From NCBI GenBank assembly GCA_947584595.1, contig CANPWP010000001.1, positions 1 through 64,000 of the forward strand: a DNA stretch of 64,000 nt. The letters run 5' to 3'. Source of the stretch: an uncultured Clostridia bacterium. GTDB lineage: Bacteria > Bacillota > Clostridia > Oscillospirales > Acutalibacteraceae. This document shows positions 1-64,000 of this stretch, one piece after another (the stretch's first letter is position 1; the number at the start of each line of letters is the position of its first letter). The translations under genes and the position numbers were made by a program. A model generated the notes under the pieces. The model searched no databases, had not been told where the DNA came from, and worked only from the letters and a program-made list of their open reading frames with translations.

Positions 1-3
1 CAT
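1..3 (-). CDS. Start codon of a divergent gene cut by the window edge
   Basis: Read on the minus strand, the first three bases are an ATG preceded by a strong ribosome binding site (GGAGGAGAGAGCGA then ATG) and a promoter at 56-84. A divergently transcribed gene therefore starts here and lies outside the window. Its product cannot be known from this sequence. It shares its upstream region with the DUF1858 gene on the plus strand. Confidence 0.6.
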
Positions 4-40
4 TCGCTCTCTCCTCCAACCCTTTCAATATATAAAAATT

Positions 41-84
41 TTACCTTATTTTAAAATAATATTGGCTATTTTGAAATAAGGCAA
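41..84 (-). promoter_or_regulatory. Promoter and overlapping inverted repeat of the divergent edge gene
   Basis: The minus strand has a -35 TTGCCT (79-84), a 17-base spacer and a -10 TATTAT (56-61). An inverted repeat, CCTTATTTTAAAATA at 44-58 and TATTTTGAAATAAGG at 67-81 with one mismatch, covers the promoter. That is where a repressor or redox-sensing regulator would bind. The regulator is not identified. Confidence 0.5.
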
Positions 85-186
85 AATTCAATATTAGATT
101 TTATTTTGGTTATTATATTAATAAGTATAGATTTATTCTAAAAAATATGTTATTATATTGGTAAATTAATATACGGAGGTATTATC

Positions 187-384
187 ATGGCAGAAATTAC
201 AAAAAAATCTATTATAGGCGATATTCTTGACGAATATCCCGATACAGCAGAATATTTCTTTGAAATAGGTATGCATTGTCTTGGTTGTCCTGCATCAAGA
301 GGAGAAACTATTGAAGAGGCTTGTATGGTTCACGGAACAGACCCTGACGCTTTAGTTGAAAAACTTCAGGCTGCTGTAAAATAA
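187..384 (+). CDS. DUF1858 domain protein (possible redox-disulfide protein)
   Basis: This 65-residue protein fits the DUF1858 family, often called the hybrid-cluster-protein-associated redox disulfide domain. It has the family hallmark of two close cysteines in HCLGCPAS, preceded by the PDTAEYFFEIGMHC pattern. These cysteines could form a disulfide or bind a metal, but the biochemical role is not established. The start ATG has a good ribosome binding site (CGGAGG). The stop codon overlaps the start of the next gene, trmK, by one base, so the two are probably cotranscribed. The cytosolic location is inferred from the absence of a signal peptide. Confidence 0.8.
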   Translation: MAEITKKSIIGDILDEYPDTAEYFFEIGMHCLGCPASRGETIEEACMVHGTDPDALVEKLQAAVK

Positions 385-1037
385 TGAAACGACCTTTTAA
401 ACTTGATTCAAGACTTAACCTTTGTGCCTCTTTTGTAAGAAAAGGCGTAAAGGTTGCTGACATCGGAACTGACCACGCATATTTGCCTGTGTGGTTATGT
501 AAAAAAGGAATTGCAATTTCGGCTCTTGCCTGTGATATCGGGCAAGAGCCTTTGCAAAACGCTTTGAACACCATTTATAAATATAATGCCGAAAACCTGG
601 TTGAAACCCGCTTATGCAACGGTCTTGCAAAGGTGAATGATAATGAAGCTCAGGACATTATAATTGCCGGTATGGGCGGAGAAACCATTGCTGAAATTAT
701 TGATGCTTGGCAATTTGCAAAAAATAAGGACAAACATTTTATTTTACAGCCGATGACAAAATCAGATGAGCTCGTTAATTTTTTATATAAAAGCGGATTC
801 GAAATTATAGAACAACGCTGTTGTAAAGAAAGAAAAATCTACACAGTAATGCTTGTTACTTATACAGGAAACATTCAGAATGTTTCTAAAGAATTTACAT
901 ATTTAGGAAAGCTTTCCCCAAAAGAAAATCCTCTTGACAGAGAATTTTTACAAATGGAAATAAGAAATCTTGAAAACAAAGCAAAAGGCAACAAAGAATA
1001 TGAAATCGTTGCAGAAAATTTGAAAAAGGAGTTATGA
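384..1037 (+). CDS. trmK: tRNA (adenine(22)-N(1))-methyltransferase TrmK
   Basis: The 217-residue protein is a class I SAM-dependent methyltransferase of the TrmK/YqfN family, which methylates N1 of adenine 22 in tRNA. The SAM-binding motif I is VADIGTDHAYLP near residue 24, followed by the family-typical IIIAGMGGETI near residue 92 and a QPM segment. Family members are about 220-240 residues, so this one is complete. It starts in the stop codon of the DUF1858 gene and overlaps the next gene. The trmK-nif3 pairing is conserved in Firmicutes and supports the call. Confidence 0.92.
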   Translation: MKRPFKLDSRLNLCASFVRKGVKVADIGTDHAYLPVWLCKKGIAISALACDIGQEPLQNALNTIYKYNAENLVETRLCNGLAKVNDNEAQDIIIAGMGGETIAEIIDAWQFAKNKDKHFILQPMTKSDELVNFLYKSGFEIIEQRCCKERKIYTVMLVTYTGNIQNVSKEFTYLGKLSPKENPLDREFLQMEIRNLENKAKGNKEYEIVAENLKKEL

Positions 1038-1039
1038 TT

Positions 1040-1807
1040 ATGAACACAATCAAAGAAATTTTGGATTTTACGGAAACTTTTGCTCCTTTAAATACTGCTA
1101 TGGACTTTGACAATGCAGGACTTCTTATTGGAAATGAAAACACAAGCGTTTCAAAGGTTATTGTATGTCTTGACATTACAAAACAGGTAGTTGAAGAAGC
1201 GTCTGAAAAAAATGCTCAGCTTATTATAAGCCATCATCCTGTTATTTTTAATGGGTTAAAGCATATCTCACAAAATGATATTCCTTATTTGTTGATCCAA
1301 AACAGCCTTTCTGCACTTTGCCTTCATACAAACCTTGATTTATCAACAGAGTTTGGTGTAAACACCTGTCTTGCAAATGCTTTAGAACTCGAAAATATTC
1401 AATATTTTATGGATAAGGACAAGGAAATCTGCCTTGCTTTAGGTGAGCTTAAAAAACCTTTAAGTGAAGTTGATTTTGCAAACCTTGTAAAAGACAAGCT
1501 TAAATGCAAAGGCTTAAGATATACTGAGCTTAAAAAAACCGTTAAAAATGTTGCCGTTTCTTCAGGTGCAGGCGGCAGCGAAATTTACTTTGCAAAATCA
1601 AAGGGTGCTGACGTTCTTGTTACAGGAGAAATTAAACATAATCAAATTCTTGATGCAAACAATATGAAGCTGTCTATAGTTGACGCAGGCCACTTTAAAA
1701 CAGAAAATGTGGTAATTTCTCCTCTTGTTAAAAAGCTTTCCGAAAAATTTTCAGAAACTGATTTTGAAGTTTCCGATACATGCAGTGATTTTATAAATTA
1801 TTTGTAA
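1040..1807 (+). CDS. Nif3-like dinuclear metal center protein (YqfO/DUF34 family)
   Basis: This belongs to the Nif3/YqfO (GTP cyclohydrolase I type 2-like) family, a hexameric protein that binds two metal ions and whose reaction remains uncertain. Metal-ligand motifs are visible: SHHPVIFN near residue 66, LHTNLD near residue 98 and the C-terminal DAGHFKTE. I chose the ATG at 1040 over the one at 1034 because the AAGGAG at 1026-1031 is then 8 bases away instead of 2. The protein is then 255 residues. It lacks the PII-like insert seen in longer homologues. It closes the operon that starts at 187. Confidence 0.9.
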   Translation: MNTIKEILDFTETFAPLNTAMDFDNAGLLIGNENTSVSKVIVCLDITKQVVEEASEKNAQLIISHHPVIFNGLKHISQNDIPYLLIQNSLSALCLHTNLDLSTEFGVNTCLANALELENIQYFMDKDKEICLALGELKKPLSEVDFANLVKDKLKCKGLRYTELKKTVKNVAVSSGAGGSEIYFAKSKGADVLVTGEIKHNQILDANNMKLSIVDAGHFKTENVVISPLVKKLSEKFSETDFEVSDTCSDFINYL

Positions 1808-1941
1808 CTGTAACAAATAGTTATAATGACATATGGCAAAAGATTTTTTCTTTTGACATTTTGAGCTTTTAAAAAAACTAAACAAACTTTTGATTTACTA
1901 ACTAAAAATTATAAAAATTTTATATACTTTATTCAGATAAT

Positions 1942-1975
1942 TAGGTGCATATTACAAATCATGCACCTATTTTTT
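1942..1975 (+). terminator. Rho-independent terminator after the trmK-nif3 operon
   Basis: A perfect 9-bp stem (TAGGTGCAT at 1942-1950, ATGCACCTA at 1961-1969) with a 10-base loop is followed by a run of six T. The rest of the 384-base gap (1808-2191) holds a weak AT-rich hairpin near 1837-1855 and the trmB promoter. I saw no further gene in it. Confidence 0.85.
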
Positions 1976-2094
1976 ACCTTATAGGAAACTGCTCGGATAG
2001 GTATGGCCACCGGCTGCTTTTTTATTGATTTGTAACAGAATTAAATTTCTTTTAAGCAATATTAACTTTTCGTGTCAAAATTATTAAAAAATAA

Positions 2095-2123
2095 TTGCAA
2101 ATTCCGTAATAATTTGGTATAAT
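2095..2123 (+). promoter_or_regulatory. Sigma-A type promoter of trmB
   Basis: The -35 is TTGCAA (2095-2100), the spacer is 17 bases and the -10 is TATAAT (2118-2123), with a TG extension one base before it. The trmB start codon lies about 60 bases further down. Confidence 0.75.
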
Positions 2124-2191
2124 ATTTTAATGAATAACTATATGTAGTATTATGTAACATTTTTATCATATTTTGAATTGAGTGAAACAGC

Positions 2192-2854
2192 TTGAGAATC
2201 AGAAAAAAAACTTGGGCAGAACCTGAGCTTGCAGTTTGTCCGTTTTTTATTAAAGAGCCTGAAACTTTTAGGGGCGAATGGAAAAATCACTTTAAAAAAG
2301 AACAGCCCCTATACCTTGAAGTCGGCTGCGGAAAGGGCGGTTTTGTAGGACAAACAGCACTTAACAAGCCTGATATAAACTTTATTGCAGTAGATATAAA
2401 AAACGATATGTTGGGGGTTGCAAGGCGGAATATTGTGAAACTTTTTGAATCGCAAGAAAAAGAAATAGATAACATCCTTATGACTGCATATAATGTTGAA
2501 CAAATTAATAAAATACTTTCCCCTGACGATAAAATAGAAAGAATTTACATAAATTTCTGCAACCCATGGCCCAGAAATAAACACAAAAAACGCCGTTTAA
2601 CATATCCAAATAAATTAAAAATGTACAGGGAGTTTCTTGTTGAAAACGGTGAAATACATTTTAAAACAGATGATGACGAGCTTTTCTTTGACAGTCTTGA
2701 ATATTTCAAAGAAAACGGTTACGAAATTATTTATAAAACACTTGATTTGCACCAAAGCGGATATGAGGATAATGTTGTAACAGAACATGAAAAAATGTTT
2801 TCCGATGAGGGAACCAAAATTAAATTTTGCATTGTAAAAGTTAAGCCTGTATAA
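2192..2854 (+). CDS. trmB: tRNA (guanine(46)-N(7))-methyltransferase TrmB
   Basis: The 220-residue protein methylates N7 of guanine 46 in the tRNA variable loop, using SAM. Family motifs are the SAM site LEVGCGKGGF near residue 51, the INFCNPWPRNKHKKRR block near residue 127 (the usual NFPDPWPKKRHHKRR segment) and FKTDDDELF near residue 165. The length is normal. The start is a TTG with a weak ribosome binding site (GAGTG), so the exact start is less sure than the identity. The following lipoprotein gene is 23 bases away on the same strand. Confidence 0.93.
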   Translation: MRIRKKTWAEPELAVCPFFIKEPETFRGEWKNHFKKEQPLYLEVGCGKGGFVGQTALNKPDINFIAVDIKNDMLGVARRNIVKLFESQEKEIDNILMTAYNVEQINKILSPDDKIERIYINFCNPWPRNKHKKRRLTYPNKLKMYREFLVENGEIHFKTDDDELFFDSLEYFKENGYEIIYKTLDLHQSGYEDNVVTEHEKMFSDEGTKIKFCIVKVKPV

Positions 2855-2877
2855 TTTCCGGCAAAGGAGGACTACCC

Positions 2878-4221
2878 TTGAAAAGTAAATTAAAATTAAC
2901 TTTAATTGCTTTTGCACTTGTATTTTCAATGGGCGGCTGCTCCCCTATTACTGTTGACAGCGCAAACCTTATGCGTCCCCCGAAAGCAACAGGCGACGAA
3001 GAGAAAATTATTGAACTGATTGAACAAAACTCAGGCGATAATTACAAACTTAAATACCCTGAAAACGGCAGTGTTCGTTCAGCTATTGCAATGTATGACC
3101 TTGACGGCGATTCCCAAAATGAAGCAATTGCTTTTTATGAGACTTCAGAACCCGATAATACTACAACCCATATGCTTGTCATGTATGAAAATTCAGAGGG
3201 TTGGAATTTAGCAGGAGACGCCCAAACTCAAAACACAAATATTGACAGAGTTGAGTTTGCCGATGTTACAGGAGATAAAAACCTTGACATTATAATAGGT
3301 TACAAAACCTTTAACTCCAATGTAAATCAGCTTAATGTTTATAGATATAAAAACGGCGCATCAACTCCAATAGAAATTTCTCAAACCTACACAAGCTTTG
3401 TTATTAACGACTTTAACGAAGACTTAAAAAATGATATTTTAACATTATCAATTAATGCAGAAAAAAATTCAGAAGCCGCTCTTTTAAACTATAATGAAAG
3501 CGATAAGGCAATTTCTTTGTTATCAAGTACCGAAATTGATAATAACATCACAAGCTTTGAAAATATTGTAAGCGGAAAATTAAATGAAACTCAAACTGCC
3601 GCTTTTATTGACGGAACCGTTGGCACAGATAAAATCTGCACACAGTTGATTTATTATGATTTGCAAAAAAACATTCTGGAAAACGGTCTGTATTCATATT
3701 CAAATGATTACATAAATCCCACAATTCGTGACGGCAAAACTTACTGTACCGATATTAATAAAGACGAAATTATAGAAATTCCTGTTCTTGCAAAAATGCC
3801 CCATACAGACGATGAAAACGAAGAGTATGTTGCAACAAAAGCAGTCTGGAACACATTTGACACAACATCAGAAAACCTTGATGAAGTTTCATCTATGATA
3901 GTAAATTACAGCTTAGGTTATTATTTTCAGCTTTCTGAAAATTTAAAGGATGTAACAAGCGCACGAATAGATACTCAGGAAAACTCAATGACAATTTATG
4001 AGTGGGACGGCGAGGAAGTTAAAAACAAGCTGTTGACAATTAAGGTTTATAACTCAGAGGAATGGGCCACAACAGGCAAAAACGACGGATATACCCTTAT
4101 TAAAGAAGACGCTTCCAATTCATATTGCTGTAAGATTTATGAAAATGAAGGGTCATATAAATTTACAGATACCGAAGTTCAAACATCATTCAGTCTTTTT
4201 TCTGACTATACAGATAGTTAA
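2878..4221 (+). CDS. Lipoprotein with FG-GAP/VCBS-like repeats
   Basis: The 447-residue protein begins with a lipoprotein signal peptide ending in SMGGC (Cys 21). After lipidation it should sit on the outer face of the cell membrane. Calcium-loop-like segments of the FG-GAP/VCBS type are visible (DLDGDSQNEA, DVTGDKNLDI, DFNEDLKNDI), suggesting a beta-propeller. The start is TTG with a perfect AAAGGAGG at 2863-2870. It lies directly before a response regulator and a histidine kinase, so a role in sensing or as an accessory protein to that system is plausible but inferred. The specific function is unknown. Confidence 0.75.
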   Translation: MKSKLKLTLIAFALVFSMGGCSPITVDSANLMRPPKATGDEEKIIELIEQNSGDNYKLKYPENGSVRSAIAMYDLDGDSQNEAIAFYETSEPDNTTTHMLVMYENSEGWNLAGDAQTQNTNIDRVEFADVTGDKNLDIIIGYKTFNSNVNQLNVYRYKNGASTPIEISQTYTSFVINDFNEDLKNDILTLSINAEKNSEAALLNYNESDKAISLLSSTEIDNNITSFENIVSGKLNETQTAAFIDGTVGTDKICTQLIYYDLQKNILENGLYSYSNDYINPTIRDGKTYCTDINKDEIIEIPVLAKMPHTDDENEEYVATKAVWNTFDTTSENLDEVSSMIVNYSLGYYFQLSENLKDVTSARIDTQENSMTIYEWDGEEVKNKLLTIKVYNSEEWATTGKNDGYTLIKEDASNSYCCKIYENEGSYKFTDTEVQTSFSLFSDYTDS

Positions 4222-4277
4222 ATATTATAATTAATTATTATAAAGATAAAAGCGTAATTAAAACGGAGGTTATAATT

Positions 4278-4979
4278 ATGAAAAAAATACTTGTTTGTGA
4301 AGATGAAGCCGCTATCCGTGATTTTGTGGTTATAAATTTGCAAAGAGCGGGATATGAGGTAGTAGAAGCCGACTGCGGAGAAACTGCTTTAAAAAAATAT
4401 GATGAATGCGACGGAGATTTTGATGTTGCGATTCTCGATGTTATGATGCCCGGAATAGACGGCTTTCAGGTTTGCAAAGAATTAAGAAACCGCAACGGCG
4501 GAATAGGCATTATTATGCTTTCTGCAAAAACTCAGGAAATGGATAAAGTAACAGGTCTTATGCTGGGAGCAGACGACTATGTTGCAAAACCGTTTTCGCC
4601 AAGCGAACTTCTTGCAAGAGTAGATTCTCTTTACAGAAGGGTTTCGCTTGCACAGTCACACTCTGAAAGCAACTTTAAAGAGGAGCTTAAATCAGGGGAG
4701 TTTACTTTAAATTTAAGAAACCGTACTTTGCTTAAAAACGAAAAGGTTATTGAGCTTACTCAGGTTGAGTTCCAAATTATGGAGTATTTTTTCTCAAATC
4801 CCGGCGTTGCCCTTGACAGAACAGACATCTTGAGCCATGTTTGGGGAGACGCTTACGTTGGAGAAGAAAAAATTGTTGATGTAAATATAAGAAGATTAAG
4901 AATGAAGGTTGAAGACGAACCTTCCAATCCGAAATATATTATTACGGTTTGGGGATTGGGCTATAAATGGGACGCTTAA
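4278..4979 (+). CDS. OmpR/PhoB-family response regulator
   Basis: The 233-residue protein has an N-terminal receiver domain with the acidic pocket CEDE, phospho-acceptor Asp 54 in ILDVMMPG and the conserved Lys in VAKPFSP. A C-terminal winged-helix domain follows (LTQVEFQIMEYFFSNPG and VNIRRLRMKVE). It therefore controls transcription when phosphorylated, most likely by the kinase encoded next. The ribosome binding site is ACGGAGG. The regulator resembles the PhoP/WalR group, but the sequence alone does not settle the target genes. Confidence 0.92.
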   Translation: MKKILVCEDEAAIRDFVVINLQRAGYEVVEADCGETALKKYDECDGDFDVAILDVMMPGIDGFQVCKELRNRNGGIGIIMLSAKTQEMDKVTGLMLGADDYVAKPFSPSELLARVDSLYRRVSLAQSHSESNFKEELKSGEFTLNLRNRTLLKNEKVIELTQVEFQIMEYFFSNPGVALDRTDILSHVWGDAYVGEEKIVDVNIRRLRMKVEDEPSNPKYIITVWGLGYKWDA

Positions 4980-5021
4980 TCTGATAATACAATCTTATTT
5001 ATAAAAAGGAGGCGGCAAAAT

Positions 5022-6503
5022 TTGTTTCGTGACTTTTCAAAAGGTATTACAAAACGTTGGATGCTTAACAATTTAAGTGTTATTTTAACAATAGTAATAC
5101 TGATTGTAGTAAGCCTTATTTTTGCCGTTTCTTATATTTATAACAACAGCGTTCAGCAGGTTTTATCATCCGCTTGCAACGAACTTTCTGCGGTATTTCC
5201 GAACTATCAGACGGATAATTCAAACACATTTATTTCCACATCTCGCAATTATGTAGAAAATTTTAACTACAAAGAGAAAATGGAAGTTATGGTACTAAAC
5301 TCAACAGGCAGGGTTATGATGACCTCAACAGGCTTTAACCCTGACGAAAATCAGGAAATGCCTGATTTTGAGCTTGCAAATACAAGTCAGGACGGTATGG
5401 GAAATTACAGCGGAAACTTAAATTCGGGAGAAAGCGTTTCTGCCCAAACGCATATTATAACAAATCAGAATGGGACTTGTGTAGGTGCTATAAGGTATGT
5501 TTCTTCAACGGAAATTGTAAACAGTACTGTCCTCACTATATCGATAATCATTATATTATCGGGACTTCTGATTATTATACTTGTTGTAATTTCAGGCAGT
5601 TACTTTATCCGTTCTATTGTAAGACCCGTTCGGGATTTATCCGATACTGCAAAAAAAATTGCACAGGGCGATTTTTCCGTTACAATAAATAAAAAATATG
5701 ATGACGAAATCGGCGAGCTTTGTGATGCTGTAAAGGATATGTCTAAGGATTTACAAACAGCAGACCAAATGAAAAACGATTTTATATCCCGAGTATCTCA
5801 TGAGCTGAGGACTCCCCTGACCGCTATTAAGGGCTGGGCGGAAACAATGCAGCTTAACGATGAGGGTAAAATTGAAAGAAGCACCTTTGAAAAAGGTATG
5901 AATGTCATTATTAAAGAGTCCTCAAGACTGACAAGCATTGTTGAAGAACTTCTTGATTTCAGCCGTCTGCAAAGCGGCAGAATGGTTCTTATGTGTGAAA
6001 AGCTTGACATTCTTGCAGAGCTTGACGAAACAGTATATATGCTTAAAGAAAGAGCCTTGTCAGAAAGCAAGCACCTTCTTTATGATGAGCCTGAAACAGT
6101 ATTTCCCCCTGTTTACGGCGACAGAAACAGATTAAAACAAGTCTTTTTAAATATAATAGACAACGCTTTAAAATACACCCCTGAAGGAGGAGTTGTTGCA
6201 ATTCAGGTTATTTATGATGAAGATAAGGAACCTGACATAATTAAGATTGTAGTAACAGATACAGGCTGCGGAATTGCTCCTGAGGATTTACCTAAAGTAA
6301 AGGAAAAGTTTTACAAAGCAAATCAAAAGGTAAGCGGTTCAGGTATAGGACTTGCAGTTGCCGATGAAATTATGACGCTGCATCATGGTTCTCTCGATAT
6401 AGAAAGCGGAGAGGGCGTCGGAACAACAGTAACCCTTACCTTCCCCATTTATAAAGAAGGACAACAGCCCGACATTCCACAGCAGGAAATTATTAAAATT
6501 TAG
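5022..6503 (+). CDS. Membrane sensor histidine kinase with HAMP domain
   Basis: The 493-residue kinase has an N-terminal membrane helix (about 17-40), an extracellular sensor region (about 41-170), a second helix (about 171-195), a HAMP linker, and a HisKA domain with phospho-acceptor His 260 in RVSHELRTPLTAIKG. The HATPase domain has the N box (NIIDNALKYTPEGG), G1 (VTDTGCGI) and G2 (GSGIGLAVADEI). No PAS domain is obvious, unlike classical WalK. The start is TTG with AAAGGAGG upstream. It forms a two-component system with the regulator 42 bases upstream and probably an operon with the preceding lipoprotein. Confidence 0.92.
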   Translation: MFRDFSKGITKRWMLNNLSVILTIVILIVVSLIFAVSYIYNNSVQQVLSSACNELSAVFPNYQTDNSNTFISTSRNYVENFNYKEKMEVMVLNSTGRVMMTSTGFNPDENQEMPDFELANTSQDGMGNYSGNLNSGESVSAQTHIITNQNGTCVGAIRYVSSTEIVNSTVLTISIIIILSGLLIIILVVISGSYFIRSIVRPVRDLSDTAKKIAQGDFSVTINKKYDDEIGELCDAVKDMSKDLQTADQMKNDFISRVSHELRTPLTAIKGWAETMQLNDEGKIERSTFEKGMNVIIKESSRLTSIVEELLDFSRLQSGRMVLMCEKLDILAELDETVYMLKERALSESKHLLYDEPETVFPPVYGDRNRLKQVFLNIIDNALKYTPEGGVVAIQVIYDEDKEPDIIKIVVTDTGCGIAPEDLPKVKEKFYKANQKVSGSGIGLAVADEIMTLHHGSLDIESGEGVGTTVTLTFPIYKEGQQPDIPQQEIIKI

Positions 6504-6540
6504 GTATAGATATGGATAGTGAAAATAAAGAAAGGAATTT

Positions 6541-6600
6541 GTCAAGAAAATTAAAAGTTTTTTGCTCAGCTTTTTTACAAAAAAGCTGACGGCGAAACCC
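6541..6600 (+). repeat. Dispersed palindromic repeat, short copy
   Basis: The segment contains GTCAAGAAAA, then AAAAGTTTTTTG, then an inverted repeat CAGCTTTTTT/AAAAAAGCTG (6567-6588) and GCGAAACCCAT. The same blocks appear in the same order on the minus strand at 16581-16690, where about 45 extra bases lie in the middle. It sits between the kinase and yqhQ and may also act as a terminator. Confidence 0.5.
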
Positions 6601-6642
6601 ATTAAAATAATTATAAAATAAAATTGCGGAGGGTATGAATAT

Positions 6643-7626
6643 ATGGCAAAAATTAACACAAAAAAAATTACATCTATCGGCGGAAGTGCTTTAATTGAGG
6701 GCATTATGATGAGAGGTCCAAAAAGGACTACTGTTGCGGTAAGAACAGGTGAAAATGAAATTTATACGGAAGATATCGGCATTACAACACTCGCCCAAAA
6801 ATTCAAGGTGTTTAAGGTGCCTTTTATTAGAGGAATAGCCGGGCTTGTGGACTCAATGCGTTTAAGCTATAAGGCTCTTATGTTGTCTGCCAATAAAGCT
6901 ATTGAAGCAGGCGAAGTTGAGGAAGAAGAACCAAGTAAATTTGAAAAATGGATAGATGAAAAATTCGGAGATAAATTCCTTAAAGTTCTTATGGTTTTCT
7001 CTGCCGTTTTAGGCGTTTTGCTTGCAGTATTCCTATTCTTCTTTTTACCCACATTCTTATTTGATTTAACATCATACATTGTTCCTGCATTCAGGGGAAG
7101 ATCAGCAGAGGTTGTATTTTATAAATCCGTTTTTGAGGGTATTTTAAAAATAGCATTATTTCTTCTTTACATAGTTGTATGCTCAAGAATGACAGAAATG
7201 AAACGTGTATTTATGTATCACGGAGCAGAACATAAAACAATTTTCTGCTATGAAAATGAAGAAGAGCTTACAGTTGAAAACGTTAAAAAACAATCAAGAT
7301 TTCATCCCAGATGCGGTACAAGCTTTATGATTTTAATGCTTATTGTTGGAATTGTTATCGGTCTTTTTGTTCCTGTTGCACCATTCGGAATTTCCGCATT
7401 AAGACCTGTAATTAAAATCCTTCTCCTCCCCCTTTCCTGCGGAGTGGGATATGAGCTTATTAAAATCTGCGGAAAACACGATAATATGCTAACAAGAATT
7501 ATAGCCGCACCCGGACTTTGGGCCCAGAGAATCACAACAAAAGAGCCTGATGAAAAAATGTGTGAGGTTGCAATAAAGGCTATGAAAGAAGTTATTCCCG
7601 ATGACGGAACAGATATTGTTAAATAA
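6643..7626 (+). CDS. yqhQ: DUF1385 family membrane protein YqhQ
   Basis: The 327-residue protein matches the DUF1385/YqhQ family: the N-terminal GGSALIEGIMMRGP motif, the central YHGAEHKTIFCYE motif, then SRFHPRCGTSFM. Several hydrophobic segments (about 110-140, 155-180, 220-245, 255-280) mark it as an integral membrane protein. The conserved histidines and cysteines suggest metal binding, but no biochemical function is established. In many Clostridia it is followed by prmC and prfA. Here prmC follows after 33 bases and prfA is absent. The ribosome binding site is GCGGAGGG. Confidence 0.88.
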   Translation: MAKINTKKITSIGGSALIEGIMMRGPKRTTVAVRTGENEIYTEDIGITTLAQKFKVFKVPFIRGIAGLVDSMRLSYKALMLSANKAIEAGEVEEEEPSKFEKWIDEKFGDKFLKVLMVFSAVLGVLLAVFLFFFLPTFLFDLTSYIVPAFRGRSAEVVFYKSVFEGILKIALFLLYIVVCSRMTEMKRVFMYHGAEHKTIFCYENEEELTVENVKKQSRFHPRCGTSFMILMLIVGIVIGLFVPVAPFGISALRPVIKILLLPLSCGVGYELIKICGKHDNMLTRIIAAPGLWAQRITTKEPDEKMCEVAIKAMKEVIPDDGTDIVK

Positions 7627-7659
7627 TTATCCAACAAATATCCGAAAGGAAAGAACAAC

Positions 7660-8505
7660 TTGACCATTGAAAATCTTTATAAAGAAGCTAAATATAAACT
7701 ACAAAAGGCGGGAATTGAAGATCCCGCCTTTGATGCATTATGCTTAATAGAAAAGGTATTCGGTTTTAACAGGGCAATGCTTATATCAAATGGCAATAAA
7801 GAGGCGGCCGCAAAAGAAATTCAGGAATTTAACGCTTTTGTTGATATGAGAACAAATTTTGAGCCCTTGCAATATATTTTAGGCAGCTGGAACTTTATGG
7901 GATATAATTTTAAAGTAGGCAGGGGCGTTTTAATTCCAAGAGAAGACACCTGCGAGGTAGTAAGCCTTTGTCTTGAAAAAGCCAAAAACATTGAAACCCC
8001 TAAAATTTTAGACCTTTGTGCGGGAAGCGGCGCAATCAGTGTTGTATTGTCAAAAGAACTTAAAAATGCAGATGTAACTGCTGTTGAAAAATCAGAATAT
8101 GCTTTCCCCTATCTTTCAGAAAACATACGGCAAAACAACTGTAACGTTAAGGCTGTAAAGGGCGATATTTTTATTTGTTTCGACAAATTTCCTAATAATT
8201 CATTTGATATAATTATATCAAATCCTCCTTATATAAAAACCGAAGAAATTAAAACTCTGCAACCCGAAGTAAAAAAAGAACCCCGACTTGCTCTTGACGG
8301 CGGAATTGACGGCTATGATTTTTACCGATCCATAATCAAAAACTGGACAAAAAAATTAAAGCACGGCGGACATATGGCCTTTGAGCTTGGAGAAAATCAG
8401 TTTGAAACCGTAAAAGCCTTAATGATTGACGAAAATTTTATAAATATTAAAGAAAAATTAGATTTAGGAGGTATTCAAAGGGCTATAATTGGGACTTTAC
8501 TCTAA
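7660..8505 (+). CDS. prmC: Peptide chain release factor N(5)-glutamine methyltransferase PrmC
   Basis: The 281-residue protein methylates the glutamine of the GGQ motif in release factors 1 and 2. It has the N-terminal helical domain with LQYILGSWNFMGYNFKV, the SAM motif ILDLCAGSGAISV near residue 118 and the substrate-binding NPPY near residue 188 (ISNPPYIKTEEI). The length is normal. The start is TTG with GAAAGGAAAG upstream. The gene is probably cotranscribed with yqhQ. The usual neighbour prfA is missing, and recA follows instead with its own promoter. Confidence 0.93.
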   Translation: MTIENLYKEAKYKLQKAGIEDPAFDALCLIEKVFGFNRAMLISNGNKEAAAKEIQEFNAFVDMRTNFEPLQYILGSWNFMGYNFKVGRGVLIPREDTCEVVSLCLEKAKNIETPKILDLCAGSGAISVVLSKELKNADVTAVEKSEYAFPYLSENIRQNNCNVKAVKGDIFICFDKFPNNSFDIIISNPPYIKTEEIKTLQPEVKKEPRLALDGGIDGYDFYRSIIKNWTKKLKHGGHMAFELGENQFETVKALMIDENFINIKEKLDLGGIQRAIIGTLL

Positions 8506-8510
8506 AAATA

Positions 8511-8572
8511 GAATTTTTGTTCGATTTTTTTCATTATAAATTATTGCTTTTTTTTAGACGATAATTTATAAT
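8511..8572 (+). promoter_or_regulatory. recA promoter with LexA-like box and a 12-bp inverted repeat
   Basis: GAATTTTTGTTC at 8511-8522 differs by one base from the Gram-positive LexA core GAAC-N4-GTTC. The promoter is TTGCTT (8544-8549), 17 bases, TATAAT (8567-8572). A perfect 12-bp inverted repeat, ATTATAAATTAT at 8533-8544 and ATAATTTATAAT at 8561-8572, spans the promoter. SOS control of recA is standard; the second repeat is unexplained. Confidence 0.6.
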
Positions 8573-8615
8573 ATTATTATAAGATTTTAAAGGCAAAACG
8601 GAGGATTAAAGTAAA

Positions 8616-9728
8616 ATGGCAGTAGATAAAAACAAGGCTCTTGAAACAGCATTAAGTCAAATTGAAAAACAGTTCGGCAAAGGTGCCGTTATGCGTTTAG
8701 GTCAGAATACTTCTATGAATGTAAGCCATATTTCAACAGGCTCACTTTCTCTTGATATTGCTCTGGGAATCGGCGGCTTACCCAGAGGAAGAATCGTAGA
8801 AATTTTCGGACCTGAATCTTCAGGTAAAACAACTCTTTCACTTCACTGTATTGCAGAAGGTCAGAAAAACGGCGGAAATGTTGCATTTATTGATGTTGAA
8901 CATGCCCTTGACCCTACATATGCCGCCGCTTTAGGAGTAGATGTTGATTCACTCTTGGTCTCACAGCCCGATACAGGTGAAGACGCTTTGGAAATTGCCG
9001 AAGCTCTTATTCGCAGCGGAGCTATTGATGTAATTGTTATCGACTCTGTTGCGGCTCTTGTTCCAAAAGCAGAAATTGAGGGCGAAATGGGCGACAGCCA
9101 TGTTGGTCTGCACGCAAGACTTATGTCACAGGCCTTAAGAAAACTTGCAGGCGCTATATCTAAATCTAACTGCGTAGCTATATTTATTAACCAGCTTCGT
9201 GAAAAGGTTGGCGTTGTTTACGGTAATCCTGAGGTCACAACAGGCGGACGTGCTTTAAAGTTTTACAGTTCCGTTAGAATTGATATAAGAAGAAGCGAAA
9301 CTATTAAGGTAAACGGTGAAATGATCGGTTCCCGTACAAGAGCAAAGGTCGTTAAAAATAAAATGGCTCCTCCTTTCAGAGAAGCAGAGTTTGATATTAT
9401 GTACGGAGAGGGCATTTCAAGAATCGGCGAATTGTTAGACCTTGCAGTAAGCGCTGATGTTGTACAGAAATCAGGCGCATGGTTCAGCTATAACGGTACA
9501 AGACTTGGACAAGGCAGAGACAAAGTTAAAGAATTATTAAAAGAAAACACCGAGCTTGCAAAAGAAATTGAAGATGCACTTATGGCCAATCTTGATAAAA
9601 TCCAGAAATCTCCAAAAGCTAAAAAGAGTACATCAGTTAAAGCTGCCGCTGTAGCCGACGCTGAGAAACAAATGGAATCCGAAAAAAGTACTGCGTCTAA
9701 AAAAATAGATGTTCTGGTTGAAGATTAA
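8616..9728 (+). CDS. recA: Recombinase RecA
   Basis: The 370-residue protein is the strand-exchange ATPase of homologous recombination and the co-protease that triggers LexA cleavage. It shows the Walker A motif GPESSGKTT near residue 66, the Walker B region [10 protein letters not shown] near residue 140, loop L1 ([22 protein letters not shown], cited in part), loop L2 near NPEVTTGG, and a charged C-terminal tail. The ribosome binding site is ACGGAGG. The recX start overlaps its stop by one base. Confidence 0.98.
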
Positions 9729-10351
9729 TGATAATAACAGATATAAAAAAGGGCAGAAAATATCTTTCTGCCGTTTATATTGACGGAGAGCTTGCCGTAA
9801 GGCTCGATACCCGAGTTATTGTAGAAAACGGTATCAGACCGGGACTTGAAATTGACGATGAAAAGCTCAAAGAATACATTGATTTATCAAATACACGCAG
9901 AGCAAAAGAGAAGGCTCTTTGGCTTATTGCAAACAGAGATCACTCAAAAAAGGAGCTGATTGATAAAATTGCTAAAACTGCCGATAAAGAGTCTGCTCGA
10001 ATTGCCGCTGAAAGAATGGAAGAATTAGGTCTTGTTAATGATGAAAAGTTTGCAAGAAGATACCTTAACGAACTTATAAATATTAAACATTTCTCTATAA
10101 AAGGTGCAAAATACAAGCTTATTCAAAAAGGCATTGACAAAGATTTAATTGATGAAATTCTTGAAGATATGGAAGTTGACTCAAGAAAAAATATAAAAGC
10201 TTTAATAGAAAAAAAATATCTTAGAAACCTTTCCGATGAAAAGGGAAAAAGGCGCTGTATTGCCGCTTTGCAAAGAATGGGTTACGGATATTCAGACATA
10301 AACAGCGTTTTAAAAGAATATATTGAGGATGAGTACTATAATGAATTTTAA
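9728..10351 (+). CDS. recX: Regulatory protein RecX
   Basis: The 207-residue protein belongs to the RecX family, which binds RecA filaments and modulates recombination. The repeated three-helix pattern is visible in KEKALWLIANRDHSKKELID, EELGLVNDEKFARRYLNE and the following GAKYKLIQKGIDKDLIDEIL. It overlaps recA by one base and rimO by 11 bases, so it is translationally coupled to both. It has no strong ribosome binding site of its own, which fits coupling. Confidence 0.9.
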   Translation: MIITDIKKGRKYLSAVYIDGELAVRLDTRVIVENGIRPGLEIDDEKLKEYIDLSNTRRAKEKALWLIANRDHSKKELIDKIAKTADKESARIAAERMEELGLVNDEKFARRYLNELINIKHFSIKGAKYKLIQKGIDKDLIDEILEDMEVDSRKNIKALIEKKYLRNLSDEKGKRRCIAALQRMGYGYSDINSVLKEYIEDEYYNEF

Positions 10352-11672
10352 AGTGGGAATGGTTTCCTTAGGCTGTGAAAAAAACAGAGTTGACGCAGAA
10401 ATGCTGATGTATTCTTTAAGAGAACACGGCTATCAGCTTGTTGAAGACGTTGCAGATGCAGATGTTGCAATAGTAAATACCTGCGGTTTTATTGAATCTG
10501 CAAAGCAGGAAAGTATTGATGAAATCATTGAGCTTGGCAAATTAAAAGCTGAGGGAAAAATCAAGAAAATTATCGTTACGGGATGTCTTGCACAACGTTA
10601 TAAACAAGATATTATGGAAAATCTTTACGAGGTTGACGCAGTTGCAGGAATCGGTGCAAACAAGAATATTGCAGAAATTGTAGAGCAAACCCTTAAAGAT
10701 GAAAAGCCCGAGGTGTTCCCTGATAAGCTTCTTCTTCCGCTTGACGGAAAAAGAATTCAAAGTACTCCCTTTTATTATTCATACATAAAAATTGCTGAAG
10801 GCTGTTCCAACTGTTGTTCCTACTGTGCAATTCCATTAATAAGAGGAAAATTCCGCAGCCGTAAAATGGAGAACATTTTACATGAAGCTAAAGGGTTGGC
10901 TGAAAACGGCGTTAAAGAGCTTATTGTTATTGCTCAGGATACAACGAAATACGGAACAGATATATACGGAGAGCCTTCACTTGCGAGTCTTTTAAAGGAG
11001 CTTTGTAAAATTGACGGTTTAAAGTGGATTAGAGTACTTTACTGTTATCCTGAAAACCTGACAGATGAGCTTATTGACACAATTGCAAACGAACAAAAAA
11101 TAGTTAAATATATAGATTTGCCAATGCAGCATTGCAGTAAGGCAGTTTTGGAAAATATGAACCGCAAGGGAAATATGGAAACCCTGCGAGAAAAGGTAAA
11201 TAAGTTGAGAAGTAAAATCCCTGACATTACTATAAGAACCACCTTTATCACAGGTTTTCCCGGAGAAACAGAGGAAGATTTTAACGAGCTTGCTCTTTTT
11301 GCAAAGGAAATGAAATTTCAAAGATTAGGTTGTTTTTCCTATTCTCAGGAAGAAGGCACAAAAGCCGCTCTTATGTCTGAACAAATTGACGATGAAATTA
11401 AACAAAAGCGTGCTGATATTATTATGGAACAGCAGCAGCTTATTATGGAAGAATACTGTAAGAGCCTTATAGGCAAAACTATTGAAGTTTTGTTTGAGGG
11501 TTATGACCGTTACGCTGAATGTTATTTCGGACGTTCACAGGCAGACGCCCCTGAGGTTGACGGACTGGTATTCTTCACGATAAAAGGTAAAAAGCCGCAG
11601 GTCGGTGATTTTGTAAAGGTTAAAATTAACGACTATCTGGGCTGTGATCCTGTAGGTGAAATGATTTTTTAA
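10341..11672 (+). CDS. rimO: Ribosomal protein S12 methylthiotransferase RimO
   Basis: RimO is a radical-SAM enzyme that methylthiolates an aspartate of ribosomal protein S12. The sequence has the N-terminal MTTase domain (SLGCEKNRVDAEM), the radical-SAM cluster motif CSNCCSYCAIP, the family GKFRSR segment, and a C-terminal TRAM domain. SLGCEKN with VDAE favours RimO over MiaB. The ORF track starts at 10323; I prefer the ATG at 10341, which aligns with homologues and gives 443 residues. The gene overlaps the end of recX. Confidence 0.93.
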   Translation: MNFKVGMVSLGCEKNRVDAEMLMYSLREHGYQLVEDVADADVAIVNTCGFIESAKQESIDEIIELGKLKAEGKIKKIIVTGCLAQRYKQDIMENLYEVDAVAGIGANKNIAEIVEQTLKDEKPEVFPDKLLLPLDGKRIQSTPFYYSYIKIAEGCSNCCSYCAIPLIRGKFRSRKMENILHEAKGLAENGVKELIVIAQDTTKYGTDIYGEPSLASLLKELCKIDGLKWIRVLYCYPENLTDELIDTIANEQKIVKYIDLPMQHCSKAVLENMNRKGNMETLREKVNKLRSKIPDITIRTTFITGFPGETEEDFNELALFAKEMKFQRLGCFSYSQEEGTKAALMSEQIDDEIKQKRADIIMEQQQLIMEEYCKSLIGKTIEVLFEGYDRYAECYFGRSQADAPEVDGLVFFTIKGKKPQVGDFVKVKINDYLGCDPVGEMIF

Positions 11673-11684
11673 ATGAGGAATGAT

Positions 11685-12278
11685 ATGAATTTACCCAATA
11701 AACTTACATTAATCAGAATAATTCTTGTTCCGTTTTTTATTGCTTCTTTGCTTATTAATTTTCCGCATCATTTTATTGTCGCTTTAATTTTATTTTCCGC
11801 CGCTTCAATTACAGACTGTCTTGACGGAAAAATTGCAAGAAAAAACAATTTGGTAACGGATTTCGGTAAGTTTCTTGACCCTCTTGCCGATAAAATTTTA
11901 GTTATATCTGCACTTGTCTGCTTTGTAGCCTTAGGAATAAGCGACTGCATAATCGTTATAATCGTTGTTTTCAGGGAGTTTACCGTAACCTCTGTAAGAC
12001 TTATGGCGGCAAGTAAAGGCAAGGTAGTCGCTGCAAATATTTTCGGAAAAATTAAAACTGTAACTCAAATGATTGCCGTAATTGCAATTTTTGTATTGCA
12101 ATATGCTTTAGAGCTTATAAATATGGGAACTATCCCCCTCTCAACCGATATTTACGACTTTTTATCTTTGCTGTTTTTTATTATCGGAGAAGTTCTTCTA
12201 TGGGTTTCAACAATTTTTGTAATTTTATCCGGAATAATTTATGTTTTTGAAAACAAAAAATTTATAATTGAAAAATAA
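11685..12278 (+). CDS. pgsA: CDP-diacylglycerol-glycerol-3-phosphate 3-phosphatidyltransferase
   Basis: This integral membrane enzyme makes phosphatidylglycerol phosphate, the first committed step to phosphatidylglycerol and cardiolipin. The CDP-alcohol phosphotransferase signature is clear: DCLDGKIAR followed by DFGKFLDPLADK. Four or more hydrophobic helices are visible. I place the start at 11685 instead of 11673 because GAGG at 11675-11678 is then correctly spaced and the protein begins MNLPNKLTLIR, as homologues do. It is about 197 residues and is the last gene of the recA operon. Confidence 0.93.
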   Translation: MNLPNKLTLIRIILVPFFIASLLINFPHHFIVALILFSAASITDCLDGKIARKNNLVTDFGKFLDPLADKILVISALVCFVALGISDCIIVIIVVFREFTVTSVRLMAASKGKVVAANIFGKIKTVTQMIAVIAIFVLQYALELINMGTIPLSTDIYDFLSLLFFIIGEVLLWVSTIFVILSGIIYVFENKKFIIEK

Positions 12279-12281
12279 TGT

Positions 12282-12309
12282 TTGCTTTTTTCAGTAAATT
12301 GTATATAAT
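12282..12309 (+). promoter_or_regulatory. Promoter of the T-box cysE-cysS operon
   Basis: TTGCTT at 12282-12287, a 16-base spacer and TATAAT at 12304-12309 stand immediately before the T-box leader. Confidence 0.65.
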
Positions 12310-12315
12310 GAATAT

Positions 12316-12627
12316 GTAAACCATTTAAATGCGATGAAAAGGAAAAGTAGCAGAGTTTCTGCCATCAGAGAGGAACACATTTGCTGTGAGTGTTCTTGGT
12401 AAGTATTCTGTGAAATGCACCTTGGAGCTTGCAGGGGGAATTTTACACCAGGTTCTGATTGAATAGGTATAAGATTTAAAGTTTATTTTTCCTGTTTAAT
12501 CAGAAAAATATCAGTATCTCTGTACGTATTACCTGCGTTAAAGGTATTAAAGAGCAGTAAAATTTTACTGCTGAATTTGGGTGGAACCACGACTGCGTCG
12601 TCCCTTTCGGGATGGCGCTTTTTATTT
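12316..12627 (+). promoter_or_regulatory. T-box riboswitch, probably cysteine-specific
   Basis: The leader contains the conserved T-box sequence GGGTGGAACCACG (about 12579-12591) and ends in an intrinsic terminator: GCGTCGTCCC, loop TTTC, GGGATGGCGC (12595-12618), then a T run. The likely specifier codon is TGC at 12416-12418, in GTGAAATGCACC, which reads cysteine. Uncharged tRNA-Cys would stabilise the antiterminator and turn on cysE and cysS, matching the downstream genes. Confidence 0.93.
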
Positions 12628-12646
12628 TAAAACGGAGGTGATTAAA

Positions 12647-13288
12647 TTGTTTAAAACTTTAAAGGCAGATATTAACGCTGTTTTAGAACGTGACCCTGCC
12701 GCAAGATCAAAAATTGAAGTTTATTTTTTGTATTCGGGCTTTAAAGCTGTGAGATCACACAGAAGAGCCAACTGGTGTTTCAGACATAATCTTAAGTTTT
12801 TAGCAAGATTTATTTCGCAAAGAAGCAGGCATAAAACAGGAATTGAAATTCACCCCGGAGCAACTATCGGAAAGGGACTTTTTATAGACCACGGAATGGG
12901 AGTTGTAATAGGAGAAACTACCGTTATAGGCGATAACTGCACAATTTATCAGAATGTTACCCTTGGCGGTACAGGAAAAGAAACGGGCAAACGTCATCCG
13001 ACACTGGGCAATAATGTACTTGTAGGTTCGGGAGCAAAGGTACTGGGCCCCTTTACTGTCGGAGATAATGCCCGAATTGCCGCCGGTGCCGTTGTGCTTA
13101 ATGAAGTACCTGCAAATTCAACGGCAGTTGGTGTTCCTGCAAGAATTGTTAAGATAAACGGCGTTAAAAGGGATCCTCTTGACCAAATTCATTATTCTGA
13201 CCCTGTATCCCTTGCAATTTGCAGTCTTGAAACAAAAATTGCATCTCTTGAGAGAAAAATCCAAAATATGGAGGAAGGCAAAAAATGA
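12647..13288 (+). CDS. cysE: Serine O-acetyltransferase CysE
   Basis: CysE acetylates serine with acetyl-CoA to give O-acetylserine, the precursor of cysteine. The left-handed beta-helix hexapeptide repeats are visible from GIEIHPGATIGKGLFIDHG onward, including the catalytic histidine of FIDHGMGVVIGET and the GGTGKE loop. The ORF track starts at 12581 inside the T-box. The real start is the TTG at 12647, six bases after GGAGGTG, giving 213 residues. Its stop overlaps the cysS start. Confidence 0.94.
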   Translation: MFKTLKADINAVLERDPAARSKIEVYFLYSGFKAVRSHRRANWCFRHNLKFLARFISQRSRHKTGIEIHPGATIGKGLFIDHGMGVVIGETTVIGDNCTIYQNVTLGGTGKETGKRHPTLGNNVLVGSGAKVLGPFTVGDNARIAAGAVVLNEVPANSTAVGVPARIVKINGVKRDPLDQIHYSDPVSLAICSLETKIASLERKIQNMEEGKK

Positions 13289-14703
13289 TTTTGTATAACA
13301 CATTAGGACAGACTAAACAGGAGTTTATCCCTTATGAGGATAAAAAAGTTAATATGTACACCTGCGGTCCTACAGTTTATCACTTTGCACATATAGGAAA
13401 CTTGAGAACTTATATTATGGAAGATGTTCTTGAAAAGTATCTGCGTTACAGCGGATATGATGTTACAAGAGTTATGAATATTACCGATGTGGGACACCTT
13501 TCAAGCGACGCCGATACAGGTGAGGACAAAATGCTTGCAGGAGCAAAAAGAGAGCATAAAACCGTAATGGAGATTGCAAAATTTTACACAGACGCTTTCT
13601 TTGACGACTGTAAAAAGCTAAACATTAAAACTCCCGATATTGTAGAGCCTGCCACTAACTGTATTGACGATTTTATTAATATGGTATCTGTATTACTTGA
13701 AAAGGGTTACGCTTATATTGCAGGCGGAAATGTATATTTTGATACCTCAAAACTTGATAATTACTATGTATTCGGCAATTTTAAAGAAGAAGACCTTGCA
13801 GTTGGCGTTCGTGACAGCGTTGACGCTGACGAAAATAAAAAGAATAAAAGCGACTTTGTGCTGTGGTTTACAAAATCAAAGTTTGAAGATCAGGAATTAA
13901 AATGGGATAGCCCTTGGGGTTTAGGTTATCCGGGCTGGCATATTGAGTGTTCTGCAATAAGCATTAAGCATTCAGGAGAACATCTTGATATTCACTGCGG
14001 CGGCATAGACAACGCTTTCCCCCACCATACAAATGAAATTGCTCAAAGTGAAGCGTTTTTAGGTCACCCATGGTGTAAATATTGGTTTCACGTTCTTCAT
14101 CTTAATGATGCAAGAGGTAAAATGAGCAAATCAAAAGGAGGATTTTTAACTGTTTCATTGCTTGAAGAAAACGGTTACGACCCGCTTGCATACAGAATGT
14201 TCTGCCTTCAGTCACATTACAGGAAACCTCTTACATTTAGCTATGACAGCCTTGATAATGTTCAAAAAGCGTATAATAAACTTATTAACAGAATTGCTAA
14301 TCTTATAGACGGTGAAGCAGTAAATGACGAAAATCTTGTACCCTACCGCAGGAGCTTTAAAGAAGCTATGGATAACGACCTTAACACCTCGTTGGGCTTA
14401 ACCTGTGTTTACGATGTACTGAAAGCAAACGATTTATCAGACAGCGAAAAGAGAAATCTAATTGAAGAATTCGATTATGTTCTGTCTCTTGATTTATTAA
14501 AGGGAAATTCCGCCTCTGAAAGTGCTGAAAATTCAGTTTCTGACGATTTTAGTAAAGAAATTGAAGAATTAATCGCAAAAAGAAATGAAGCCAGAAAAAA
14601 CAAAGATTGGGCAACGGCGGACGCTATCAGAGATGAGCTTAAATTAAAGAAAATAGTTCTAATCGATACCCCGCAGGGCGTTAAGTGGGAATTTGAAAAA
14701 TAA
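13285..14703 (+). CDS. cysS: Cysteinyl-tRNA synthetase
   Basis: The 472-residue class I synthetase charges tRNA-Cys. The zinc-site cysteine lies in YTCGPTVY, the HIGH-like motif is HIGN (FAHIGNLRTYI), and the KMSKS loop is intact (KMSKSKGGF). Other zinc ligands occur in WHIECSAIS and the HTNE segment (PHHTNEIAQSE). It overlaps cysE by 4 bases (ATGA). Control by the cysteine T-box makes the operon respond to cysteine starvation. Confidence 0.97.
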   Translation: MILYNTLGQTKQEFIPYEDKKVNMYTCGPTVYHFAHIGNLRTYIMEDVLEKYLRYSGYDVTRVMNITDVGHLSSDADTGEDKMLAGAKREHKTVMEIAKFYTDAFFDDCKKLNIKTPDIVEPATNCIDDFINMVSVLLEKGYAYIAGGNVYFDTSKLDNYYVFGNFKEEDLAVGVRDSVDADENKKNKSDFVLWFTKSKFEDQELKWDSPWGLGYPGWHIECSAISIKHSGEHLDIHCGGIDNAFPHHTNEIAQSEAFLGHPWCKYWFHVLHLNDARGKMSKSKGGFLTVSLLEENGYDPLAYRMFCLQSHYRKPLTFSYDSLDNVQKAYNKLINRIANLIDGEAVNDENLVPYRRSFKEAMDNDLNTSLGLTCVYDVLKANDLSDSEKRNLIEEFDYVLSLDLLKGNSASESAENSVSDDFSKEIEELIAKRNEARKNKDWATADAIRDELKLKKIVLIDTPQGVKWEFEK

Positions 14704-14707
14704 TTCT

Positions 14708-14750
14708 AAGTTTTTAAAAAAGTTTAGCCAAAACTTTTTCTTTTCTTGAC
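14708..14750 (+). terminator. AT-rich terminator-like hairpin after cysS, related to the 6541 repeat
   Basis: AAAAAAGTTT and AAACTTTTT pair around TAGCCA, and T-rich sequence follows. Read on the minus strand it begins GTCAAGAAAA and continues with AAAAGTTTT and CTTTTTTA, the same blocks as the element at 6541. It is both a plausible cysS terminator and a diverged copy of that repeat. Confidence 0.5.
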
Positions 14751-14884
14751 TATTACTTTTATTTTTTAAGTACTCCATTTGCATTATCCGGTTATCTTAA
14801 TAGGGAAAGATTTTTTGTTTTAAGCTTAATAATATTAGTATAAAATAATGTTAACCCCTCATATATCTTTATGGGGGGATTTTT

Positions 14885-15700
14885 ATGAAACTTTTTATAA
14901 TAACCAAACGTACTATTATTTGCTTAACAATTTGCCTTTTTGCTGCGGTGCTTGCAGGAGTTATATCCTTAGGAGCAGTTGCGCAAACGACAGAAACTGC
15001 CGCCGAAACAAGAGAAATTCCTATTTACTGCGTTGATACTCAGGAAAAGAAGGTCGCTATATCTTTTGACGCCGCTTGGGGCAACGAACAAACAGAACAG
15101 CTTTTAGATATCTTAGATAAATATAATGTTAAAGCCACATTCTTTTTAGTAGGACAATGGGTTGATAAATATCCCGACTCTGTAAAAGAAATTGCCAAAA
15201 GAGGTCATGATGTAGAAAATCATAGTAATACCCACGCATATATGACGCAGCTTTCGGAGTCTGAAATGAATACTGAAATTACCGAATGCAACAAGAAAAT
15301 TGAAACATTAACAGGTAAATGTCCTACTTTGTTTAGAGCTCCTTACGGAGATTACAATAATCCTGTTGTAAAATCAGTTAAAGAGAATAATATGTACTGT
15401 ATTCAATGGGACGTTGATTCTCTTGACTGGAAAGACCCCAGCCCTCAGCAAATAGTTAAGAATATTACAGATAAAATAGATTGCGGAAGTATTATACTTA
15501 TGCACAACGGAGCAACAAACACACCTGAGGCACTGCCCACTGTTATTGAATCAATACAGGCTGCGGGATATAAAATTGTACCAATTTCAAAAATCATACC
15601 GCAGGGAGAATATACAATTGATGCAAACGGTATGATGCATATTACATCAGGAGAAAGTTCTGAAAGCACAAAACAAACAGAACCAACAACCAATAACTAA
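14885..15700 (+). CDS. Secreted or membrane-anchored polysaccharide deacetylase
   Basis: The 271-residue protein has an N-terminal hydrophobic segment (about 10-33) and a NodB-fold deacetylase domain of carbohydrate esterase family 4, resembling PdaA/PdaB of spore-formers. Motif 1 is SFDAAWG near residue 60: the first Asp (catalytic base) is kept and the second, metal-binding Asp is Ala, as in several PdaB-like proteins. The HSNTH metal motif, RAPYGDYN and LMHN are intact. It probably acts on peptidoglycan or another cell-surface glycan. The 3' end encodes a Ser/Thr-rich tail. The ribosome binding site is GGGGGGA, which can pair with CCCC upstream. Confidence 0.85.
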   Translation: MKLFIITKRTIICLTICLFAAVLAGVISLGAVAQTTETAAETREIPIYCVDTQEKKVAISFDAAWGNEQTEQLLDILDKYNVKATFFLVGQWVDKYPDSVKEIAKRGHDVENHSNTHAYMTQLSESEMNTEITECNKKIETLTGKCPTLFRAPYGDYNNPVVKSVKENNMYCIQWDVDSLDWKDPSPQQIVKNITDKIDCGSIILMHNGATNTPEALPTVIESIQAAGYKIVPISKIIPQGEYTIDANGMMHITSGESSESTKQTEPTTNN

Positions 15701-15820
15701 TATTAATTTAGCTAAGAGAGACAATTTATTTTAACTTTTTTATTCAATTTAAATATATACATAGGTGTAATTACCAAAAAAAGTTTAATTTATTTGTATA
15801 TTAATTTCTTAACAAAACTG

Positions 15821-15849
15821 TTGACAAATGTTAAGTAATTTAATATAAT
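15821..15849 (+). promoter_or_regulatory. Consensus sigma-A promoter with no gene behind it
   Basis: TTGACA (15821-15826), exactly 17 bases, TATAAT (15844-15849): both hexamers are perfect. No ORF of normal size follows for more than 800 bases on this strand, which suggests a noncoding transcript. Confidence 0.8.
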
Positions 15850-15855
15850 ATTAAC

Positions 15856-16062
15856 AAAGAAAGGAGAAATCCTCCTAAATTAATTAAGCAGGTGAGTCCA
15901 ATGAGATAATAACTTAAACGGTTATTTTTTCGGAAAGATTTTAAGCATAATTGTTGATACTTAATTCACGGCACATAATGTGCAAATATAAATATTAAAA
16001 AGAAATGTAAGTAATACAAGCTAAAAATATTCTTTCCATCTCTCCGAGAATGTCCCTTTAAA
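15856..16062 (+). ncRNA. Candidate structured noncoding RNA (6S-like rod)
   Basis: Downstream of the consensus promoter the sequence folds on itself. GGAAAGA (15932-15938) pairs with TCTTTCC (16031-16037), TTAAGC with GCTAAA, TTGT and TACTTA (15951-15963) with TAAGTA and ACAA (16008-16019), and GCACAT/ATGTGC caps the rod at 15971-15983. A GAAA-loop mini-hairpin (AGGA/TCCT) stands near the 5' end. An SD-like AGGTGA precedes a three-codon ORF, ATG AGA TAA, at 15901. The long bulged rod recalls 6S RNA, but I cannot match a family. The ends are guesses. Confidence 0.45.
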
Positions 16063-16391
16063 ATTATAAGCTAAAATGTAATTTTAATTGTATGCGTATA
16101 ATTTATTCCTTACAACTTCGGTGCTTAGCACTTATTACTTTTTATTCTGACAATAAATTTTAAATTTATAACAAAATTGATTTTTCTTATATTTGTAATG
16201 TTTTTACATTGGAATAAATTACTATTCAAAATCTTATATTGATGAGCAAATACGGCATTACGGATCTCTCTAATAATGCTAATAAAAACAACTTAATAAA
16301 TATATAAAAATTTAATATAAGTAATATAAATTATAATTGTATTTTATTTAAAGCAACCGATTTAAAAACGATTCCATATATTACCTAACCA

Positions 16392-16423
16392 AAAGAGCGT
16401 ATATCATAAGATATGCGCTCTTT
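16392..16423. terminator. Strong bidirectional hairpin in the gene-free region
   Basis: A 14-bp stem (AAAGAGCGTATATC and GATATGCGCTCTTT, one G-U pair) closes a 4-base ATAA loop. Short T runs follow on both strands. It could end the plus-strand noncoding transcript. The stretch 16063-16391 otherwise shows only AT-rich sequence and a small GTGC/GCAC hairpin near 16122. Confidence 0.6.
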
Positions 16424-16446
16424 GCTTTTGAAAAAGTATTTTGCTA

Positions 16447-16659
16447 TCAATTTATTTCTTCCTGAATTTTTCTTATGTTTTCTTCAACATTAGCTTTAAA
16501 TTTTATTCCGCCGCATTTTGCAGGTAAGGGGATGTTTAGTAGCTTTTTGAAAAGCAACCGGTCATTAGCATATATTATTAGATGGGTTTCGCAGTCACTG
16601 ACTGCGACAAAGGGCTGCTCGCCCTTTGATCCTCGGTCGCTTTTTTGAAAAAAAGCGAC
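16447..16659 (-). pseudogene. Start-less ORF fragment overlapping a dispersed repeat
   Basis: Seventy in-frame codons on the minus strand have no ATG. The only usable start is a TTG near 16561, which would give about 37 residues. The downstream half reads as normal protein (KKLLNIPLPAKCGGIK, then VEENIRKIQEEIN and stop) with the local codon habits. The upstream half lies inside the repeat at 16581-16690. I do not recognise the family. It looks like the 3' end of a gene joined to the repeat; a small real protein is also possible. Confidence 0.35.
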
Positions 16660-16690
16660 TCAAAAAACTTTTGCTTTTTAAGTGCGACAC
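16581..16690 (-). repeat. Dispersed palindromic repeat, long copy
   Basis: On the minus strand the order is AAAAGTTTTTTG, GTCGCTTTTTTT/AAAAAAGCGAC, a CAAAGGGC/GCCCTTTG hairpin, GCAGTCA/TGACTGC, then GCGAAACCCAT. The outer blocks match the short copy at 6541-6600 in order. The repeated self-pairing and intergenic position resemble extragenic palindromic elements. Confidence 0.6.
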
Positions 16691-16700
16691 AAATAAAAAT

Positions 16701-16724
16701 AAGGCGATGCCTATACATCGCCTT
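16701..16724 (-). terminator. Terminator of the pgk-tpiA-gpmI operon
   Basis: A perfect 9-bp stem (AAGGCGATG/CATCGCCTT) with a six-base loop is followed on the minus strand by TTATTTTTATTT, just after the gpmI stop codon. Confidence 0.85.
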
Positions 16725-16728
16725 TAAA

Positions 16729-18243
16729 CTATTTAACTATAAGTGATTTACCTGTCATTTCATCAGGCTGTTCAAGATTTAAAATTTCAAGCATTGTCGG
16801 CGCAATATCAGCAAGTCTGCCGCCTTCCCTCAATTTGCACGGATAACCTACAACACAGAAAGGAACAGGATTTGTTGTATGAGCAGTGAATGGTTCGCCG
16901 TCTTCATCAACCATTTTATCTGCATTACCGTGGTCTGCTGTAATCAGTGCGACGCCGTCCATTTTTGCAATTGCCTCCGTTACCTTACCAACACAGGTAT
17001 CAACAGCCTCAACAGCTTTAACTGCCGCTTCAAAAACGCCTGTATGACCAACCATATCGCAGTTTGCAAAGTTAAGAATTATAACATCGTACTTGCCTGA
17101 TTCAATTGCAGCTACAAGCTTATCGGTAACTTCATAAGCACTCATTTCAGGCTGTAAATCATAGGTTGCAACTGCCGGTGATTTAACAAGAATTCTGTCC
17201 TCGTTGGGATATTGTTTTTCTACACCGCCGTTAAAGAAGAATGTTACATGGGCATACTTTTCGGTTTCAGCAATTCTAAGCTGATTCATACCCTTATCTG
17301 ATATATACTCCCCTAAAGTATTCTTTAAGCTTTGAGGCTTAAACGCAACCTCAACATTCGGCATCGTTGCATCGTACTGAGTCATACAAACATAAGTCAG
17401 CGGGAAAAATCCTTTTCTGCGTTCAAAGCCGTTAAAGTCAGGATCAACCAATGTTCTTGTAATTTCTCTTGCTCTGTCCGGGCGGAAGTTATAGAAAATA
17501 ACGCTGTCATCAGCTTTTATTGTATCGCCGCCATCGATAACTGTGGGAACTACGAATTCATCTGTAACATCTTCATCATAAGAATTTTCAACAGCTTTAA
17601 CAGGGTCATCTGACTGATTGCCTTCACCGTAAACCATTGCGGCGTATGCTTTTTCAACACGCTCCCAGCGGTTATCTCTGTCCATAGCATAATATCTGCC
17701 CATTACGGTTGCAATTCTGCCTACGCCGATCTCCTTCATTTTTTCACAGCATTCTTTAACGAAGCCTGCACCGCTTGAGGGAGGAACATCTCTGCCGTCC
17801 AAAAAAGCGTGAACATAGACTTTAGAAAGCCCTTTTCTCTTTGCCATTTCAAGAATACCGTACAAATGAGTATTGTGGCTGTGAACACCGCCGTTTGAAA
17901 GCAAACCCATTATATGAAGCGAAGAATCATTTGTTAAAGCATTATCCATAGCTTTGCAAAGAGCTTCATTTTCAAAGAATTCGCCGTCTTCAATGGATTT
18001 TGTAATTCTTGTAAGCTCCTGATAAACTACTCTGCCTGCACCTATGTTAGTATGACCTACTTCGCTGTTGCCCATCTGTCCGTTTGGAAGACCGACATCC
18101 ATACCTGATGCACCAATCTGAGTAACAGGATTTGAAGAAAACAATCTGTCAAGATTAGGTCTATTTGCGGCTTTGATAGCATTTCCTTTGTCGGGAGCAA
18201 TTCCAAAGCCGTCAAGAATCATAAGAATTAAAGGTTTTTTCAT
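16729..18243 (-). CDS. gpmI: 2,3-bisphosphoglycerate-independent phosphoglycerate mutase
   Basis: This alkaline-phosphatase-superfamily enzyme interconverts 3- and 2-phosphoglycerate using two manganese ions and a phosphoserine. The metal and nucleophile motifs are [24 protein letters not shown] (with the catalytic Ser), [13 protein letters not shown], and the C-terminal [12 protein letters not shown] and [11 protein letters not shown] place the start at 18243, where AGGAGAACGTAT precedes the ATG, giving 504 residues. The ORF track begins eight codons earlier. It is the last gene of the glycolytic operon, 35 bases after tpiA. Confidence 0.96.
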
Positions 18244-18278
18244 ATACGTTCTCCTATAAATGCACAAATGTAATTTAA

Positions 18279-19046
18279 TTATTTAGATGCAGCCTTTACA
18301 ATTGCAGCAAATTTTTCTGCAACAAGTGATGCTCCTCCTATAAGACCGCCGTCCACGTTAGTTTTTGATACAAGCTCGTCAGCGTTTGCATCGTTCATTG
18401 AACCACCGTACTGAATTGTAACAGCGTCAGCTGTTTCCTGATTGTAAAGCTTAGCAAGAGTTTTACGGATAAATGCACAAACCTCTTCTGCTTGGTCGGC
18501 AGTTGCGGTCTTACCTGTTCCGATAGCCCAAACCGGCTCATATGCTATAACTGTTTTCTTAACATCTTCTTCTGATACATCAAACAAATCAAGCTTGATT
18601 TGTCTTGCAATTACTTCCTCAGTAATATCGCATTCACGTTCCCAAAGAAGCTCACCAACGCAAACGATTGGCTTTAAGCCTGCTGCAAGAGCTGCCTTTG
18701 TTCTCTTATTAACGGTTTCGTCTGTTTCACCGAAATACTGTCTTCTTTCGCTATGACCGATAACTACATACTCGACGCCCATTGAAGTAAGCATTTTGGC
18801 GGAAATTTCACCTGTGTAAGCACCTTTTTCTTCCCAATGGCAGTTTTCTGCACCGATTTTAATATTTGTACCTTCAGTAACTTCAAGCGCAGTCTGTAAA
18901 TCTACAAACGGCACGCAGGCAATAACTTCGCAGTCTGCATCTTTAACTAAAGGAGCAATTGCCGTTAAAAGTTCTTTTGCCTCAGCAGGCGTTTTATTCA
19001 TTTTCCAGTTACCAGCAATGATTGCTTTTCTTTTTGATTTATCCAT
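18279..19046 (-). CDS. tpiA: Triosephosphate isomerase
   Basis: The 255-residue TIM-barrel enzyme interconverts dihydroxyacetone phosphate and glyceraldehyde 3-phosphate. It shows the N-terminal GNWKMNKT with catalytic Lys, the catalytic His in [13 protein letters not shown], the catalytic Glu and flexible loop in [15 protein letters not shown], and the phosphate-binding IQYGGSMN and [10 protein letters not shown]. The ribosome binding site is AAAGGTG. It sits between pgk and gpmI in the usual operon order. gapA is not in the window. Confidence 0.97.
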
Positions 19047-19074
19047 AATTTTTCACCTTTCTCTATGCAAAATT

Positions 19075-19098
19075 AAGGGCGAACATTTGCCCGCCCTT
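19075..19098 (-). promoter_or_regulatory. Intercistronic hairpin between pgk and tpiA
   Basis: A 7-bp GC-rich stem (AAGGGCG/CGCCCTT) with a 10-base loop lies in the 61-base pgk-tpiA gap. Only an interrupted T stretch follows, so partial termination or mRNA-end protection of pgk is likelier than full termination. Confidence 0.5.
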
Positions 19099-19107
19099 TA
19101 GTATTAA

Positions 19108-20316
19108 TTATTTGTCTGCAATTGCAGCAATACCGGGAAGCTCTTTACCCTCAAGATATTCAAGAGAAGCACCGCCGCCGGTAGAAATGTGGCTCATTTT
19201 ATCAGCAAATCCTAAATTAATTACAGCTGCTGCACTGTCGCCTCCGCCGATAATTGTTGTAGCGTCAGTTTCGGCAAGCGCTTTAGCAACGGAAATTGTA
19301 CCGCCTGCAAAAGTTTCGTTTTCAAATACGCCCATAGGTCCGTTCCATACAACCGTTTTAGCTGATTTAACGGCATCAGCATATAACTTGGCAGTTTCAG
19401 GGCCGATATCAAGACCCATTTTATCGGAAGGAATAGCGTCAACCGAAACCGGATATGCATCTACAGGCTTATCGATTGGGTCAGGGAATGATTCTGTTAC
19501 AAGTGTATCTACAGGAAGTAAAAGCTTTTTTCCGAGCTTTTCTGCCTTTTCAATCATTTCCTTGCAGTAATCAAGCTTAGTATCATCAACAAGTGATGTA
19601 CCTACTTCTTTGCCCATTGCCTTTAAGAATGTATATGACATACCGCCGCCGATTATAAGTGTGTCGCATTTTTCAAGAAGATTAGCGATAACATTTAATT
19701 TATCTGCGACCTTGGCGCCGCCTAAAATAGCAACAAAAGGTCTCACGGGATCTTCTACTGCATTACCTAAATAGTCGATTTCTTTCTGCATTAAATAACC
19801 AACAGCTGTTTCTTTAATATGAGCAGTCACGCCGACTGTTGAGCAATGTGCTCTGTGTGCGCTTCCGAAAGCATCCATAACAAATACTTCTGCAAGAGAA
19901 GCAAGCTCAGAAGAGAACGGTTCTTCATTTTTTGTTTCTTCTTTTCTGAAACGTGTGTTTTGAAGGAGAACAACATCGCCGTCTTTCATATCAGCTACTG
20001 CATTTTTAGCATTTTCTCCGACAACATTATCGTCGTTTGCAAATACAACATCCTGACCTAAAAGCTCAGAAAGTCTTACAGCAACAGGAGCAAGAGAGAA
20101 TTTCTCTTCAGGACCGTTCTTCGGTTTACCTAAATGTGAACAGAGGATAACCTTTCCGCCGTCACTGATTAATTTTTTAATTGTCGGCAAAGCGGCTGTA
20201 ATTCTGTTATCGTTTGTAATTACGCCGTCTTTAAGAGGTACATTGAAGTCACAACGAACAAGAACTTTTTTGCCCTTTACATTGATGTCATCAACTGAAA
20301 CTTTGTTTAATTTCAT
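19108..20316 (-). CDS. pgk: Phosphoglycerate kinase
   Basis: The 402-residue enzyme makes ATP from 1,3-bisphosphoglycerate. It shows the N-terminal substrate motif [20 protein letters not shown], the RAHCSTVG segment, GGAKVADKL, and the C-terminal nucleotide site [11 protein letters not shown] with GGGDSAAAV. The length is normal (about 395-400). It is the first gene of pgk-tpiA-gpmI and has its own promoter at 20368-20396. The ribosome binding site is AAAGGAAG. Confidence 0.97.
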
Positions 20317-20367
20317 AAGTTTAGCTTCCTTTCTCTTTTATGATTTTAACATTCACAGTTACAATTA

Positions 20368-20396
20368 ATTATATAATAAATTGTAAATATTATCAA
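20368..20396 (-). promoter_or_regulatory. Promoter of the pgk operon
   Basis: On the minus strand: TTGATA (20391-20396), 17 bases, TATAAT (20368-20373). The predicted transcript start is about 45 bases before the pgk start codon. Confidence 0.75.
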
Positions 20397-20461
20397 TAGT
20401 TTGCCCTAAATTTTTCAATATATAAAAACAATATTTTCCAAAAAAATTTTATTTAAAACAA

Positions 20462-20488
20462 AAGGCACTATACAAAGTACAGTGCCTT
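20462..20488 (-). terminator. Terminator of the amylase gene
   Basis: AAGGCACT and AGTGCCTT pair, with further pairing TAC/GTA inside the loop. On the minus strand TTTTGTTTT follows. It lies 25 bases past the amylase stop. Confidence 0.8.
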
Positions 20489-20512
20489 GAGAAAATTTTA
20501 CAAATTTAATTT

Positions 20513-22777
20513 TTACAGCAGATTTGCAATTAAAAGCTGAATTTTTGTTACGTCTCTTACATTAATATTATTATCGGAATCAAAATCAGCTGCATTCACC
20601 TGTTCGGAATCATTAACATCAATATACGGTTGATTATTGCTGTCAATAAAATTAGCTAAGAACATCTGTATATTCGTTGCATCCTTTATGGTTACTTCGC
20701 CGTCGTTATCAACATCGCCTTTTAGTCTTGGAGTAGGAGGGTCAGGCTGTTCCACTATATAATCTGACAATCCGCTGCCGTTAAATATTTTTTTCTCGCC
20801 TTTTTTAATAGTATATCCTGCATCCGTCGGATATTGAATTCCGTTGTTTCCGTTATTAAAAATAACATAGGCTGTATCATAATCCCAGCTTTCATTGAAA
20901 ACATATCCGTACATATCGCCGCCTAAGTCCGTCATTGCAATACCGGGCCATGTAGCGTTTTCAACTACTTTATTATCAGCATCCATATAATAAGAATAAA
21001 GATATAAACTATCCCAATTGTATTGGCTGTTATCAAAATAAACAACCGTTTCACCATCTATGGTAGGAGTAGAGAGCTTTGTAAAGGTAAATTTCTCAGT
21101 AACATTGTCACGTTCATTCTCACCGTAAAGAGTAATGGTTACTGAAGAGTTTTCTGCCATATTCTGTCCGATTGTGATTGTATCGCCTGTAACAAAATCA
21201 ACAGGAGCACCGTTATCAATCGTATATGTTGCCTTTGTTGTATTACGGGCTGTGAGAGTAAGTGTTAAAGTACCTCTAAAGTTTCCTCCGTTTTGAGAAA
21301 TTGAAACAGAAGGCTTTTTTACAAGATCACTGCTATATATAACAGAAATTGCGCCTGCTTTTACTGTACCCTGAAGCTTTCCGTCTGAAACGGTAAATTC
21401 TGCACCTGTTACCTGATCGTTATAAGTTCCGTTTTCAACATCTGATTGGCAATCTAAAGTAACATCTAAATCAGATGCATTAATAATTACCGCACCTGCA
21501 CTGCCACGCTCGATCATAAGTACCTTGTTATCTCCTGTGGGGTTAGAAAGTTTATTAGGCAAGCCTACCATAGCATTTCTAAACTGATTTACAGCAGCAA
21601 CCTCAGGATGGCAGAAGTTATCGTCGCCTTTAGCACCGATTTTGTTGTTGCCCCACTGGCTTTGTTTACTGCTGCCGTCAGGTCTGCTAAAGAACAGAGG
21701 TGTTGTATCCCCTCTTGCAGATATAACTGCCCAAGCATGTCTGATCTGCTGATTATCAAGCTGTGACCAGCTTCCATCATTACAGTAATTGTCGTGTGAT
21801 TCAACCCATGTTACCAATTTTTCGGTAGGTGCGCCATCTGACCTGTAATTTCCGAGATTGGAAGCACTAAAGTTGTTGCTTGATGCAGCACTTCTTATTG
21901 TACCACCATAACTTGAAGCTGTAACGCTCATAATTTTTGCGTAATCTCTTGTTCTGCTGCCTGAACCCTGCAAAATTTCACCATATTGAAATTCAGATCC
22001 GTTGTCTAAAACTACAGGCCAGAAATTGCTGGCAAAATCATATCCGTCAACAGGTTCGTCGTCCGGAAGTTCAATGTGTTTTGCAGCGTCATAACGGAAG
22101 CCGTCTGCACCGGCGGCTACACAGCTTTTAAGATAATTTAAAACCATCTGCTGAACATTTTCATTCTGAGTGTTTAAATCCTTAAGTCCTAAAAGATCAC
22201 CCTGTGTGCATTGATAGCGGTTGCCGTAATTATCAATGCCGAATCCATCATGGAAAGCTCCGCCGTCGATACTTGTAATTTCAGGGTCAATTGCACTTGT
22301 TGTACCGGTCATGTGGTTTACTACAGCATCAACAATAATTTTAATTCCGTATTTATCAGCTTCTGAGCACATAGCTTCAAATTCTTCTTTTGTTCCAAGC
22401 TGATAGTTCCCTATTACATAACGTGTGGGCTGATAATGATAATACCATTTACCATCGCCAAATAACTGCATTCCGCCGCCCTCACCTACAAGACATTCGT
22501 TAATGGGAGATGTTTGAACTGATGTAAAGCCTGCCTCTGCAATTTTGGGGAGATTTTCTTTAATGGTATTAAATGACCAACTCCACGCATGCAATATAGC
22601 ACCGTCTTTAATATTTTCCGTTAATCCGTAAGAATTATCGGCATCTGTACTCTGGGTATTATTAGTTTCATACGCTTTAGCATTAATTTCCGTATTAAAT
22701 AAGGAAACAGAAAATGCAGAAAGTATCATTAAAACAGATAATACAAGTGATAAAGGTTTTTTCAATGTTTTTTTCAT
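20513..22777 (-). CDS. Extracellular GH13 alpha-amylase with CBM26-like and dockerin modules
   Basis: The 754-residue enzyme should cut internal alpha-1,4 bonds of starch outside the cell. A signal peptide (about 1-34) precedes a GH13 catalytic domain with DAVVNH (about 150), nucleophile Asp 230 in GFRYDAAKH, acid/base Glu 267 in YGEIL and Asp 329 in WVESHD. After an all-beta segment comes a starch-binding module resembling CBM26 (YFDNSQYNWDSLYLY and NATWPGIAM, about 575-665). The last 70 residues form a type I dockerin: two calcium loops (DVDNDGEVTIKDATNIQ, DFDSDNNINVRDVTKIQ). A dockerin implies docking to a cohesin scaffold, as in the amylosome of Ruminococcus bromii. Confidence 0.92.
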   Translation of the reverse strand: MKKTLKKPLSLVLSVLMILSAFSVSLFNTEINAKAYETNNTQSTDADNSYGLTENIKDGAILHAWSWSFNTIKENLPKIAEAGFTSVQTSPINECLVGEGGGMQLFGDGKWYYHYQPTRYVIGNYQLGTKEEFEAMCSEADKYGIKIIVDAVVNHMTGTTSAIDPEITSIDGGAFHDGFGIDNYGNRYQCTQGDLLGLKDLNTQNENVQQMVLNYLKSCVAAGADGFRYDAAKHIELPDDEPVDGYDFASNFWPVVLDNGSEFQYGEILQGSGSRTRDYAKIMSVTASSYGGTIRSAASSNNFSASNLGNYRSDGAPTEKLVTWVESHDNYCNDGSWSQLDNQQIRHAWAVISARGDTTPLFFSRPDGSSKQSQWGNNKIGAKGDDNFCHPEVAAVNQFRNAMVGLPNKLSNPTGDNKVLMIERGSAGAVIINASDLDVTLDCQSDVENGTYNDQVTGAEFTVSDGKLQGTVKAGAISVIYSSDLVKKPSVSISQNGGNFRGTLTLTLTARNTTKATYTIDNGAPVDFVTGDTITIGQNMAENSSVTITLYGENERDNVTEKFTFTKLSTPTIDGETVVYFDNSQYNWDSLYLYSYYMDADNKVVENATWPGIAMTDLGGDMYGYVFNESWDYDTAYVIFNNGNNGIQYPTDAGYTIKKGEKKIFNGSGLSDYIVEQPDPPTPRLKGDVDNDGEVTIKDATNIQMFLANFIDSNNQPYIDVNDSEQVNAADFDSDNNINVRDVTKIQLLIANLL

Positions 22778-22803
22778 GTTAATTTCTCCTCCTTTTCACT
22801 TTA

Positions 22804-22832
22804 AGTATAAAATTAATTTAACTTAAAGTCAA
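22804..22832 (-). promoter_or_regulatory. Promoter of the amylase gene
   Basis: On the minus strand: TTGACT (22827-22832), 17 bases, TATACT (22804-22809), followed by AGGAGGAG before the start. No clear catabolite-repression site was found here. Confidence 0.7.
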
Positions 22833-23004
22833 GAGCAAAATAGCCATAAAATATAAATAATTTAAATAATGATTGGTAAAAAAGTACTTTTCTGACAAAA
22901 AACTTAAAAATTTTAAAAGGAGATATTGAAAATTTTGCATATCTTTTTAAAAATCTATTAAGTACTAAAATACCGACATATAACAAATCTCATTTACAAA
23001 AATG

Positions 23005-23030
23005 CGGGGAAACTACTCTTAGTTTCCCCG
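23005..23030 (-). terminator. Terminator of the sugar ABC importer operon
   Basis: A perfect 11-bp stem (CGGGGAAACTA/TAGTTTCCCCG) with a 4-base loop is followed on the minus strand by CATTTTTG. It stands about 50 bases after the last permease gene. The rest of the 300-base gap is AT-rich and carries the amylase promoter. Confidence 0.85.
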
Positions 23031-23077
23031 TCAAATAAAAACAATTAATTAAGTTTATAAATTTTGTCACTAAAAAA

Positions 23078-23935
23078 TTATCCTTTTACAGCACCTGAAA
23101 CAATACCTTTAATAATATGCTTTTGACAAGCAAAGTAGAAAATTATAATCGGAATAATACTCAATATGATAAGCGCCATAATAGCACCAATATCGGTTTG
23201 ACCGTAGCTTCCGTTAAGGTATTGAATATGAATTGGAATTGTTCTGTAAAGTTTAATATCAAGAACAAGATACGGAAGGAGATAGTCGTTCCATATCCAC
23301 ATTGTTTCAAGAATACCTACTGAAATAAATGTAGGTTTCATTATAGGCAATACAACGCCAAAGAAAGTTCTAAGCGGACCTGCACCGTCAATACTTGCAG
23401 CCTCTTCAATTTCAATGGGGATTGATTTAACAAATCCCGTAAACATAAATATTGCAAGTCCGGCACCGAAGCCAAGATAAACAATAACAATACCCCAAGG
23501 AGTATTAAGTTTTAAGTTATCGGCAGTCTTTGAAAGTGTGTACATAACCATTTGGAAAGGTACGATCATAGAGAAAACGCAGAAATAATAAATTATTTTA
23601 CAAACAATACTGTTAACTCTTGAAATATACCAGGCACTCATTGCAGTACATATTAAAATTACAAAGACGGTTGCTATTGTAATAAATAAGCTTATTGCTA
23701 TTGATTTGTAAAAAGGATAGTTGCCGTAAAAGATACCGTTTATATAGTTATCGAAGCCCACGAAATTCTGAGCATTTGGCAGAGTAAACGGTTCAGCACT
23801 AATTCCTGTTTTAAGCTTAAATGAGTTCATTAATACAATAAAAATAGGAGAAACATAAAATACAGCAATAATACTGAAAACAACAGTTAAAATGGTTTTA
23901 GATATTTTACTTTTTTTCTTAACATTTGCATCCAT
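23078..23935 (-). CDS. Carbohydrate ABC transporter permease (MalG type)
   Basis: The 285-residue inner-membrane protein has six predicted helices and the EAA loop that contacts the ATPase (EEAASIDGAGPLRTFFGVVLPIM, cited in part). It belongs to the CUT1 family MalG/MsmG/AraQ group. It begins within the stop codon of the MalF-type gene, so the two permeases are made in a fixed ratio. Together with the binding protein at 24877 it forms an importer for an oligosaccharide, probably a maltodextrin given the neighbouring amylase. The substrate is inferred. Confidence 0.9.
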   Translation of the reverse strand: MDANVKKKSKISKTILTVVFSIIAVFYVSPIFIVLMNSFKLKTGISAEPFTLPNAQNFVGFDNYINGIFYGNYPFYKSIAISLFITIATVFVILICTAMSAWYISRVNSIVCKIIYYFCVFSMIVPFQMVMYTLSKTADNLKLNTPWGIVIVYLGFGAGLAIFMFTGFVKSIPIEIEEAASIDGAGPLRTFFGVVLPIMKPTFISVGILETMWIWNDYLLPYLVLDIKLYRTIPIHIQYLNGSYGQTDIGAIMALIILSIIPIIIFYFACQKHIIKGIVSGAVKG

Positions 23936-24804
23936 TATTGCTGCACCTCCCTCTTTCTTGTAAAGTAAAGCTGAATCAAACCAATAAATGCAACTATTAT
24001 AAAGAAAATAACAGCCTTAGCCTGACCGACGCCACGAGTATTTGCATTTTGATAAAATGTATCATAAATGTTTAGTGCAAGCATTTGTGTTTCATAAACC
24101 GTAGTACCTGAGGCTTGTACAACACCAGGCAGACCATTTGTTAAAGCTAAGTTTTGGTCAAACAATTTAAATGAGTTTGTAAGTGTTAAAAAAGTACATA
24201 TTGTAATTGATGGCGCCATCATAGGAATTGTAATTCTTCTCATAAGCTGAGATTTGTTTGCACCGTCAATTCTTGCAGCTTCATATAAATCTCCGGGAAT
24301 GCTTTGGAACCCCGAAATATAAATAATCATCATGTAACCGATTTGCTGCCAGCACATAAGGATTACCAATCCCCAAAAACCGAATGTTGCATCTGCTACG
24401 ATTGTTTTACCGTAATTCAAAAGAATACCGTTAAAAATCAACTGCCAGATATATCCCAAAACAATGCCGCCGATAAGATTCGGCATAAAAAAGGTCGTTC
24501 TGAATATATTTGAGCCCCTGATTCCCATTGTTAAAACATAACCAACAATGAAAGCTAAAACATTTATAAATACAACAGATACTATAACAAATGCAACCGT
24601 AAACCAAAATGCACTTGAAAATGTTTCATCCTGAAAGGCCTGAATATAGTTATCAAAACCTACAAATGTCGCATTACTTGTGGTTACAAATTTACAAAAG
24701 GAAAGGTAAATTCCCTGAAAAAATGGCCATACAAATGCCATAATAAAAGCTGCCAAGGTAGGCAAAACAAATATGACAAAATATTTTTTATTTTTTTGAA
24801 TCAA
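23935..24804 (-). CDS. Carbohydrate ABC transporter permease (MalF type)
   Basis: The 289-residue protein has six hydrophobic segments and the EAA loop YEAARIDGANKSQLMRRITIP. It is of the compact MalF/MsmF/UgpA kind of CUT1 importers, without the large periplasmic insert of enteric MalF. It partners with the MalG-type permease. No ATPase gene lies in the operon; the MsmX-like ATPase at 47258 is the likely energy source. Confidence 0.9.
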   Translation of the reverse strand: MIQKNKKYFVIFVLPTLAAFIMAFVWPFFQGIYLSFCKFVTTSNATFVGFDNYIQAFQDETFSSAFWFTVAFVIVSVVFINVLAFIVGYVLTMGIRGSNIFRTTFFMPNLIGGIVLGYIWQLIFNGILLNYGKTIVADATFGFWGLVILMCWQQIGYMMIIYISGFQSIPGDLYEAARIDGANKSQLMRRITIPMMAPSITICTFLTLTNSFKLFDQNLALTNGLPGVVQASGTTVYETQMLALNIYDTFYQNANTRGVGQAKAVIFFIIVAFIGLIQLYFTRKREVQQ

Positions 24805-24832
24805 AAGGATTACCTCCCTTAGTAGTTTGTTT

Positions 24833-24862
24833 AAAAAAGAGGAGCGCTGAACGCTCCTCTTT
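24833..24862 (-). terminator. Internal attenuator between binding-protein and permease genes
   Basis: An 11-bp GC-rich stem (AAAGAGGAGCG/CGCTCCTCTTT) with a 5-base loop ends in six T on the minus strand. It sits in the 72-base gap after the binding-protein gene. Partial termination here would give excess binding protein over permeases, common in such operons. Confidence 0.85.
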
Positions 24863-24876
24863 CATGAGCTTATTGA

Positions 24877-26238
24877 TTATTTATTAGCTGCTGCGTACTC
24901 TGTTTTCCAGCCTTGTACGAATGCTGTTACTACATCATCCCATGAGCCTGTGCCTGCTGCATACTGTGTAAGAGCTGCACCGACGCCGTCTTTCCATTTT
25001 TCTGACGGAATTGTAGAGAAGTTCCAAGAAACTGGGGTATTGCCTGCTGCTACATCCTCATTAGCAATAGCAACTAACGGGTTAGCGGCTTTTTTAGCAT
25101 TTTTGAAAGGAATTACAAAGCCCATATCATCTGCAAGAGCTTTTGTACCTTTATCACTTGTAACGCACCAATTAAGGAATTCAAGCGTAGCCTTAACGTC
25201 TTCTTCAGAAGCATTTTTGTTTACGCACCAATAGTTCTCTGAACCTGTGCAAAGGCCCTGTTTTTCTTCGCCGTCAACACCGATATAAATCGGGAGCATA
25301 CCGTATTCTTCGTCCTTTAAGCCTTCGCCTGATTTTTCATCATAAGCTGTGTCGCCGTATGCCCAAGTACCGTTCTGGTAGAATACAGCCTTACCTGTTT
25401 TAAACTCTGTTGTAGCATCAGTAGCTGTTTTACTTGCAAGAGCGGTCTTATCGCAAGTAGAATTGTTGATATAAAGGTCCCAAATCTGTTTGTAGTTATC
25501 TAAATATTTCCCTTCAATAGCGTCTGTTGATGTGATACCTTTATCTTTATACTCATAATAGATAGGCATATTAGCAAGATGAGTTTTAAATCTCCAGTCA
25601 TCTGAGCTATCCATACCTGCTGAAGTGAACGCACCGTCAACACCTAAAGCGTCTTTATTAGCCTGGATTTCTTCTGCAACTGTCTTTAATTTATCAAAGC
25701 TTTTGATTTCATCAACACTCTTAACTGTTGCAAAATCGGATTCAAAGTATTTATTAAGCAATGTTTTGTTGTAAATAATACCGTATGTCTCAACAACATA
25801 AGCAACACCATAAACAGCATTGTCATCTTTAAGAAGAAATTCATCATTTGTAACTTCATTGATAATATCTGCACCGGAAAGGTCATAACAATAATCTTTC
25901 CAGTTTGCAAGACCTACGGGTCCGTTTACCTGGAACAATGTAGGAGCGTCAGTCTTATCCATTTCAGATGTCAATGTCTGCTCGTATGTTCCCTCGGCAG
26001 CTGTTACAACTGTAACCTTAACACCTGTTTCATCAGTATAAGCTTTTGCAAGATTCTGCCACTGCTTATCCTGCTCCGGCTTAAATTGCAAATAATAAAC
26101 TTTTCCGCTTGCTGCTGTGCCGCCGTTGTTACCATCTGTTGCTGATGTTCCGCCATTATTTCCGCCGCAGCCTGCGAATACGGATGCCATCATACAGCCT
26201 GCTAAACCAACAGCCAATAATTTTGATAGTTTTTTCAC
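24877..26238 (-). CDS. Extracellular sugar-binding lipoprotein of the ABC importer
   Basis: The 453-residue protein has a lipoprotein signal peptide with two candidate lipobox cysteines (LAGC, Cys 15; FAGC, Cys 24), then a Gly/Asn-rich linker and a family 1 solute-binding fold. Typical segments are AKAYTDETGVKVTVV, the YGIIYNKTLL strand, and FKTGKAVFYQNGTWAYG. It should capture an oligosaccharide outside the membrane for the permeases encoded next. The start is GTG with AAAGGAG upstream. The substrate is not proven; maltodextrin is suggested by the amylase neighbour. Confidence 0.9.
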   Translation of the reverse strand: MKKLSKLLAVGLAGCMMASVFAGCGGNNGGTSATDGNNGGTAASGKVYYLQFKPEQDKQWQNLAKAYTDETGVKVTVVTAAEGTYEQTLTSEMDKTDAPTLFQVNGPVGLANWKDYCYDLSGADIINEVTNDEFLLKDDNAVYGVAYVVETYGIIYNKTLLNKYFESDFATVKSVDEIKSFDKLKTVAEEIQANKDALGVDGAFTSAGMDSSDDWRFKTHLANMPIYYEYKDKGITSTDAIEGKYLDNYKQIWDLYINNSTCDKTALASKTATDATTEFKTGKAVFYQNGTWAYGDTAYDEKSGEGLKDEEYGMLPIYIGVDGEEKQGLCTGSENYWCVNKNASEEDVKATLEFLNWCVTSDKGTKALADDMGFVIPFKNAKKAANPLVAIANEDVAAGNTPVSWNFSTIPSEKWKDGVGAALTQYAAGTGSWDDVVTAFVQGWKTEYAAANK

Positions 26239-26312
26239 TTTTTTAGTCTCCTTTATTATTTATTAGTAATAACAACCGATAGTAAAATATACCAAATTAT
26301 TACTTCGAGTGT

Positions 26313-26341
26313 ATAATAACATTTTTGATTTAAATTTTCAA
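26313..26341 (-). promoter_or_regulatory. Promoter of the sugar importer operon
   Basis: On the minus strand: TTGAAA (26336-26341), 17 bases, TATTAT (26313-26318), with a TG extension before the -10. Confidence 0.65.
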
Positions 26342-26462
26342 TAGTTTTTTGGATATTTTTATAATTTTTTTTAATAAAGTGCAAAAGTATTAGAAAAAAT
26401 AATGAATTTATTTAATATATTTATTTAATAGGCTAAATTTATTATTTCATTTTATCTTATGA

Positions 26463-26966
26463 TTATTCTCCCCATTTATGATTATGAAGCTGTCCCTTAC
26501 ATAAAAGGTGAGGATAATCCCATTGACGCAGCACCTCATAAACTGCAATTGCAACTGAGTTTGAAAGATTTAAACTTCTTGCCTCGCTAATCATAGGAAT
26601 TCTCAGGGTACTTTCCTGATTTTTTAAAAGCAATTCTTCCGGCAGACCTTTTGTTTCTTTGCCGAAAAGCAAATATGCTTTATCAGGATACTCAGCGTCC
26701 GAATGTCTGCGGGTGCCTTTTGTTGAAAAATAAAAATATTTTCCGCCTTTCGTTTTTTCAAAAAAGTCATCTAAGTTTTCATAATAAGTTATATCGAGCA
26801 AATTCCAATAATCAAGTCCTGCTCGTTTTAAATACTTATCGTTAATCTTAAATCCCAGTGGTTTCACAAGATGCAGCTTTGCACCTGTCGCTGCACAGGT
26901 TCTTGCAATATTACCTGTGTTTTGTGGAATTTCAGGCTCAACCATTACAATATTTAACTCTGCCAT
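26463..26966 (-). CDS. trmL: tRNA (cytidine(34)-2'-O)-methyltransferase TrmL
   Basis: The SPOUT-fold methyltransferase modifies the 2'-O of the wobble base of certain leucine tRNAs. Family features are the N-terminal EPEIPQNTGNIARTCAATG, LFGKETKGLPEELL and the knot motif IPMISEARSLNLSNSVAIAVYE. The ATG at 26966 is preceded by GAGGTG, so I use it instead of the GTG at 26975. The protein is then 167 residues. It is a single-gene unit, divergent from the small gene at 27422. Confidence 0.93.
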   Translation of the reverse strand: MAELNIVMVEPEIPQNTGNIARTCAATGAKLHLVKPLGFKINDKYLKRAGLDYWNLLDITYYENLDDFFEKTKGGKYFYFSTKGTRRHSDAEYPDKAYLLFGKETKGLPEELLLKNQESTLRIPMISEARSLNLSNSVAIAVYEVLRQWDYPHLLCKGQLHNHKWGE

Positions 26967-27421
26967 ATTAATCACCTCGTAAAATTTTCAAGGTATATTA
27001 TAGCAGTTTTTCAAAAAAATGAATACAGGTTTATTGAAAGCCTAAAAATATTTTTGCTTTAACATAAAGAAAATTTCGTAAAATATACTATTTTACAGAA
27101 TAACTGTTAAAGACAAGTAAAAAAACTTGAAATATATATCCGCTTTTTTATTATCTGTGCATTTTTTATCTTTATTCTGATTTTGAAAATATAATTTTCA
27201 TATTCTAAAAGACTTTTTTGTACAGCTATGAATTAACTATTTTTCATATAAGTAATTATTTAACATCTCTTTTATAAAAATATACATTACAATCAGAATA
27301 AATCTTGTCGTAAATAAGACGCTTGCTGATATTTAATACCAAAAGTTATCATTTTTATATAAGTTGAAAATGTAAACAATATTAATGCAGAAAAACTGCA
27401 TAAAAAATATGGAGGTAGAAT

Positions 27422-27601
27422 ATGAGCAACAATATTTCAAATATGGTTAAAGGTGTATCTTTAGGACTTATGGCAGGAGTTGCCGTTGGATTTGCAAGTA
27501 AAAAAATGATTGACGAAAACCCAAAAATGCGTAAAAAGGCAAATAAAGCTATGCAGACTGTAAGCTCAATTATAGATACAGCCCAGTATATGCTTAAATA
27601 A
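27422..27601 (+). CDS. Small YtxH-like protein (59 residues)
   Basis: This ORF is too short for the supplied track. It starts ATG after a clear GGAGGTAGAAT and reads MSNNISNMVKGVSLGLMAGV, then VGFASKKM and a charged part ending DTAQYMLK. The glycine-rich hydrophobic N-terminus followed by a charged, helical tail resembles small YtxH-type proteins common in Clostridia; function unknown. The preceding 455-base gap (26967-27421) holds only AT-rich DNA and a small GCAG/CTGC hairpin at about 27387. A strong terminator follows at 27638. Confidence 0.75.
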   Translation: MSNNISNMVKGVSLGLMAGVAVGFASKKMIDENPKMRKKANKAMQTVSSIIDTAQYMLK

Positions 27602-27637
27602 TTTTTTTAATTTTATAAAAAATTTTATAAAATAAAA

Positions 27638-27659
27638 TGCCAACCCAAATGGGTTGGCA
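27638..27659. terminator. Bidirectional terminator
   Basis: A 9-bp stem (TGCCAACCC/GGGTTGGCA) with a 4-base loop lies between the plus-strand small gene and the minus-strand M23 peptidase. T-rich sequence follows on both strands, so it can serve both. Confidence 0.88.
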
Positions 27660-27681
27660 AAAATTTTTACTTAATAATTAA

Positions 27682-29178
27682 TTATGAAACAAAACCTGAA
27701 GGGTCAAGTCTTGATGAACCAAGTCTTATCTCAAAATGAAGGTGTGTACCTGTTGAATCACCTGTTGTTCCCATACCTGCAATTGTCTGTCCCTGTGATA
27801 CATAATCACCTATTGATACATATATACTGTTGCAGTGACCGTAAAGCGTCTGATAACCGTTGCCGTGGTCAATGATTACATAGTTTCCGTAACCACTGTC
27901 ATCATATCCTGCCCAGATAACTGTACCGCCGTCAGAAGCTACGATTGCTTCATCAGTCACACCGTTTGAAATATCAAGACCAGTATGGGTTGTACCCCAA
28001 CGATAACCGTAACCGCTTGTAATGTTATGGGTATTTGGAACAGGCCAGATAAAATTACCTGTTGCAATACCTGATACTCCTGAAACCGTTGCTAAAGCCT
28101 CGGCTGTTTCCTGTGAACCGACTGACACGATTTCAGTAACAGGCTCCTCAATTACCTCGCTTGCGATTTCTACTGAATCTGTCTGTACGCCGTCTGTAAA
28201 TGTTACATTATAGGTCACCTTTTCAAGTCCCGGTTTTCCTTCTTGTTTAACCTCTTCATAGCTTGTTTCCTGTGATTCATCATATTCAAATTTTGTTTCA
28301 TAGGCAATTTCTCTTTCAGAATACATTTCTGTTGTAAGAGAAATTTGAACCAAGGAACTTACCTTTTTAATTAATTTACTTATTGGAATAATTTCGGATG
28401 ATTTATATTCGCCCGGTTTAACTTCAATATCGTTTACATACTCTGTTTTAGTTGTGTCATCATAGTCTTTTTTTGCGTCTTCAAGCAAATCTTCAAGAGA
28501 TTTATAAAGCTCATTTTCATCACTTACCGCACCAACAAACTTGCCGTCTATATAAAGACCTGACGTTTGGGATAACTCATTTGTAATTATTGACGCCACT
28601 TCATCAAGTATGCCATTATCAATAGGAGCAACGCTGTCGTCGGTGGCAATTTCCACATAATTGTCCGAATATTCTGAATTATTACTGCTTAACGACTGTG
28701 GAAGTAAAGTCGTTTTTGTTGATAAAACACTTTCATCCGGAATTGATAAATTAGCACCCGCCGCACTAAATACGGCTAAAACTGAAAATACACCGGCAAC
28801 ACAGGCAGTCATTGTACCTAAAACGGCTTTATGCTTAATAAAGTTAGTTGATATAGGCTGAAAGCCTCTTGTATATCTAACTGAATATGTTTTCTTTTTA
28901 AGCGGTTTTTTTGCACTTTTCAATGAAAAATTTAAAGCTTTAACTGAAAACTCATTATTTCCCATTCTTGCATTTTTGTAACAAGCGTCAAGAGTGGGGG
29001 TTTGTTTTCTTTCTCTTTGTTTTGGTTTTTCAAAACTTTTTTTAAGGCAATATGTTACCTGCACTGTTTGTTTTAAAAAACGAACTGTACGTTTAGCATA
29101 ATGCCTTTTTATTTTTCTTGTGGTTTTTAAAGTTTCTATTTCGCCGAAACCGTCTAAACCAATAAACTTAGTTTTCAA
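27682..29178 (-). CDS. Membrane-anchored M23 peptidase with G5 domain
   Basis: The 498-residue protein has an unusually long, very basic N-terminal cytoplasmic part (about 1-115), one membrane helix (about 118-143), an extracellular linker, a G5 domain (about 280-360, ending PVTEIVSVG) and a C-terminal LytM/M23 domain. Zinc ligands are visible in HTGLDIS and THLHFE, with the usual SGYGYRWG and YGHCNSIYV. It should cut peptide cross-links of peptidoglycan outside the membrane. The start is TTG with AGGAG. A WalR-like box lies just downstream of its promoter. Confidence 0.9.
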   Translation of the reverse strand: MKTKFIGLDGFGEIETLKTTRKIKRHYAKRTVRFLKQTVQVTYCLKKSFEKPKQRERKQTPTLDACYKNARMGNNEFSVKALNFSLKSAKKPLKKKTYSVRYTRGFQPISTNFIKHKAVLGTMTACVAGVFSVLAVFSAAGANLSIPDESVLSTKTTLLPQSLSSNNSEYSDNYVEIATDDSVAPIDNGILDEVASIITNELSQTSGLYIDGKFVGAVSDENELYKSLEDLLEDAKKDYDDTTKTEYVNDIEVKPGEYKSSEIIPISKLIKKVSSLVQISLTTEMYSEREIAYETKFEYDESQETSYEEVKQEGKPGLEKVTYNVTFTDGVQTDSVEIASEVIEEPVTEIVSVGSQETAEALATVSGVSGIATGNFIWPVPNTHNITSGYGYRWGTTHTGLDISNGVTDEAIVASDGGTVIWAGYDDSGYGNYVIIDHGNGYQTLYGHCNSIYVSIGDYVSQGQTIAGMGTTGDSTGTHLHFEIRLGSSRLDPSGFVS

Positions 29179-29201
29179 AATAAATTTCTCCTAACCAAAT
29201 A

Positions 29202-29263
29202 TTTTGTTACAAGTTTGTAACAAAAGTACTATCTTATTATAACAAGTTATTACAAAAATGCAA
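29202..29263 (-). promoter_or_regulatory. Promoter and WalR-like palindrome of the M23 peptidase gene
   Basis: The promoter on the minus strand is TTGCAT (29258-29263), 16 bases, TGT then TATAAT (29236-29241). Just downstream is a perfect inverted repeat, TTTTGTTACAA (29202-29212) and TTGTAACAAAA (29215-29225). It contains TGTTAC, five bases, TGTAAC on both strands, matching the WalR consensus TGTWAH-N5-TGTWAH. WalR controls peptidoglycan hydrolases in Firmicutes. A site downstream of the start would usually repress. Confidence 0.6.
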
Positions 29264-29348
29264 CCTTTTTAGAACAGCTTTGTAATACCTATACAATAAA
29301 CCAGAGGATATTTATTTATTTTTTATATTAGATTTAGGTATTTTGTGA

Positions 29349-29813
29349 TTATATATCACAATTATACTTTAAATCATCGACTGTTTTATCCTTTACCAAA
29401 TTATAATATTTTACAAGTGCCTTATTTGCTCCCTCTGCATCATGCTCTAAATAGTTGCCGCATTCCTCTTTTTTATTGCCGGGAATTTCCCCCTTGTGCA
29501 GACTGCATTTTAAAATCGTATCTTTAATAAATTGTAATGCAGTTTCGCTATCCATATCTCTTAAAAGAAAGTAAAATCCAGTTCTGCACCCCATTGGTCC
29601 GAAGTAAATCACCTTATCTGCATACTCGCTGTTTCTTGAATATGTTGCAAATAAATGCTCTATTGTATGCATCACAGGGTTCGACAAAAAAGGCGGAGTG
29701 TTTGGTTTAATAAAACGCAAATCGTATGTTGTTATATCTCCGTCTATTCTTGAAATATAAATTCCCGGTTCCAATAAATTGTGATCAACCTTAAAGCTTT
29801 CAATTTTTTTCAT
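29349..29813 (-). CDS. luxS: S-ribosylhomocysteine lyase LuxS
   Basis: LuxS splits S-ribosylhomocysteine into homocysteine and the autoinducer-2 precursor DPD. It shows the metal-ligand motif HTIEHLFAT, the catalytic-cysteine motif GPMGCRTGFY and the third ligand region with a cysteine and histidine (ECGNYLEHD). I place the start at the ATG at 29813, preceded by AAAAGGA, giving 154 residues. It lies 15 bases after the GH25 gene and is probably cotranscribed with it. The other activated-methyl-cycle gene (mtnN/pfs) is not in the window. Confidence 0.95.
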   Translation of the reverse strand: MKKIESFKVDHNLLEPGIYISRIDGDITTYDLRFIKPNTPPFLSNPVMHTIEHLFATYSRNSEYADKVIYFGPMGCRTGFYFLLRDMDSETALQFIKDTILKCSLHKGEIPGNKKEECGNYLEHDAEGANKALVKYYNLVKDKTVDDLKYNCDI

Positions 29814-29828
29814 AAGAACCAATCCTTT

Positions 29829-30668
29829 TCAATAATTTTTATAATAAACATTTAAATCTGTTGTGCCTTCAATTCCGTTTATTTCTCCGTTCTCCGAATA
29901 CTGCCACATTGTATATCCAGCCGTTATGGACGGTGTATCCGTATATTCTGAATACCAAAAATCATATTCCGAAAGCACGGTATGATTATATCTGTTATAA
30001 ACATTTTCTTTGGCATAAATCATAAATTTATAACCTTTTTCATTTATTCTGTCACAAAATGCTTTTGCACAAACCGTAAGAACAGTGTCGCTTAAATTAT
30101 CTGTTCTTGCGGTATCATCTTCAATCTTTTCCCAGTCAAATGCAATGGGAAAGTCAAGAGTCTCACCGTTTAAAATTTCTGCTGAATAATCAGCTTCTTC
30201 TGCGGCCTCTTCTTCATTTACCGCCTGAGAGAAAAAATATCCCCCTACTTTAAGTCCTGCGTCTTTTGCATTTTGAATATACTCAAGAGCTTTTTCATCA
30301 GTATAAAGTGTTCCTGCTGCGCCATAGCCTCTGCCGCCTAAACGAACCATTACAAAGCTTATCCCATCATCTTTTACCTTTTCAAAATCCACTTTTCCGC
30401 TGAATTCGGAAATGTCAATTCCTTTTAATAAATTATCATTTAAATAAGACGGAATTGTTTTTGGGTTTCTTTCTTTAAGGGGTACTGTAGTTTCTACAGT
30501 TGTATTTTTTAATAAAGCATCTGCATTTTTTGTTGTTTCAGTTTCAGAAAATGTTGTTTTTTCTGTTTGACTTGAGGGTTTTGTTTCTTTTCCATTGCAA
30601 GAAGAAAAAAACAGTACTAATATTAAAAAGCAAAATAGGTTCATAGTATTTAAAATTTTTCTTTTCAT
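29829..30668 (-). CDS. GH25 lysozyme-like lipoprotein
   Basis: The 279-residue protein has a lipoprotein signal peptide (FFSSC, Cys 24), a Thr/Ser-rich linker (about 30-70) and a glycoside hydrolase family 25 domain. Family features are the opening KGIDISEFSG, VMVRLGGRGY, GYFFSQAVN, and FPIAFDWE with the catalytic acidic residues, closing with MWQYSENGEINGIEG and DLNVYY. It should cleave peptidoglycan glycan strands as a muramidase at the cell surface. It leads a two-gene unit with luxS. Confidence 0.9.
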   Translation of the reverse strand: MKRKILNTMNLFCFLILVLFFSSCNGKETKPSSQTEKTTFSETETTKNADALLKNTTVETTVPLKERNPKTIPSYLNDNLLKGIDISEFSGKVDFEKVKDDGISFVMVRLGGRGYGAAGTLYTDEKALEYIQNAKDAGLKVGGYFFSQAVNEEEAAEEADYSAEILNGETLDFPIAFDWEKIEDDTARTDNLSDTVLTVCAKAFCDRINEKGYKFMIYAKENVYNRYNHTVLSEYDFWYSEYTDTPSITAGYTMWQYSENGEINGIEGTTDLNVYYKNY

Positions 30669-30696
30669 ATAATATCCTCCTGCATTTTATAAAAAG

Positions 30697-30725
30697 AGAA
30701 TAGCACAAAATAAAAATTCTGTAAA
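30697..30725 (-). promoter_or_regulatory. Promoter of the GH25-luxS unit
   Basis: On the minus strand: TTTACA (30720-30725), 17 bases, TATTCT (30697-30702). It is divergent from the plus-strand promoter at 30739. Confidence 0.5.
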
Positions 30726-30738
30726 TATTAATTTTATC

Positions 30739-30767
30739 TTGAATAAAGCAAAAAAGGATTGTATAAT
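30739..30767 (+). promoter_or_regulatory. Promoter of the 82-residue hypothetical gene
   Basis: TTGAAT (30739-30744), 17 bases, TATAAT (30762-30767). The start codon follows about 35 bases later. Confidence 0.75.
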
Positions 30768-30801
30768 TATCATGTTAGAGCAGTAATGTGGAGAAATATG
30801 T

Positions 30802-31050
30802 ATGAAAGTATACGGTTATAAAAAGAAAAAGACCAAAAAAGCACTTTTAAAGGCAATAGATGACTGTAAATCTGTTGACCAGCTTTTCGCTCTTGTTCAA
30901 CATGAAGAAATAAATATGAGAATGCACACCTTGCCGGGGGCTTCAAATATTCCGCCTAAAAGGCTGGAAATACGAACTATTGACCCGAAATCTACTCCCC
31001 TTGACCGTCTAAAAGCTGCCGTAAGGCTTACGGTTGAATTAACAAAATAA
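30802..31050 (+). CDS. Hypothetical 82-residue basic protein
   Basis: The protein opens with a lysine-rich stretch (MKVYGYKKKKTKKALLKAID), continues with a helical segment, a proline-containing middle (LPGASNIPPKRLEIR) and ends LDRLKAAVRLTVELTK. There is no signal peptide or membrane helix. I do not recognise the family. It is very likely a real gene because it has a good promoter, a GGAG ribosome binding site 8 bases from ATG, and its own terminator. The basic character would allow nucleic-acid binding, but that is a guess. Confidence 0.75.
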   Translation: MKVYGYKKKKTKKALLKAIDDCKSVDQLFALVQHEEINMRMHTLPGASNIPPKRLEIRTIDPKSTPLDRLKAAVRLTVELTK

Positions 31051-31087
31051 ACGACTGACAGAAGAAAATTCAATGTCAGTCGTTTTT
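31051..31087 (+). terminator. Terminator of the 82-residue gene
   Basis: A 10-bp perfect stem (ACGACTGACA/TGTCAGTCGT) with a 13-base loop, followed by TTTTT, begins directly after the stop codon. Confidence 0.9.
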
Positions 31088-31118
31088 CTTTCTTTATTTA
31101 ACTTTATTTTTTTATTAT

Positions 31119-31934
31119 TTACGGTTTAATTTTTAAAATTTCCTGTGCGTTTCTGTACATAAGGTCATCATATGCATTATCGCCGATAATATCTCTCAGC
31201 TTTTCAAAATAATCAACATACATTGACCTTTCTCCCCAAGGGTTACATTTATATGTATCAACGCCGTCAATAGGAGAATCCGTACCGAACATCATTCTAT
31301 GCGTTCCGTACTTTTGTATAGCCTTTATTGTTGAGTTCATCGGAACCCATGCAGTATCACCAAAAAGATTATCTGCTTTTCCCAATAATTCTATAGCCTC
31401 ACTGTTATCACTCTCCAAACCCATATGAGCCATGATAAAAGGAACAGATGGAAACATTTTTGCGGCTTTATATAAATTCGTGGGAGAAGCGTCCTCACAG
31501 CCGCCAGTATGGGAAATTACTGCAAGGTTATACTGTTTTGCAAATTCAAGATAAGGTATAACTCTTTTATCGGTAGGAGAAATTGCAGAATGATAGGGGT
31601 GTAATTTTATAGCTTTTATAATATCAATATTATCTTCAATCAACTTACATAGTTCATAGGTAAGTCCCTGAAATCTGGGTTTAACCCATACTGCAAGAAA
31701 AATTTTGCCTTTGTTTGCTCTTGCAAAATTAATATTCTCCTGTAACGCTTTTTCCTGAGTAACCTGCAATTCAACAGGTAAGGGATTTTGTTGATGGTCA
31801 CATTCACCGGCGTCGCCGTTTGAAACCATTGCACAGTTTACCCTGTACTTTTCCATAAGCTGTATAATCATTTCAGGAGTCATATGAAAACCTACGGCTT
31901 CTCCTCCTGTGTGCATATGCATATCAATAAGCAT
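31119..31934 (-). CDS. Amidohydrolase-family (PF04909-like) metal-dependent hydrolase
   Basis: The 271-residue TIM-barrel protein has the N-terminal metal motif DMHMHTGG, a histidine after strand 5 (AVISHTGG), IMAHMGLES, and the late aspartate in MMFGTDSPIDG. These are hallmarks of the amidohydrolase superfamily, close to the amidohydrolase-2 group of small-molecule hydrolases and decarboxylases. The substrate is not evident. It stands alone downstream of the EF-G-like gene, separated by a hairpin-rich 230-base gap. The ribosome binding site is weak (AAGAGTGAG). Confidence 0.8.
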   Translation of the reverse strand: MLIDMHMHTGGEAVGFHMTPEMIIQLMEKYRVNCAMVSNGDAGECDHQQNPLPVELQVTQEKALQENINFARANKGKIFLAVWVKPRFQGLTYELCKLIEDNIDIIKAIKLHPYHSAISPTDKRVIPYLEFAKQYNLAVISHTGGCEDASPTNLYKAAKMFPSVPFIMAHMGLESDNSEAIELLGKADNLFGDTAWVPMNSTIKAIQKYGTHRMMFGTDSPIDGVDTYKCNPWGERSMYVDYFEKLRDIIGDNAYDDLMYRNAQEILKIKP

Positions 31935-32009
31935 AAACTCACTCTTTTCTGATTAATGTTTCTATTATTGTATTGTAAATTTCATTAAATAAGGGGTTTA
32001 CCCAGTTTT

Positions 32010-32145
32010 TAACATTGCATGGGCGGCTGAAAGCCGCCTGAATTCAGTGGAAAATTGTACTTCCACTTAATGTATAATGTTTCACGCCGCCTTAGAGGCA
32101 GAGACATCTTGCAAAAGTTATAGCCATAAGCTTTTACACCTATGA
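32010..32145 (-). other. Hairpin-rich, relatively GC-rich intergenic segment
   Basis: Between the EF-G-like stop and the amidohydrolase start, four hairpins follow in a row: GGCGGCT/AGCCGCC (32022-32038, 3-base loop), AGTGGAA/TTCCACT (32046-32067), GCCT/AGGC near 32090, and AAAAG-TTAT/ATAA-GCTTTT near 32117-32139. The segment is clearly richer in G+C than its surroundings. It could be a structured 3' or 5' untranslated RNA, a small RNA or a repeat. I do not recognise it. Confidence 0.5.
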
Positions 32146-32166
32146 CTATACTATATAAATTTAAAC

Positions 32167-34236
32167 TTATTCTTCTTTTTCACTCTTGCATTTTTCAATT
32201 ACTTTTTGAGCTACATTTGCAGGAGCTTCTTCATAACGGACAAATTCAAATGTATAAGATCCTCTGCCTTGTGTTATCTGCCTAATATAAGTTGCAAAAT
32301 TACTCATTTCAGCTTCAGGTACTTCTGCTTCAACAACCTGCATTCCGTCTTCACCGGGGTTCATACCTAAAACTCTGCCGCGTCTTTTGTTCACTTCGCC
32401 CATAACATCGCCCATATTAGCATCGGGAACAATTGCCCTTAATGAGCCTATTGGTTCAAGGAGCGTAGGAGATGCCTGGGGCATACCGTTTTTATAAGCA
32501 ATATTTGCCGCCATTTTAAAAGACATTTCAGATGAATCAACAGGATGATATGAGCCGTCATATAATGTTGCTCTTATACCAACCATTGGATAACCAGCAA
32601 GAGGTCCTTTCTGAATAGACTCCCTCAAGCCTTTTTCAACAGCAGGGAAAAATCCCTTAGGTACAGCACCGCCCACGATTCTTTCCTGAAATTCCAGATC
32701 CTCGCTGTCGCAAGGTTCAAATTCTACCCAGATATCGCCAAATTGACCGTGTCCGCCTGACTGCTTTTTATGTCTGCCCTGTACTTTAACGCTCTTGCGT
32801 ATCGTTTCTCTGTATGCGATTTTAGCAGGCTGTAAAACGGCGTCAACATTATATTTTGATTTAAGTTTTGAAATAACAACATCAAGGTGCTGTTCGCCCA
32901 TTCCCGACAAAATCATTTCATGGGTCTCGTGGTTGGTAACAAGCTTGATTGTAGGGTCTTCTTCTGAAATTTTAGCTACACCCTGAGCAACCTTATCTTC
33001 GTCGCCTTTTTTAGCAGGATAAATAGCCATAGAATATGAAGATGAGGGATAATCTATACCGTCAAGGGTAACCTTTCTAAGCGGTGAACAGAGAGTATCA
33101 CCTGTTTTTGTAGCCGCAAGCTTTGGAATTGCACCGATATCACCTGCACCTATATACTGACAGTCCTCTTGTTTTTTGCCTCTTACGGTAATAACCTTTG
33201 TAATTCTCTCCTGATTACCTGTTCTCATATTGATTAACGGAGTATCAACAGAAACTTTGCCTGATACAACCTTAACATATGAAAGCTTTCCTACAAATGG
33301 GTCAGCAACGGTTTTGAATACAATTGCGGCGGTAGCGGCATCTTCATTAACGCTAAGCTCAACAGGTTCGCCGTTAGGGTCAACACCGATTTCTTCGCTT
33401 TTATCCGCAGATTTCGGAGCAAGCCAAACAAGACTGTTTAACAGTTGGTCAATTGCAAATGTATTATGAGCGTCACCACAGAATACAGGGCATATAGTAC
33501 CTTCTCTTACACCCTGGCTTACACCCATAACAATTTCTTCAGGAGTAAATTCCTCACCCATAATAAATTTATCAAGAAGCTCCTCTGATGTTTCGGCAAC
33601 GGCTTCTTTAATTGCTTCACGCAAGCCCTCAAGTCTGTCGCCCATATCAGGCATATCGGTAGGAGTTGATTTTCCGTTTTCATATTTATATGCCTTATAT
33701 TCAAATAAATTCACATAAATATTTGCCTGACCGTCAACTATATAAGGTACAACTACAGGGCAGACGGATGGACCGAATGTAGATTTAAGACTTTCAAATA
33801 CACGATAAAATCTTGCGCTTTCATCGCAAAGACCGTTGACAAAGAATATTTTTGTTAAGCCTTGCTTCGCAGCAATTTTTACTGCCTTTTCAGTACCTAC
33901 ATTTATACCGTCTTTACCTGAAACTACAATAAGTGCTGAATCAGCCGCACGCATACCCTCGTAAACGCCGCCCTCAAAATCAAAAAGACCTGGAGTATCA
34001 ATTAAATTTATTTTTGTGTTTTTCCATTCAACAGGAGCAACAGCAGTTAAAATAGAACTTTTCCTTTTTATTTCTTCACTGTCGAAATCAAGAACGGTGT
34101 TGCCGTCATCAATTTTACCCAACCTGTCACTTGCACCTGTTAAATACAAAATAGATTCAGCTACTGATGTTTTACCTGAGCCGCTGTGACCTGCCAAAGC
34201 TATATTTAATATTTTTTTCGCATCATATTGTTTCAA
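32167..34236 (-). CDS. Elongation factor G-like translational GTPase
   Basis: The 689-residue protein has the five-domain layout of EF-G but differs in the G motifs. G1 is GHSGSGKTS instead of the EF-G AHIDAGKTT, G3 is DTPGLFDF instead of DTPGHVDF, and the G4 NKxD is replaced by FVNGLCDES. These changes fit the EF-G-like (FusA2-type) paralogue family of Clostridia and Actinobacteria, whose role is not settled. It is therefore unlikely to be the main translocase. The start is TTG with AAAGGAG, and its promoter lies at 34331-34359. Confidence 0.9.
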   Translation of the reverse strand: MKQYDAKKILNIALAGHSGSGKTSVAESILYLTGASDRLGKIDDGNTVLDFDSEEIKRKSSILTAVAPVEWKNTKINLIDTPGLFDFEGGVYEGMRAADSALIVVSGKDGINVGTEKAVKIAAKQGLTKIFFVNGLCDESARFYRVFESLKSTFGPSVCPVVVPYIVDGQANIYVNLFEYKAYKYENGKSTPTDMPDMGDRLEGLREAIKEAVAETSEELLDKFIMGEEFTPEEIVMGVSQGVREGTICPVFCGDAHNTFAIDQLLNSLVWLAPKSADKSEEIGVDPNGEPVELSVNEDAATAAIVFKTVADPFVGKLSYVKVVSGKVSVDTPLINMRTGNQERITKVITVRGKKQEDCQYIGAGDIGAIPKLAATKTGDTLCSPLRKVTLDGIDYPSSSYSMAIYPAKKGDEDKVAQGVAKISEEDPTIKLVTNHETHEMILSGMGEQHLDVVISKLKSKYNVDAVLQPAKIAYRETIRKSVKVQGRHKKQSGGHGQFGDIWVEFEPCDSEDLEFQERIVGGAVPKGFFPAVEKGLRESIQKGPLAGYPMVGIRATLYDGSYHPVDSSEMSFKMAANIAYKNGMPQASPTLLEPIGSLRAIVPDANMGDVMGEVNKRRGRVLGMNPGEDGMQVVEAEVPEAEMSNFATYIRQITQGRGSYTFEFVRYEEAPANVAQKVIEKCKSEKEE

Positions 34237-34330
34237 TTTAGGTATCTCCTTTCGATGTTATCTAACATAATATGATATAATATTATAATATGTAGTCGTT
34301 TTTGACAATTGCATTAATAATTATGAACTT

Positions 34331-34359
34331 ATTATATCACTTTTGTATAACTTTTACAA
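34331..34359 (-). promoter_or_regulatory. Promoter of the EF-G-like gene
   Basis: On the minus strand: TTGTAA (34354-34359), 17 bases, TATAAT (34331-34336). A second TTGTCA/TATAAT pair with a short 15-base spacer lies nearer the gene. Confidence 0.6.
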
Positions 34360-34385
34360 TAGAATTATGCAAAAAGCTAAAAAAA

Positions 34386-34417
34386 CTCACTCCTTGAACA
34401 ATAATTCAAGGAGTGAA
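34386..34417 (-). terminator. Terminator of ilvD
   Basis: CACTCCTTGAA and TTCAAGGAGTG form an 11-bp stem with a 6-base loop; GAGTTTTTTT follows on the minus strand. It lies about 125 bases past the ilvD stop codon. Confidence 0.8.
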
Positions 34418-34541
34418 TTGTGCAATTTGTATATTTATTTTTTTATTTATATCTAATTTAACAAAAAGCCAATTTATAAATTGTTAAAAATTACAAGTCT
34501 AAATTTAATATTATAATTAAACAAACAAGCTGTTTATAAAA

Positions 34542-36200
34542 TTAATCCAATACTGCACCCGATGCACCTGATGATACAAGCTTTGCATAACGGGACAGGT
34601 AGCCTGTTGTAATTTTCGGCTGTCTGGGGTTCCACTGTTCACGGCGTTTTTCAAGTTCTTCATCGGAAATAAGAATGTTGATCGTATTGTCGGGAATGTT
34701 GATTTCAATTGTATCGCCCTCTTCAATAAGAGCAATGTTTCCGCCAACTGCCGCCTCAGGAGAAACATGACCTATAGCAGCTCCTCTTGTTGCTCCTGAG
34801 AAACGACCGTCTGTAATAAGTGCAACGCAATTGCCCAAACCGCTTCCCATAATTGCAGATGTAGGGTTAAGCATTTCTCTCATGCCCGGACCGCCCTTAG
34901 GTCCTTCATAACGGATAACAACAACATCACCTGGATTGATTTTTCCGTCATAAATTGCATTCAGAGCGTCCTCTTCACAGTCAAAAACTCTTGCGTTGCC
35001 AGTGTGGCACATCATTTCTTCTGCAACGGCACTTCGCTTAACTACACAGCCGTCGGGAGCTAAGTTTCCTTTAAGAACTGCGATTCCGCCTGTTTTGCTG
35101 TACGGATTATCGTAGGTTCTGATAATCTCAGTATCTTTAATTTCACAGCCTGAAATGTTCTCTCCAACTGTTTTTCCTGTACAGGTCTTAATATCTGTAT
35201 GTAATAAACCGTGTTTTGCAAGCTCATTCATAACTGCATAAACTCCGCCCGCTTCATTAAGCTGTTCAATAAAGTGGTCGCCTGCAGGTGCAAGGTGGCA
35301 AAGGTTTGGTGTTTTTGCAGAAATGTTGTTTGCTATATCAAGATGTAAGTTAATACCGCATTCGTGAGCAATTGCAGGAAGATGAAGCATACTGTTTGTA
35401 CTGCATCCAAGCGCCATATCAACAGTAAGAGCATTCTCAAATGCCTCCTGAGTCATAATATCACGTGGACGGATATCGTTATTAACAAGCTCCATAATCT
35501 TCATACCTGCATGCTTTGCAAGCTGTAAACGCTGAGAATAAACGGCAGGAATTGTGCCGTTGCCTTTTAGCGCCATTCCAAGAACTTCACATAAGCAGTT
35601 CATCGAATTGGCTGTAAACATTCCTGAACAACTTCCGCAGCTGGGGCAGGCATTGTTTTCATATTCATTCAATTTTTCTTCGTCAATTTCTCCTACCTTA
35701 AATCGGGAAACTGCTTCCGAAACTGTTGAATAGCTGATTTTCTTTCCGTCAACCGTTCCTGCAAGCATAGGACCTCCGCTAACAAATATTGAGGGAATGT
35801 TAAGTCTTGCAGCAGCCATTAAAAGTCCGGGAACATTTTTGTCACAGTTAGGAACCATAACAAGACCGTCAAAAGCGTGAGCCTTTGTCATAGCTTCTGT
35901 TGAATCTGCAATAAGCTCACGGGTCACAAGAGAATATTTCATACCTTCGTGTCCCATTGCTATGCCGTCGCAAACTGCAATGGCAGGAAATACAATTGGT
36001 ACACCGCCTGCAAGAGATACACCCATTTTTACAGCTTCAACAACCTTATCAATATTCATATGACCTGGAACAATGTCGTTTTTTGAGCTGACAATGCCGA
36101 TTAAAGGCTTTTTTATTTCTTCATCTGTAAGTCCCAAAGCGTGAAGCAAAGTACGCTGAGGAGCAGCGTTTATACCCTTTTTAATTTTATCACTGTTCAT
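34542..36200 (-). CDS. ilvD: Dihydroxy-acid dehydratase IlvD
   Basis: The 552-residue iron-sulfur enzyme makes 2-keto acids for valine, isoleucine and pantothenate. The cluster-binding cysteines are in PNCDKNVPG and [19 protein letters not shown] (cited in part). Other family motifs are [15 protein letters not shown] and [20 protein letters not shown], the last with the catalytic Ser region. The length is normal. It stands alone here with its own promoter and no other ilv genes nearby. Confidence 0.97.
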
Positions 36201-36239
36201 TGTAAGACACCCTTTAATATAATAAATTTACATATAGTA

Positions 36240-36268
36240 ATTATATAACCGTATAAAAAAATCGTCAA
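36240..36268 (-). promoter_or_regulatory. Promoter of ilvD
   Basis: On the minus strand: TTGACG (36263-36268), 17 bases, TATAAT (36240-36245). The leader is only about 35 bases, so no T-box or peptide attenuator is present. Confidence 0.75.
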
Positions 36269-36332
36269 GTGCTATTTGTTTTCCAAACGACACAAAAATC
36301 TGTATAAAATTTTATTGATAAAATAAACAAAA

Positions 36333-36362
36333 CCGCTGTAAAACTATAAAGCTATACAGCGG
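36333..36362 (-). terminator. Hairpin downstream of the decayed accessory region
   Basis: CCGCTGTA/TACAGCGG form an 8-bp stem, and TTTTGTTTATTTT follows on the minus strand. Between it and the acyltransferase (36363-36709) no intact gene is seen. Short protein-like minus-strand stretches there (for example IGSLFHKGVEMGIRNK and APDYSYESVLIRYLETK) in different frames suggest decayed coding DNA. Confidence 0.6.
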
Positions 36363-36709
36363 AAATTATTTTTAATTATGTCAAATTATTATCTAATGAT
36401 ATAAAATCACATATACAAAATCAAAAAGGCTTAAATCTTTCTCTATTTATAACAATTTTATTTATCCTGTGTTTTCATCGTCGGGAGCTATTATAAAATA
36501 ATTTTTTATTTATTTAAGCCACTTTTTGTTTCTAAATATCTAATTAATACTGATTCATACGAATAATCTGGGGCTAAAATTTACAAAAATAGGTTGCACT
36601 TTATTTCGTATACCCATTTCCACACCTTTATGAAAAAGACTCCCAATATAATGAGATTATTCACCTTAAATTTAATCTCCATTTATTAACATATAAAAAC
36701 ATATTTTCA

Positions 36710-37818
36710 TTAACTAATTAATCGTCTTATGAAAGAAATTCTTCTCATTATTAGAGAAATAATTAAACATATCAACAAAATGCCAATTGCATAAACAATA
36801 TTGAACGGAATATTACAAAAGAATGGATATTTTTCTATAGTACTTTTAGTAAGAAAAATAAATATTTCATGCATAAAATATATTCCAAGTGTATTACATG
36901 ATATTGTACGTATAATAGTAATATCTTTTTTTAGATTCAAGCAAAGTACAAATATACAAATTACATTTGTAAATGTAAAAATAGTATCATATCCATTCCA
37001 TACAACATCCCAAATTTCGCCAGAGTATTTTGAATAACAAATTCCAATTCCCCATAAGCATAAACAACTTGCAGCCATAATGAGAACTGCCATTATATTT
37101 CGTTTTAAAGGTTTAAAACTTAATATTTTATCCTTTATTTGATAGAAAAATCCACCAACACAAAAATACACAAAAGCATATCCATAAGTTCCACGAAATG
37201 GATTAAATATATTAAAAAAGTTAGCACCTTGCAAAGTAGTGCTTTTATGTAAGATAGTAGTTAAGAAAATAGTAGCACCTTCATTAAGTAAAGCATTGCC
37301 AAATGTAAGAATTGCACATACTATGATAAAATAAAAAAATATTTTTTTACTATGATCATATACCACCTTTAAAAGTGGAAATAATATGTATAAGCAAACC
37401 AAAGCGCCTAAAAACCATAAAGAATTTATCCAACCAACTTCCTGTCTCCATAAAATTTTGATAATCTCTTTTAGGGATAAAAACTCGTTTTTAATAGGCA
37501 TTAAAATACTAATTTTTGCAATACCCATACTACATAAAGAATAATTATATGTATTATTTTATATATGTGTTTTTTTAGATTGAATTCTTTATTAAATAAT
37601 AAATATCCATTTGCAAAGAAAAACAAAGGCACACATGGTGATAAAATTGTTCTAAATAAGTATCTAGCATAATACAAATAAGTAGGCTCGTTTACTATAT
37701 CATTTAAATACAAAGTACTATGATATATTAAAACTAATAATATTGCTATACATTCCAATAAATCTATACTTACTTCTCTATATTTCTTACTTGTTAAAGT
37801 TAGTGCCTTGCACTTCAT
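36710..37818 (-). pseudogene. Acyltransferase 3 family protein, split by a frameshift
   Basis: Two overlapping minus-strand ORFs (37501-37818 and 36710-37528) are the N- and C-terminal parts of one acyltransferase-3 (OafA/WecH-like) membrane protein. The N part has SIDLLECIAILLVLIYHS and FFFANGYLLF; the C part continues the helices to YFMHEIFIFL. At 37513-37517 the minus strand has five A; one more A would join the frames into 369 residues reading QKISIL across the joint. Such enzymes O-acetylate surface sugars. The start ATG follows AAGGGGG. It could be phase-variable, a true pseudogene or a sequencing error. Confidence 0.8.
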
Positions 37819-37879
37819 TTTGTAACCCCCTTTTACAATAAAACTTGTTGCCTATCAGATAATAACGACATGTATTTGG

Positions 37880-38340
37880 ATATAATTTCAACAATCAATT
37901 ATTAATCTTGATTGATTTCGCTGTTTTGCTTTTTCATCTACGTATCTTGTAGCGCTCTCTATCATAGTCTTATTAAAGCAGATGAATTTATAATTTGTAT
38001 TTTTCCTCAATGCTTTTTACCATAAAAAGCCCTTTTATACTAACATTTTTTAATTATAATACGTAAAAACTATAATATACGAATCAAGATATAAACAGGA
38101 ATGCAAAGTGTCGTTTCGCAGTCATTTTTAAATATTATTTTTCTAATAATAAATAACTAACTTATTTATCATAAGATTTTATCGTCGTAAAGCACAACAA
38201 GATCATTTTCCCTTATATCCGTATTTTATTTCTTTTCCTATCTGATTTATACGCTAACACACCGATTTTCGCAGAATTATTTTTAATTTCAATTAAAACA
38301 CAACGCCAATTAAAGCAAAATAGAAACAATTCAGCCGTAT
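37880..38340 (-). pseudogene. Decayed coding sequence in a 657-base gene-free gap
   Basis: No intact ORF fills 37819-38475. On the minus strand near 38170-38330, three successive frames give a protein-like string when joined: NNSAKIGVLAYKSD, then QIGKEIKYGYKG, then ENDLVVLYDDKIL. Near 37900-38030, MVKSIEEKYK after a GGG-containing site is followed in other frames by INSSALIR and MIESATRYVDEKAKQRNQ. Multiple frameshifts mark these as dead fragments. I cannot name the families. GTTTCGCAGTCA at about 38112 also matches the 16581-16690 repeat. Confidence 0.4.
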
Positions 38341-38475
38341 TTTGGGTGATGTTTCTTAGTTAATTATTTACTACATTTCTCCCCAAAAAATGACGTTTCA
38401 AAAACGGTGTTTAGTAACTATCATTTAAATAAGCGGGAATTTGTATTACTCTTATAAATAAATTTTTTTAATATG

Positions 38476-38988
38476 TTACTTTTCTTCTGATACACATTTT
38501 GCTTTTAACACTAATCTATGAAAATTAATTAATTTGTGATTTTGTAAAACATCTTGATTTTTAGGTGCATTACTAAAATGTAATTTCTGACCATTAATTC
38601 CTGTAGTAGTTATTCCTTTAACGCCACTAGCTGCTAATTTAACAAAATCATCTAATTCAATAATATATATATCAATATTAATATCACTGTCTCGGCAAAT
38701 TTTATCAATAAAAACAAAAGCAACTGTAGGTATCAATCCAAAACTTTTTGCAAAGTCTCTTAATTTATTTTGTTGATTTTCGTCAAATGGTTGTTGTGGT
38801 CCATCAGTTGTAAAAATCCTTGATTTAACTGAGATTGCATATTTTTTTTCTCCGTCTGTAGCAATTAAGTCAGCGCCTACATGATCAACATATGCAACTC
38901 TATGTTTATATAACCGCCCAATTATAAACATAACTAATTGTTCTCCAAAATCTCCTAATTGTTTTGGTAATCTATCATTATTTTTCAT
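38476..38988 (-). CDS. Nuclease-like protein, probable PD-(D/E)XK fold
   Basis: The 170-residue protein opens with LPKQLGDFGEQLVMFIIGRL, a helix with a conserved-type glutamate, then VDHVGADLIATDGEKKYAISVKSR. The Asp followed by an S-V-K strand resembles the PD-(D/E)XK nuclease active site, here with the second acidic position apparently replaced by Ser. It could be a restriction-type or repair nuclease, or an immunity-type protein. No methylase or toxin partner is adjacent. The gene stands alone in the decayed accessory region. The ribosome binding site is AAAGAGG. Confidence 0.5.
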   Translation of the reverse strand: MKNNDRLPKQLGDFGEQLVMFIIGRLYKHRVAYVDHVGADLIATDGEKKYAISVKSRIFTTDGPQQPFDENQQNKLRDFAKSFGLIPTVAFVFIDKICRDSDINIDIYIIELDDFVKLAASGVKGITTTGINGQKLHFSNAPKNQDVLQNHKLINFHRLVLKAKCVSEEK

Positions 38989-39106
38989 AGTTAGCCTCTT
39001 TCTATAATATTCCGTTTTTCATTATTTTGTCAAATCTCGATTTTCTTTTTCTGTTATAAAAATGGGCAACCCCTATAGGATTTACCATTTTCCGTCAAAT
39101 ATAGAC

Positions 39107-39433
39107 TTAGAAAACTCCTTTGTTGTATTTGTTTTGCACTGCAACAATAAAACCTATTCCTATACCTAAACCTATAATTAGTACCGCATCGGCAACTATT
39201 GCAATTGTTTTATCATTATCAGAAGCTCCGAATAATCCGATAATGCATCTGAGTAGCGACGCCATTGCGACGACAAGAAGTGCTTTCCCAAAGGCTTTTC
39301 CGTTAGCTGCTTTATCGGTGACTTTTATTTGATGATAAGAATGTATTAAATTTGTTTTGTCCCTGTAAATCGCTATGCTGAATGCCAACAAAAGCGATGC
39401 CGCTAAAAACATTATCACAGAATATACCAACAT
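39107..39433 (-). CDS. Small membrane protein, DUF3784-like
   Basis: The 108-residue protein has three hydrophobic helices (about 3-22, 50-68 and 78-100) joined by a charged loop (YRDKTNLIHSYHQIKV). This layout and the segment before the second helix resemble DUF3784 proteins, which are found beside transporters and immunity genes in Firmicutes; the function is unknown. Short similar sequences flank the gene (AAAATGGGCAACCCC near 39058 and AAAATAGGCAATCTC near 39462), perhaps traces of a duplication. Confidence 0.6.
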   Translation of the reverse strand: MLVYSVIMFLAASLLLAFSIAIYRDKTNLIHSYHQIKVTDKAANGKAFGKALLVVAMASLLRCIIGLFGASDNDKTIAIVADAVLIIGLGIGIGFIVAVQNKYNKGVF

Positions 39434-39560
39434 AATAAATACTACCTATATTTCTCTTTATGAAAATAGGCAATCTCGATATTGGATTACTCATTCACAC
39501 TTTAAAATTTTGCAATTTTTTTGCCTTTGCACGTTTTCCTACATCAATTGGTGTAAGGTG

Positions 39561-39598
39561 TAAGGTTTTCCGCTCTCTCCGTGTCCGAAAAACCTTAA
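39561..39598 (-). terminator. Possible hairpin after lysS
   Basis: AAGGTTTTCCG and CGAAAAACCTT pair with one mismatch around a 13-base loop just past the lysS stop codon. There is no T run on the minus strand, so intrinsic termination is uncertain. Confidence 0.35.
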
Positions 39599-39623
39599 TT
39601 TTACGGGCTTTTTCGCACTTCGG

Positions 39624-41105
39624 TCAATCTAAGGGCTTCATTGTCGGGAACAATAAAACATCACGGATAGCGGCGGAATCGGTTAGGAGCATTACCATTC
39701 TATCTATACCGAAGCCGATACCTCCTGTGGGAGGCATTCCGATTTCAAGAGCATTTAAAAAGTCCTCATCAGTTGTATTTGCTTCTTCGTCACCCTGCGC
39801 AAGCAAAGCCTCCTGAGCTTTAAAACGCTCTCTCTGGTCGATTGGGTCGTTAAGCTCTGAATAAGCGTTAGCCATTTCCCAACCATTCATAAAGAATTCA
39901 AAGCGTTCTACATAATCAGGATTGTCCGGTTTCTTCTTTGTAAGAGGTGAAATTTCAACAGGGTGATCCATTACAAATGTAGGCTGAATCATATGTTCCT
40001 CCGCATATTCTTCAAAAAACAGGTTAAGAATATCTCCCTTTTTATGTCTTTCTTCAAATTCAATACCTTTTTCTTTTGCAAGAGCTTTTGCCTCTTCATC
40101 AGTATGAATTTCAGAAAAATCTACACCTGCATATTTTTTAACAGCGTCAACCATTGTAATTCTTTCAAATGGCTTGCCTAAATCCATTTCAATGCCATTA
40201 TAGGTAATTTTTGTTGTTCCTAAAACATCCTGTGCAACGTGACGATAGAGTTTTTCTGTTAAATCCATCATACCGTTATAATCCGTATAAGCCTGATAAA
40301 GCTCCATAAGGGTAAATTCGGGATTATGTCTTGTATCAAGACCTTCATTTCTGAAAACTCTTCCTATTTCATAAACCCGTTCCATACCGCCTACTATTAA
40401 TCTTTTTAAATAAAGTTCAAGGGAAATTCTAAGCTTTAAATCTTCATTTAATGCATTAAAATGAGTTTCAAAGGGACGTGCGGAAGCACCGCCTGCATTT
40501 GAAACAAGCATAGGAGTTTCAACCTCCATAAAGCCCTGATCATCAAGGTATCTTCGGATACTGCTGATAATTTGTGAACGCTTAATAAAGGTATCTTTAA
40601 CCTCAGGGTTCATAATAAGGTCAACATAACGCTGGCGGTATCTTAAATCCGTATCCTTTAAGCCGTGGAATTTTTCAGGCAATGGTCTGAGTGATTTTGA
40701 GAGAAGTTTTGCCTCTTTAGCGTGAACACTGATTTCTCCTACCTGTGTTTTGAAAACGAAGCCCTTGACTTCAACAATATCGCCTATATCCCATTTTTTT
40801 AAAAGGTTATAGGATTCCTCGCCCAAATCATCAAATTTTGCAAAAATCTGCATTTTTCCTGTTTTGTCGTAAATATCAAGGAAAGACACCTTGCCCTTTC
40901 CTCTTTTAGACATAACTCGGCCTGCAATACAAACGTCTTTATTTTCAAGTTCGTCAAATCTTTCCGATATTTCAGAATTAAAAATATTTCTGTCGCTTGT
41001 TGTTTCTGCAAAAGGGTCTTTGCCCATTTCCTGTAAACTTTTTAATTTATCTCTGCGAACCTGCAAAAGGTCGCCTGAATTATTCTGCTGTGGATTCTGA
41101 CTCAT
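39624..41105 (-). CDS. lysS: Lysyl-tRNA synthetase, class II
   Basis: The 493-residue enzyme charges tRNA-Lys. An N-terminal OB-fold anticodon domain (VCIAGRVMSKRGKGKVSFLDI) precedes the class II core with motif 1, motif 2 (ERVYEIGRVFRNEGLDTRHNPEFT, cited in part) and motif 3 (GIGFGIDRMVMLLTD). PVEISPLTKK is also typical. The length is normal. It follows greA closely and is likely transcribed from the greA promoter. Confidence 0.97.
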   Translation of the reverse strand: MSQNPQQNNSGDLLQVRRDKLKSLQEMGKDPFAETTSDRNIFNSEISERFDELENKDVCIAGRVMSKRGKGKVSFLDIYDKTGKMQIFAKFDDLGEESYNLLKKWDIGDIVEVKGFVFKTQVGEISVHAKEAKLLSKSLRPLPEKFHGLKDTDLRYRQRYVDLIMNPEVKDTFIKRSQIISSIRRYLDDQGFMEVETPMLVSNAGGASARPFETHFNALNEDLKLRISLELYLKRLIVGGMERVYEIGRVFRNEGLDTRHNPEFTLMELYQAYTDYNGMMDLTEKLYRHVAQDVLGTTKITYNGIEMDLGKPFERITMVDAVKKYAGVDFSEIHTDEEAKALAKEKGIEFEERHKKGDILNLFFEEYAEEHMIQPTFVMDHPVEISPLTKKKPDNPDYVERFEFFMNGWEMANAYSELNDPIDQRERFKAQEALLAQGDEEANTTDEDFLNALEIGMPPTGGIGFGIDRMVMLLTDSAAIRDVLLFPTMKPLD

Positions 41106-41144
41106 TAAACAAACTCCTTTAACTTTCCCTGCTTATAAACTATA

Positions 41145-41618
41145 TTATTTTGAAATTGTAAGAATTTTAACTCCCATAACGCCTGACGGAGTTTCAACCT
41201 CAACGACATCGCCCTCTTTATGACCTAAAATTGCCTTGCCAATTGGAGATTCGTCTGAAATTTTTCCGTTTTTGGGGTCTGTATCGTTAGAGCCGACGAT
41301 TTTGTACTCAACTACTTTACCGCTTGCAACCATTTCCAATGTAACCTTAGATGCAAGATGAACATATTCGTTTGAAATTTCATTTTCATTAATTATCTGT
41401 GCGTTTTTAAGAGTAGCTTCAATGGTAACGATTCTTGCTTCCATAATTGCCTGTTCATTTTTAGCGTCGTCATATTCACTGTTCTCGGAAAGGTCTCCGT
41501 AAGAACGGGCAACTTTAATTTTTTCTGCAATTTCGGTACGTTTTTCGGTTTTCAGAAATTCAAGTTCCTCTTCTAATTTTTTATATCCTTCTTCAGTAAG
41601 CATTATTGTTTTAGCCAT
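41145..41618 (-). CDS. greA: Transcription elongation factor GreA
   Basis: The 157-residue factor rescues backtracked RNA polymerase by stimulating transcript cleavage. The N-terminal coiled-coil has the acidic tip ([17 protein letters not shown], with the D and E that act in the active site), and the C-terminal FKBP-like domain holds [25 protein letters not shown]. It is followed after 39 bases by lysS, a common pairing in Firmicutes. Confidence 0.97.
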
Positions 41619-41665
41619 TATCTTTATACATTCCTTTCATCAAGAATTTTTCTGCATATAATAGT

Positions 41666-41694
41666 ATTATAGGTATTTTAAATAATTATGTCAA
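41666..41694 (-). promoter_or_regulatory. Consensus promoter of greA-lysS
   Basis: On the minus strand: TTGACA (41689-41694), 17 bases, TATAAT (41666-41671); both hexamers are perfect. The -35 overlaps the last codons of the preceding 275-residue gene. Confidence 0.85.
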
Positions 41695-42518
41695 GCACGG
41701 GACTCAAAATAAGCACAGATTGATTCTATCCTTGTTCCCCCGGAATAATTACTGCATATCATCGGTACTATTGAGCCAAATTGATGTTGTCTTGCCTTTG
41801 TATATAGTGCGGACGCAAAATATATATCAGACAGCTCCGCAGGTTTTATCGTTTCAAATTTATTTGGCATTTTAAAGTGATACCTAAAATAAATTGCTCC
41901 GTTTTGTGCGGTTTTGGGGCATGATGATGTTAAAGTAATTGCCTGATTTTTGATAGGCAGTCTTTCATTAATAGTACAAGGTGCAATTAAAAAATCACAA
42001 TTTTCAATACAGTCAACAGTATTACAAATTATAGGTGAAATACCTGTTTCCTCTAAAATCAGTTCCGAAACCTTTGCGTACAGTTCTTTGTTATTAGAAA
42101 TGACCTTAGCCTCAGGGCAGTATTTTAACAAATGAATAAGATAATCTGAATTTTCTCCGTCAATATCATAAAAGCAAACATTCAAATTCTGCGGGTTTTC
42201 TATCTTACCAAGCACATACAAAGCCATATTTGTGCAAAGTCTTTGATTAAATTCCTGAGATTCAAACCGCTTATATCCCATATTTTCAGGAAGCTCAAGA
42301 TACTCTGAACAAAGGAGATGATTCCTTTGAACTCCTACAATTTTATCTATTTCATTCCAGTTGATTTTACCCGTTCTGTTTATGTACTCAATGTGTCTGA
42401 GGGTAACTCCTCTTACCTGCTTTATATCTGTTTTAATTTTATTTCCTTTAATATGATTAAATAATTTTTTAAACCATAAATTTTCTGTTTTTTGGGTAAC
42501 CGTCAACGCTGTCAACAT
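41691..42518 (-). CDS. Hypothetical 275-residue protein with Rossmann-like segment
   Basis: I do not recognise the family. The N-terminal part is basic (KKLFNHIKGNKIKTDIKQVRG); the middle looks like alternating strands and helices (LNVCFYDIDGENSDYLIHLL, AKVISNNKELY, CDFLIAPC), as in a Rossmann-type fold. The C-terminal part holds several cysteines and a glycine-rich YSGGTRIES. No signal peptide or membrane helix is seen. Its start lies directly after the hairpin that terminates the M23 peptidase gene, and its SD sequence is inside that hairpin, so expression is probably low and read-through dependent. Confidence 0.65.
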   Translation of the reverse strand: MLTALTVTQKTENLWFKKLFNHIKGNKIKTDIKQVRGVTLRHIEYINRTGKINWNEIDKIVGVQRNHLLCSEYLELPENMGYKRFESQEFNQRLCTNMALYVLGKIENPQNLNVCFYDIDGENSDYLIHLLKYCPEAKVISNNKELYAKVSELILEETGISPIICNTVDCIENCDFLIAPCTINERLPIKNQAITLTSSCPKTAQNGAIYFRYHFKMPNKFETIKPAELSDIYFASALYTKARQHQFGSIVPMICSNYSGGTRIESICAYFESRA

Positions 42519-42520
42519 AA

Positions 42521-42567
42521 AAAAGCCTCCTGCATATATCTATAAAAATTTATATGCAAAAGGCTTT
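42521..42567 (-). terminator. Terminator whose 3' arm contains the next gene's ribosome binding site
   Basis: On the minus strand AAAGCCT and TGCATATA arms pair with TATATGCA and AGGCTTT around a CC/AA internal loop and a 12-base loop. Six T follow and run straight into the ATG of the 275-residue gene. The SD sequence GGAGG (42526-42530) lies in the 3' arm, so the hairpin both terminates transcripts and hides the site in read-through RNA. Confidence 0.75.
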
Positions 42568-42583
42568 GATTTAATTATTAAAT

Positions 42584-43912
42584 TTAACCCGGAAATTCCG
42601 ACATCGGATTATATCTTTCTCCGTAATATCTGCATTCAAAATGGAGGTGCGGACCTGTTGATTCTCCCGTCGAACCGACTGTGCCAATAACTTGTCCGGC
42701 AGATACATAGTCTCCGATAGATACAGACACAGAGGTAAGATGAGCATAAATTGTAGCTTTACCGTTGCCGTGGTCAATCCAGACATAGTTTCCATATCCG
42801 CCGCCGCAACCGCAACTTCCGCTTTTACCCCAGTTATGTACACATCCCGTATTGGCTGAAATCACCGTTCCAGATGCAGCGGCAATAACATTTGAACCCA
42901 TTATTCCGCCGCCTGCAATATCAATTGCTCCGTGGTTATATGAACCTCTGTCTTCATTCCATTCTGATGTAAGGTAATAATATCCCGGACAAGGCCATAC
43001 ATAACCTCCGCTTGAATCAGGCGTGCTATAATTTAAATCGGTATTGCCGCCGGACGAGTCACCGCCATCTGAATTATTTTTATTTTCATCAGGGTCATCT
43101 GAAGAAACGTTATTTTGCTCATTTTTCTTTTTCTCTTCTTCAGCTTCCTGCTGTTTCTTTTTTTCAGCCTCTTCAGCGGCTTTTTGTGCTTCATAATAAT
43201 CCTGAATCTGTTTTTCAACATCTGACTTTTCAGCAGATGTATTTGAAATATTTGCAATTAAAGATTCGCTTTCTGTATATAAAGTATCAAGCAGCTTTTC
43301 ATTTTCGTCAAGAAGGTCCTGAAGCTCCTGCTGATCGGCAGTCAATTCTTCTTCAACCTTTTTAAGCTCTGCTTTATTGCTCTCCAATTGCTTTTTGTCA
43401 GCAGAAATCTTTTCCAGTTTTCCTTTAATTTCGTTAATTAAATTAGAGTCATAAGCTGATAATGTTTTTACCAGTTCAAGTTTATCAAGGAAATCGGAAA
43501 AATTCTTTGCACCGAAAATAATTTCCAGATCGGAAGCCCCGCCTGACATATAAATAGTTCTGATACGGCTTTTGAGGGTTTCCATCTGAATTTTTATATC
43601 CTCATTGCCTTTATCAATATCCTTTTGCAGCTTTGTAATATTTTTATCGAGCTCATCACTTTTGCTGTGATTAAGAGAAAGTTGTTCGCTTAAAACTCCG
43701 ATTTTTTTTACAAGAGCATCGCTGTAGGCCTCTTTTTCAGATATATTTTCCTTTGTATTATTAAGAATATTCTGATACTCTGCGTCTTGCTCTTCAAGTC
43801 TTGCAAGCTGTTCCTCAAGGGAATCTATATCATCAGCAGCAAAAGTACCAAGAATCGTACCAAAACATATAATGCAGACAAACAAAACTGCGGCAATTAT
43901 CTTTTTTGCCAT
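42584..43912 (-). CDS. Secreted coiled-coil M23 peptidase (EnvC/PcsB-like)
   Basis: After a signal peptide (MAKKIIAAVLFVCIICF to FAA) comes a long coiled coil (about residues 30-245 of the track ORF), a low-complexity charged and Asn/Ser/Gly-rich linker, and a C-terminal LytM/M23 domain with NHGAIDIAG and HLHFECRYYG. It lies directly after ftsE-ftsX, the arrangement in which FtsEX activates a coiled-coil peptidoglycan hydrolase or its activator at the septum. I prefer the ATG at 43912, which starts the signal peptide; the track begins 15 codons earlier. The coding start overlaps nothing but follows ftsX closely. Confidence 0.88.
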   Translation of the reverse strand: MAKKIIAAVLFVCIICFGTILGTFAADDIDSLEEQLARLEEQDAEYQNILNNTKENISEKEAYSDALVKKIGVLSEQLSLNHSKSDELDKNITKLQKDIDKGNEDIKIQMETLKSRIRTIYMSGGASDLEIIFGAKNFSDFLDKLELVKTLSAYDSNLINEIKGKLEKISADKKQLESNKAELKKVEEELTADQQELQDLLDENEKLLDTLYTESESLIANISNTSAEKSDVEKQIQDYYEAQKAAEEAEKKKQQEAEEEKKKNEQNNVSSDDPDENKNNSDGGDSSGGNTDLNYSTPDSSGGYVWPCPGYYYLTSEWNEDRGSYNHGAIDIAGGGIMGSNVIAAASGTVISANTGCVHNWGKSGSCGCGGGYGNYVWIDHGNGKATIYAHLTSVSVSIGDYVSAGQVIGTVGSTGESTGPHLHFECRYYGERYNPMSEFPG

Positions 43913-43950
43913 CCGTCCCCCAATTCCTTTCATTATAATTTCAAAAAGAT

Positions 43951-44856
43951 TTACCAACCCAAAATTTCATTTCCTTCTTTTTTCAGATATTTACGAATTG
44001 ATATAAATCCTCCTAATGCACCAATCAGCATACCAGCAATTACAAACGCCCCTGCAACAATGGCTATAACATTTTGAATGGGAATCGGGGTAATCGGAAT
44101 AATATTTGTGATTACCTCCATAATTCCGTTATATAAAAAGTATAGCAAACCCGTTGAAAGAACTGCTGAAATCAAACCCATAAGCATACCTTCAATTACA
44201 AAGGGGATCCTGACAAAAGAGTTTGTTGCACCGACAGATTTCATAATACTTATTTCAAATCTGCGTGAATACATTGTCATTCTTATTGTGTTGGAAACAA
44301 TAAACAACGATATTACAGTAAGCGCCAAAATTATCCAAAGGCTTACTGTTGTTACAAGATTATTAATGCTTGTAAGTCTTTCTGCAATTTCGCTTCTGTT
44401 GCTTACAGAGTCTACCCCATCGATAGCGGTAATTTGAGAAACGGTCTGGGCATACTTTGATAAGTCTACCATAGAGATGTGATAAGCGTCAGGTAAGGGG
44501 TTGTCATCTCCCTGAAGATTTGCAAATATCTCTTCACCTAAAACATCTTCATATTCTTTAAATGCGTCTTCCTTTGAATAAAATTCAACTGTTGACACAT
44601 TACTTAACTTTTCTAAATCTCTTCCAATATAAGCTGCCTCTACGTTAGAGACATCATCTTTTAAATATACGGTTGTTTCGTTTGAATCTCCAACTGATTC
44701 CACAACTCTTGCCACGTTCATTGAAAGCAACACGGCAGAACCTGTGAGAACCAGGCACGATATCAACACACAAACAGAAGCGATACTCATAATGCGGTTA
44801 TTCCACACATTTTTTACGCCTTCTTTTATTAAATAGCCGAAGCCGCTTATACCCAT
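43951..44856 (-). CDS. ftsX: Cell division protein FtsX
   Basis: The 301-residue membrane protein has an N-terminal helix, a large extracellular domain with the VYLKDDVS and VEFYSKEDAFKEYE segments, and three C-terminal helices, the FtsX/MacB-like permease layout. With FtsE it couples ATP hydrolysis to activation of cell-wall hydrolases during division. The motif FEISIMKSVGATNSFVRIPF before the last helices is typical. It follows ftsE by 19 bases and precedes the M23 peptidase it probably controls. Confidence 0.93.
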   Translation of the reverse strand: MGISGFGYLIKEGVKNVWNNRIMSIASVCVLISCLVLTGSAVLLSMNVARVVESVGDSNETTVYLKDDVSNVEAAYIGRDLEKLSNVSTVEFYSKEDAFKEYEDVLGEEIFANLQGDDNPLPDAYHISMVDLSKYAQTVSQITAIDGVDSVSNRSEIAERLTSINNLVTTVSLWIILALTVISLFIVSNTIRMTMYSRRFEISIMKSVGATNSFVRIPFVIEGMLMGLISAVLSTGLLYFLYNGIMEVITNIIPITPIPIQNVIAIVAGAFVIAGMLIGALGGFISIRKYLKKEGNEILGW

Positions 44857-44875
44857 ATTAATTATCCTTTCGTTA

Positions 44876-45610
44876 CTACTTCAATGATTCGTCCAATAAT
44901 AAATCTTCATGCCTTACAAGAAGATCTTCTTCTGTAACATCATCATCTGCCGCCGAATCACCTACAACTCTTCCTCGGTCGAGTTCTATAACTCTTTTAT
45001 GAAAATGGCGGACAAGGTCGTGTTCGTGTGTTACTACAAGTATAGTAGTTCCCTGACTGTTTATTTCATTTAAAAGTTCAATAATTTCATAAGACATTTC
45101 AGGGTCTATATTACCTGTGGGCTCGTCTGCAATGATAATTTCAGGATTATTTACAAGCGCCCTTGCAAGACTCACCCTCTGCTGTTCCCCGCCGGAAAGC
45201 TCTGATGGTCTGCTTTTTGCTTTATTTTTCAATCCTACAAGATCTAAAATATAGGGAACTCTCTTTTTTATGGTGGATTGCTTTGCGCCGATCGCTCTCA
45301 TGGCAAATGCGACATTATCAAAAACATTCATCTTATCAATAAGGCGGAAATCCTGAAATACTATTCCCATATGACGCCTTAAATACGGCACCTGACGCCT
45401 TTTCATATTAGACAGCTTTTTGCCGTTTACAATAATTTCTCCACTTGTTGCTTCTTCCTCGTGCATAATCAGCTTTAAAAATGTACTCTTACCTGCACCG
45501 GAAGCTCCCACTATAAATACAAATTCACCTTTATCAACAGAAAGGCTGACATTATTTAATGCGTGTGTGCCTGATGAATAGTTTTTGCATACATTGATAA
45601 ATTCTATCAT
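44876..45610 (-). CDS. ftsE: Cell division ATP-binding protein FtsE
   Basis: The 244-residue ABC ATPase has Walker A GASGAGKST, the Q loop in VFQDFRLI, signature LSGGEQQRVSLARAL, Walker B IIADEPTGNID and the His switch VVTHEH. Length and motifs fit FtsE. It partners with FtsX encoded next. The upstream 300 bases (45611-45911) contain an inverted-repeat-bounded segment but no clear promoter that I could assign. Confidence 0.95.
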   Translation of the reverse strand: MIEFINVCKNYSSGTHALNNVSLSVDKGEFVFIVGASGAGKSTFLKLIMHEEEATSGEIIVNGKKLSNMKRRQVPYLRRHMGIVFQDFRLIDKMNVFDNVAFAMRAIGAKQSTIKKRVPYILDLVGLKNKAKSRPSELSGGEQQRVSLARALVNNPEIIIADEPTGNIDPEMSYEIIELLNEINSQGTTILVVTHEHDLVRHFHKRVIELDRGRVVGDSAADDDVTEEDLLVRHEDLLLDESLK

Positions 45611-45639
45611 CGTTTCACCTTCATTTTATAAATTGAAAC

Positions 45640-45802
45640 TAATACTGAACACAGAATGAAAAAGGGATAAAATTTGGGCAAATACTTTGCTACGAATTGA
45701 TGCCGTAACGCAGAAAACCCTGTGTTTTTTCGGAACAGAAGTATAAACAAATTGGAAAAACTGTTTATATATGTTTTTACTTATTGTTCAGTATAAGTGC
45801 TA
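45640..45802. repeat. Segment bounded by 14-base inverted repeats upstream of ftsE
   Basis: ACTAATACTGAACA near 45642 and TGTTCAGTATAAGT near 45787 are inverted copies with one mismatch, about 130 bases apart, and some A-rich identity continues inwards. No ORF lies between. The layout recalls a small MITE-like insertion, but paired untranslated RNA is equally possible. Confidence 0.35.
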
Positions 45803-45833
45803 AATTTTGGAAATAAGCTCTAAATACCATAAA

Positions 45834-45878
45834 TCGCCTTGCACACACATATTCATAAAGAAGATGTATGCAAGGCGA
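45834..45878 (-). terminator. Hairpin after the PucR-type regulator gene
   Basis: TCGCCTTGCA and TGCAAGGCGA form a perfect 10-bp stem with a 25-base loop. On the minus strand only TTTA follows, so termination may be partial. Confidence 0.55.
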
Positions 45879-45911
45879 ATTATATTTCTAAAACGAACTT
45901 CACCTAAATCT

Positions 45912-46994
45912 TTAGTACTTTGTAGGAGTTGCAGTAAGATACTTTTTAACCATAAGAGCTACCTTGAATACAATAGCATCCTCAAATTCTCTTAAATCAA
46001 GACCTGTTAATTTTTTAATTTTCTCAAGTCTGTAAACTAAAGTATTTCTGTGAACAAAAAGCTTTCTTGATGTCTCGGAAACATTCAGGTTGTTTTCAAA
46101 AAACTTCTGAATTGTAAATAAAGTTTCCTGGTCAAGACTTTCAATAGAGCCCTTTTTGAAAACTTCCCTAAGGAACATTTCACATAATGTTGTAGGAAGC
46201 TGATAAACAAGGCGGGCTATACCTAAGTTATCATAGCTTACAATTGTACGTTCCGTATCAAATACCTTGCCAACCTCAAGGGCAACCTGAGCTTCTTTAA
46301 ATGATTTTGCCAGATCCTTGATACCTGTAACTATAGTACCTATACCAACTACACAGTGTGTGTAAAACTCACTTGACAATGTGTCAACAATTGATGAAGC
46401 AAGCTTTTCAAGGTCTTTACTTTCAATAATAGGTTTAATCTCTTTAACAAGTGCTATTTCAAGTTCATTAATATTAATTACAAAGTCCTTTGTTTTATCA
46501 GGAAAAAGATTCTGAATTATATCATATGCAGAAACTTCTGTCTTAGCAGTTATTTTAATTAAAAAGCAAACCCTTGTTACTTCACTGTTAAAATGAAGTT
46601 CCCTTGCCTTTAAATAGATATCACCCGGCAAAATATTATCAAGAATTACGTTTTTGATAAAATTACTCCTGTCAAATTTTTCGTCATAATACTGTTTAAT
46701 ACTGCTCAGTGAAATAGACAACAGCTGAGCATAACGCTGAGCATAATCATCATTTCCGGATACAAAAACTGCATACTCGGATTTTGAATTACCGAAGGAC
46801 TTGTAAGTATAGCCGTTGATCACAAACGGAACCGATGAACTGAGAGTCTCAGAATTTACGCTTTCGTTCACTTCTCCGATTTTTCCAAGTTCTGAACAAG
46901 CTATAACAACAGATGTTTCGTCTATTACGCCAATTGTTCTATCAATAGCGTCCTTCATTTGATGAATGATACCCTGAAATAATCTGTTAGACAT
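45912..46994 (-). CDS. PucR/CdaR-type transcriptional regulator
   Basis: The 360-residue protein ends with the PucR-family helix-turn-helix: NNLNVSETSRKLFVHRNTLVYRLEKIKKLTGLDLR (cited in parts). The middle resembles the GGDEF-like domain of CdaR proteins (LAKSFKEAQVALEVG), and the N-terminal part may be a ligand-sensing domain. It lies just downstream of msmX on the same strand. PucR/CdaR proteins are usually activators of catabolic genes, so control of msmX or sugar use is a reasonable but unproven idea. Promoter at 47092-47120. Confidence 0.85.
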   Translation of the reverse strand: MSNRLFQGIIHQMKDAIDRTIGVIDETSVVIACSELGKIGEVNESVNSETLSSSVPFVINGYTYKSFGNSKSEYAVFVSGNDDYAQRYAQLLSISLSSIKQYYDEKFDRSNFIKNVILDNILPGDIYLKARELHFNSEVTRVCFLIKITAKTEVSAYDIIQNLFPDKTKDFVININELEIALVKEIKPIIESKDLEKLASSIVDTLSSEFYTHCVVGIGTIVTGIKDLAKSFKEAQVALEVGKVFDTERTIVSYDNLGIARLVYQLPTTLCEMFLREVFKKGSIESLDQETLFTIQKFFENNLNVSETSRKLFVHRNTLVYRLEKIKKLTGLDLREFEDAIVFKVALMVKKYLTATPTKY

Positions 46995-47091
46995 GATTTT
47001 ACCTCATTCCTAAATAAGCTTAGTTAGCCTTATTTATTTTAATAATTATTTAAATTTGAATATAAAAATACATTATATTTTACATATATTC

Positions 47092-47120
47092 ATTTTACAC
47101 AAAAACAAATAAAAAATCAA
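47092..47120 (-). promoter_or_regulatory. Promoter of the PucR-type regulator gene
   Basis: On the minus strand: TTGATT (47115-47120), 17 bases, TAAAAT (47092-47097). The leader of about 90 bases shows no obvious structure. Confidence 0.5.
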
Positions 47121-47213
47121 CCTCTATTTACAAAAATCATTAAATTTTTTTATAGATTATGCCGAATCTTTTTTATTTTCTCCTTTTAAAAACAAAACAT
47201 CTATAAAAAACAA

Positions 47214-47237
47214 CCCCGTAATTTAAAAATTACGGGG
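47214..47237 (-). terminator. Terminator of msmX
   Basis: CCCCGTAATTT pairs with AAATTACGGGG, and TTGTTTTTTATAG follows on the minus strand, just past the msmX stop codon. Confidence 0.88.
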
Positions 47238-47257
47238 AGAAGATTGCTGAATAATTA

Positions 47258-48376
47258 TCAGTTTGTAATTGTCTGTTCTGTTTCTTTATCAAAAATATGA
47301 ATTCTGTTAAGATCAAGACCAACCTTGATATTGTCACCCGGTTTTGCGTTTGAAGCAGGGTCAACACGAGCCGTAAGCGGAACTCCTGAAATATTGAGAT
47401 ACAGATAAATTTCTGCACCCATAAGCTCTGTTACGTCAACATTAGCTGTAATTATACCGTTGCCGTCAGCAAGTTTATCAAGAAATTCGGGTTCATCGTG
47501 AACATGCTCAGGTCGAATGCCGAATACAACTTCTTTGCCGTTGTAAGCGTCAAGAACGTTGTCCTTGTTCTTTGACTGAGGCAGTTTAATTTCATACTGG
47601 TCAAATTTAAGATAGAAGTCGCTATCCTTTTTCACAAGTGTTGCGTCAATAAAGTTCATCTGAGGTGAACCGATGAATCCTGCAACGAATTCATTACAAG
47701 GCATATCATAAAGGTTTTGAGGAGTATCAACCTGCTGAATGAAACCGTCTTTCATTACAACAATTCTTGTACCCATTGTCATAGCTTCTGTCTGGTCATG
47801 AGTTACATAAATGAATGTTGTGCCGAGTCTCTGATAAATTCTTGAAATTTCTGTTCTCATCTGAGCACGGAGTTTTGCGTCAAGGTTTGAGAGAGGTTCG
47901 TCAAGTAAAAACACCTTAGGATCACGAACAATGGCACGGCCTAAAGCAACACGCTGTCTTTGACCGCCAGAAAGAGCCTTTGGCTTTCTGTCAAGATATT
48001 GCTCTATGCCGAGGATTCTTGCAGCTTCTTCTACTCTTCTTTTGATTTCTTCTTTTGGAGTTTTCCTCAGTTTTAAACCAAATGCCATATTGTCATATAC
48101 TGTCATATGAGGATAAAGAGCATAGTTCTGGAATACCATTGCGATATCTCTATCCTTAGGAGCAATATCGTTAGCAAGCTTATCTCCGATATAAAGCTCA
48201 CCCTTTGAAATATCCTCCAAACCGGCAATCATTCTGAGAGTTGTCGATTTACCGCATCCTGACGGTCCTACAAGAATAATAAATTCCTTATCTTGGATTT
48301 CCAAATTGAAATCTGTTACAGCCGTAACACCACCGTCATAGATTTTGTAAATATGTCTTAAAGATACATTTGCCAT
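47258..48376 (-). CDS. msmX: Sugar ABC transporter ATPase, MsmX/UgpC type
   Basis: The 372-residue ATPase has Walker A GPSGCGKST, signature LSGGQRQRVALGRAI, Walker B FLLDEPLSNLD and the switch His in YVTHDQTEAMTM, followed by the C-terminal OB-fold (MOP-like) regulatory domain of CUT1 ATPases (FGIRPEHVHD). It is encoded without permeases. In Firmicutes, MsmX-type ATPases energise several sugar importers, so it probably serves the ATPase-less importer at 23078-26238. The ribosome binding site is AGGAGG. Tandem repeats and a possible cre site lie upstream. Confidence 0.92.
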   Translation of the reverse strand: MANVSLRHIYKIYDGGVTAVTDFNLEIQDKEFIILVGPSGCGKSTTLRMIAGLEDISKGELYIGDKLANDIAPKDRDIAMVFQNYALYPHMTVYDNMAFGLKLRKTPKEEIKRRVEEAARILGIEQYLDRKPKALSGGQRQRVALGRAIVRDPKVFLLDEPLSNLDAKLRAQMRTEISRIYQRLGTTFIYVTHDQTEAMTMGTRIVVMKDGFIQQVDTPQNLYDMPCNEFVAGFIGSPQMNFIDATLVKKDSDFYLKFDQYEIKLPQSKNKDNVLDAYNGKEVVFGIRPEHVHDEPEFLDKLADGNGIITANVDVTELMGAEIYLYLNISGVPLTARVDPASNAKPGDNIKVGLDLNRIHIFDKETEQTITN

Positions 48377-48436
48377 TTACTAAAAACCTCCTATTGTTGC
48401 GCAAAATACATTGCTTCAAATTTTAGTATGTCATTA

Positions 48437-48465
48437 GTTTACCACATTTTGCTTACGTTTACCAC
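48437..48465 (-). promoter_or_regulatory. Tandem operator-like repeats and possible cre site before msmX
   Basis: GTGGTAAAC occurs twice on the minus strand (48457-48465 and 48437-48445), exactly 20 bases apart, about two helical turns. The first copy overlaps GGTAAACGTAAGCA (48450-48463), which matches the catabolite-response element TGNAANCGNWNNCW except at the first base. Control by CcpA and/or a local regulator is suggested. Confidence 0.5.
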
Positions 48466-48546
48466 TATTAAATCAACTAAACTTTTGACTAAGATTTTAT
48501 GTATTATTTCTAAGCGAATAAAAACCGTCCCCTATTTTAATGCATT

Positions 48547-49254
48547 TTACACAAAAAACATCTGTTGTTTTTCGCAGTCCTCAAGTTCTCTTGATTGACC
48601 CGGGTCAAGTAAATTATCCAATTCCAATTTACCTATGGAAATTCTTTTTAGGTACTCGACCTTCAGACCGCAGCACAAAAACATTTTTTTCACCTGATGA
48701 AATTTTCCCTCGCAAATACTTACATAAGCAGATTTTCCGTCTTCGCAAATTTCAATCTTTGCAGGCAAACATTCCGTTCCGTCTTTAAACACAATCCCCT
48801 GTTCAAATTTTTTCTTTGTTTCTTCTGTTACAGGCTTGTCCAATTTTGCAAAATATTTTTTATATACTTTTTTATTGGGCGACATTATCCTGTGGGCAAA
48901 ATCGCCGTCATCCGTAATTATCATCAAGCCCTCTGTATCTTTATCAAGCCTGCCTGCAACAAAAAGTCCCTGCCTTTTAAGCATTTCAGGCAACAAATCA
49001 ATAACGGTTTTTTCTTTTTTATCTTTGCTGGCGCTCAAAACTCCAGCAGGCTTATTCATCATTATATATAAATGCTTTTTAAAAACAAGTTTTTCTCCGT
49101 TTATTTCAATAATATCCTTTTCAGGGTCAGCCTTTTGGGAACTGTCAATACAAACAATTCCGTTAATCAAAACCGACTTGCCTTTTAACAACTTGTGCAC
49201 TTGTTTTCTGCTTCCGAAATTTTGAGATGCCAGTATTTTATCTATTCTTTCCAT
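48547..49254 (-). CDS. rsuA: 16S rRNA pseudouridine synthase, RsuA family
   Basis: The 235-residue protein has an N-terminal S4 RNA-binding domain (MERIDKILASQNFGSRKQVH) and a pseudouridine synthase domain with the catalytic-aspartate motif GRLDKDTEGLMI and the KKYFAKLDKP segment. It fits the RsuA/RluE/RluF family that modifies rRNA in a short conserved loop; position 516 of 16S rRNA is the usual RsuA target, but the exact site is inferred. Confidence 0.9.
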   Translation of the reverse strand: MERIDKILASQNFGSRKQVHKLLKGKSVLINGIVCIDSSQKADPEKDIIEINGEKLVFKKHLYIMMNKPAGVLSASKDKKEKTVIDLLPEMLKRQGLFVAGRLDKDTEGLMIITDDGDFAHRIMSPNKKVYKKYFAKLDKPVTEETKKKFEQGIVFKDGTECLPAKIEICEDGKSAYVSICEGKFHQVKKMFLCCGLKVEYLKRISIGKLELDNLLDPGQSRELEDCEKQQMFFV

Positions 49255-49260
49255 AAAATC

Positions 49261-49749
49261 TTAAATCAGCGGACTATAGTCCACGCCGTACTCCTTTGTT
49301 CCTATATGACCGCCTATTACACATTCTTTATATATAAGCAAGGTAACATAGTATTCATTCCCGTTTTTATCATAATTATTCAATTTATAAATATTTCTTT
49401 TTACCGTTAGACCTTTATAGTTACTTAAGTCAAGCCCGATTTTTTTCTGAAGTTCGTTGTACTTTGTGTATGTTTCATTAAAAAAAGACGGAATAACAAC
49501 CTCATCGCTTACAAGTGATGTTTCGTCTGCTTCGAGTCCGAACTGCTTTAAAAACTCAATTTCCTTAGAGCTGTCCTGCACTTGAAGAGAAAATTCTCCA
49601 AGCTCGTCACAAGTTGCGCTTTGGGGCATTTTTGTTCCGTTTATATATAAAACTATCAGTATTACTGCCATAACGCATAACACTAACAGCCCTATAAGCA
49701 AATATTTTTTCCATTGTTCTTTAATTTCACCGATTGCAAAGATAAACAT
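49261..49749 (-). CDS. DUF4830-like membrane-anchored protein
   Basis: The 162-residue protein has a short cytoplasmic N-terminus, one membrane helix (about 17-37) and an extracellular domain. The segment LKQFGLEADETSLVSDEVVIP and the ending LLIYKECVIGGHIG match the pattern I associate with DUF4830 proteins of Clostridia, whose function is unknown. It lies 6 bases upstream of rsuA and 55 bases after the HAD phosphatase, so it probably shares their transcript. Confidence 0.65.
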   Translation of the reverse strand: MFIFAIGEIKEQWKKYLLIGLLVLCVMAVILIVLYINGTKMPQSATCDELGEFSLQVQDSSKEIEFLKQFGLEADETSLVSDEVVIPSFFNETYTKYNELQKKIGLDLSNYKGLTVKRNIYKLNNYDKNGNEYYVTLLIYKECVIGGHIGTKEYGVDYSPLI

Positions 49750-49804
49750 CCTGTCACCCTTTCATAAATATAAATATGCAAAGGGACAAAGTAAAATGTT
49801 TAAT

Positions 49805-50455
49805 TTACAAAACTATATCAAGAATTTCCAAAGGTTTATTTATAAAAATTTTTGCACCGTGTTTTTCCATTAACGACTTTTCTCCGTAGCCGTAAGACGC
49901 TCCGATAAAATCAATACCTGTCAGCCTTGCTCCCTCCGCGTCAAAATAAGTATCTCCTATCAAAACGATTCTGTCAGTCATTTTGCCGCCTAATCGGTTT
50001 ACGGCATATGGAATTAAATCCTCTTTTTCTTTTCTTGAGCCGTCCTTTGAAGAACCGCAGACAACATTAAAATATTTTGTTATGTTTAAAATATCGCATG
50101 CCTTTTTCGCAAAAACTTCATATTTTGAAGAACATACGCTCATTAAAATATTATTTTTATTGAGAGTTTTTAATACCTCTTCCATTCCCTCATAAAGACG
50201 ATTTTTCTTTATTCCTTCGGTTTTGTAGAACTGCTTATAAATTGCAACACCTTTTTCACATTCATCTTCATCAAGACCGCAGAGATTTTTTAAAGTGTTT
50301 ATAAGCGGAGGTCCTAAGTATTTTGAATAGTCTGATAAATCGGGAACAGGCTTCCCCATTTTCTCAATTGTTTTTTCAAGACTCAGCCTTACACCTTCTG
50401 CACTTTGACTTAATGTTCCGTCAAAATCAAAAAGCACATAATCATATTCAGCCAT
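49805..50455 (-). CDS. HAD-family hydrolase (phosphoglycolate phosphatase-like)
   Basis: This HAD-superfamily phosphatase has motif I FDFDGTLSQS with the nucleophilic Asp, motif II in LMSVCSSKYE, and motif IV GDTYFDAEGA. A helical cap domain (about 18-85) places it with the Gph/PgmB-like subfamily I. The substrate is uncertain. The start at 50455 follows GGAGG and gives 216 residues; the ORF track begins 12 codons earlier. Its start overlaps the stop of the thioesterase gene by 8 bases. Confidence 0.88.
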   Translation of the reverse strand: MAEYDYVLFDFDGTLSQSAEGVRLSLEKTIEKMGKPVPDLSDYSKYLGPPLINTLKNLCGLDEDECEKGVAIYKQFYKTEGIKKNRLYEGMEEVLKTLNKNNILMSVCSSKYEVFAKKACDILNITKYFNVVCGSSKDGSRKEKEDLIPYAVNRLGGKMTDRIVLIGDTYFDAEGARLTGIDFIGASYGYGEKSLMEKHGAKIFINKPLEILDIVL

Positions 50456-50840
50456 TAAATTTTTCCTCCGCTTTTTTACGGAAACTCTCACTTTTTACGC
50501 TGACTCTTGTATGAGTTCCTCTTGCAATTTCACCTTTTTTATCTTCTGCATAAACGCTGAAATAAAACATTCTGCCGTCAATTTTTTCAAGCACAGCCGT
50601 TGCACAAATTTCAGCTCCGATAGGCGTTGGGCTTGTATGCTCAATCGAAATGTTTGTTCCTACTGTTGTAAAAATATTTTCAAGTCCCTTTTGAGCAAGC
50701 TCACACGCTGCATTTTCCATTAAGGCGACAACCAACGGTGTTGCAAGAACTCTCAAACTTCCGCTTCCTATATTGCAGGCAAGCATATCCTCTTTAACTA
50801 CTGCTTTTTTTGTTATTTTGTCTCCGATATTTAATGACAT
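50448..50840 (-). CDS. Hotdog-fold thioesterase (FlK-like)
   Basis: The protein of about 130 residues looks like the thioesterase family related to fluoroacetyl-CoA thioesterase: TPLVVALMENAACELAQKGL with the central helix, TTVGTNISIEHTSPTPIGAEI and the final strand GTHTRVSVKSESF. It probably hydrolyses small acyl-CoA compounds in the cytosol. The start at 50840 follows AAAGGGAA. It is divergent from ychF and overlaps the HAD gene. Confidence 0.82.
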   Translation of the reverse strand: MSLNIGDKITKKAVVKEDMLACNIGSGSLRVLATPLVVALMENAACELAQKGLENIFTTVGTNISIEHTSPTPIGAEICATAVLEKIDGRMFYFSVYAEDKKGEIARGTHTRVSVKSESFRKKAEEKFNG

Positions 50841-50864
50841 ATTGAAATTCCCTTTCAAAATTTA

Positions 50865-50893
50865 TTGTTTATATTTCTTTGATATGTTATAAT
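50865..50893 (+). promoter_or_regulatory. Promoter of ychF
   Basis: TTGTTT (50865-50870), 17 bases, TGT then TATAAT (50888-50893), an extended -10 promoter. A leader of about 90 bases follows. Confidence 0.7.
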
Positions 50894-50991
50894 AAATAAT
50901 AAATTTATCGTTATTTGCTAAACCACATTTATTAATATACAGCAAAAAACATTTTAAGGCAAATAAATTTTTTATGCAAGGAGTTTTTAAA

Positions 50992-52086
50992 TTGAAATTA
51001 GGTATAGTAGGATTGCCAAATGTAGGAAAAAGTACACTTTTTAACGCAATTACTAACGCAGGCGCTCAATCTGCAAACTATCCGTTTTGCACAATTGAGC
51101 CAAATATCGGTGTTGTAGCTGTTCCCGATAAGCGACTTGACAAGCTGGCTGAAATGTATCAGCCTGAAAAAGTCACACCTGCAACTATTGAATTTGTAGA
51201 TATTGCAGGTCTTGTAAAGGGAGCTTCAAAAGGTGAAGGTTTGGGCAACAAATTTTTGTCAAATATCCGTGAATGTGACGCCATTGTTCATGTTGTGAGA
51301 TGTTTTGAAAATGATGATATAATCCATGTTGAAGGCAGTGTTGACCCTGCAAGGGACATTGAAACAATTAATTTTGAGCTTATTCTTTCTGATGTTGAAA
51401 TACTTGAAAGAAAAATTGATAAAACCAAAAAAATGATTAAAGGAGATAAAAAATATCAGAGAGATTTAGATTTTTATAACCGTGTTCTTAATATTTTAAA
51501 CGAAGGTAAATCTGCAAGAAGCGTGGAATGTAGTGAAGAGGAAGAAAAGCTGTTATCAGAAGTTGCTCTGCTTTCAAACAAGCCGATCATTTATGCCGCA
51601 AATATGAGTGATGAAGATTTTTCAAGCGGTATCGATAAAAATGAACATTTCAAAAAGGTTAAAAAAATCGCAAAGGAAGAAAAAGCGGCAGTTTTACCAA
51701 TCTGTGCACAGCTTGAAGCTGAAATTGTTGAAATGGATAAGGAAGAAAAAGAACTCTTCCTTGCTGATATGGGACTTGAACAGTCAGGCCTTGACAGACT
51801 TATTAAAGAATGTTACTCGCTCTTAGGATTAATTTCTTACTTAACCGCCGGTAAGCCTGAAGTAAGAGCTTGGACTATAAAAAAAGGTACAAAAGCTCCT
51901 CAGGCGGCAGGTAAAATCCATACAGACTTTGAGCGTGGCTTTATTAGAGCAGAGGTTATATCCTTTGAGGATTTAATTGCAAACGGAAGTATGTCCTCTG
52001 CAAAAGAAAAAGGTCTTGTCAGAAGCGAAGGCAAAGAGTACGTTATGAAAGACGGCGACATTGTTCTATTTAGATTTAATGTATAA
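50992..52086 (+). CDS. ychF: Redox-regulated ATPase YchF (OLA1 family)
   Basis: YchF is an Obg-like P-loop protein that binds ATP in preference to GTP and associates with ribosomes. It shows [32 protein letters not shown] and the altered G4 AANMSDED, plus the C-terminal TGS domain ([30 protein letters not shown]). The ATG at 50974 is upstream of the SD AAGGAG, so the TTG at 50992 is the start, giving 364 residues and the family-typical MKLGIVG. Confidence 0.95.
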
Positions 52087-52103
52087 CAAATGAGTCAAAA
52101 AAT

Positions 52104-52144
52104 AAAACCGACTGGACATTTCATAAAAATTTCCAGCCGGTTTT
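52104..52144. terminator. Bidirectional terminator between ychF and the DUF1919 gene
   Basis: AAAACCG and CTGGA arms pair with TCCAG and CGGTTTT around a 15-base loop with one internal mismatch; T runs follow on both strands. Confidence 0.85.
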
Positions 52145-52145
52145 A

Positions 52146-52813
52146 TTATTTAATGCGATATTTTTCACAATTGTATTTTCCGTTTTCATTATTAAACCAA
52201 GATACATAATCAAAATAACTTTCAAATAACCTTTTATTTAAAAGCTTATTACGCTGTAAAATATTACCTACATAAGGTTTGTTTTTGTATTTATCAATAT
52301 AAAATGTATGTGGTAAATCTTTATATTCTTTTGATGTAAAAATCACAATACCACGATATTTTAATTTACCTATACTTTTCATTTGTTCATAAGTTAATCC
52401 GTCTCTATCACTCATCATAACGAATATATTATCAAAATTGATTCTTTTACTACGCTCAATCCACTTTTTTGTGCTTCTTCATTTGTAGAATAGTGAGTAA
52501 AATGTACTTTTACATCATCAATCATTCCGACAGGTATTTTATCAATATTTAAAAACTTAATTTCTTTTGATGAATACCTTTTTGGATCCAGTATAAATCT
52601 ATACATATCTGTTTGAAACATCATTGTATTTATTGTTGGAGAATAAAATTTAAGTCCAAGATTATGATAAATTATTCCCCCAATACAACTTGAGCAAAGT
52701 ATAGTCATATCTTTATTTTTTAAATTTTTTTGCATTTTTTTAATTCTTTTTTTATATATCGGATTATTATTATAAAGTACTGATAAATTCAAAAATTTTC
52801 CTCCAAAAAGCAA
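52146..52813 (-). pseudogene. DUF1919 exopolysaccharide protein, split by a frameshift
   Basis: Two abutting minus-strand ORFs (52415-52813, 52146-52418) make one DUF1919 protein, a family found in exopolysaccharide and capsule clusters. The N part has NKDMTILCSSCIGGIIYHNLGL and IDKIPVGMIDDVKVHFTHY; the C part has MSDRDGLTYEQMKSI and GIVIFTSKEY. The frame is lost at six A on the minus strand (52465-52470). With a seventh A the joint would read KKWIERSKRINFDNIF, as expected for the family, and the protein would be 222 residues. It could be phase-variable, rescued by slippage, dead, or a sequencing error. Confidence 0.82.
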
Positions 52814-52942
52814 TTATAAAAACATTATTAATAATAATTATACAACGAAAATAAATAAAAGGAAGAAATAAATTAATTAACCATGAATTATATGCATCTC
52901 AAAATATTTAACCTTTGGAATGTAAATAATATGCTTTTATTT

Positions 52943-54772
52943 TTATTCTACCGTAACAGATTTTGCAAGGTTTCTCGGCTTATCAGGGTCGTTGCCTTTA
53001 TTTATTGCTGTATAGTAAGCAAGCATCTGAAGCGGCAATACAGCTGTTATTGGCATTAAAAGCTCATCAATATGAGGAATTTCAATTACATAATCTGCAA
53101 CTCCGTCTTTTAAACCTCTTGCACAAACATCTGTGCAAACAAGTATAATTTTTGCTCCTCTTGATTTAACTTCAACAATATTGCTTATTGTTTTTGGAAT
53201 AATGTCAGTTTGTGTTGCAACTGCAATAACAGGCATATCATTATCAATAAGAGAAATCGTACCGTGTTTCAATTCGCCTGCAGCATAGCTTTCCGAATGT
53301 ATATATGAAACCTCTTTAAGTTTCAAAGAGCCTTCCATTGAAAGCGCATAGTCAAGTCCTCTTCCTATATAAAGCAGACTTTCTGATGTAATCAGTTTTG
53401 TTGCAATGTATTTACACTTTTCTTCACAGGTTTTAATTACATGAGCAACTGTATCAGGAGTTTTTATGAGAGCCAAAACAAGCCGTTTGCATTCAGGCTC
53501 GCTTAAGGTTCCTTTTGCAAGTGCAAGTTCAAATGCAAACAAATACATAACCGAAAGCTGTGTAATATATGCTTTTGTAGAAGCAACTGCGATTTCGGGA
53601 CCTGCCAAAGTATAAATTAACATATCAGCCTCACGGGCAATAGAACTGCCTTTTGCGTTTACAACAGCCAAGGTTTTTGCGCCCTTTAGCTTTGCAAGCC
53701 TGAGCGCCGCAAGGCTGTCGGCAGTTTCACCCGACTGTGAAATAATAATTACAAGATCTCCTTCACCGACAATAGGGTTTCTGTAACGAAACTCCGAAGC
53801 AATATCAACATTTACGGGAACACGGGCTAAATCTTCAATTACATATTTTCCAACCATACCTGCGTGCATAGCTGTACCGCAGGCAACAATTGTAATATTT
53901 TTAAAATTTTTAATCTTATCAAGCGTTATGCCACATTCTTCAAGGCAAGGTAATCCGTCTTTAATTCTCGGCATAATTGTAGTTCTGATTGCTTCAGGCT
54001 GTTCGTTTATCTCTTTAATCATAAAATGAGGATAGCCGCCTTTTTCTGCTGCCTCCATATCCCAATCTGCCGTTTTTAATTCTTTTTCAATCGAATCTAA
54101 ATGTTCGTCAACAAAGGTTACTCCTTCCTTTGACAATGTTGCAATTTCATCATGTTCAAGAAGATAATAATTTTTTGTATACTTTAAAATTGCAGGAACA
54201 TCAGACGCAATAAAGCATTCTCCCTCTGCTACGCCCACGATTAACGGACTTTCTCTCCTTACGGCAAATATTTTATCGGGAAAATCCTTAAACATAATTC
54301 CCAATGCAAAAGAGCCCTTTAATTCAGCCATTACGCTGTCAATAGTTTCAAGGGGATTTCCATTATATTTATAATCAAGAAGCTGTGCCACAACCTCTGT
54401 ATCAGTTTCACTCAAAAATTCTCTGCCTTTAGATATTAAAAATTCTTTTAATTCATTGTAATTCTCAATTATGCCGTTATGCACTATAGTGACTCTTGCA
54501 CCGCTGTGGGGATGTGAATTTATATCAGATGGTTCGCCGTGTGTCGCCCATCGGGTATGACCTATACCGACATGTCCTTTTGGCTTTCCTACATTTACAA
54601 GCTTATCTTCAAGGTCTTTTAACTTTCCTTGGGTTTTAACTGTTTTAATTACATTATCTTCAAAAACAGCAATACCTGCTGAATCGTATCCTCTGTATTC
54701 AAGCTTTGTCAATGCACTTACAAGAACATCACTGCAATCCTTAGGACCAATATACCCAACTATTCCACACAT
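52943..54772 (-). CDS. glmS: Glutamine-fructose-6-phosphate transaminase GlmS
   Basis: The 609-residue enzyme makes glucosamine 6-phosphate from fructose 6-phosphate and glutamine. It has the N-terminal glutaminase with Cys 2 (MCGIVGYIG), GHTRWATHGEP and DTEVVAQLLD, then two SIS isomerase domains (CGTAMHAGMVGKYVIE, ISQSGETADSLAAL) and the C-terminal LAKSVTVE. Only 23 bases separate it from the dehydratase gene upstream, so there is no glmS ribozyme. It probably feeds UDP-GlcNAc into the polysaccharide locus as well as the cell wall. Confidence 0.97.
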   Translation of the reverse strand: MCGIVGYIGPKDCSDVLVSALTKLEYRGYDSAGIAVFEDNVIKTVKTQGKLKDLEDKLVNVGKPKGHVGIGHTRWATHGEPSDINSHPHSGARVTIVHNGIIENYNELKEFLISKGREFLSETDTEVVAQLLDYKYNGNPLETIDSVMAELKGSFALGIMFKDFPDKIFAVRRESPLIVGVAEGECFIASDVPAILKYTKNYYLLEHDEIATLSKEGVTFVDEHLDSIEKELKTADWDMEAAEKGGYPHFMIKEINEQPEAIRTTIMPRIKDGLPCLEECGITLDKIKNFKNITIVACGTAMHAGMVGKYVIEDLARVPVNVDIASEFRYRNPIVGEGDLVIIISQSGETADSLAALRLAKLKGAKTLAVVNAKGSSIAREADMLIYTLAGPEIAVASTKAYITQLSVMYLFAFELALAKGTLSEPECKRLVLALIKTPDTVAHVIKTCEEKCKYIATKLITSESLLYIGRGLDYALSMEGSLKLKEVSYIHSESYAAGELKHGTISLIDNDMPVIAVATQTDIIPKTISNIVEVKSRGAKIILVCTDVCARGLKDGVADYVIEIPHIDELLMPITAVLPLQMLAYYTAINKGNDPDKPRNLAKSVTVE

Positions 54773-54795
54773 ACTTTCCTCCCGGTATTAACGAT

Positions 54796-56667
54796 TTAAG
54801 TGTTAGTTTTATGATTAAATGTCGGAACTATTTTTGATAAAAATTCAACAGTTCCATCACTGTCATTTTCTTCTGCATATTTCTTAAGCTTTTCTAAATT
54901 ATTTAAAAGTTCTTCCGGATTTATTTCAATCTGCTTACCTATAAAGATTTTTTTATTTGCAGTAGATTTCAATCCTTCTTCATTCATAAGAAGTTCTTCA
55001 AATAGTTTTTCGCCCGGTCTCAGACCTGTAAATTTAATTTCAACATCTTTATACGGAATTTTGCCGTACATACGAATCAAATTTTCTGCCAATGTAAGTA
55101 TTTTTACAGGCTCTCCCATATCAAGAACAAAAATTTCACCGCCTTTTGCAATTGCCCCCGCTTCAAGAACAAGAGATACTGCTTCAGGTATAGTCATAAA
55201 ATATCTTATAATATCAGGGTGTGTTACAGTTACCTGATTTGTGGTTTCAATTTGTCTTTTAAAAAGCGGAATCACGCTTCCGTTTGAACCTAATACATTT
55301 CCAAAACGGGTTGCTACAAATTCTGTCTTGCTGCTGTTTTGGGCCTTATACTGAATTATCATTTCACAACATCTTTTGGTAGCTCCCATAACATTTGTAG
55401 GATTTACCGCTTTATCTGTTGAAATAAGTACAAATTTGTCTGCACCATATTTTTCTGCAAGATTGGCAACATTGAACGTTCCAAAAATATTGTTTTTAAC
55501 AGCCTCCTCAGGTACGGACTCCATCAAGGGTACATGCTTATGAGCGGCCGCATGAAAAACAAGATTAGGCTTATACTCAGCAAAAATTTTATCCATTTTA
55601 TCATAATCTCTTACAGAAGAAATTAACGTAACAAGATTAAGATCATTTCCGTATTTAATAACTAACTCTTGTTGTATATCATATGCGTTATTTTCATAAA
55701 TATCTACTATAATTATTTGCTTGGGATCATACTTTGCTATTTGTCGTACAAGCTCACTTCCGATTGAGCCCCCGCCTCCGGTTACTAAACAAACCTTATC
55801 CTTAATAAGTGTTTTAATAACAAACTTATCAAATTCAATAGGCTTTCTTCCAAGCAAATCCTCTATTTTTATTTCCTTAGCCTGTGTAATGAGCTGTGTG
55901 TGCTTTTCATCAAATAAAAGCTCGCTTAAATAAGGAATTATCTTTATTTTACATTCAGTATTTGAACAATGATTGAGGATTCTGCGCTTGTCCTCCTCTT
56001 CGCAGGAAGGAACGGCAACAATTATTGTATCTATGTTAAAATCTCTGCAAACCCGCTCTATATCAGCACTTGTTCCTACAACCGGAACTCCGCTGAGCTT
56101 GCTGTTTTGCTTAGACAAATCGTCATCAATAAAACATATCGGCAAAATATTTTTTGTAGGACTGTTTTCATCAAAACGTGAATTTTTGATTTCAGTCAAG
56201 ATCATTTTTCCGGCATTTCCTGCACCTACAATTAAGGTCCTGTCGGCTACTTGTGATCTGCCTGCATAGGTAAGATCAAGGAATGCTCTTTTAAAAACAA
56301 ACCTAAAAAGTAAAACTCCTGTTGTAGATATTAAAAAATAGATTAGAGTAAATACAAAATTTTGGCCTATCGGCAAAATTAACGACGCACAATATCCCAG
56401 TGCAAAACCTATAATCATTGCAATACCGCAATAAAAATAATCGTTGACATTAAAATACCGCCACAATCTTGAATATGCACCAAATACAAAAAGCATAAGA
56501 ATACATAAAATCAGGTCAATTACAATGTCATATAATAATCTTCGGCTGGCGGAAGCAAATGGAGAATTAAAAAGCGACAATATATAATTTGTAATAATAC
56601 CGCTGACTATAATAATAAAGATATCAGAAAGCGCAAGAACAATCTTGCGTAATTTTATAATTTTCAT
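54796..56667 (-). CDS. Membrane NDP-sugar 4,6-dehydratase, CapD/FlaA1/PglF family
   Basis: The 623-residue protein has four N-terminal membrane helices (about 10-115), a CoA-binding-like Rossmann domain (GAGNAGKMIL near 147) and a short-chain dehydrogenase domain with VTGGGGSIGSELVRQI near 292 and STDKAVNPTNVMGATKR, where Met-x3-Lys replaces the usual Tyr-x3-Lys. Such enzymes convert UDP-GlcNAc to 4-keto-6-deoxy sugars for capsule or glycoprotein glycans. It is encoded directly before glmS, which supplies the precursor. Confidence 0.93.
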   Translation of the reverse strand: MKIIKLRKIVLALSDIFIIIVSGIITNYILSLFNSPFASASRRLLYDIVIDLILCILMLFVFGAYSRLWRYFNVNDYFYCGIAMIIGFALGYCASLILPIGQNFVFTLIYFLISTTGVLLFRFVFKRAFLDLTYAGRSQVADRTLIVGAGNAGKMILTEIKNSRFDENSPTKNILPICFIDDDLSKQNSKLSGVPVVGTSADIERVCRDFNIDTIIVAVPSCEEEDKRRILNHCSNTECKIKIIPYLSELLFDEKHTQLITQAKEIKIEDLLGRKPIEFDKFVIKTLIKDKVCLVTGGGGSIGSELVRQIAKYDPKQIIIVDIYENNAYDIQQELVIKYGNDLNLVTLISSVRDYDKMDKIFAEYKPNLVFHAAAHKHVPLMESVPEEAVKNNIFGTFNVANLAEKYGADKFVLISTDKAVNPTNVMGATKRCCEMIIQYKAQNSSKTEFVATRFGNVLGSNGSVIPLFKRQIETTNQVTVTHPDIIRYFMTIPEAVSLVLEAGAIAKGGEIFVLDMGEPVKILTLAENLIRMYGKIPYKDVEIKFTGLRPGEKLFEELLMNEEGLKSTANKKIFIGKQIEINPEELLNNLEKLKKYAEENDSDGTVEFLSKIVPTFNHKTNT

Positions 56668-56896
56668 TTTCTTTGAACAACTCCTAAATAAAAGTTGCTA
56701 AACTCCTGAAATAAAGGCTACCCAACTTCTAAAAATCCAAATTATTCTTTTCAAATTATACAATAAAGTAAAAATTGTGTCAACAAAGCTTCAAACATAA
56801 AGCAATAACTATTACTGCTGTAAAATACAAACGAACAAAAGCAAAATTTGTTTTATCCGTATTTAATAACTTTATTTTATCTATTTTATCACAAGA

Positions 56897-57127
56897 CTAT
56901 TCAATACTAATTTTAAGATTATTCCACATAATTCCTCTCTTGTCTGCGAGCCGGTAAAAAGCCGTTACTTTATGACAAAATTTTGCAACTTCACTTAATA
57001 AAAGAAAACAATTTGCAAAGACTGCAGGTATATAAAGCTGCTTTTTTATAAGAAAACACATTTGAGTACCATTTACCAAATGAATTGCTTTCTTTTCTTA
57101 GGTCAGTAGCTACATAAAAAAGCTGAC
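56897..57127 (-). pseudogene. Remnant of rmlC (dTDP-4-dehydrorhamnose 3,5-epimerase)
   Basis: A minus-strand fragment ending at 56897 reads KQLYIPAVFANCFLLLSEVA, then FCHKVTAFYRLADKRGIMWN and NLKISIE, closely following the C-terminal half of RmlC (typically IPEGFAHGFLVLSD, YKCTDFY, GIMWNDPEIGI). Immediately upstream in another frame is VATDLRKESNSFGKWYS, matching the RmlC VAVDLRKxSPTFGKW segment. The N-terminal third, the rest of the rml genes and a start are missing. It is a dead trace of a rhamnose pathway. The remaining gap 56668-56896 shows only AT-rich DNA. Confidence 0.65.
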
Positions 57128-57153
57128 CTTATGAAACTTTTAAGTTTTCTTAA

Positions 57154-58255
57154 TTACTTAAAATATCCTTTATATGATAACCGTCGTTCTTTACTAAAAA
57201 ACAGATTAGAAAACGGAATGTATATTAAATTAATTAAAAATGATGTTCCTAAAGACAGTATAACGAGCCATACATAAACAGCTGTCGATATGTATGGTAA
57301 AAATACTATCGGCTGCCAAAAATAATAACACCAAAATGTATGTGTCAACCACATATTGGTTGAATGTTTTCCCATTAATATAAAAAATTTTGATATTGAT
57401 GTATTGTATAGTAGTGTAGTAATTGAAAACACAAATATCGGTACAACAATAAAATCTGCCCTCATTGTAGTTGCACTATTTTGAAAAACAATTCTTAAAA
57501 TTACGGAAATAATTATTGCAATAATTGAAACAAGTTTAATATTAATTTTATCATTAAAAAAGTTTATTAATTTCCCATATACATTATATTTTGCACAAAC
57601 CATCCCTATAAAAAAGACAGATAATATTTCAATATTTCTTAAATACCAAAAATAACTATCCAAAAAAATATTACTTCCTAAAAATTTAATTATAATTCTT
57701 CCTGTTAGGTATATAACAAAATAAATAAGTAATACAATAAATTTTTTATATATTTTATGTTTTGATAACAAATAATTGAAAAACGGAAAGATAAGCAACA
57801 AAACTAAATAACACCTTACAAACCACCACTCCGTATTGTAAGTTGCTGTATTCATTCCAAAAAATGCTGCTATAATGTTACCTATATTAAATTCGTATAC
57901 ACCCATTAAAACACCAATTGGAATAAATATTAAAAAGATGATCCAAAAATTTGTTAAAAAGTGCAGTGCTCTAAAAAGCATACTTTTATACTGAGAAACA
58001 ATATTACTTTGATTTTTTAAATTGGAATAATATAATCCTATACCGCTTACAAATACAAAAATACAAACACAAATTTTCCCAAACTTAGCAAATATTGTTT
58101 GTGCGTCTACCCCCCCCCCCTAACAAAAATACGTTTAATACGGAAAGATATTGACAATGTATACGTTCCGCAAATAGAAATAAATGATGATAAATCATTA
58201 AAAGTATAGCAATACCCTTTGCAATTTGGGTATGTTTAATACTAAAGTTATCCAT
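57154..58255 (-). pseudogene. Acyltransferase-family membrane protein, off-frame at an 11-G tract
   Basis: The N-terminal ORF (from 58255 or 58267) reads IKHTQIAKGIAILLMIYHHL, the acyltransferase-3 start with the catalytic His, and runs into 11 G on the minus strand (58110-58120), then stops. The C-terminal ORF (57154-57981) has the remaining helices (EWWFVRCYLVLLLIFPFF, MWLTHTFW). Removing one G puts everything in frame: GGG, then VDAQTIFAKFGKI and on to SMLFRALHF, giving about 366 residues. A poly-G tract inside the coding region is the classical substrate of slipped-strand phase variation. The product would O-acylate the surface glycan made by this locus. Confidence 0.85.
58110..58120 (-). 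repeat. Homopolymeric G tract of 11 (contingency tract)
   Basis: Eleven consecutive C on the plus strand stand out strongly in AT-rich DNA and lie within an acyltransferase reading frame. Ten G (or 7 or 13) would give a full-length protein; 11 gives a truncated one. Confidence 0.9.
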
Positions 58256-58276
58256 ATATAACCCCATTTAATAAAA

Positions 58277-59824
58277 CTAATTTTTTAACTTATTTAAAAC
58301 ATTATTTATGATCCTTATTGCTGTTGCCTTCAAGTAAGCAAATTCCTTTGTTTTACGAAAAGCAAGTAAAAATATTCCATTAGATACAACTGTACAAATA
58401 ACGATTTTCAATATTAAATCAACAAATAAATTTATATTAACTAATGAGCATAAAAACCAACATGTTATACCGCTTACTAAAAGAATCACTAAATACCATA
58501 AGTACTTTTTCAAATAAATTAAAGCACTTTTTTCAAAGCCGAACTTAAATAACGCAAAAGGTTCATACCAAGTATTAGTAACAAGCCTTGCTATTGCGGT
58601 AGCCAAAAAAATTCCAAACACTCCTAAATAATACCCTAAAATTATATCTCCCACTACATTAATAGCGGCTGTTACAAATAATATATATCGTCCGTATTTA
58701 AACATACCCATAGTATTCTTAAACGTCCATACAGCATTTTGCATACCTACCATATACAAATTTACAGCAAGTATTAATGGTATTTCCCAAGACATAACAT
58801 ATTTTCCGCCAAAACATAAATCCACAATGTTAGAGGTTACACAAGTTACTCCAATAGCTGCAAACCCATAAAGCCAGAAATTAGTTAAATTAAGAATCTT
58901 AAAAAAATTATACTGTTTATCTTTACTTTCTACTGCATTTAAATTTCCTACGCTTGCTGTCAATGCATTGAATACATTTTTTATCAAAGTATCAAGCATA
59001 TTAATTAATAATGTATAATTTGAAGCTAAACCGGTAATTCCTAAACCGCTAAAGTATGTAATAACTAAATTATCAGTATTATTAACAAGGATTCCGCTCA
59101 CCTTATATGCAGTAATATCTTTAACATTTTTAAATAATTTTCTTTTTTCCTCTTTCGGTAAAGGCATAATATTTTTCTTATCTATAAAAGGATAATCTTT
59201 TTTAGCCCATAAAGTAATTATAATGTTATATATCCAAGTACATATTGTCTGAACTATTAAATAAGGCAGATATGATCTTAAAGCTAACAATAAAACTATT
59301 TGTACAATACTCTGCAATACAGTGCAAACATAACCAACACCAACTACAATATAATTACGTTGAAAAGCTGTAATTAAAGAACTTCTATAACTAAAGAAAT
59401 AACTGCTTGCAGTGTTAAATAAAAAAATACCATAGATTAAATATATGCTTTCATTAATATCATGTGTATCACCAACTACGAAAGTTAGACATGGTATTAA
59501 TACAATACCTAATACAGCAACAATCATACCGATTAATCTGTAAGCATATTTAAACAAATGCATTAAAGAAGCAATTTTTTCTTCGTCATTTTCTGCAATA
59601 GGTTTATATAATGAAAATATTATTGCACTTCCAATTCCTAATTCCGCTAAAGATAACATACTTAGGAAATTTGTAAGTAATCCTGTTATACCTAAGTACT
59701 CCTCGGATAAAACTCTTACAAATACCATTCTGCATACATAGCCGAACACTGTATTTATAAAATAACCTACAAAACCTGTAAGCATATTTAATAAGGAATA
59801 TTGCGTTCTTGATTTCTTTTCCAT
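58277..59824 (-). CDS. Polysaccharide flippase (Wzx/MATE-like)
   Basis: The 515-residue protein has about 14 hydrophobic helices and the family opening SLLNMLTGFVGYFINTVFGY, with FVRVLSEEYLGITGLLTNFL close behind. This is the oligosaccharide flippase (PST/Wzx) group, which moves lipid-linked repeat units across the membrane. It lies between the phase-variable acyltransferase and the GH88-like gene in the same orientation. A Wzy-type polymerase was not identified in the window. Confidence 0.9.
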   Translation of the reverse strand: MEKKSRTQYSLLNMLTGFVGYFINTVFGYVCRMVFVRVLSEEYLGITGLLTNFLSMLSLAELGIGSAIIFSLYKPIAENDEEKIASLMHLFKYAYRLIGMIVAVLGIVLIPCLTFVVGDTHDINESIYLIYGIFLFNTASSYFFSYRSSLITAFQRNYIVVGVGYVCTVLQSIVQIVLLLALRSYLPYLIVQTICTWIYNIIITLWAKKDYPFIDKKNIMPLPKEEKRKLFKNVKDITAYKVSGILVNNTDNLVITYFSGLGITGLASNYTLLINMLDTLIKNVFNALTASVGNLNAVESKDKQYNFFKILNLTNFWLYGFAAIGVTCVTSNIVDLCFGGKYVMSWEIPLILAVNLYMVGMQNAVWTFKNTMGMFKYGRYILFVTAAINVVGDIILGYYLGVFGIFLATAIARLVTNTWYEPFALFKFGFEKSALIYLKKYLWYLVILLVSGITCWFLCSLVNINLFVDLILKIVICTVVSNGIFLLAFRKTKEFAYLKATAIRIINNVLNKLKN

Positions 59825-59841
59825 TTTTGCTCCTTTAACAT

Positions 59842-60999
59842 TTACTCTAAAACAGCAAATAGTTTGATTGCCATACCTTGAACAAATGGCATACTGCCAT
59901 ATCTTTGTGAAAACACACCAATATCCTTTGTGTCACCGAGACAACCGTCAATAACACCATTTATTTTTGTGTGTTTCATAATTTTTAATAAACAACGATT
60001 TGCTATATCCGTATATTCTTTCACATCAAACTCTTTACCACAAATTGCATAAAAATATCCTAACATAACTGTGGCAGAACTATCATAATGCTCATGATCC
60101 TGTACAATTGTAGAAAACCCACCGTCTTTTCTTTCAAACCGTTTCCAGTTTTCTGCAGCTTCTTTCATATAAGCCGCCAAAGCTTTCTTATTTAAATTAT
60201 CATCCAGTTCCAGATATAAATCAGTTAATCCTAAAGAGTACCAACCCATGCCTCTGCCCCAACCGTATATTCCTAATGGGATTTTTGAATCAGATTGAAA
60301 GCAATGAACCGGAAGATTTTTATAAAAACCTTTTTCTCTGAAAAGTTTAATCTGTTCAATAGCTAAATCAACATATTCAGTTTTATTATAAATTTTACCG
60401 TATAGAGCAAGAAACGGACATACAAACCCTAAAGTATCCACATATCTTCGACGGGCATTTTTACCTGCCGAATAACTTATCATGCCATCATCACATAAAT
60501 TAAATTTAATACATTCTATCATTTGATCCATAGCTTTATGTATTAATTGTTTGTCTTTTTCACATTTTAATAAAACATATGACAGCATTGCAAAATCAAT
60601 TTTTTTTACCGGAAAATTCCAACCGCCACCTTTATCAAGAAATTGTTCTTTTATTTTTTGAAAATCATTGTCAAAACAATTTTCCTGCAATGCTTTCACG
60701 CCTAATATGCACCCCGCCGTTTGCCAACTTTGAACCATAGGTTTAGAGTATTTGCCCCTTAATCTGTCGATCAACAAATAACGGCAATCGTCTCTTAACT
60801 TTAATTTCGGCGTTTTAACACTCCACTTTTTACAAACCTTTAAAACTGCATTTTTCCACTGCTGTTTATTTTCCCATCTTCCAATATGATAGTGACTAAA
60901 ATTTTCATACAAAGCTGAAATTGCATCATATCCCACAAGTATAGTTAAAACAAGTGCAATAACACTTATAATAATTAATACATATAACATTTTATTCAC
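59842..60999 (-). CDS. Membrane-anchored GH88/GH105-like protein
   Basis: The 385-residue protein has an N-terminal membrane helix (about 4-25) followed by an alpha/alpha-barrel domain resembling glycoside hydrolase families 88/105 (unsaturated uronyl or rhamnogalacturonyl hydrolases). Recognisable parts are VQSWQTAGCILG, YVDTLGFVCPFLALYG, the WGRGMGWYSLGLTDLYLEL segment and DSSATVMLGYFYA. These enzymes normally degrade uronate-containing oligosaccharides, so its place inside a biosynthetic locus is noteworthy. It may trim or edit the polymer. It overlaps the pyruvyl transferase gene by 8 bases. Confidence 0.8.
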   Translation of the reverse strand: MNKMLYVLIIISVIALVLTILVGYDAISALYENFSHYHIGRWENKQQWKNAVLKVCKKWSVKTPKLKLRDDCRYLLIDRLRGKYSKPMVQSWQTAGCILGVKALQENCFDNDFQKIKEQFLDKGGGWNFPVKKIDFAMLSYVLLKCEKDKQLIHKAMDQMIECIKFNLCDDGMISYSAGKNARRRYVDTLGFVCPFLALYGKIYNKTEYVDLAIEQIKLFREKGFYKNLPVHCFQSDSKIPLGIYGWGRGMGWYSLGLTDLYLELDDNLNKKALAAYMKEAAENWKRFERKDGGFSTIVQDHEHYDSSATVMLGYFYAICGKEFDVKEYTDIANRCLLKIMKHTKINGVIDGCLGDTKDIGVFSQRYGSMPFVQGMAIKLFAVLE

Positions 61000-62143
61000 C
61001 CATTATTTTTTTTAAAGCGTCAACCGCAAGCTGAGTTTTCTGTTTGTATTCAGGCATAATTTTCTCTAAATAATTTCGTATGCTATCTTCGTTGTTTTCT
61101 ATCCAGCAATAGGCATTAACTAAATCATTTTTATTTTTTAATGATTGAACAGGAACAACATAGTCATTATATCTTCCAAATAAATCTTTTGCAATTCCTT
61201 TTGCTTTAACGGAATATCCTACAACCAATGTTGGAACACAACTTGAATATGCGGCAATAGTTGCATGAGTTCTCGCTCCAACAAAAATTCTGCATTTTGA
61301 AATAATGTATTTTTGTCTTGTACAATCATGATCATCTACCATAACAACTCTATCATTGCAGGCAAACATATTTTTAAGTTCACTAAGTGGTTTTCTGTCG
61401 TCATTACTTTCCCAAACAACATGCGGAATTAATGCAACTGAATCTTTTGTATTTTCTAATATATATTGAATTAAATTTTTATAATTTTCCATTGTAATGC
61501 CAGACACCTGCTCATGAGCAGCAATCATTGGGCTTACATTAACACCAATATATGTTTTTGCCGGTAATTCTGTTTCCTGTTTTGGCAATACAAAAGCAGG
61601 GTCAACTGTCAGTATTGTATTTGAATTTATTTTTTTAAGAGCTTCATAAGTAATAGTTTCTCTGGCACAAATCAAGTCATAACCTTTTAAATCCTCTGCC
61701 ATAGTCTCGTCAATATAGTCAGGTTCAACAGAACAACCCCATAAAACGGTCTTACAGCCTTGATTTCTTAAATATTTGTTAACTCTATAAAGAAAGTTCG
61801 GAGTATCATAACAGTAGATATCTCCACCGATAGACAAAAGAATGCCACTTTTTTTACAATTATTAAATATCGGAGAAAACGTTTTATTGTAATATGCATC
61901 AGATTGATGAAAAAGATATTTTTTAATTAAACAAGAAATATGTTCTAAAGCAAACCTTTTAATTTCATAATTTGCTTTTTGTATTTCAACATCAATATCA
62001 TTGATATACTTTAAATCCTCTTGTGGATTATCTGATAAAAGAATTATATTTTTATTACTTATTAACTTTTTTGTCGACCTGACAATAGCCTCACAACCAT
62101 GGTTGCCACTTCCTATATGTGGGTATAAAACTATGGTTTTCAT
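60992..62143 (-). CDS. Polysaccharide pyruvyl transferase family protein
   Basis: The protein (383 residues from the ATG at 62143, after AGGAG) belongs to the PF04230 family that attaches pyruvate ketals to surface sugars. It shows the N-terminal YPHIGSGNHGCEAIVRST, the LSIGGDIYCYD region, CARETITYEAL, and the C-terminal GARTHATIAAYSSCVPTLVVGYSVKAKGI, the GxRxH pattern of the family. It should work in the cytosol on lipid-linked repeat units. It is coupled to neighbours on both sides. Confidence 0.9.
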   Translation of the reverse strand: MKTIVLYPHIGSGNHGCEAIVRSTKKLISNKNIILLSDNPQEDLKYINDIDVEIQKANYEIKRFALEHISCLIKKYLFHQSDAYYNKTFSPIFNNCKKSGILLSIGGDIYCYDTPNFLYRVNKYLRNQGCKTVLWGCSVEPDYIDETMAEDLKGYDLICARETITYEALKKINSNTILTVDPAFVLPKQETELPAKTYIGVNVSPMIAAHEQVSGITMENYKNLIQYILENTKDSVALIPHVVWESNDDRKPLSELKNMFACNDRVVMVDDHDCTRQKYIISKCRIFVGARTHATIAAYSSCVPTLVVGYSVKAKGIAKDLFGRYNDYVVPVQSLKNKNDLVNAYCWIENNEDSIRNYLEKIMPEYKQKTQLAVDALKKIMGE

Positions 62144-62144
62144 T

Positions 62145-63194
62145 TCATGCACTCCTAATTTTATAGATGTAATAAATTAAATTATATCTTTTTAACTGTA
62201 ATAGCCTAAAAATAATTCTAACCTTTTTGTTTTTTATATCCTTATAATTAACCTTTTTTAATATAGATGCCATTTTATATTTATCAGTAATTTCTTTTAA
62301 TTCAGTTATAATTGTCTTCCTATCCGCTTTTCGGGTCTTATCAAAAATCATATTAAAAACAACAATTTCTAAAAGTTTTAAAGTTTCCAATAATAATTTA
62401 TCCTCAAAATCTTTTTTTTGTAAATCTTCATGTTTTGAAAAAAACTGATATCTTTCATTTGTAGTTAACAAATAGGATGTTACCAACTTTTTATCATATT
62501 TTTTTAAAACAGTAGTAATATGGTCTGAAGAATAATTGTATAATGGAATATCCACATACCTGACAACATTAGAATAATAAAATAATATTAAATTAAACAA
62601 ATTATCTTCAAGATGATTTATTCTTTCATCAAATTGTATTCCAACTTTATTGATAAATTTTCTTCGATAAATTTTACCCCAAGGTACACCAATACCTGTA
62701 TAAATGTTTTCTTGAGGTTGCCCATATGCGGTATCAAGCAATTGAAAATATAAATCCCTTTTAGATTCATAAGTATTTTTAAAAATCCTGTTACCGTCAA
62801 AAAAGTGATCAACAACAACCAGATCCTCAATATTAACATTACAACAGCAACAAACTATGTCTGTTTCCGGAGTAAGTTTTTCAAACAAATATTCAACAGC
62901 ATTTTGCTCCAGCCAGTCGTCTGAATCTACAAACATAACATACTCGCCTTTAGACTCTTTAAGTCCATAATTACGGGCAACAGATACTCCTTTATTATCC
63001 TGATGATAAACTATAATATTTTCGTTTGAAACACTCAAGTCCTTACATTTTTTTAAACTATTATCTGTAGAACCATCATCAACAATTATGATTTCTATAT
63101 TTGAATAGGTTTGAGCAATAATACTATTTATACATCTTTTTATTGTTTTTTCTCTATTATATACCGGAACAATAACAGAAATTAACGGTAACAT
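62145..63194 (-). CDS. Glycosyltransferase family 2
   Basis: The 349-residue GT-A enzyme opens SVIVPVYNREKTIKRCINSI, with IIIVDDGSTDNS and the DxD motif MFVDSDDWLE. It transfers one sugar to the growing repeat unit on the inner face of the membrane; donor and acceptor are not predictable. It has no strong membrane segment. Its end touches the start of the pyruvyl transferase gene and its start lies 4 bases after the preceding glycosyltransferase, so the genes are cotranscribed. Confidence 0.92.
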   Translation of the reverse strand: MLPLISVIVPVYNREKTIKRCINSIIAQTYSNIEIIIVDDGSTDNSLKKCKDLSVSNENIIVYHQDNKGVSVARNYGLKESKGEYVMFVDSDDWLEQNAVEYLFEKLTPETDIVCCCCNVNIEDLVVVDHFFDGNRIFKNTYESKRDLYFQLLDTAYGQPQENIYTGIGVPWGKIYRRKFINKVGIQFDERINHLEDNLFNLILFYYSNVVRYVDIPLYNYSSDHITTVLKKYDKKLVTSYLLTTNERYQFFSKHEDLQKKDFEDKLLLETLKLLEIVVFNMIFDKTRKADRKTIITELKEITDKYKMASILKKVNYKDIKNKKVRIIFRLLQLKRYNLIYYIYKIRSA

Positions 63195-63198
63195 AATA

Positions 63199-64000
63199 TT
63201 AAGCCTCTCTGAGTTCTGTACGTTTTTTTTGCTGTTTAATAATAAATGAATAACCTAAATAATTTGTCTTGCGTAAAATCATAAGCGGCAAATATCTAAT
63301 TCCTTTATAAATTTCAGGAAATTGCTTTTTTAGCCACAAATCATATTCTATAAACTCTTGTTTTAAAGAATTTTTATCTTCCATTAAAACAAGCATTTCA
63401 AAGTAATAATAACTTAATGCACGCAGTCTTTCATAATATATTTTTTGTAATTGCAAATTTTTTGTTTCGTTCTTTGTTAAACATAAAAGTGTCCGTAATA
63501 CATATTCAAACTCCTTATAATGTTTCTTCATTCCTTCAACACTAACACTTTGACCCGGACGTGATAAACGATAACAATAAATACTATATGGCATTATTGT
63601 AACACTTTTACAACAATTACAACTCCTAAATACATATTCATTATCTGTATAAAAGCAATGCTCTGTTATCGAAATATTATTTTCCTTTAACAAAGCTGTT
63701 TTAAATGTTAACGCATACATTTCAATGCTATAAGGCTGTACAGGTATTTCATCAATCGTACTATTTTTCACTCTGTCTGTTTTGTAATAAGGATTATCTA
63801 TAATAACCACTTTATTGGTAACATCATAAAATTTTGTAAAAGCAGTAACTACCATATCAGATTCACATTTTTCCAGTTCATCTAAAAACGCTGTTAAATC
63901 CTTTTTATTGTAATAATCATCACCATCAAGTTGTTTAAAATATTTTCCTGTAGCATTTCGTATTCCGGACGTAACAGTAGAACCCCAACCACCGTTTTTT
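63199..64000 (-). CDS. Glycosyltransferase family 2, cut by the window edge
   Basis: The ORF track begins at an internal Met (63855), but the frame is open to the right edge. The added residues include GGWGSTVTSGIRNATGKYFK and the catalytic LDGDDYYNKKDL, the GT2 metal-binding motif. The gene therefore runs on beyond the window, and its N-terminal nucleotide-binding part is missing. The C-terminal half has PYSIYCYRLSRPGQSVS, typical of capsule GT2 enzymes. It is the most upstream gene of the locus seen here. Confidence 0.88.
   Translation of the reverse strand, partial: KNGGWGSTVTSGIRNATGKYFKQLDGDDYYNKKDLTAFLDELEKCESDMVVTAFTKFYDVTNKVVIIDNPYYKTDRVKNSTIDEIPVQPYSIEMYALTFKTALLKENNISITEHCFYTDNEYVFRSCNCCKSVTIMPYSIYCYRLSRPGQSVSVEGMKKHYKEFEYVLRTLLCLTKNETKNLQLQKIYYERLRALSYYYFEMLVLMEDKNSLKQEFIEYDLWLKKQFPEIYKGIRYLPLMILRKTNYLGYSFIIKQQKKRTELREA

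What the first reader, a model, noticed from the sequence alone, without database searches (positions are those of the whole stretch)
15821..16062. Consensus promoter driving an orphan structured RNA
A perfect TTGACA-17-TATAAT promoter is followed by no gene. Instead the next 200 bases fold into a long bulged rod: at least four separated segments on one side pair in order with four on the other, and a GCACAT/ATGTGC hairpin caps it. A 6S-like regulatory RNA would look like this, and I saw no other 6S gene in the window. It does not clearly match any riboswitch or RNA family I know, so it may be new.
Basis: partly seen in the sequence, partly recalled or inferred. Interest (0 to 1): 0.7.

Follow-up and report, generated by a model that had tools for sequence, protein, structure and literature searches.

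The report
Structured RNA with start–stop micro-ORF
A gut bacterium carries an undescribed, independently transcribed folded RNA that is not 6S RNA; it contains a ribosome-binding site leading to a one-to-two-codon reading frame that stops at once, and related RNAs in other Clostridia carry up to five such start–stop frames, suggesting RNAs that engage ribosomes without making protein.

Summary
A perfect TTGACA-17-TATAAT promoter (15821-15849) is followed by no gene but by an RNA whose bulged rod (15932-16037, GCACA/TGTGC cap) is conserved in 5 of 161 species of the genus. All five copies found sit downstream of the same PdaB-like gene. On a model-fitted alignment, 15 of 46 pairs change on both sides (0-4 when partners are slid). 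The RNA continues past 16062, probably to a hairpin at 16392-16423 (about 570 nt).

It is not 6S: Rfam gives nothing here, and the genome has a proper 6S elsewhere (78.7 bits).

The best conserved unstructured part is AGGTGAGTCCRATG-AGA-(N)-stop: a Shine-Dalgarno-like site before a 2-3 codon micro-ORF. Scattered RNAs across Clostridia share this box in 1-5 tandem copies. Among 21 boxes not constrained by my search patterns, 15 stop in frame within three codons (4 and 1 in the other frames; background 6/85), using TAA, TAG and TGA. The boxes can also pair bipartitely with the 16S 3' tail.

Most likely this is an undescribed RNA group that engages ribosomes through futile start-stop translation. 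That mechanism is inferred. Main rivals: the box is a protein- or RNA-binding motif, or a relic leader.

The parts
15821..15849 (+). consensus promoter TTGACA-17-TATAAT; promoter plus leader conserved in 5 orthologues and resembling promoters of other box RNAs (L005, L006)
   Evidence: only one other site with up to 3 mismatches to the extended promoter/leader in the own genome
15862..15876 (+). P1: 5' hairpin AGGAG-AAATC-CTCCT holding an SD-like GGAG in a stem
   Evidence: paired in all five orthologues, register shifted in G003
15890..15912 (+). box: AGGTGAGTCCA + micro-ORF ATG AGA TAA (TAA); relatives read ATG AGA AAA/CAA TAA
   Evidence: invariant GGTGAGTCCRATGAGANAATAA in five orthologues; same box in other RNAs
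15908..15926 (+). P2: hairpin starting at the micro-ORF stop codon
   Evidence: same helix made of different sequence in G074 and G151
15932..16037 (+). bulged rod: P3 15932-15938/16031-16037, P4 15944-15946/16020-16022, P5 15951-15954/16016-16019, P6 15958-15963/16008-16013
   Evidence: compensatory changes, e.g. P5 TTGT/ACAA to TTGC/GCAA
15971..15983 (+). P7: invariant cap hairpin GCACA-tAA-TGTGC
16092..16140 (+). second conserved block with GTGC-NNN-GCAC hairpin (present in G009 and G151, absent in the shorter G003 RNA)
16367..16390 (+). invariant 3' block AACGATTCCATATATTACCTAACC
   Evidence: identical in W, G009, G003, G151
16392..16423 (+). probable terminator hairpin between convergent transcripts (weak T tract; 3' end inferred)
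   Evidence: stem AAAGAGCGTATATC/GATATGCGCTCTTT, replaced compensatorily in G009 and G151; not called by the simple scan

Best explanation
The element is an independently transcribed, structured RNA of about 570 nt (shown: promoter, conserved position, covarying rod; inferred: transcription and 3' end). It belongs, by its box and partly by its promoter and leader, to an undescribed and loosely defined group of Clostridial RNAs whose hallmark is one to five start-stop micro-ORFs: a Shine-Dalgarno-like GG(T/A), a conserved GTCCR, ATG, zero to two sense codons and a stop. The proposed mechanism is inferred. A 30S subunit docks through two-part pairing with the 3' tail of 16S rRNA (SD with CACCUCCUUU, GUCCA with UGGAU). 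It starts on AUG, reads one or two codons and terminates at once at the foot of hairpin P2. Ribosomes are therefore repeatedly engaged without making a protein. The RNA would act in trans as a ribosome-engaging or translation-sensing regulatory RNA, with the rod and its invariant cap hairpin as the second functional module.
For: Structure. The model finds exactly 5 of 161 genus genomes, one copy each, and in all five it lies at the same locus. Start-stop box: of 21 boxes not constrained by the search patterns, 15 have an in-frame stop within three codons versus 4 and 1 in the two other frames. Background GG..CCNATG sites give 6 of 85, binomial p about 2e-13. All three stop codons are used (41 TAA, 9 TAG, 2 TGA), which favours reading as codons over a plain sequence motif. 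Tandem copies with independent codons: L067/G405 MNK* MNE* MNG* MRK*, L074/G220, L058/G110, L070/G436 with a TGA stop. The 16S tail of two complete genomes of the genus is GGCTGGATCACCTCCTTTCT. Boxes pair with it at a mean of -13.2 kcal/mol versus -10.7 for 46 window genes with their best start. The W orthologues keep ATG AGA (N) TAA in all five species.
Against: No expression or ribosome-profiling data could be consulted. Several boxes next to the 3' end of related RNAs keep GAGTCCAAAG without an ATG (L058, L056, L005, L085, L086), so at least those are not micro-ORFs. GTCC is more conserved than a ribosome-binding site requires, and its pairing with 16S could be coincidence. The W element has only one clear box; its homology to the multi-box RNAs rests on the box, the promoter/leader similarity (E 1.7e-8 and 2.3e-8 in a pairwise comparison) and a weak model match in L044 (E 0.028). 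The box is only partly unpaired in predicted folds. The covariation alignment was fitted to the model.
Confidence: 0.45

Rival explanations
1. The box GGNNNNAGTCCRAKG is a binding motif for a protein or another RNA, and the RNAs are sponges in the manner of CsrB/RsmZ; the apparent start and stop codons are part of the motif.
For: GAGTCCAAAG copies without ATG are conserved in several species; GTCC conserved beyond need; repeats per RNA vary from 1 to 5.
Against: In-frame stops use three different codons, and out-of-frame stops are rare. GGA, the CsrA core, is replaced by GGT in many copies including the window's.
Confidence: 0.22
2. It is a leader or attenuator, or a relic of one: a micro-ORF coupled to a hairpin or terminator that controls a downstream gene.
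For: The same box stands in front of secreted-protein genes at L072, L073 and L084, and before a terminator and lipoprotein gene at L089.
Against: In the window the next gene is convergent. The flanks of most multi-box RNAs share no common downstream gene in the loci read.
Confidence: 0.15
3. Ribosome binding at the box merely protects the RNA from decay (5' stabiliser), and the function lies only in the rod.
For: Box lies near the 5' end; the rod covaries.
Against: Other RNAs carry tandem boxes and boxes near the 3' end, which a 5' stabiliser does not need.
Confidence: 0.12
4. It is a 6S or second 6S RNA that mimics an open promoter.
For: Size and a bulged rod.
Against: No 6S match at E<=10; a bona fide 6S gene exists elsewhere in the genome; the rod has no large central bubble, and an invariant micro-ORF box precedes it.
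Confidence: 0.03

Closest known systems
6S RNA (Rfam RF00013)
   Same: Free-standing transcript with a long bulged rod
   Different: No Rfam match here; separate 6S gene in the genome; micro-ORF box and extra hairpins; probably ~570 nt
phage lambda bar minigenes (two-codon frames; own knowledge)
   Same: Very short frame directly behind a ribosome-binding site
   Different: Here inside dedicated non-coding transcripts, often in tandem, with a conserved GTCCR before ATG and attached RNA structure
Start-stop upstream ORFs of eukaryotes such as AUGUAA in plant NIP5;1 (own knowledge)
   Same: Start codon followed at once by a stop, ribosome held without peptide
   Different: Eukaryotic cis elements in mRNA leaders; here bacterial, SD-dependent, mostly in stand-alone RNAs
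Dual-function sRNAs such as RNAIII (own knowledge)
   Same: Related RNAs L005, L006, L056, L058 carry a 22-32 aa 5' ORF plus a long non-coding part
   Different: The window RNA has no such ORF; the repeated unit is a tri-codon frame
CsrB/RsmZ sponge RNAs (own knowledge)
   Same: One short motif repeated in a stand-alone RNA
   Different: Motif is GG(T/A)-GTCC-ATG-stop rather than ANGGA in loops; reading frame kept

Membership tests
6S RNA (RF00013) | Covariance-model match to Rfam 6S | tested here: not met
   No match at gathering score or E<=10; control: 6S found elsewhere in the same genome at 78.7 bits
6S RNA (RF00013) | Large central bubble mimicking an open promoter | tested here: not met
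   Consensus structure has only small internal loops between P3-P6 and an invariant cap hairpin
6S RNA (RF00013) | Binds sigma-A RNA polymerase and templates pRNA | not testable with these tools
   needs a bench assay
Any Rfam 15 family | Match above gathering score | tested here: not met
   for the window; for related loci gave only chance, neighbouring 6S or tRNA matches
CsrB/RsmZ type sponge | Several GGA motifs in loops or single strands | tested here: not met
   Window box is AGGTGA, single clear copy; many copies elsewhere read GGT
Start-stop micro-ORF RNA group (proposed here) | SD-like site + GTCCR + ATG + 0-2 codons + stop | tested here: met
   15890-15912; ATG AGA (N) TAA in all five orthologues
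Start-stop micro-ORF RNA group (proposed here) | Own promoter and no encoded protein | tested here: met
Start-stop micro-ORF RNA group (proposed here) | Tandem copies of the box (common, but not in single-box members such as L064) | tested here: not met
   One clear box in the window RNA; only a degenerate candidate near the 3' end
Start-stop micro-ORF RNA group (proposed here) | Translation of the micro-ORF | not testable with these tools
   needs ribosome profiling

The most novel reading that the evidence does not exclude
A new class of bacterial regulatory RNA, scattered through the Clostridia, that captures ribosomes: each RNA carries one or several modules that pair with the whole 3' tail of 16S rRNA and drive futile start-stop translation, so that the RNA titrates or senses ribosomes while a covarying structured domain carries out a second step.
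Probability: 0.3. Interest if true: 0.85.

Novelty: new variant of a known kind. Interest (0 to 1): 0.6.

Why it matters
Stand-alone RNAs whose conserved element is a start codon followed almost at once by a stop are not described in Rfam or in the papers I could search. If the micro-ORFs are used, they would be a natural RNA-based way to hold or count ribosomes in common gut bacteria, and would show that AUG-stop frames can be selected in bacteria outside mRNA leaders. The five-species alignment and the ready list of multi-box relatives make it testable by ribosome profiling.

Tried and rejected
6S membership. Rfam scans of related loci at relaxed thresholds gave only chance hits, plus true 6S genes near L044 and L061 and tRNAs near L052. 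Viral contigs: no exact match to the window box; a generic box pattern gave two contigs, one apparently inside coding sequence, the other not resolved. Box hits L082, L083, L065, L066 and probably L092 lie inside coding sequence and were discarded; L055 is coding as well. L004 and L007-L010 are short chance matches. 16S was not found in the window's own assembly, so the tail was taken from two complete genomes of the genus. Paper searches found no description of tandem start-stop frames in bacterial RNAs, but only open-licence papers were searched. The idea that the box is fully single-stranded was not borne out by folding.

Full report
OBSERVATION. The promoter at 15821-15849 matches TTGACA-17-TATAAT in all twelve positions. 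Exact matches occur three times in the window against 0.07 expected. The upstream gene is a PdaB-like polysaccharide deacetylase ending at 15700 (226.6 bits to TIGR02764, just under its cut-off of 237.4); the next gene, gpmI, is convergent. There is no gene between them on either strand that the ORF list would suggest. Folding the single sequence gives z -2.1, with 6 of 200 shuffles as good, so on its own the fold is not convincing.

RELATIVES. A DNA search of 59 genomes found two close copies (85% and 80% identity). Searching the genus for the deacetylase and reading downstream of it for the 30 best matches gave two more at the same locus (G074, G151), five species with the window's own. A covariance model built from the three closest sequences finds exactly these five among 161 genomes of the genus, once each, with G074 and G151 at 74.2 and 70.6 bits.

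STRUCTURE. On the model-fitted alignment of the five, 93.3% of cells are paired, 15 of 46 pairs have a change on both sides, and none of 500 shuffles reaches any of the five measures; sliding the partners by 1-3 columns gives 33.5-46.1% paired and 0-4 double changes. Fitting biases this upward, but helices written out by hand show the same: P2 is AATAAC/GTTATT, TTTAGT/ACTAAA or TAATAT/ATATTA in different species, P4 AGC/GCT or ATT/AAT, P5 TTGT/ACAA or TTGC/GCAA. MFE z-scores of single sequences range from -0.6 to -3.2, so the comparative evidence is what counts.

EXTENT. Conservation does not stop at 16062. A block at 16092-16140 with a GTGC/GCAC hairpin recurs in G009 and G151. AACGATTCCATATATTACCTAACC at 16367-16390 is identical in four species and is followed by a long hairpin with compensatory changes. 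The RNA therefore probably ends near 16425. In G003 the middle is missing and the RNA would be about 280 nt. The 3' end is inferred; the simple terminator scan does not call this hairpin because its T tract is weak.

NOT 6S. Rfam gives no match here at the gathering score or at E<=10, and the genome has a clear 6S gene on another contig.

THE BOX. The most conserved unstructured stretch in the five orthologues is GGTGAGTCCRATGAGANAATAA. It reads as a Shine-Dalgarno-like site followed by ATG AGA TAA in the window and ATG AGA AAA TAA or ATG AGA CAA TAA in the relatives. An exact search of 84,980 species genomes found it again in a Ruminococcus MAG (L044), inside a different ~640-nt intergenic RNA with its own promoter and three further copies of the GAGTCC motif, not all with a start codon. 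Pattern searches of the genus, order, family and class found many more. They look like at least two groups: one with GAGTCC boxes and, in four genus members (L005, L006, L056, L058), a 22-32 aa first ORF containing RSLPPN; another with GGTACAGTCCAATG boxes and a last tiny ORF (MLDIKSEQK-like) that overlaps the terminator. The most extreme (L067, L074) carry four or five frames in a row, such as MNK*, MNE*, MNG*, MRK*. Most hits were found through a pattern that already demanded a stop, so I counted separately the boxes that do not satisfy those patterns.

IS IT TRANSLATED? Of 21 such boxes, 15 have an in-frame stop within three codons after ATG, against 4 and 1 in the other two frames. Ordinary GG..CCNATG sites in the sequence held give 6 of 85. 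Stops are TAA, TAG and TGA. This pattern is expected of a reading frame and not of a plain sequence motif. Against it, a recurrent variant near the 3' ends reads GAGTCCAAAG with no start codon (L005, L056, L058, L085, L086), so the box must also have a role, or a past role, that needs no start.

16S PAIRING. The 16S tail in two complete genomes of the genus is GGCTGGATCACCTCCTTTCT. The box pairs with it in two parts: the SD with CACCUCCUUU and GUCCA with UGGAU. In the window this is AGGUGA, one bulged G, then UCCA. Mean duplex energy is -13.2 kcal/mol for 36 boxes against -10.7 for 46 window genes allowed their best start. This is suggestive only; a five-base match next to an SD can arise by chance.

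MECHANISM. Shown: conserved promoter, box and covarying rod. Strongly suggested: the box is selected as a start-stop frame in the wider group. Inferred: ribosomes start and stop there without making a protein, and the RNA acts in trans by engaging ribosomes or sensing translation. Rival readings (binding-motif sponge, leader relic, RNA stabiliser) are not excluded. The claim that the window RNA and the multi-box RNAs form one family is moderate: they share the box, a promoter/leader similarity (E 1.7e-8 and 2.3e-8), and in L044 the hairpin and GGAAAGA that follow the box, with only a weak model match (E 0.028).

NOVELTY. No Rfam family matches any of the RNAs, and the paper searches found no description, though the library covers only open-licence papers. 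I rate the window RNA as a new variant of a known kind (an orphan structured small RNA with a micro-ORF), and keep the stronger reading, a new class of ribosome-engaging RNAs, as the novel case.

Noticed in passing
window 12325-12608 (+): T-box leader (125.6 bits) directly before a serine acetyltransferase-like gene and a cysteinyl-tRNA synthetase-like gene, presumably amino-acid responsive.
   Followed up: no
L005, L006, L056, L058: Box RNAs of the same genus begin with a strong SD and a 22-32 aa ORF with IKD(F/Y)xRSLPPN; third-codon-position changes suggest it is really coding, and PPN may favour ribosome stalling.
   Followed up: partly
L051, L052, L063, L064, L071, L090, L096, L097: A second group of RNAs: one or two boxes just after the promoter, 200-600 nt without long ORFs, then a tiny ORF like MLDIKSEQK whose end overlaps the terminator stem.
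   Followed up: partly
L044 and L061: In two genera the box RNA sits near a 6S RNA gene and a DUF1292-like gene, which may be a shared synteny.
   Followed up: no
L072, L073, L084, L089: Single micro-ORF boxes stand in the leaders of secreted-protein or lipoprotein genes.
   Followed up: no
L103 14380-14404: A box with a promoter-like sequence lies on a viral contig of IMG/VR; whether it is phage or host flank was not resolved.
   Followed up: no
window 41666-41694 (-) and 56755-56783 (-): Two further perfect TTGACA-17-TATAAT promoters.
   Followed up: no

Follow-up and report, generated by a model that had tools for sequence, protein, structure and literature searches.

A dockerin-bearing alpha-amylase that is very probably a subunit of an amylosome of the Ruminococcus bromii type in a congeneric species

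Amylosomes have so far been studied essentially in one species, Ruminococcus bromii, a keystone degrader of resistant starch. Its system includes Sca1-5 and Amy4, 9, 10, 12 and 16, and the species has five GH13 enzymes with a dockerin as well as 22 further dockerin proteins (PMC5814915, PMC9112005). An amylosome-like trait outside R. bromii isolates has already been noted in surveys of rumen MAGs (PMC9763041, PMC7260996). For cellulosomes, species-specific recognition is known (PMC5748583), and the published recognition positions of the dockerin are 10, 11, 17, 18 and 22 (PMC4582956).

The alpha-amylase described here is encoded in the window, i.e., the whole stretch of 64,000 nucleotides that was analysed, which belongs to a genome of 1.67 Mb (99.75% complete, 0.6% contamination). 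Very probably, the amylase is an enzyme subunit of an amylosome of the R. bromii type, in a congener of R. bromii. The features of the gene and its surroundings are the following.

20462..20488, minus strand: terminator-like 12-bp hairpin directly 3′ of the amylase (consensus match only)
20513..22777, minus strand: secreted alpha-amylase of 754 aa, signal peptide-GH13-CBM26-dockerin (ORF and Pfam)
20513..20724, minus strand: C-terminal type I dockerin (Pfam, own-genome model, AlphaFold2, Foldseek)
20552-20587, minus strand: calcium loop 2, DFDSDNNINVRD, intact
20681-20716, minus strand: calcium loop 1, DVDNDGEVTIKD, intact
20828..21043, minus strand: CBM26 starch-binding module, residues 579-650 (Pfam PF16738, E 7e-14)
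21338..22627, minus strand: GH13 catalytic domain, residues 51-480 (Pfam, solved relatives and motif positions)
22804..22832, minus strand: promoter-like site TTGACT-17-TATACT, then AGGAGG ahead of the start codon (consensus match only)
23078..26238, minus strand: sugar ABC importer just upstream of the amylase, solute-binding protein and two permeases (sequence comparison)

The nearest full-length solved relatives of the enzyme are the alpha-amylase of B. subtilis (E 8e-124) and Amy16 of R. bromii (E 2e-107). The Pfam match to GH13 covers residues 71-251 (E 8e-17), and the motifs DGFRYDAAKH, QYGEILQG and WVESHDN have the nucleophile, the acid/base and the third carboxylate that are expected in GH13. 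The CBM26 module also matches the R. bromii Sas6 structure 7uwu. The protein is predicted to be exported to the outside of the cell.

A further terminator-like hairpin is found on the other side of the amylase, at 23005-23030. Together with the promoter-like site, these flanking hairpins suggest that the gene is transcribed on its own. An operon of amylase and importer is not favoured, given the hairpins on both sides, the promoter-like site and the lack of synteny, the importer neighbourhood not being seen in the orthologous loci examined. The glycolysis genes downstream of the amylase are, among these loci, common only to Ruminococcus sp. HAN024. The binding protein of the importer resembles maltose-binding protein 9xor. 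No ATPase gene adjoins the importer genes; a sugar-type ABC ATPase, MsmX/MalK-like by eye, is encoded at 47258-48376 on the minus strand and could power it.

The initial annotation of this DNA had placed two calcium-binding dockerin repeats at the C-terminus of the amylase, and these are well supported. Asp occupies positions 1, 3, 5 and 12 of both calcium loops. A model made from 30 other dockerins of the genome, with the window amylase excluded, gives the module 75.7 bits, against 12.9 bits for the best of 2000 shuffles. The score on Pfam Dockerin_1 (residues 686-732) is marginal, i.e., 22.8 bits against a cut-off of 22.9, because the linker joining the repeats exceeds that of the genome's other dockerins by about 9 residues. 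Most of the 14 aligned members of the amylase clade likewise have a long linker. AlphaFold2 predicts three helices (pLDDT 91.5), and the top 28 Foldseek matches of the predicted module are without exception dockerins or dockerin complexes of solved structure (probability 0.93-1.00, with E-values of only 0.05-1.5). The recognition residues that had been proposed, KDATNIQ and RDVTKIQ, cover loop positions 11-17 and are thus right for 11 and 17, but they leave out 10, 18 and 22. Over all five positions, repeat 1 reads I/K/Q/M/N and repeat 2 reads V/R/Q/L/N.

It had also been expected that the genome encodes scaffoldins, and a search for cohesins and other dockerins bears this out. The genome encodes at least four cohesin domains in at least three proteins, identified with a profile made from three of its own cohesins (A1), as well as about 31 dockerin proteins. 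The best PDB matches of the A1 profile are from R. bromii, i.e., the Amy4 cohesin (E 7e-11), 7urp and Coh5 (7uvg). The cohesin proteins are located on three contigs.

C11:32024-34438: scaffoldin of 804 aa, X25 tandem, cohesin, cohesin, hydrophobic tail/anchor (A1 and PDB comparison)
C3:34613-35464 (= L041:6614-7462, plus strand): cohesin-dockerin adaptor of 283 aa (A1 profile)
C1:201036-202028: single-cohesin protein with a membrane segment (A1; profile comparison 96%, E 1e-9)

In the C11 scaffoldin, the X25 part matches the X25 structure of R. bromii Sca5 (7rpy, E 2e-14). In Sca5, four tryptophans form a starch-binding platform (PMC9112005), and all four have counterparts in the scaffoldin, one of them offset by one column. 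Both this X25 part and the CBM26 modules are, by homology, predicted to bind starch. The cohesin of the adaptor is absent from the matches of the Pfam cohesin model (PF00963) and was recovered by A1, so surveys that rely on the Pfam model will count too few cohesins of this sequence type. Contamination as the source of the cohesins is unlikely, as the C1 protein is encoded on the window's own contig. The C11 and C1 proteins have C-terminal hydrophobic anchors, and five sortases are encoded in the genome. Sortase anchoring of the C11 scaffoldin is uncertain, since its tail has TSDSP where relatives have TGN/TGD. A further cohesin candidate, C6:61916-62788, is unproven, having no Pfam match in the protein scan, a probability of 0.1% against A1 and no PDB match. 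Scaffoldin genes are clustered in the R. bromii-like strain FMBCY1 (L205) and in a rabbit-derived genome (L211), and their counterparts here are dispersed over C11, C3 and C1.

Among the dockerin proteins, five are GH13 enzymes: the window amylase, three other amylases and one pullulanase (C1:193248, C2:163329, C3:131903 and C10:35524 for the latter four). The inventory of dockerin proteins closely parallels that of R. bromii. The pullulanase, C2:163329, is 48% identical to its FMBCY1 counterpart, and an Amy4-like enzyme of 704 aa (C1:193248-195362) is 58% identical to the Amy4-like enzyme of FMBCY1 and ends in GH13-dockerin, without CBM26 and without cohesin. Other dockerin proteins have CBM26, X25, LRR_5, CotH, C1 peptidase, CHAP, M23 or S11/GH25 domains. 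Cell-wall proteins (CHAP, M23, S11 plus GH25) and C1 peptidases with dockerins are found at L038, L047 and L053. C3:36285 is a partial dockerin, and a Pfam dockerin match at C2:54063 was dropped as a ClpP-like protein. At C14:41293-45381 (L056), three adjoining genes encode proteins whose N-terminal dockerins are near-identical but whose C-terminal parts are unrelated, a pattern that looks like the copying of a single dockerin onto several kinds of cargo. Adjoining GH13-CBM26 genes of which only one has a dockerin are found at C3:131903-134362 and L260.

The residues at the recognition positions were compared between four genomes: that of the window, HAN024, the rabbit-derived genome and FMBCY1. 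Counts in this comparison are not independent, as the dockerins within one genome are related by descent. With this restriction, position 11 of repeat 1 is K or R in 27 of the 31 dockerins of the window's genome and in 1 of 31 in FMBCY1 (p 6e-12, the counts being linked by common descent). Position 18 is mainly L and position 22 mainly N, H or K in the window's genome, and HAN024 has the same pattern. The rabbit-derived genome (L062) has K at position 18 of both repeats in 15 of 16 rows. Compared with FMBCY1, the dockerins have K11, L18 and N22 here and N11, a mixed position 18 and G22 there. Positions 18, 21, 22 and 11 separate the dockerins of the window's genome most strongly from the rabbit ones; against FMBCY1, 11 is the only published position among the top separators.

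The window amylase follows the pattern of its own genome (K11, L/M18, N22), while its rabbit orthologue differs with K18. At the five published positions, its dockerin has a log2 likelihood of -15.9 under its own genome and of -38.1 under the rabbit genome; for the dockerin of the orthologous rabbit amylase, the values are -14.0 under the rabbit genome and -23.5 under the window's genome. Of the dockerins that were left out, 24 of 26 and 9 of 10 were assigned to the correct genome. A fit to the pattern of the own genome is what is expected if the module binds the cohesins of its own lineage, implying a live, lineage-specific pairing of dockerins and cohesins. Here, this lineage-specific pattern is observed within a single genus of amylosome bearers. 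Possibly, the docking code has changed as a block within the genus: nearly all dockerins of a lineage would have one residue set in common at positions 11, 18 and 22, each orthologous amylase would conform to that of its own lineage, and congeneric amylosomes would not interact with each other, so that the scaffolds of neighbours could not take the enzymes. This extension is tentative, and on balance we rather doubt it.

Phosphoglycerate kinase is 98% identical to that of HAN024, 86% to that of FMBCY1 and 62% to that of Pseudoruminococcus massiliensis. FMBCY1 was found in the genus-wide search with identical match coordinates, which places it in one genus with the window organism. It had been supposed that a new amylosome would join a small group. 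This does not hold, as 126 of the 161 genomes from the genus have A1 cohesins (68 of 81 among the good ones) and rumen MAG surveys had earlier noted amylosome-like profiles. Across the family, 26 of 398 sampled genomes have such cohesins, five of the 26 being from the window's genus. No cohesin was detected by A1 in P. massiliensis, in agreement with the published finding that its glycoside hydrolases have neither dockerins nor cohesins (PMC8726730).

A tree of 79 GH13 domains places the window amylase in a clade of 14 GH13-CBM26-dockerin enzymes (SH-aLRT 99). A second supported clade, of 21, consists of GH13-dockerin enzymes without CBM26, and a clade of 31 from the window's and other genera is without dockerin. 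The tree is a quick, midpoint-rooted one without bootstraps, and therefore no number of dockerin gains is claimed. No member of the amylase clade was found in FMBCY1, where the closest protein is 44% identical and has no dockerin; two GH13 dockerin proteins of that strain, at 34% (Amy16-like) and 31% (the next), both fall outside the clade. Judged by these sequences, the window amylase is not an orthologue of those R. bromii amylosome enzymes (Amy4, 9, 10, 12, 16) that could be compared.

That a dockerin only makes sense together with cohesins, as stated in the initial annotation, is too strong: R. albus and Bacteroidetes MAGs are reported to have dockerins but no cohesins (PMC9763041, PMC7260996). 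The dockerin of the window amylase could in the same way be orphan or vestigial, the amylase then being a free secreted enzyme whose module only stabilises it or binds something else. Its unusual linker and its score just below the Pfam cut-off would suit this explanation. However, the genome does contain cohesins, the calcium ligands are intact, the dockerin is retained in all 14 members of the clade, and its recognition positions track the pattern of the genome, whereas a vestige would drift. Altogether, a dockerin without function in docking is very improbable.

Alternatively, the scaffold may serve mainly to display proteins on the cell surface in general (cell-wall hydrolases, peptidases and proteins of the LRR and CotH kinds), the amylase being one passenger instead of a part of a starch machine. 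Dockerin proteins with CHAP, M23, S11/GH25, C1 peptidase, CotH and LRR_5 domains indeed outnumber the five GH13 enzymes, and most R. bromii dockerin proteins (22 of 27) are without GH13 as well (PMC9112005). Against this, every recognised polysaccharidase with a dockerin is a GH13 enzyme, the C11 scaffoldin itself bears the starch-binding X25, and several non-catalytic dockerin proteins have CBM26 or X25. A scaffold that serves mainly for display is very unlikely.

If the amylase is an amylosome subunit, as we prefer, its secreted form would cut alpha-1,4-glucan with GH13 and hold starch with CBM26, as judged by homology. The C-terminal dockerin would fold around two calcium ions and plug into a cohesin of a scaffoldin of the same species, candidate partners being the C11 scaffoldin with its two cohesins and X25, the C3 adaptor and the membrane-anchored C1:201036 protein. 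These complexes would also take in the four other GH13 enzymes with dockerins and the starch-binding dockerin proteins, placing granule binding as well as cutting and debranching at the cell surface. Docking would be calcium-dependent, assembly would take place at the surface and starch would be hydrolysed within the complex. Uptake of the products may fall to ABC importers, the one encoded upstream being an example.

Amylosome parts are hence a genus-wide trait, and lineages differ in their enzyme sets and in their docking residues. Their breadth in the genus, an amylase recruit that is absent from an R. bromii-like strain and a lineage-wide docking code were unexpected, and they offer material for tests of the evolution of docking specificity and of which amylase recruits are important for resistant starch.

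Compared to known systems, the mucinolysome of Limousia (PMC12997984) is different, as no recognised mucin-glycan hydrolase with a dockerin was found among the dockerin proteins scanned, in which peptidases are present. With cellulosomes, e.g., those of Clostridium thermocellum and Ruminococcus flavefaciens, the genome shares the dockerin fold, the calcium loops, cohesin scaffoldins and lineage-specific recognition positions (PMC4582956, PMC5748583), but no recognised cellulase or hemicellulase with a dockerin was found in the same scan. The amylosome-like rumen MAGs (Ruminococcus_E and other Firmicutes) are similar in having GH13 (including GH13_28) and CBM26 with dockerins as well as cohesins; one of the surveys (PMC9763041) looked for cohesins with the Pfam model, among whose matches the cohesin of the 283-aa adaptor is missing, and the excerpts considered of both (PMC9763041, PMC7260996) contain no comparison of orthology or recognition positions. 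FMBCY1 is unlike the window organism in lacking a dockerin-bearing orthologue of the amylase. The architecture is not identical to that of R. bromii either, since the Amy4-like enzyme has no cohesin here whereas R. bromii Amy4 bears cohesin and dockerin. The R. bromii amylosome is nevertheless the closest match. Both have GH13 enzymes that bear a dockerin and CBM26, and in both the cohesins are of the Amy4/Coh5 sequence type; they also share a scaffoldin of the order X25-cohesin-cohesin-anchor that has the starch-binding tryptophans of Sca5, and about 30 dockerin proteins, most of them without GH13. Very probably, then, this is an amylosome of a kind already known, in a further species of a genus in which such cohesins are widespread.
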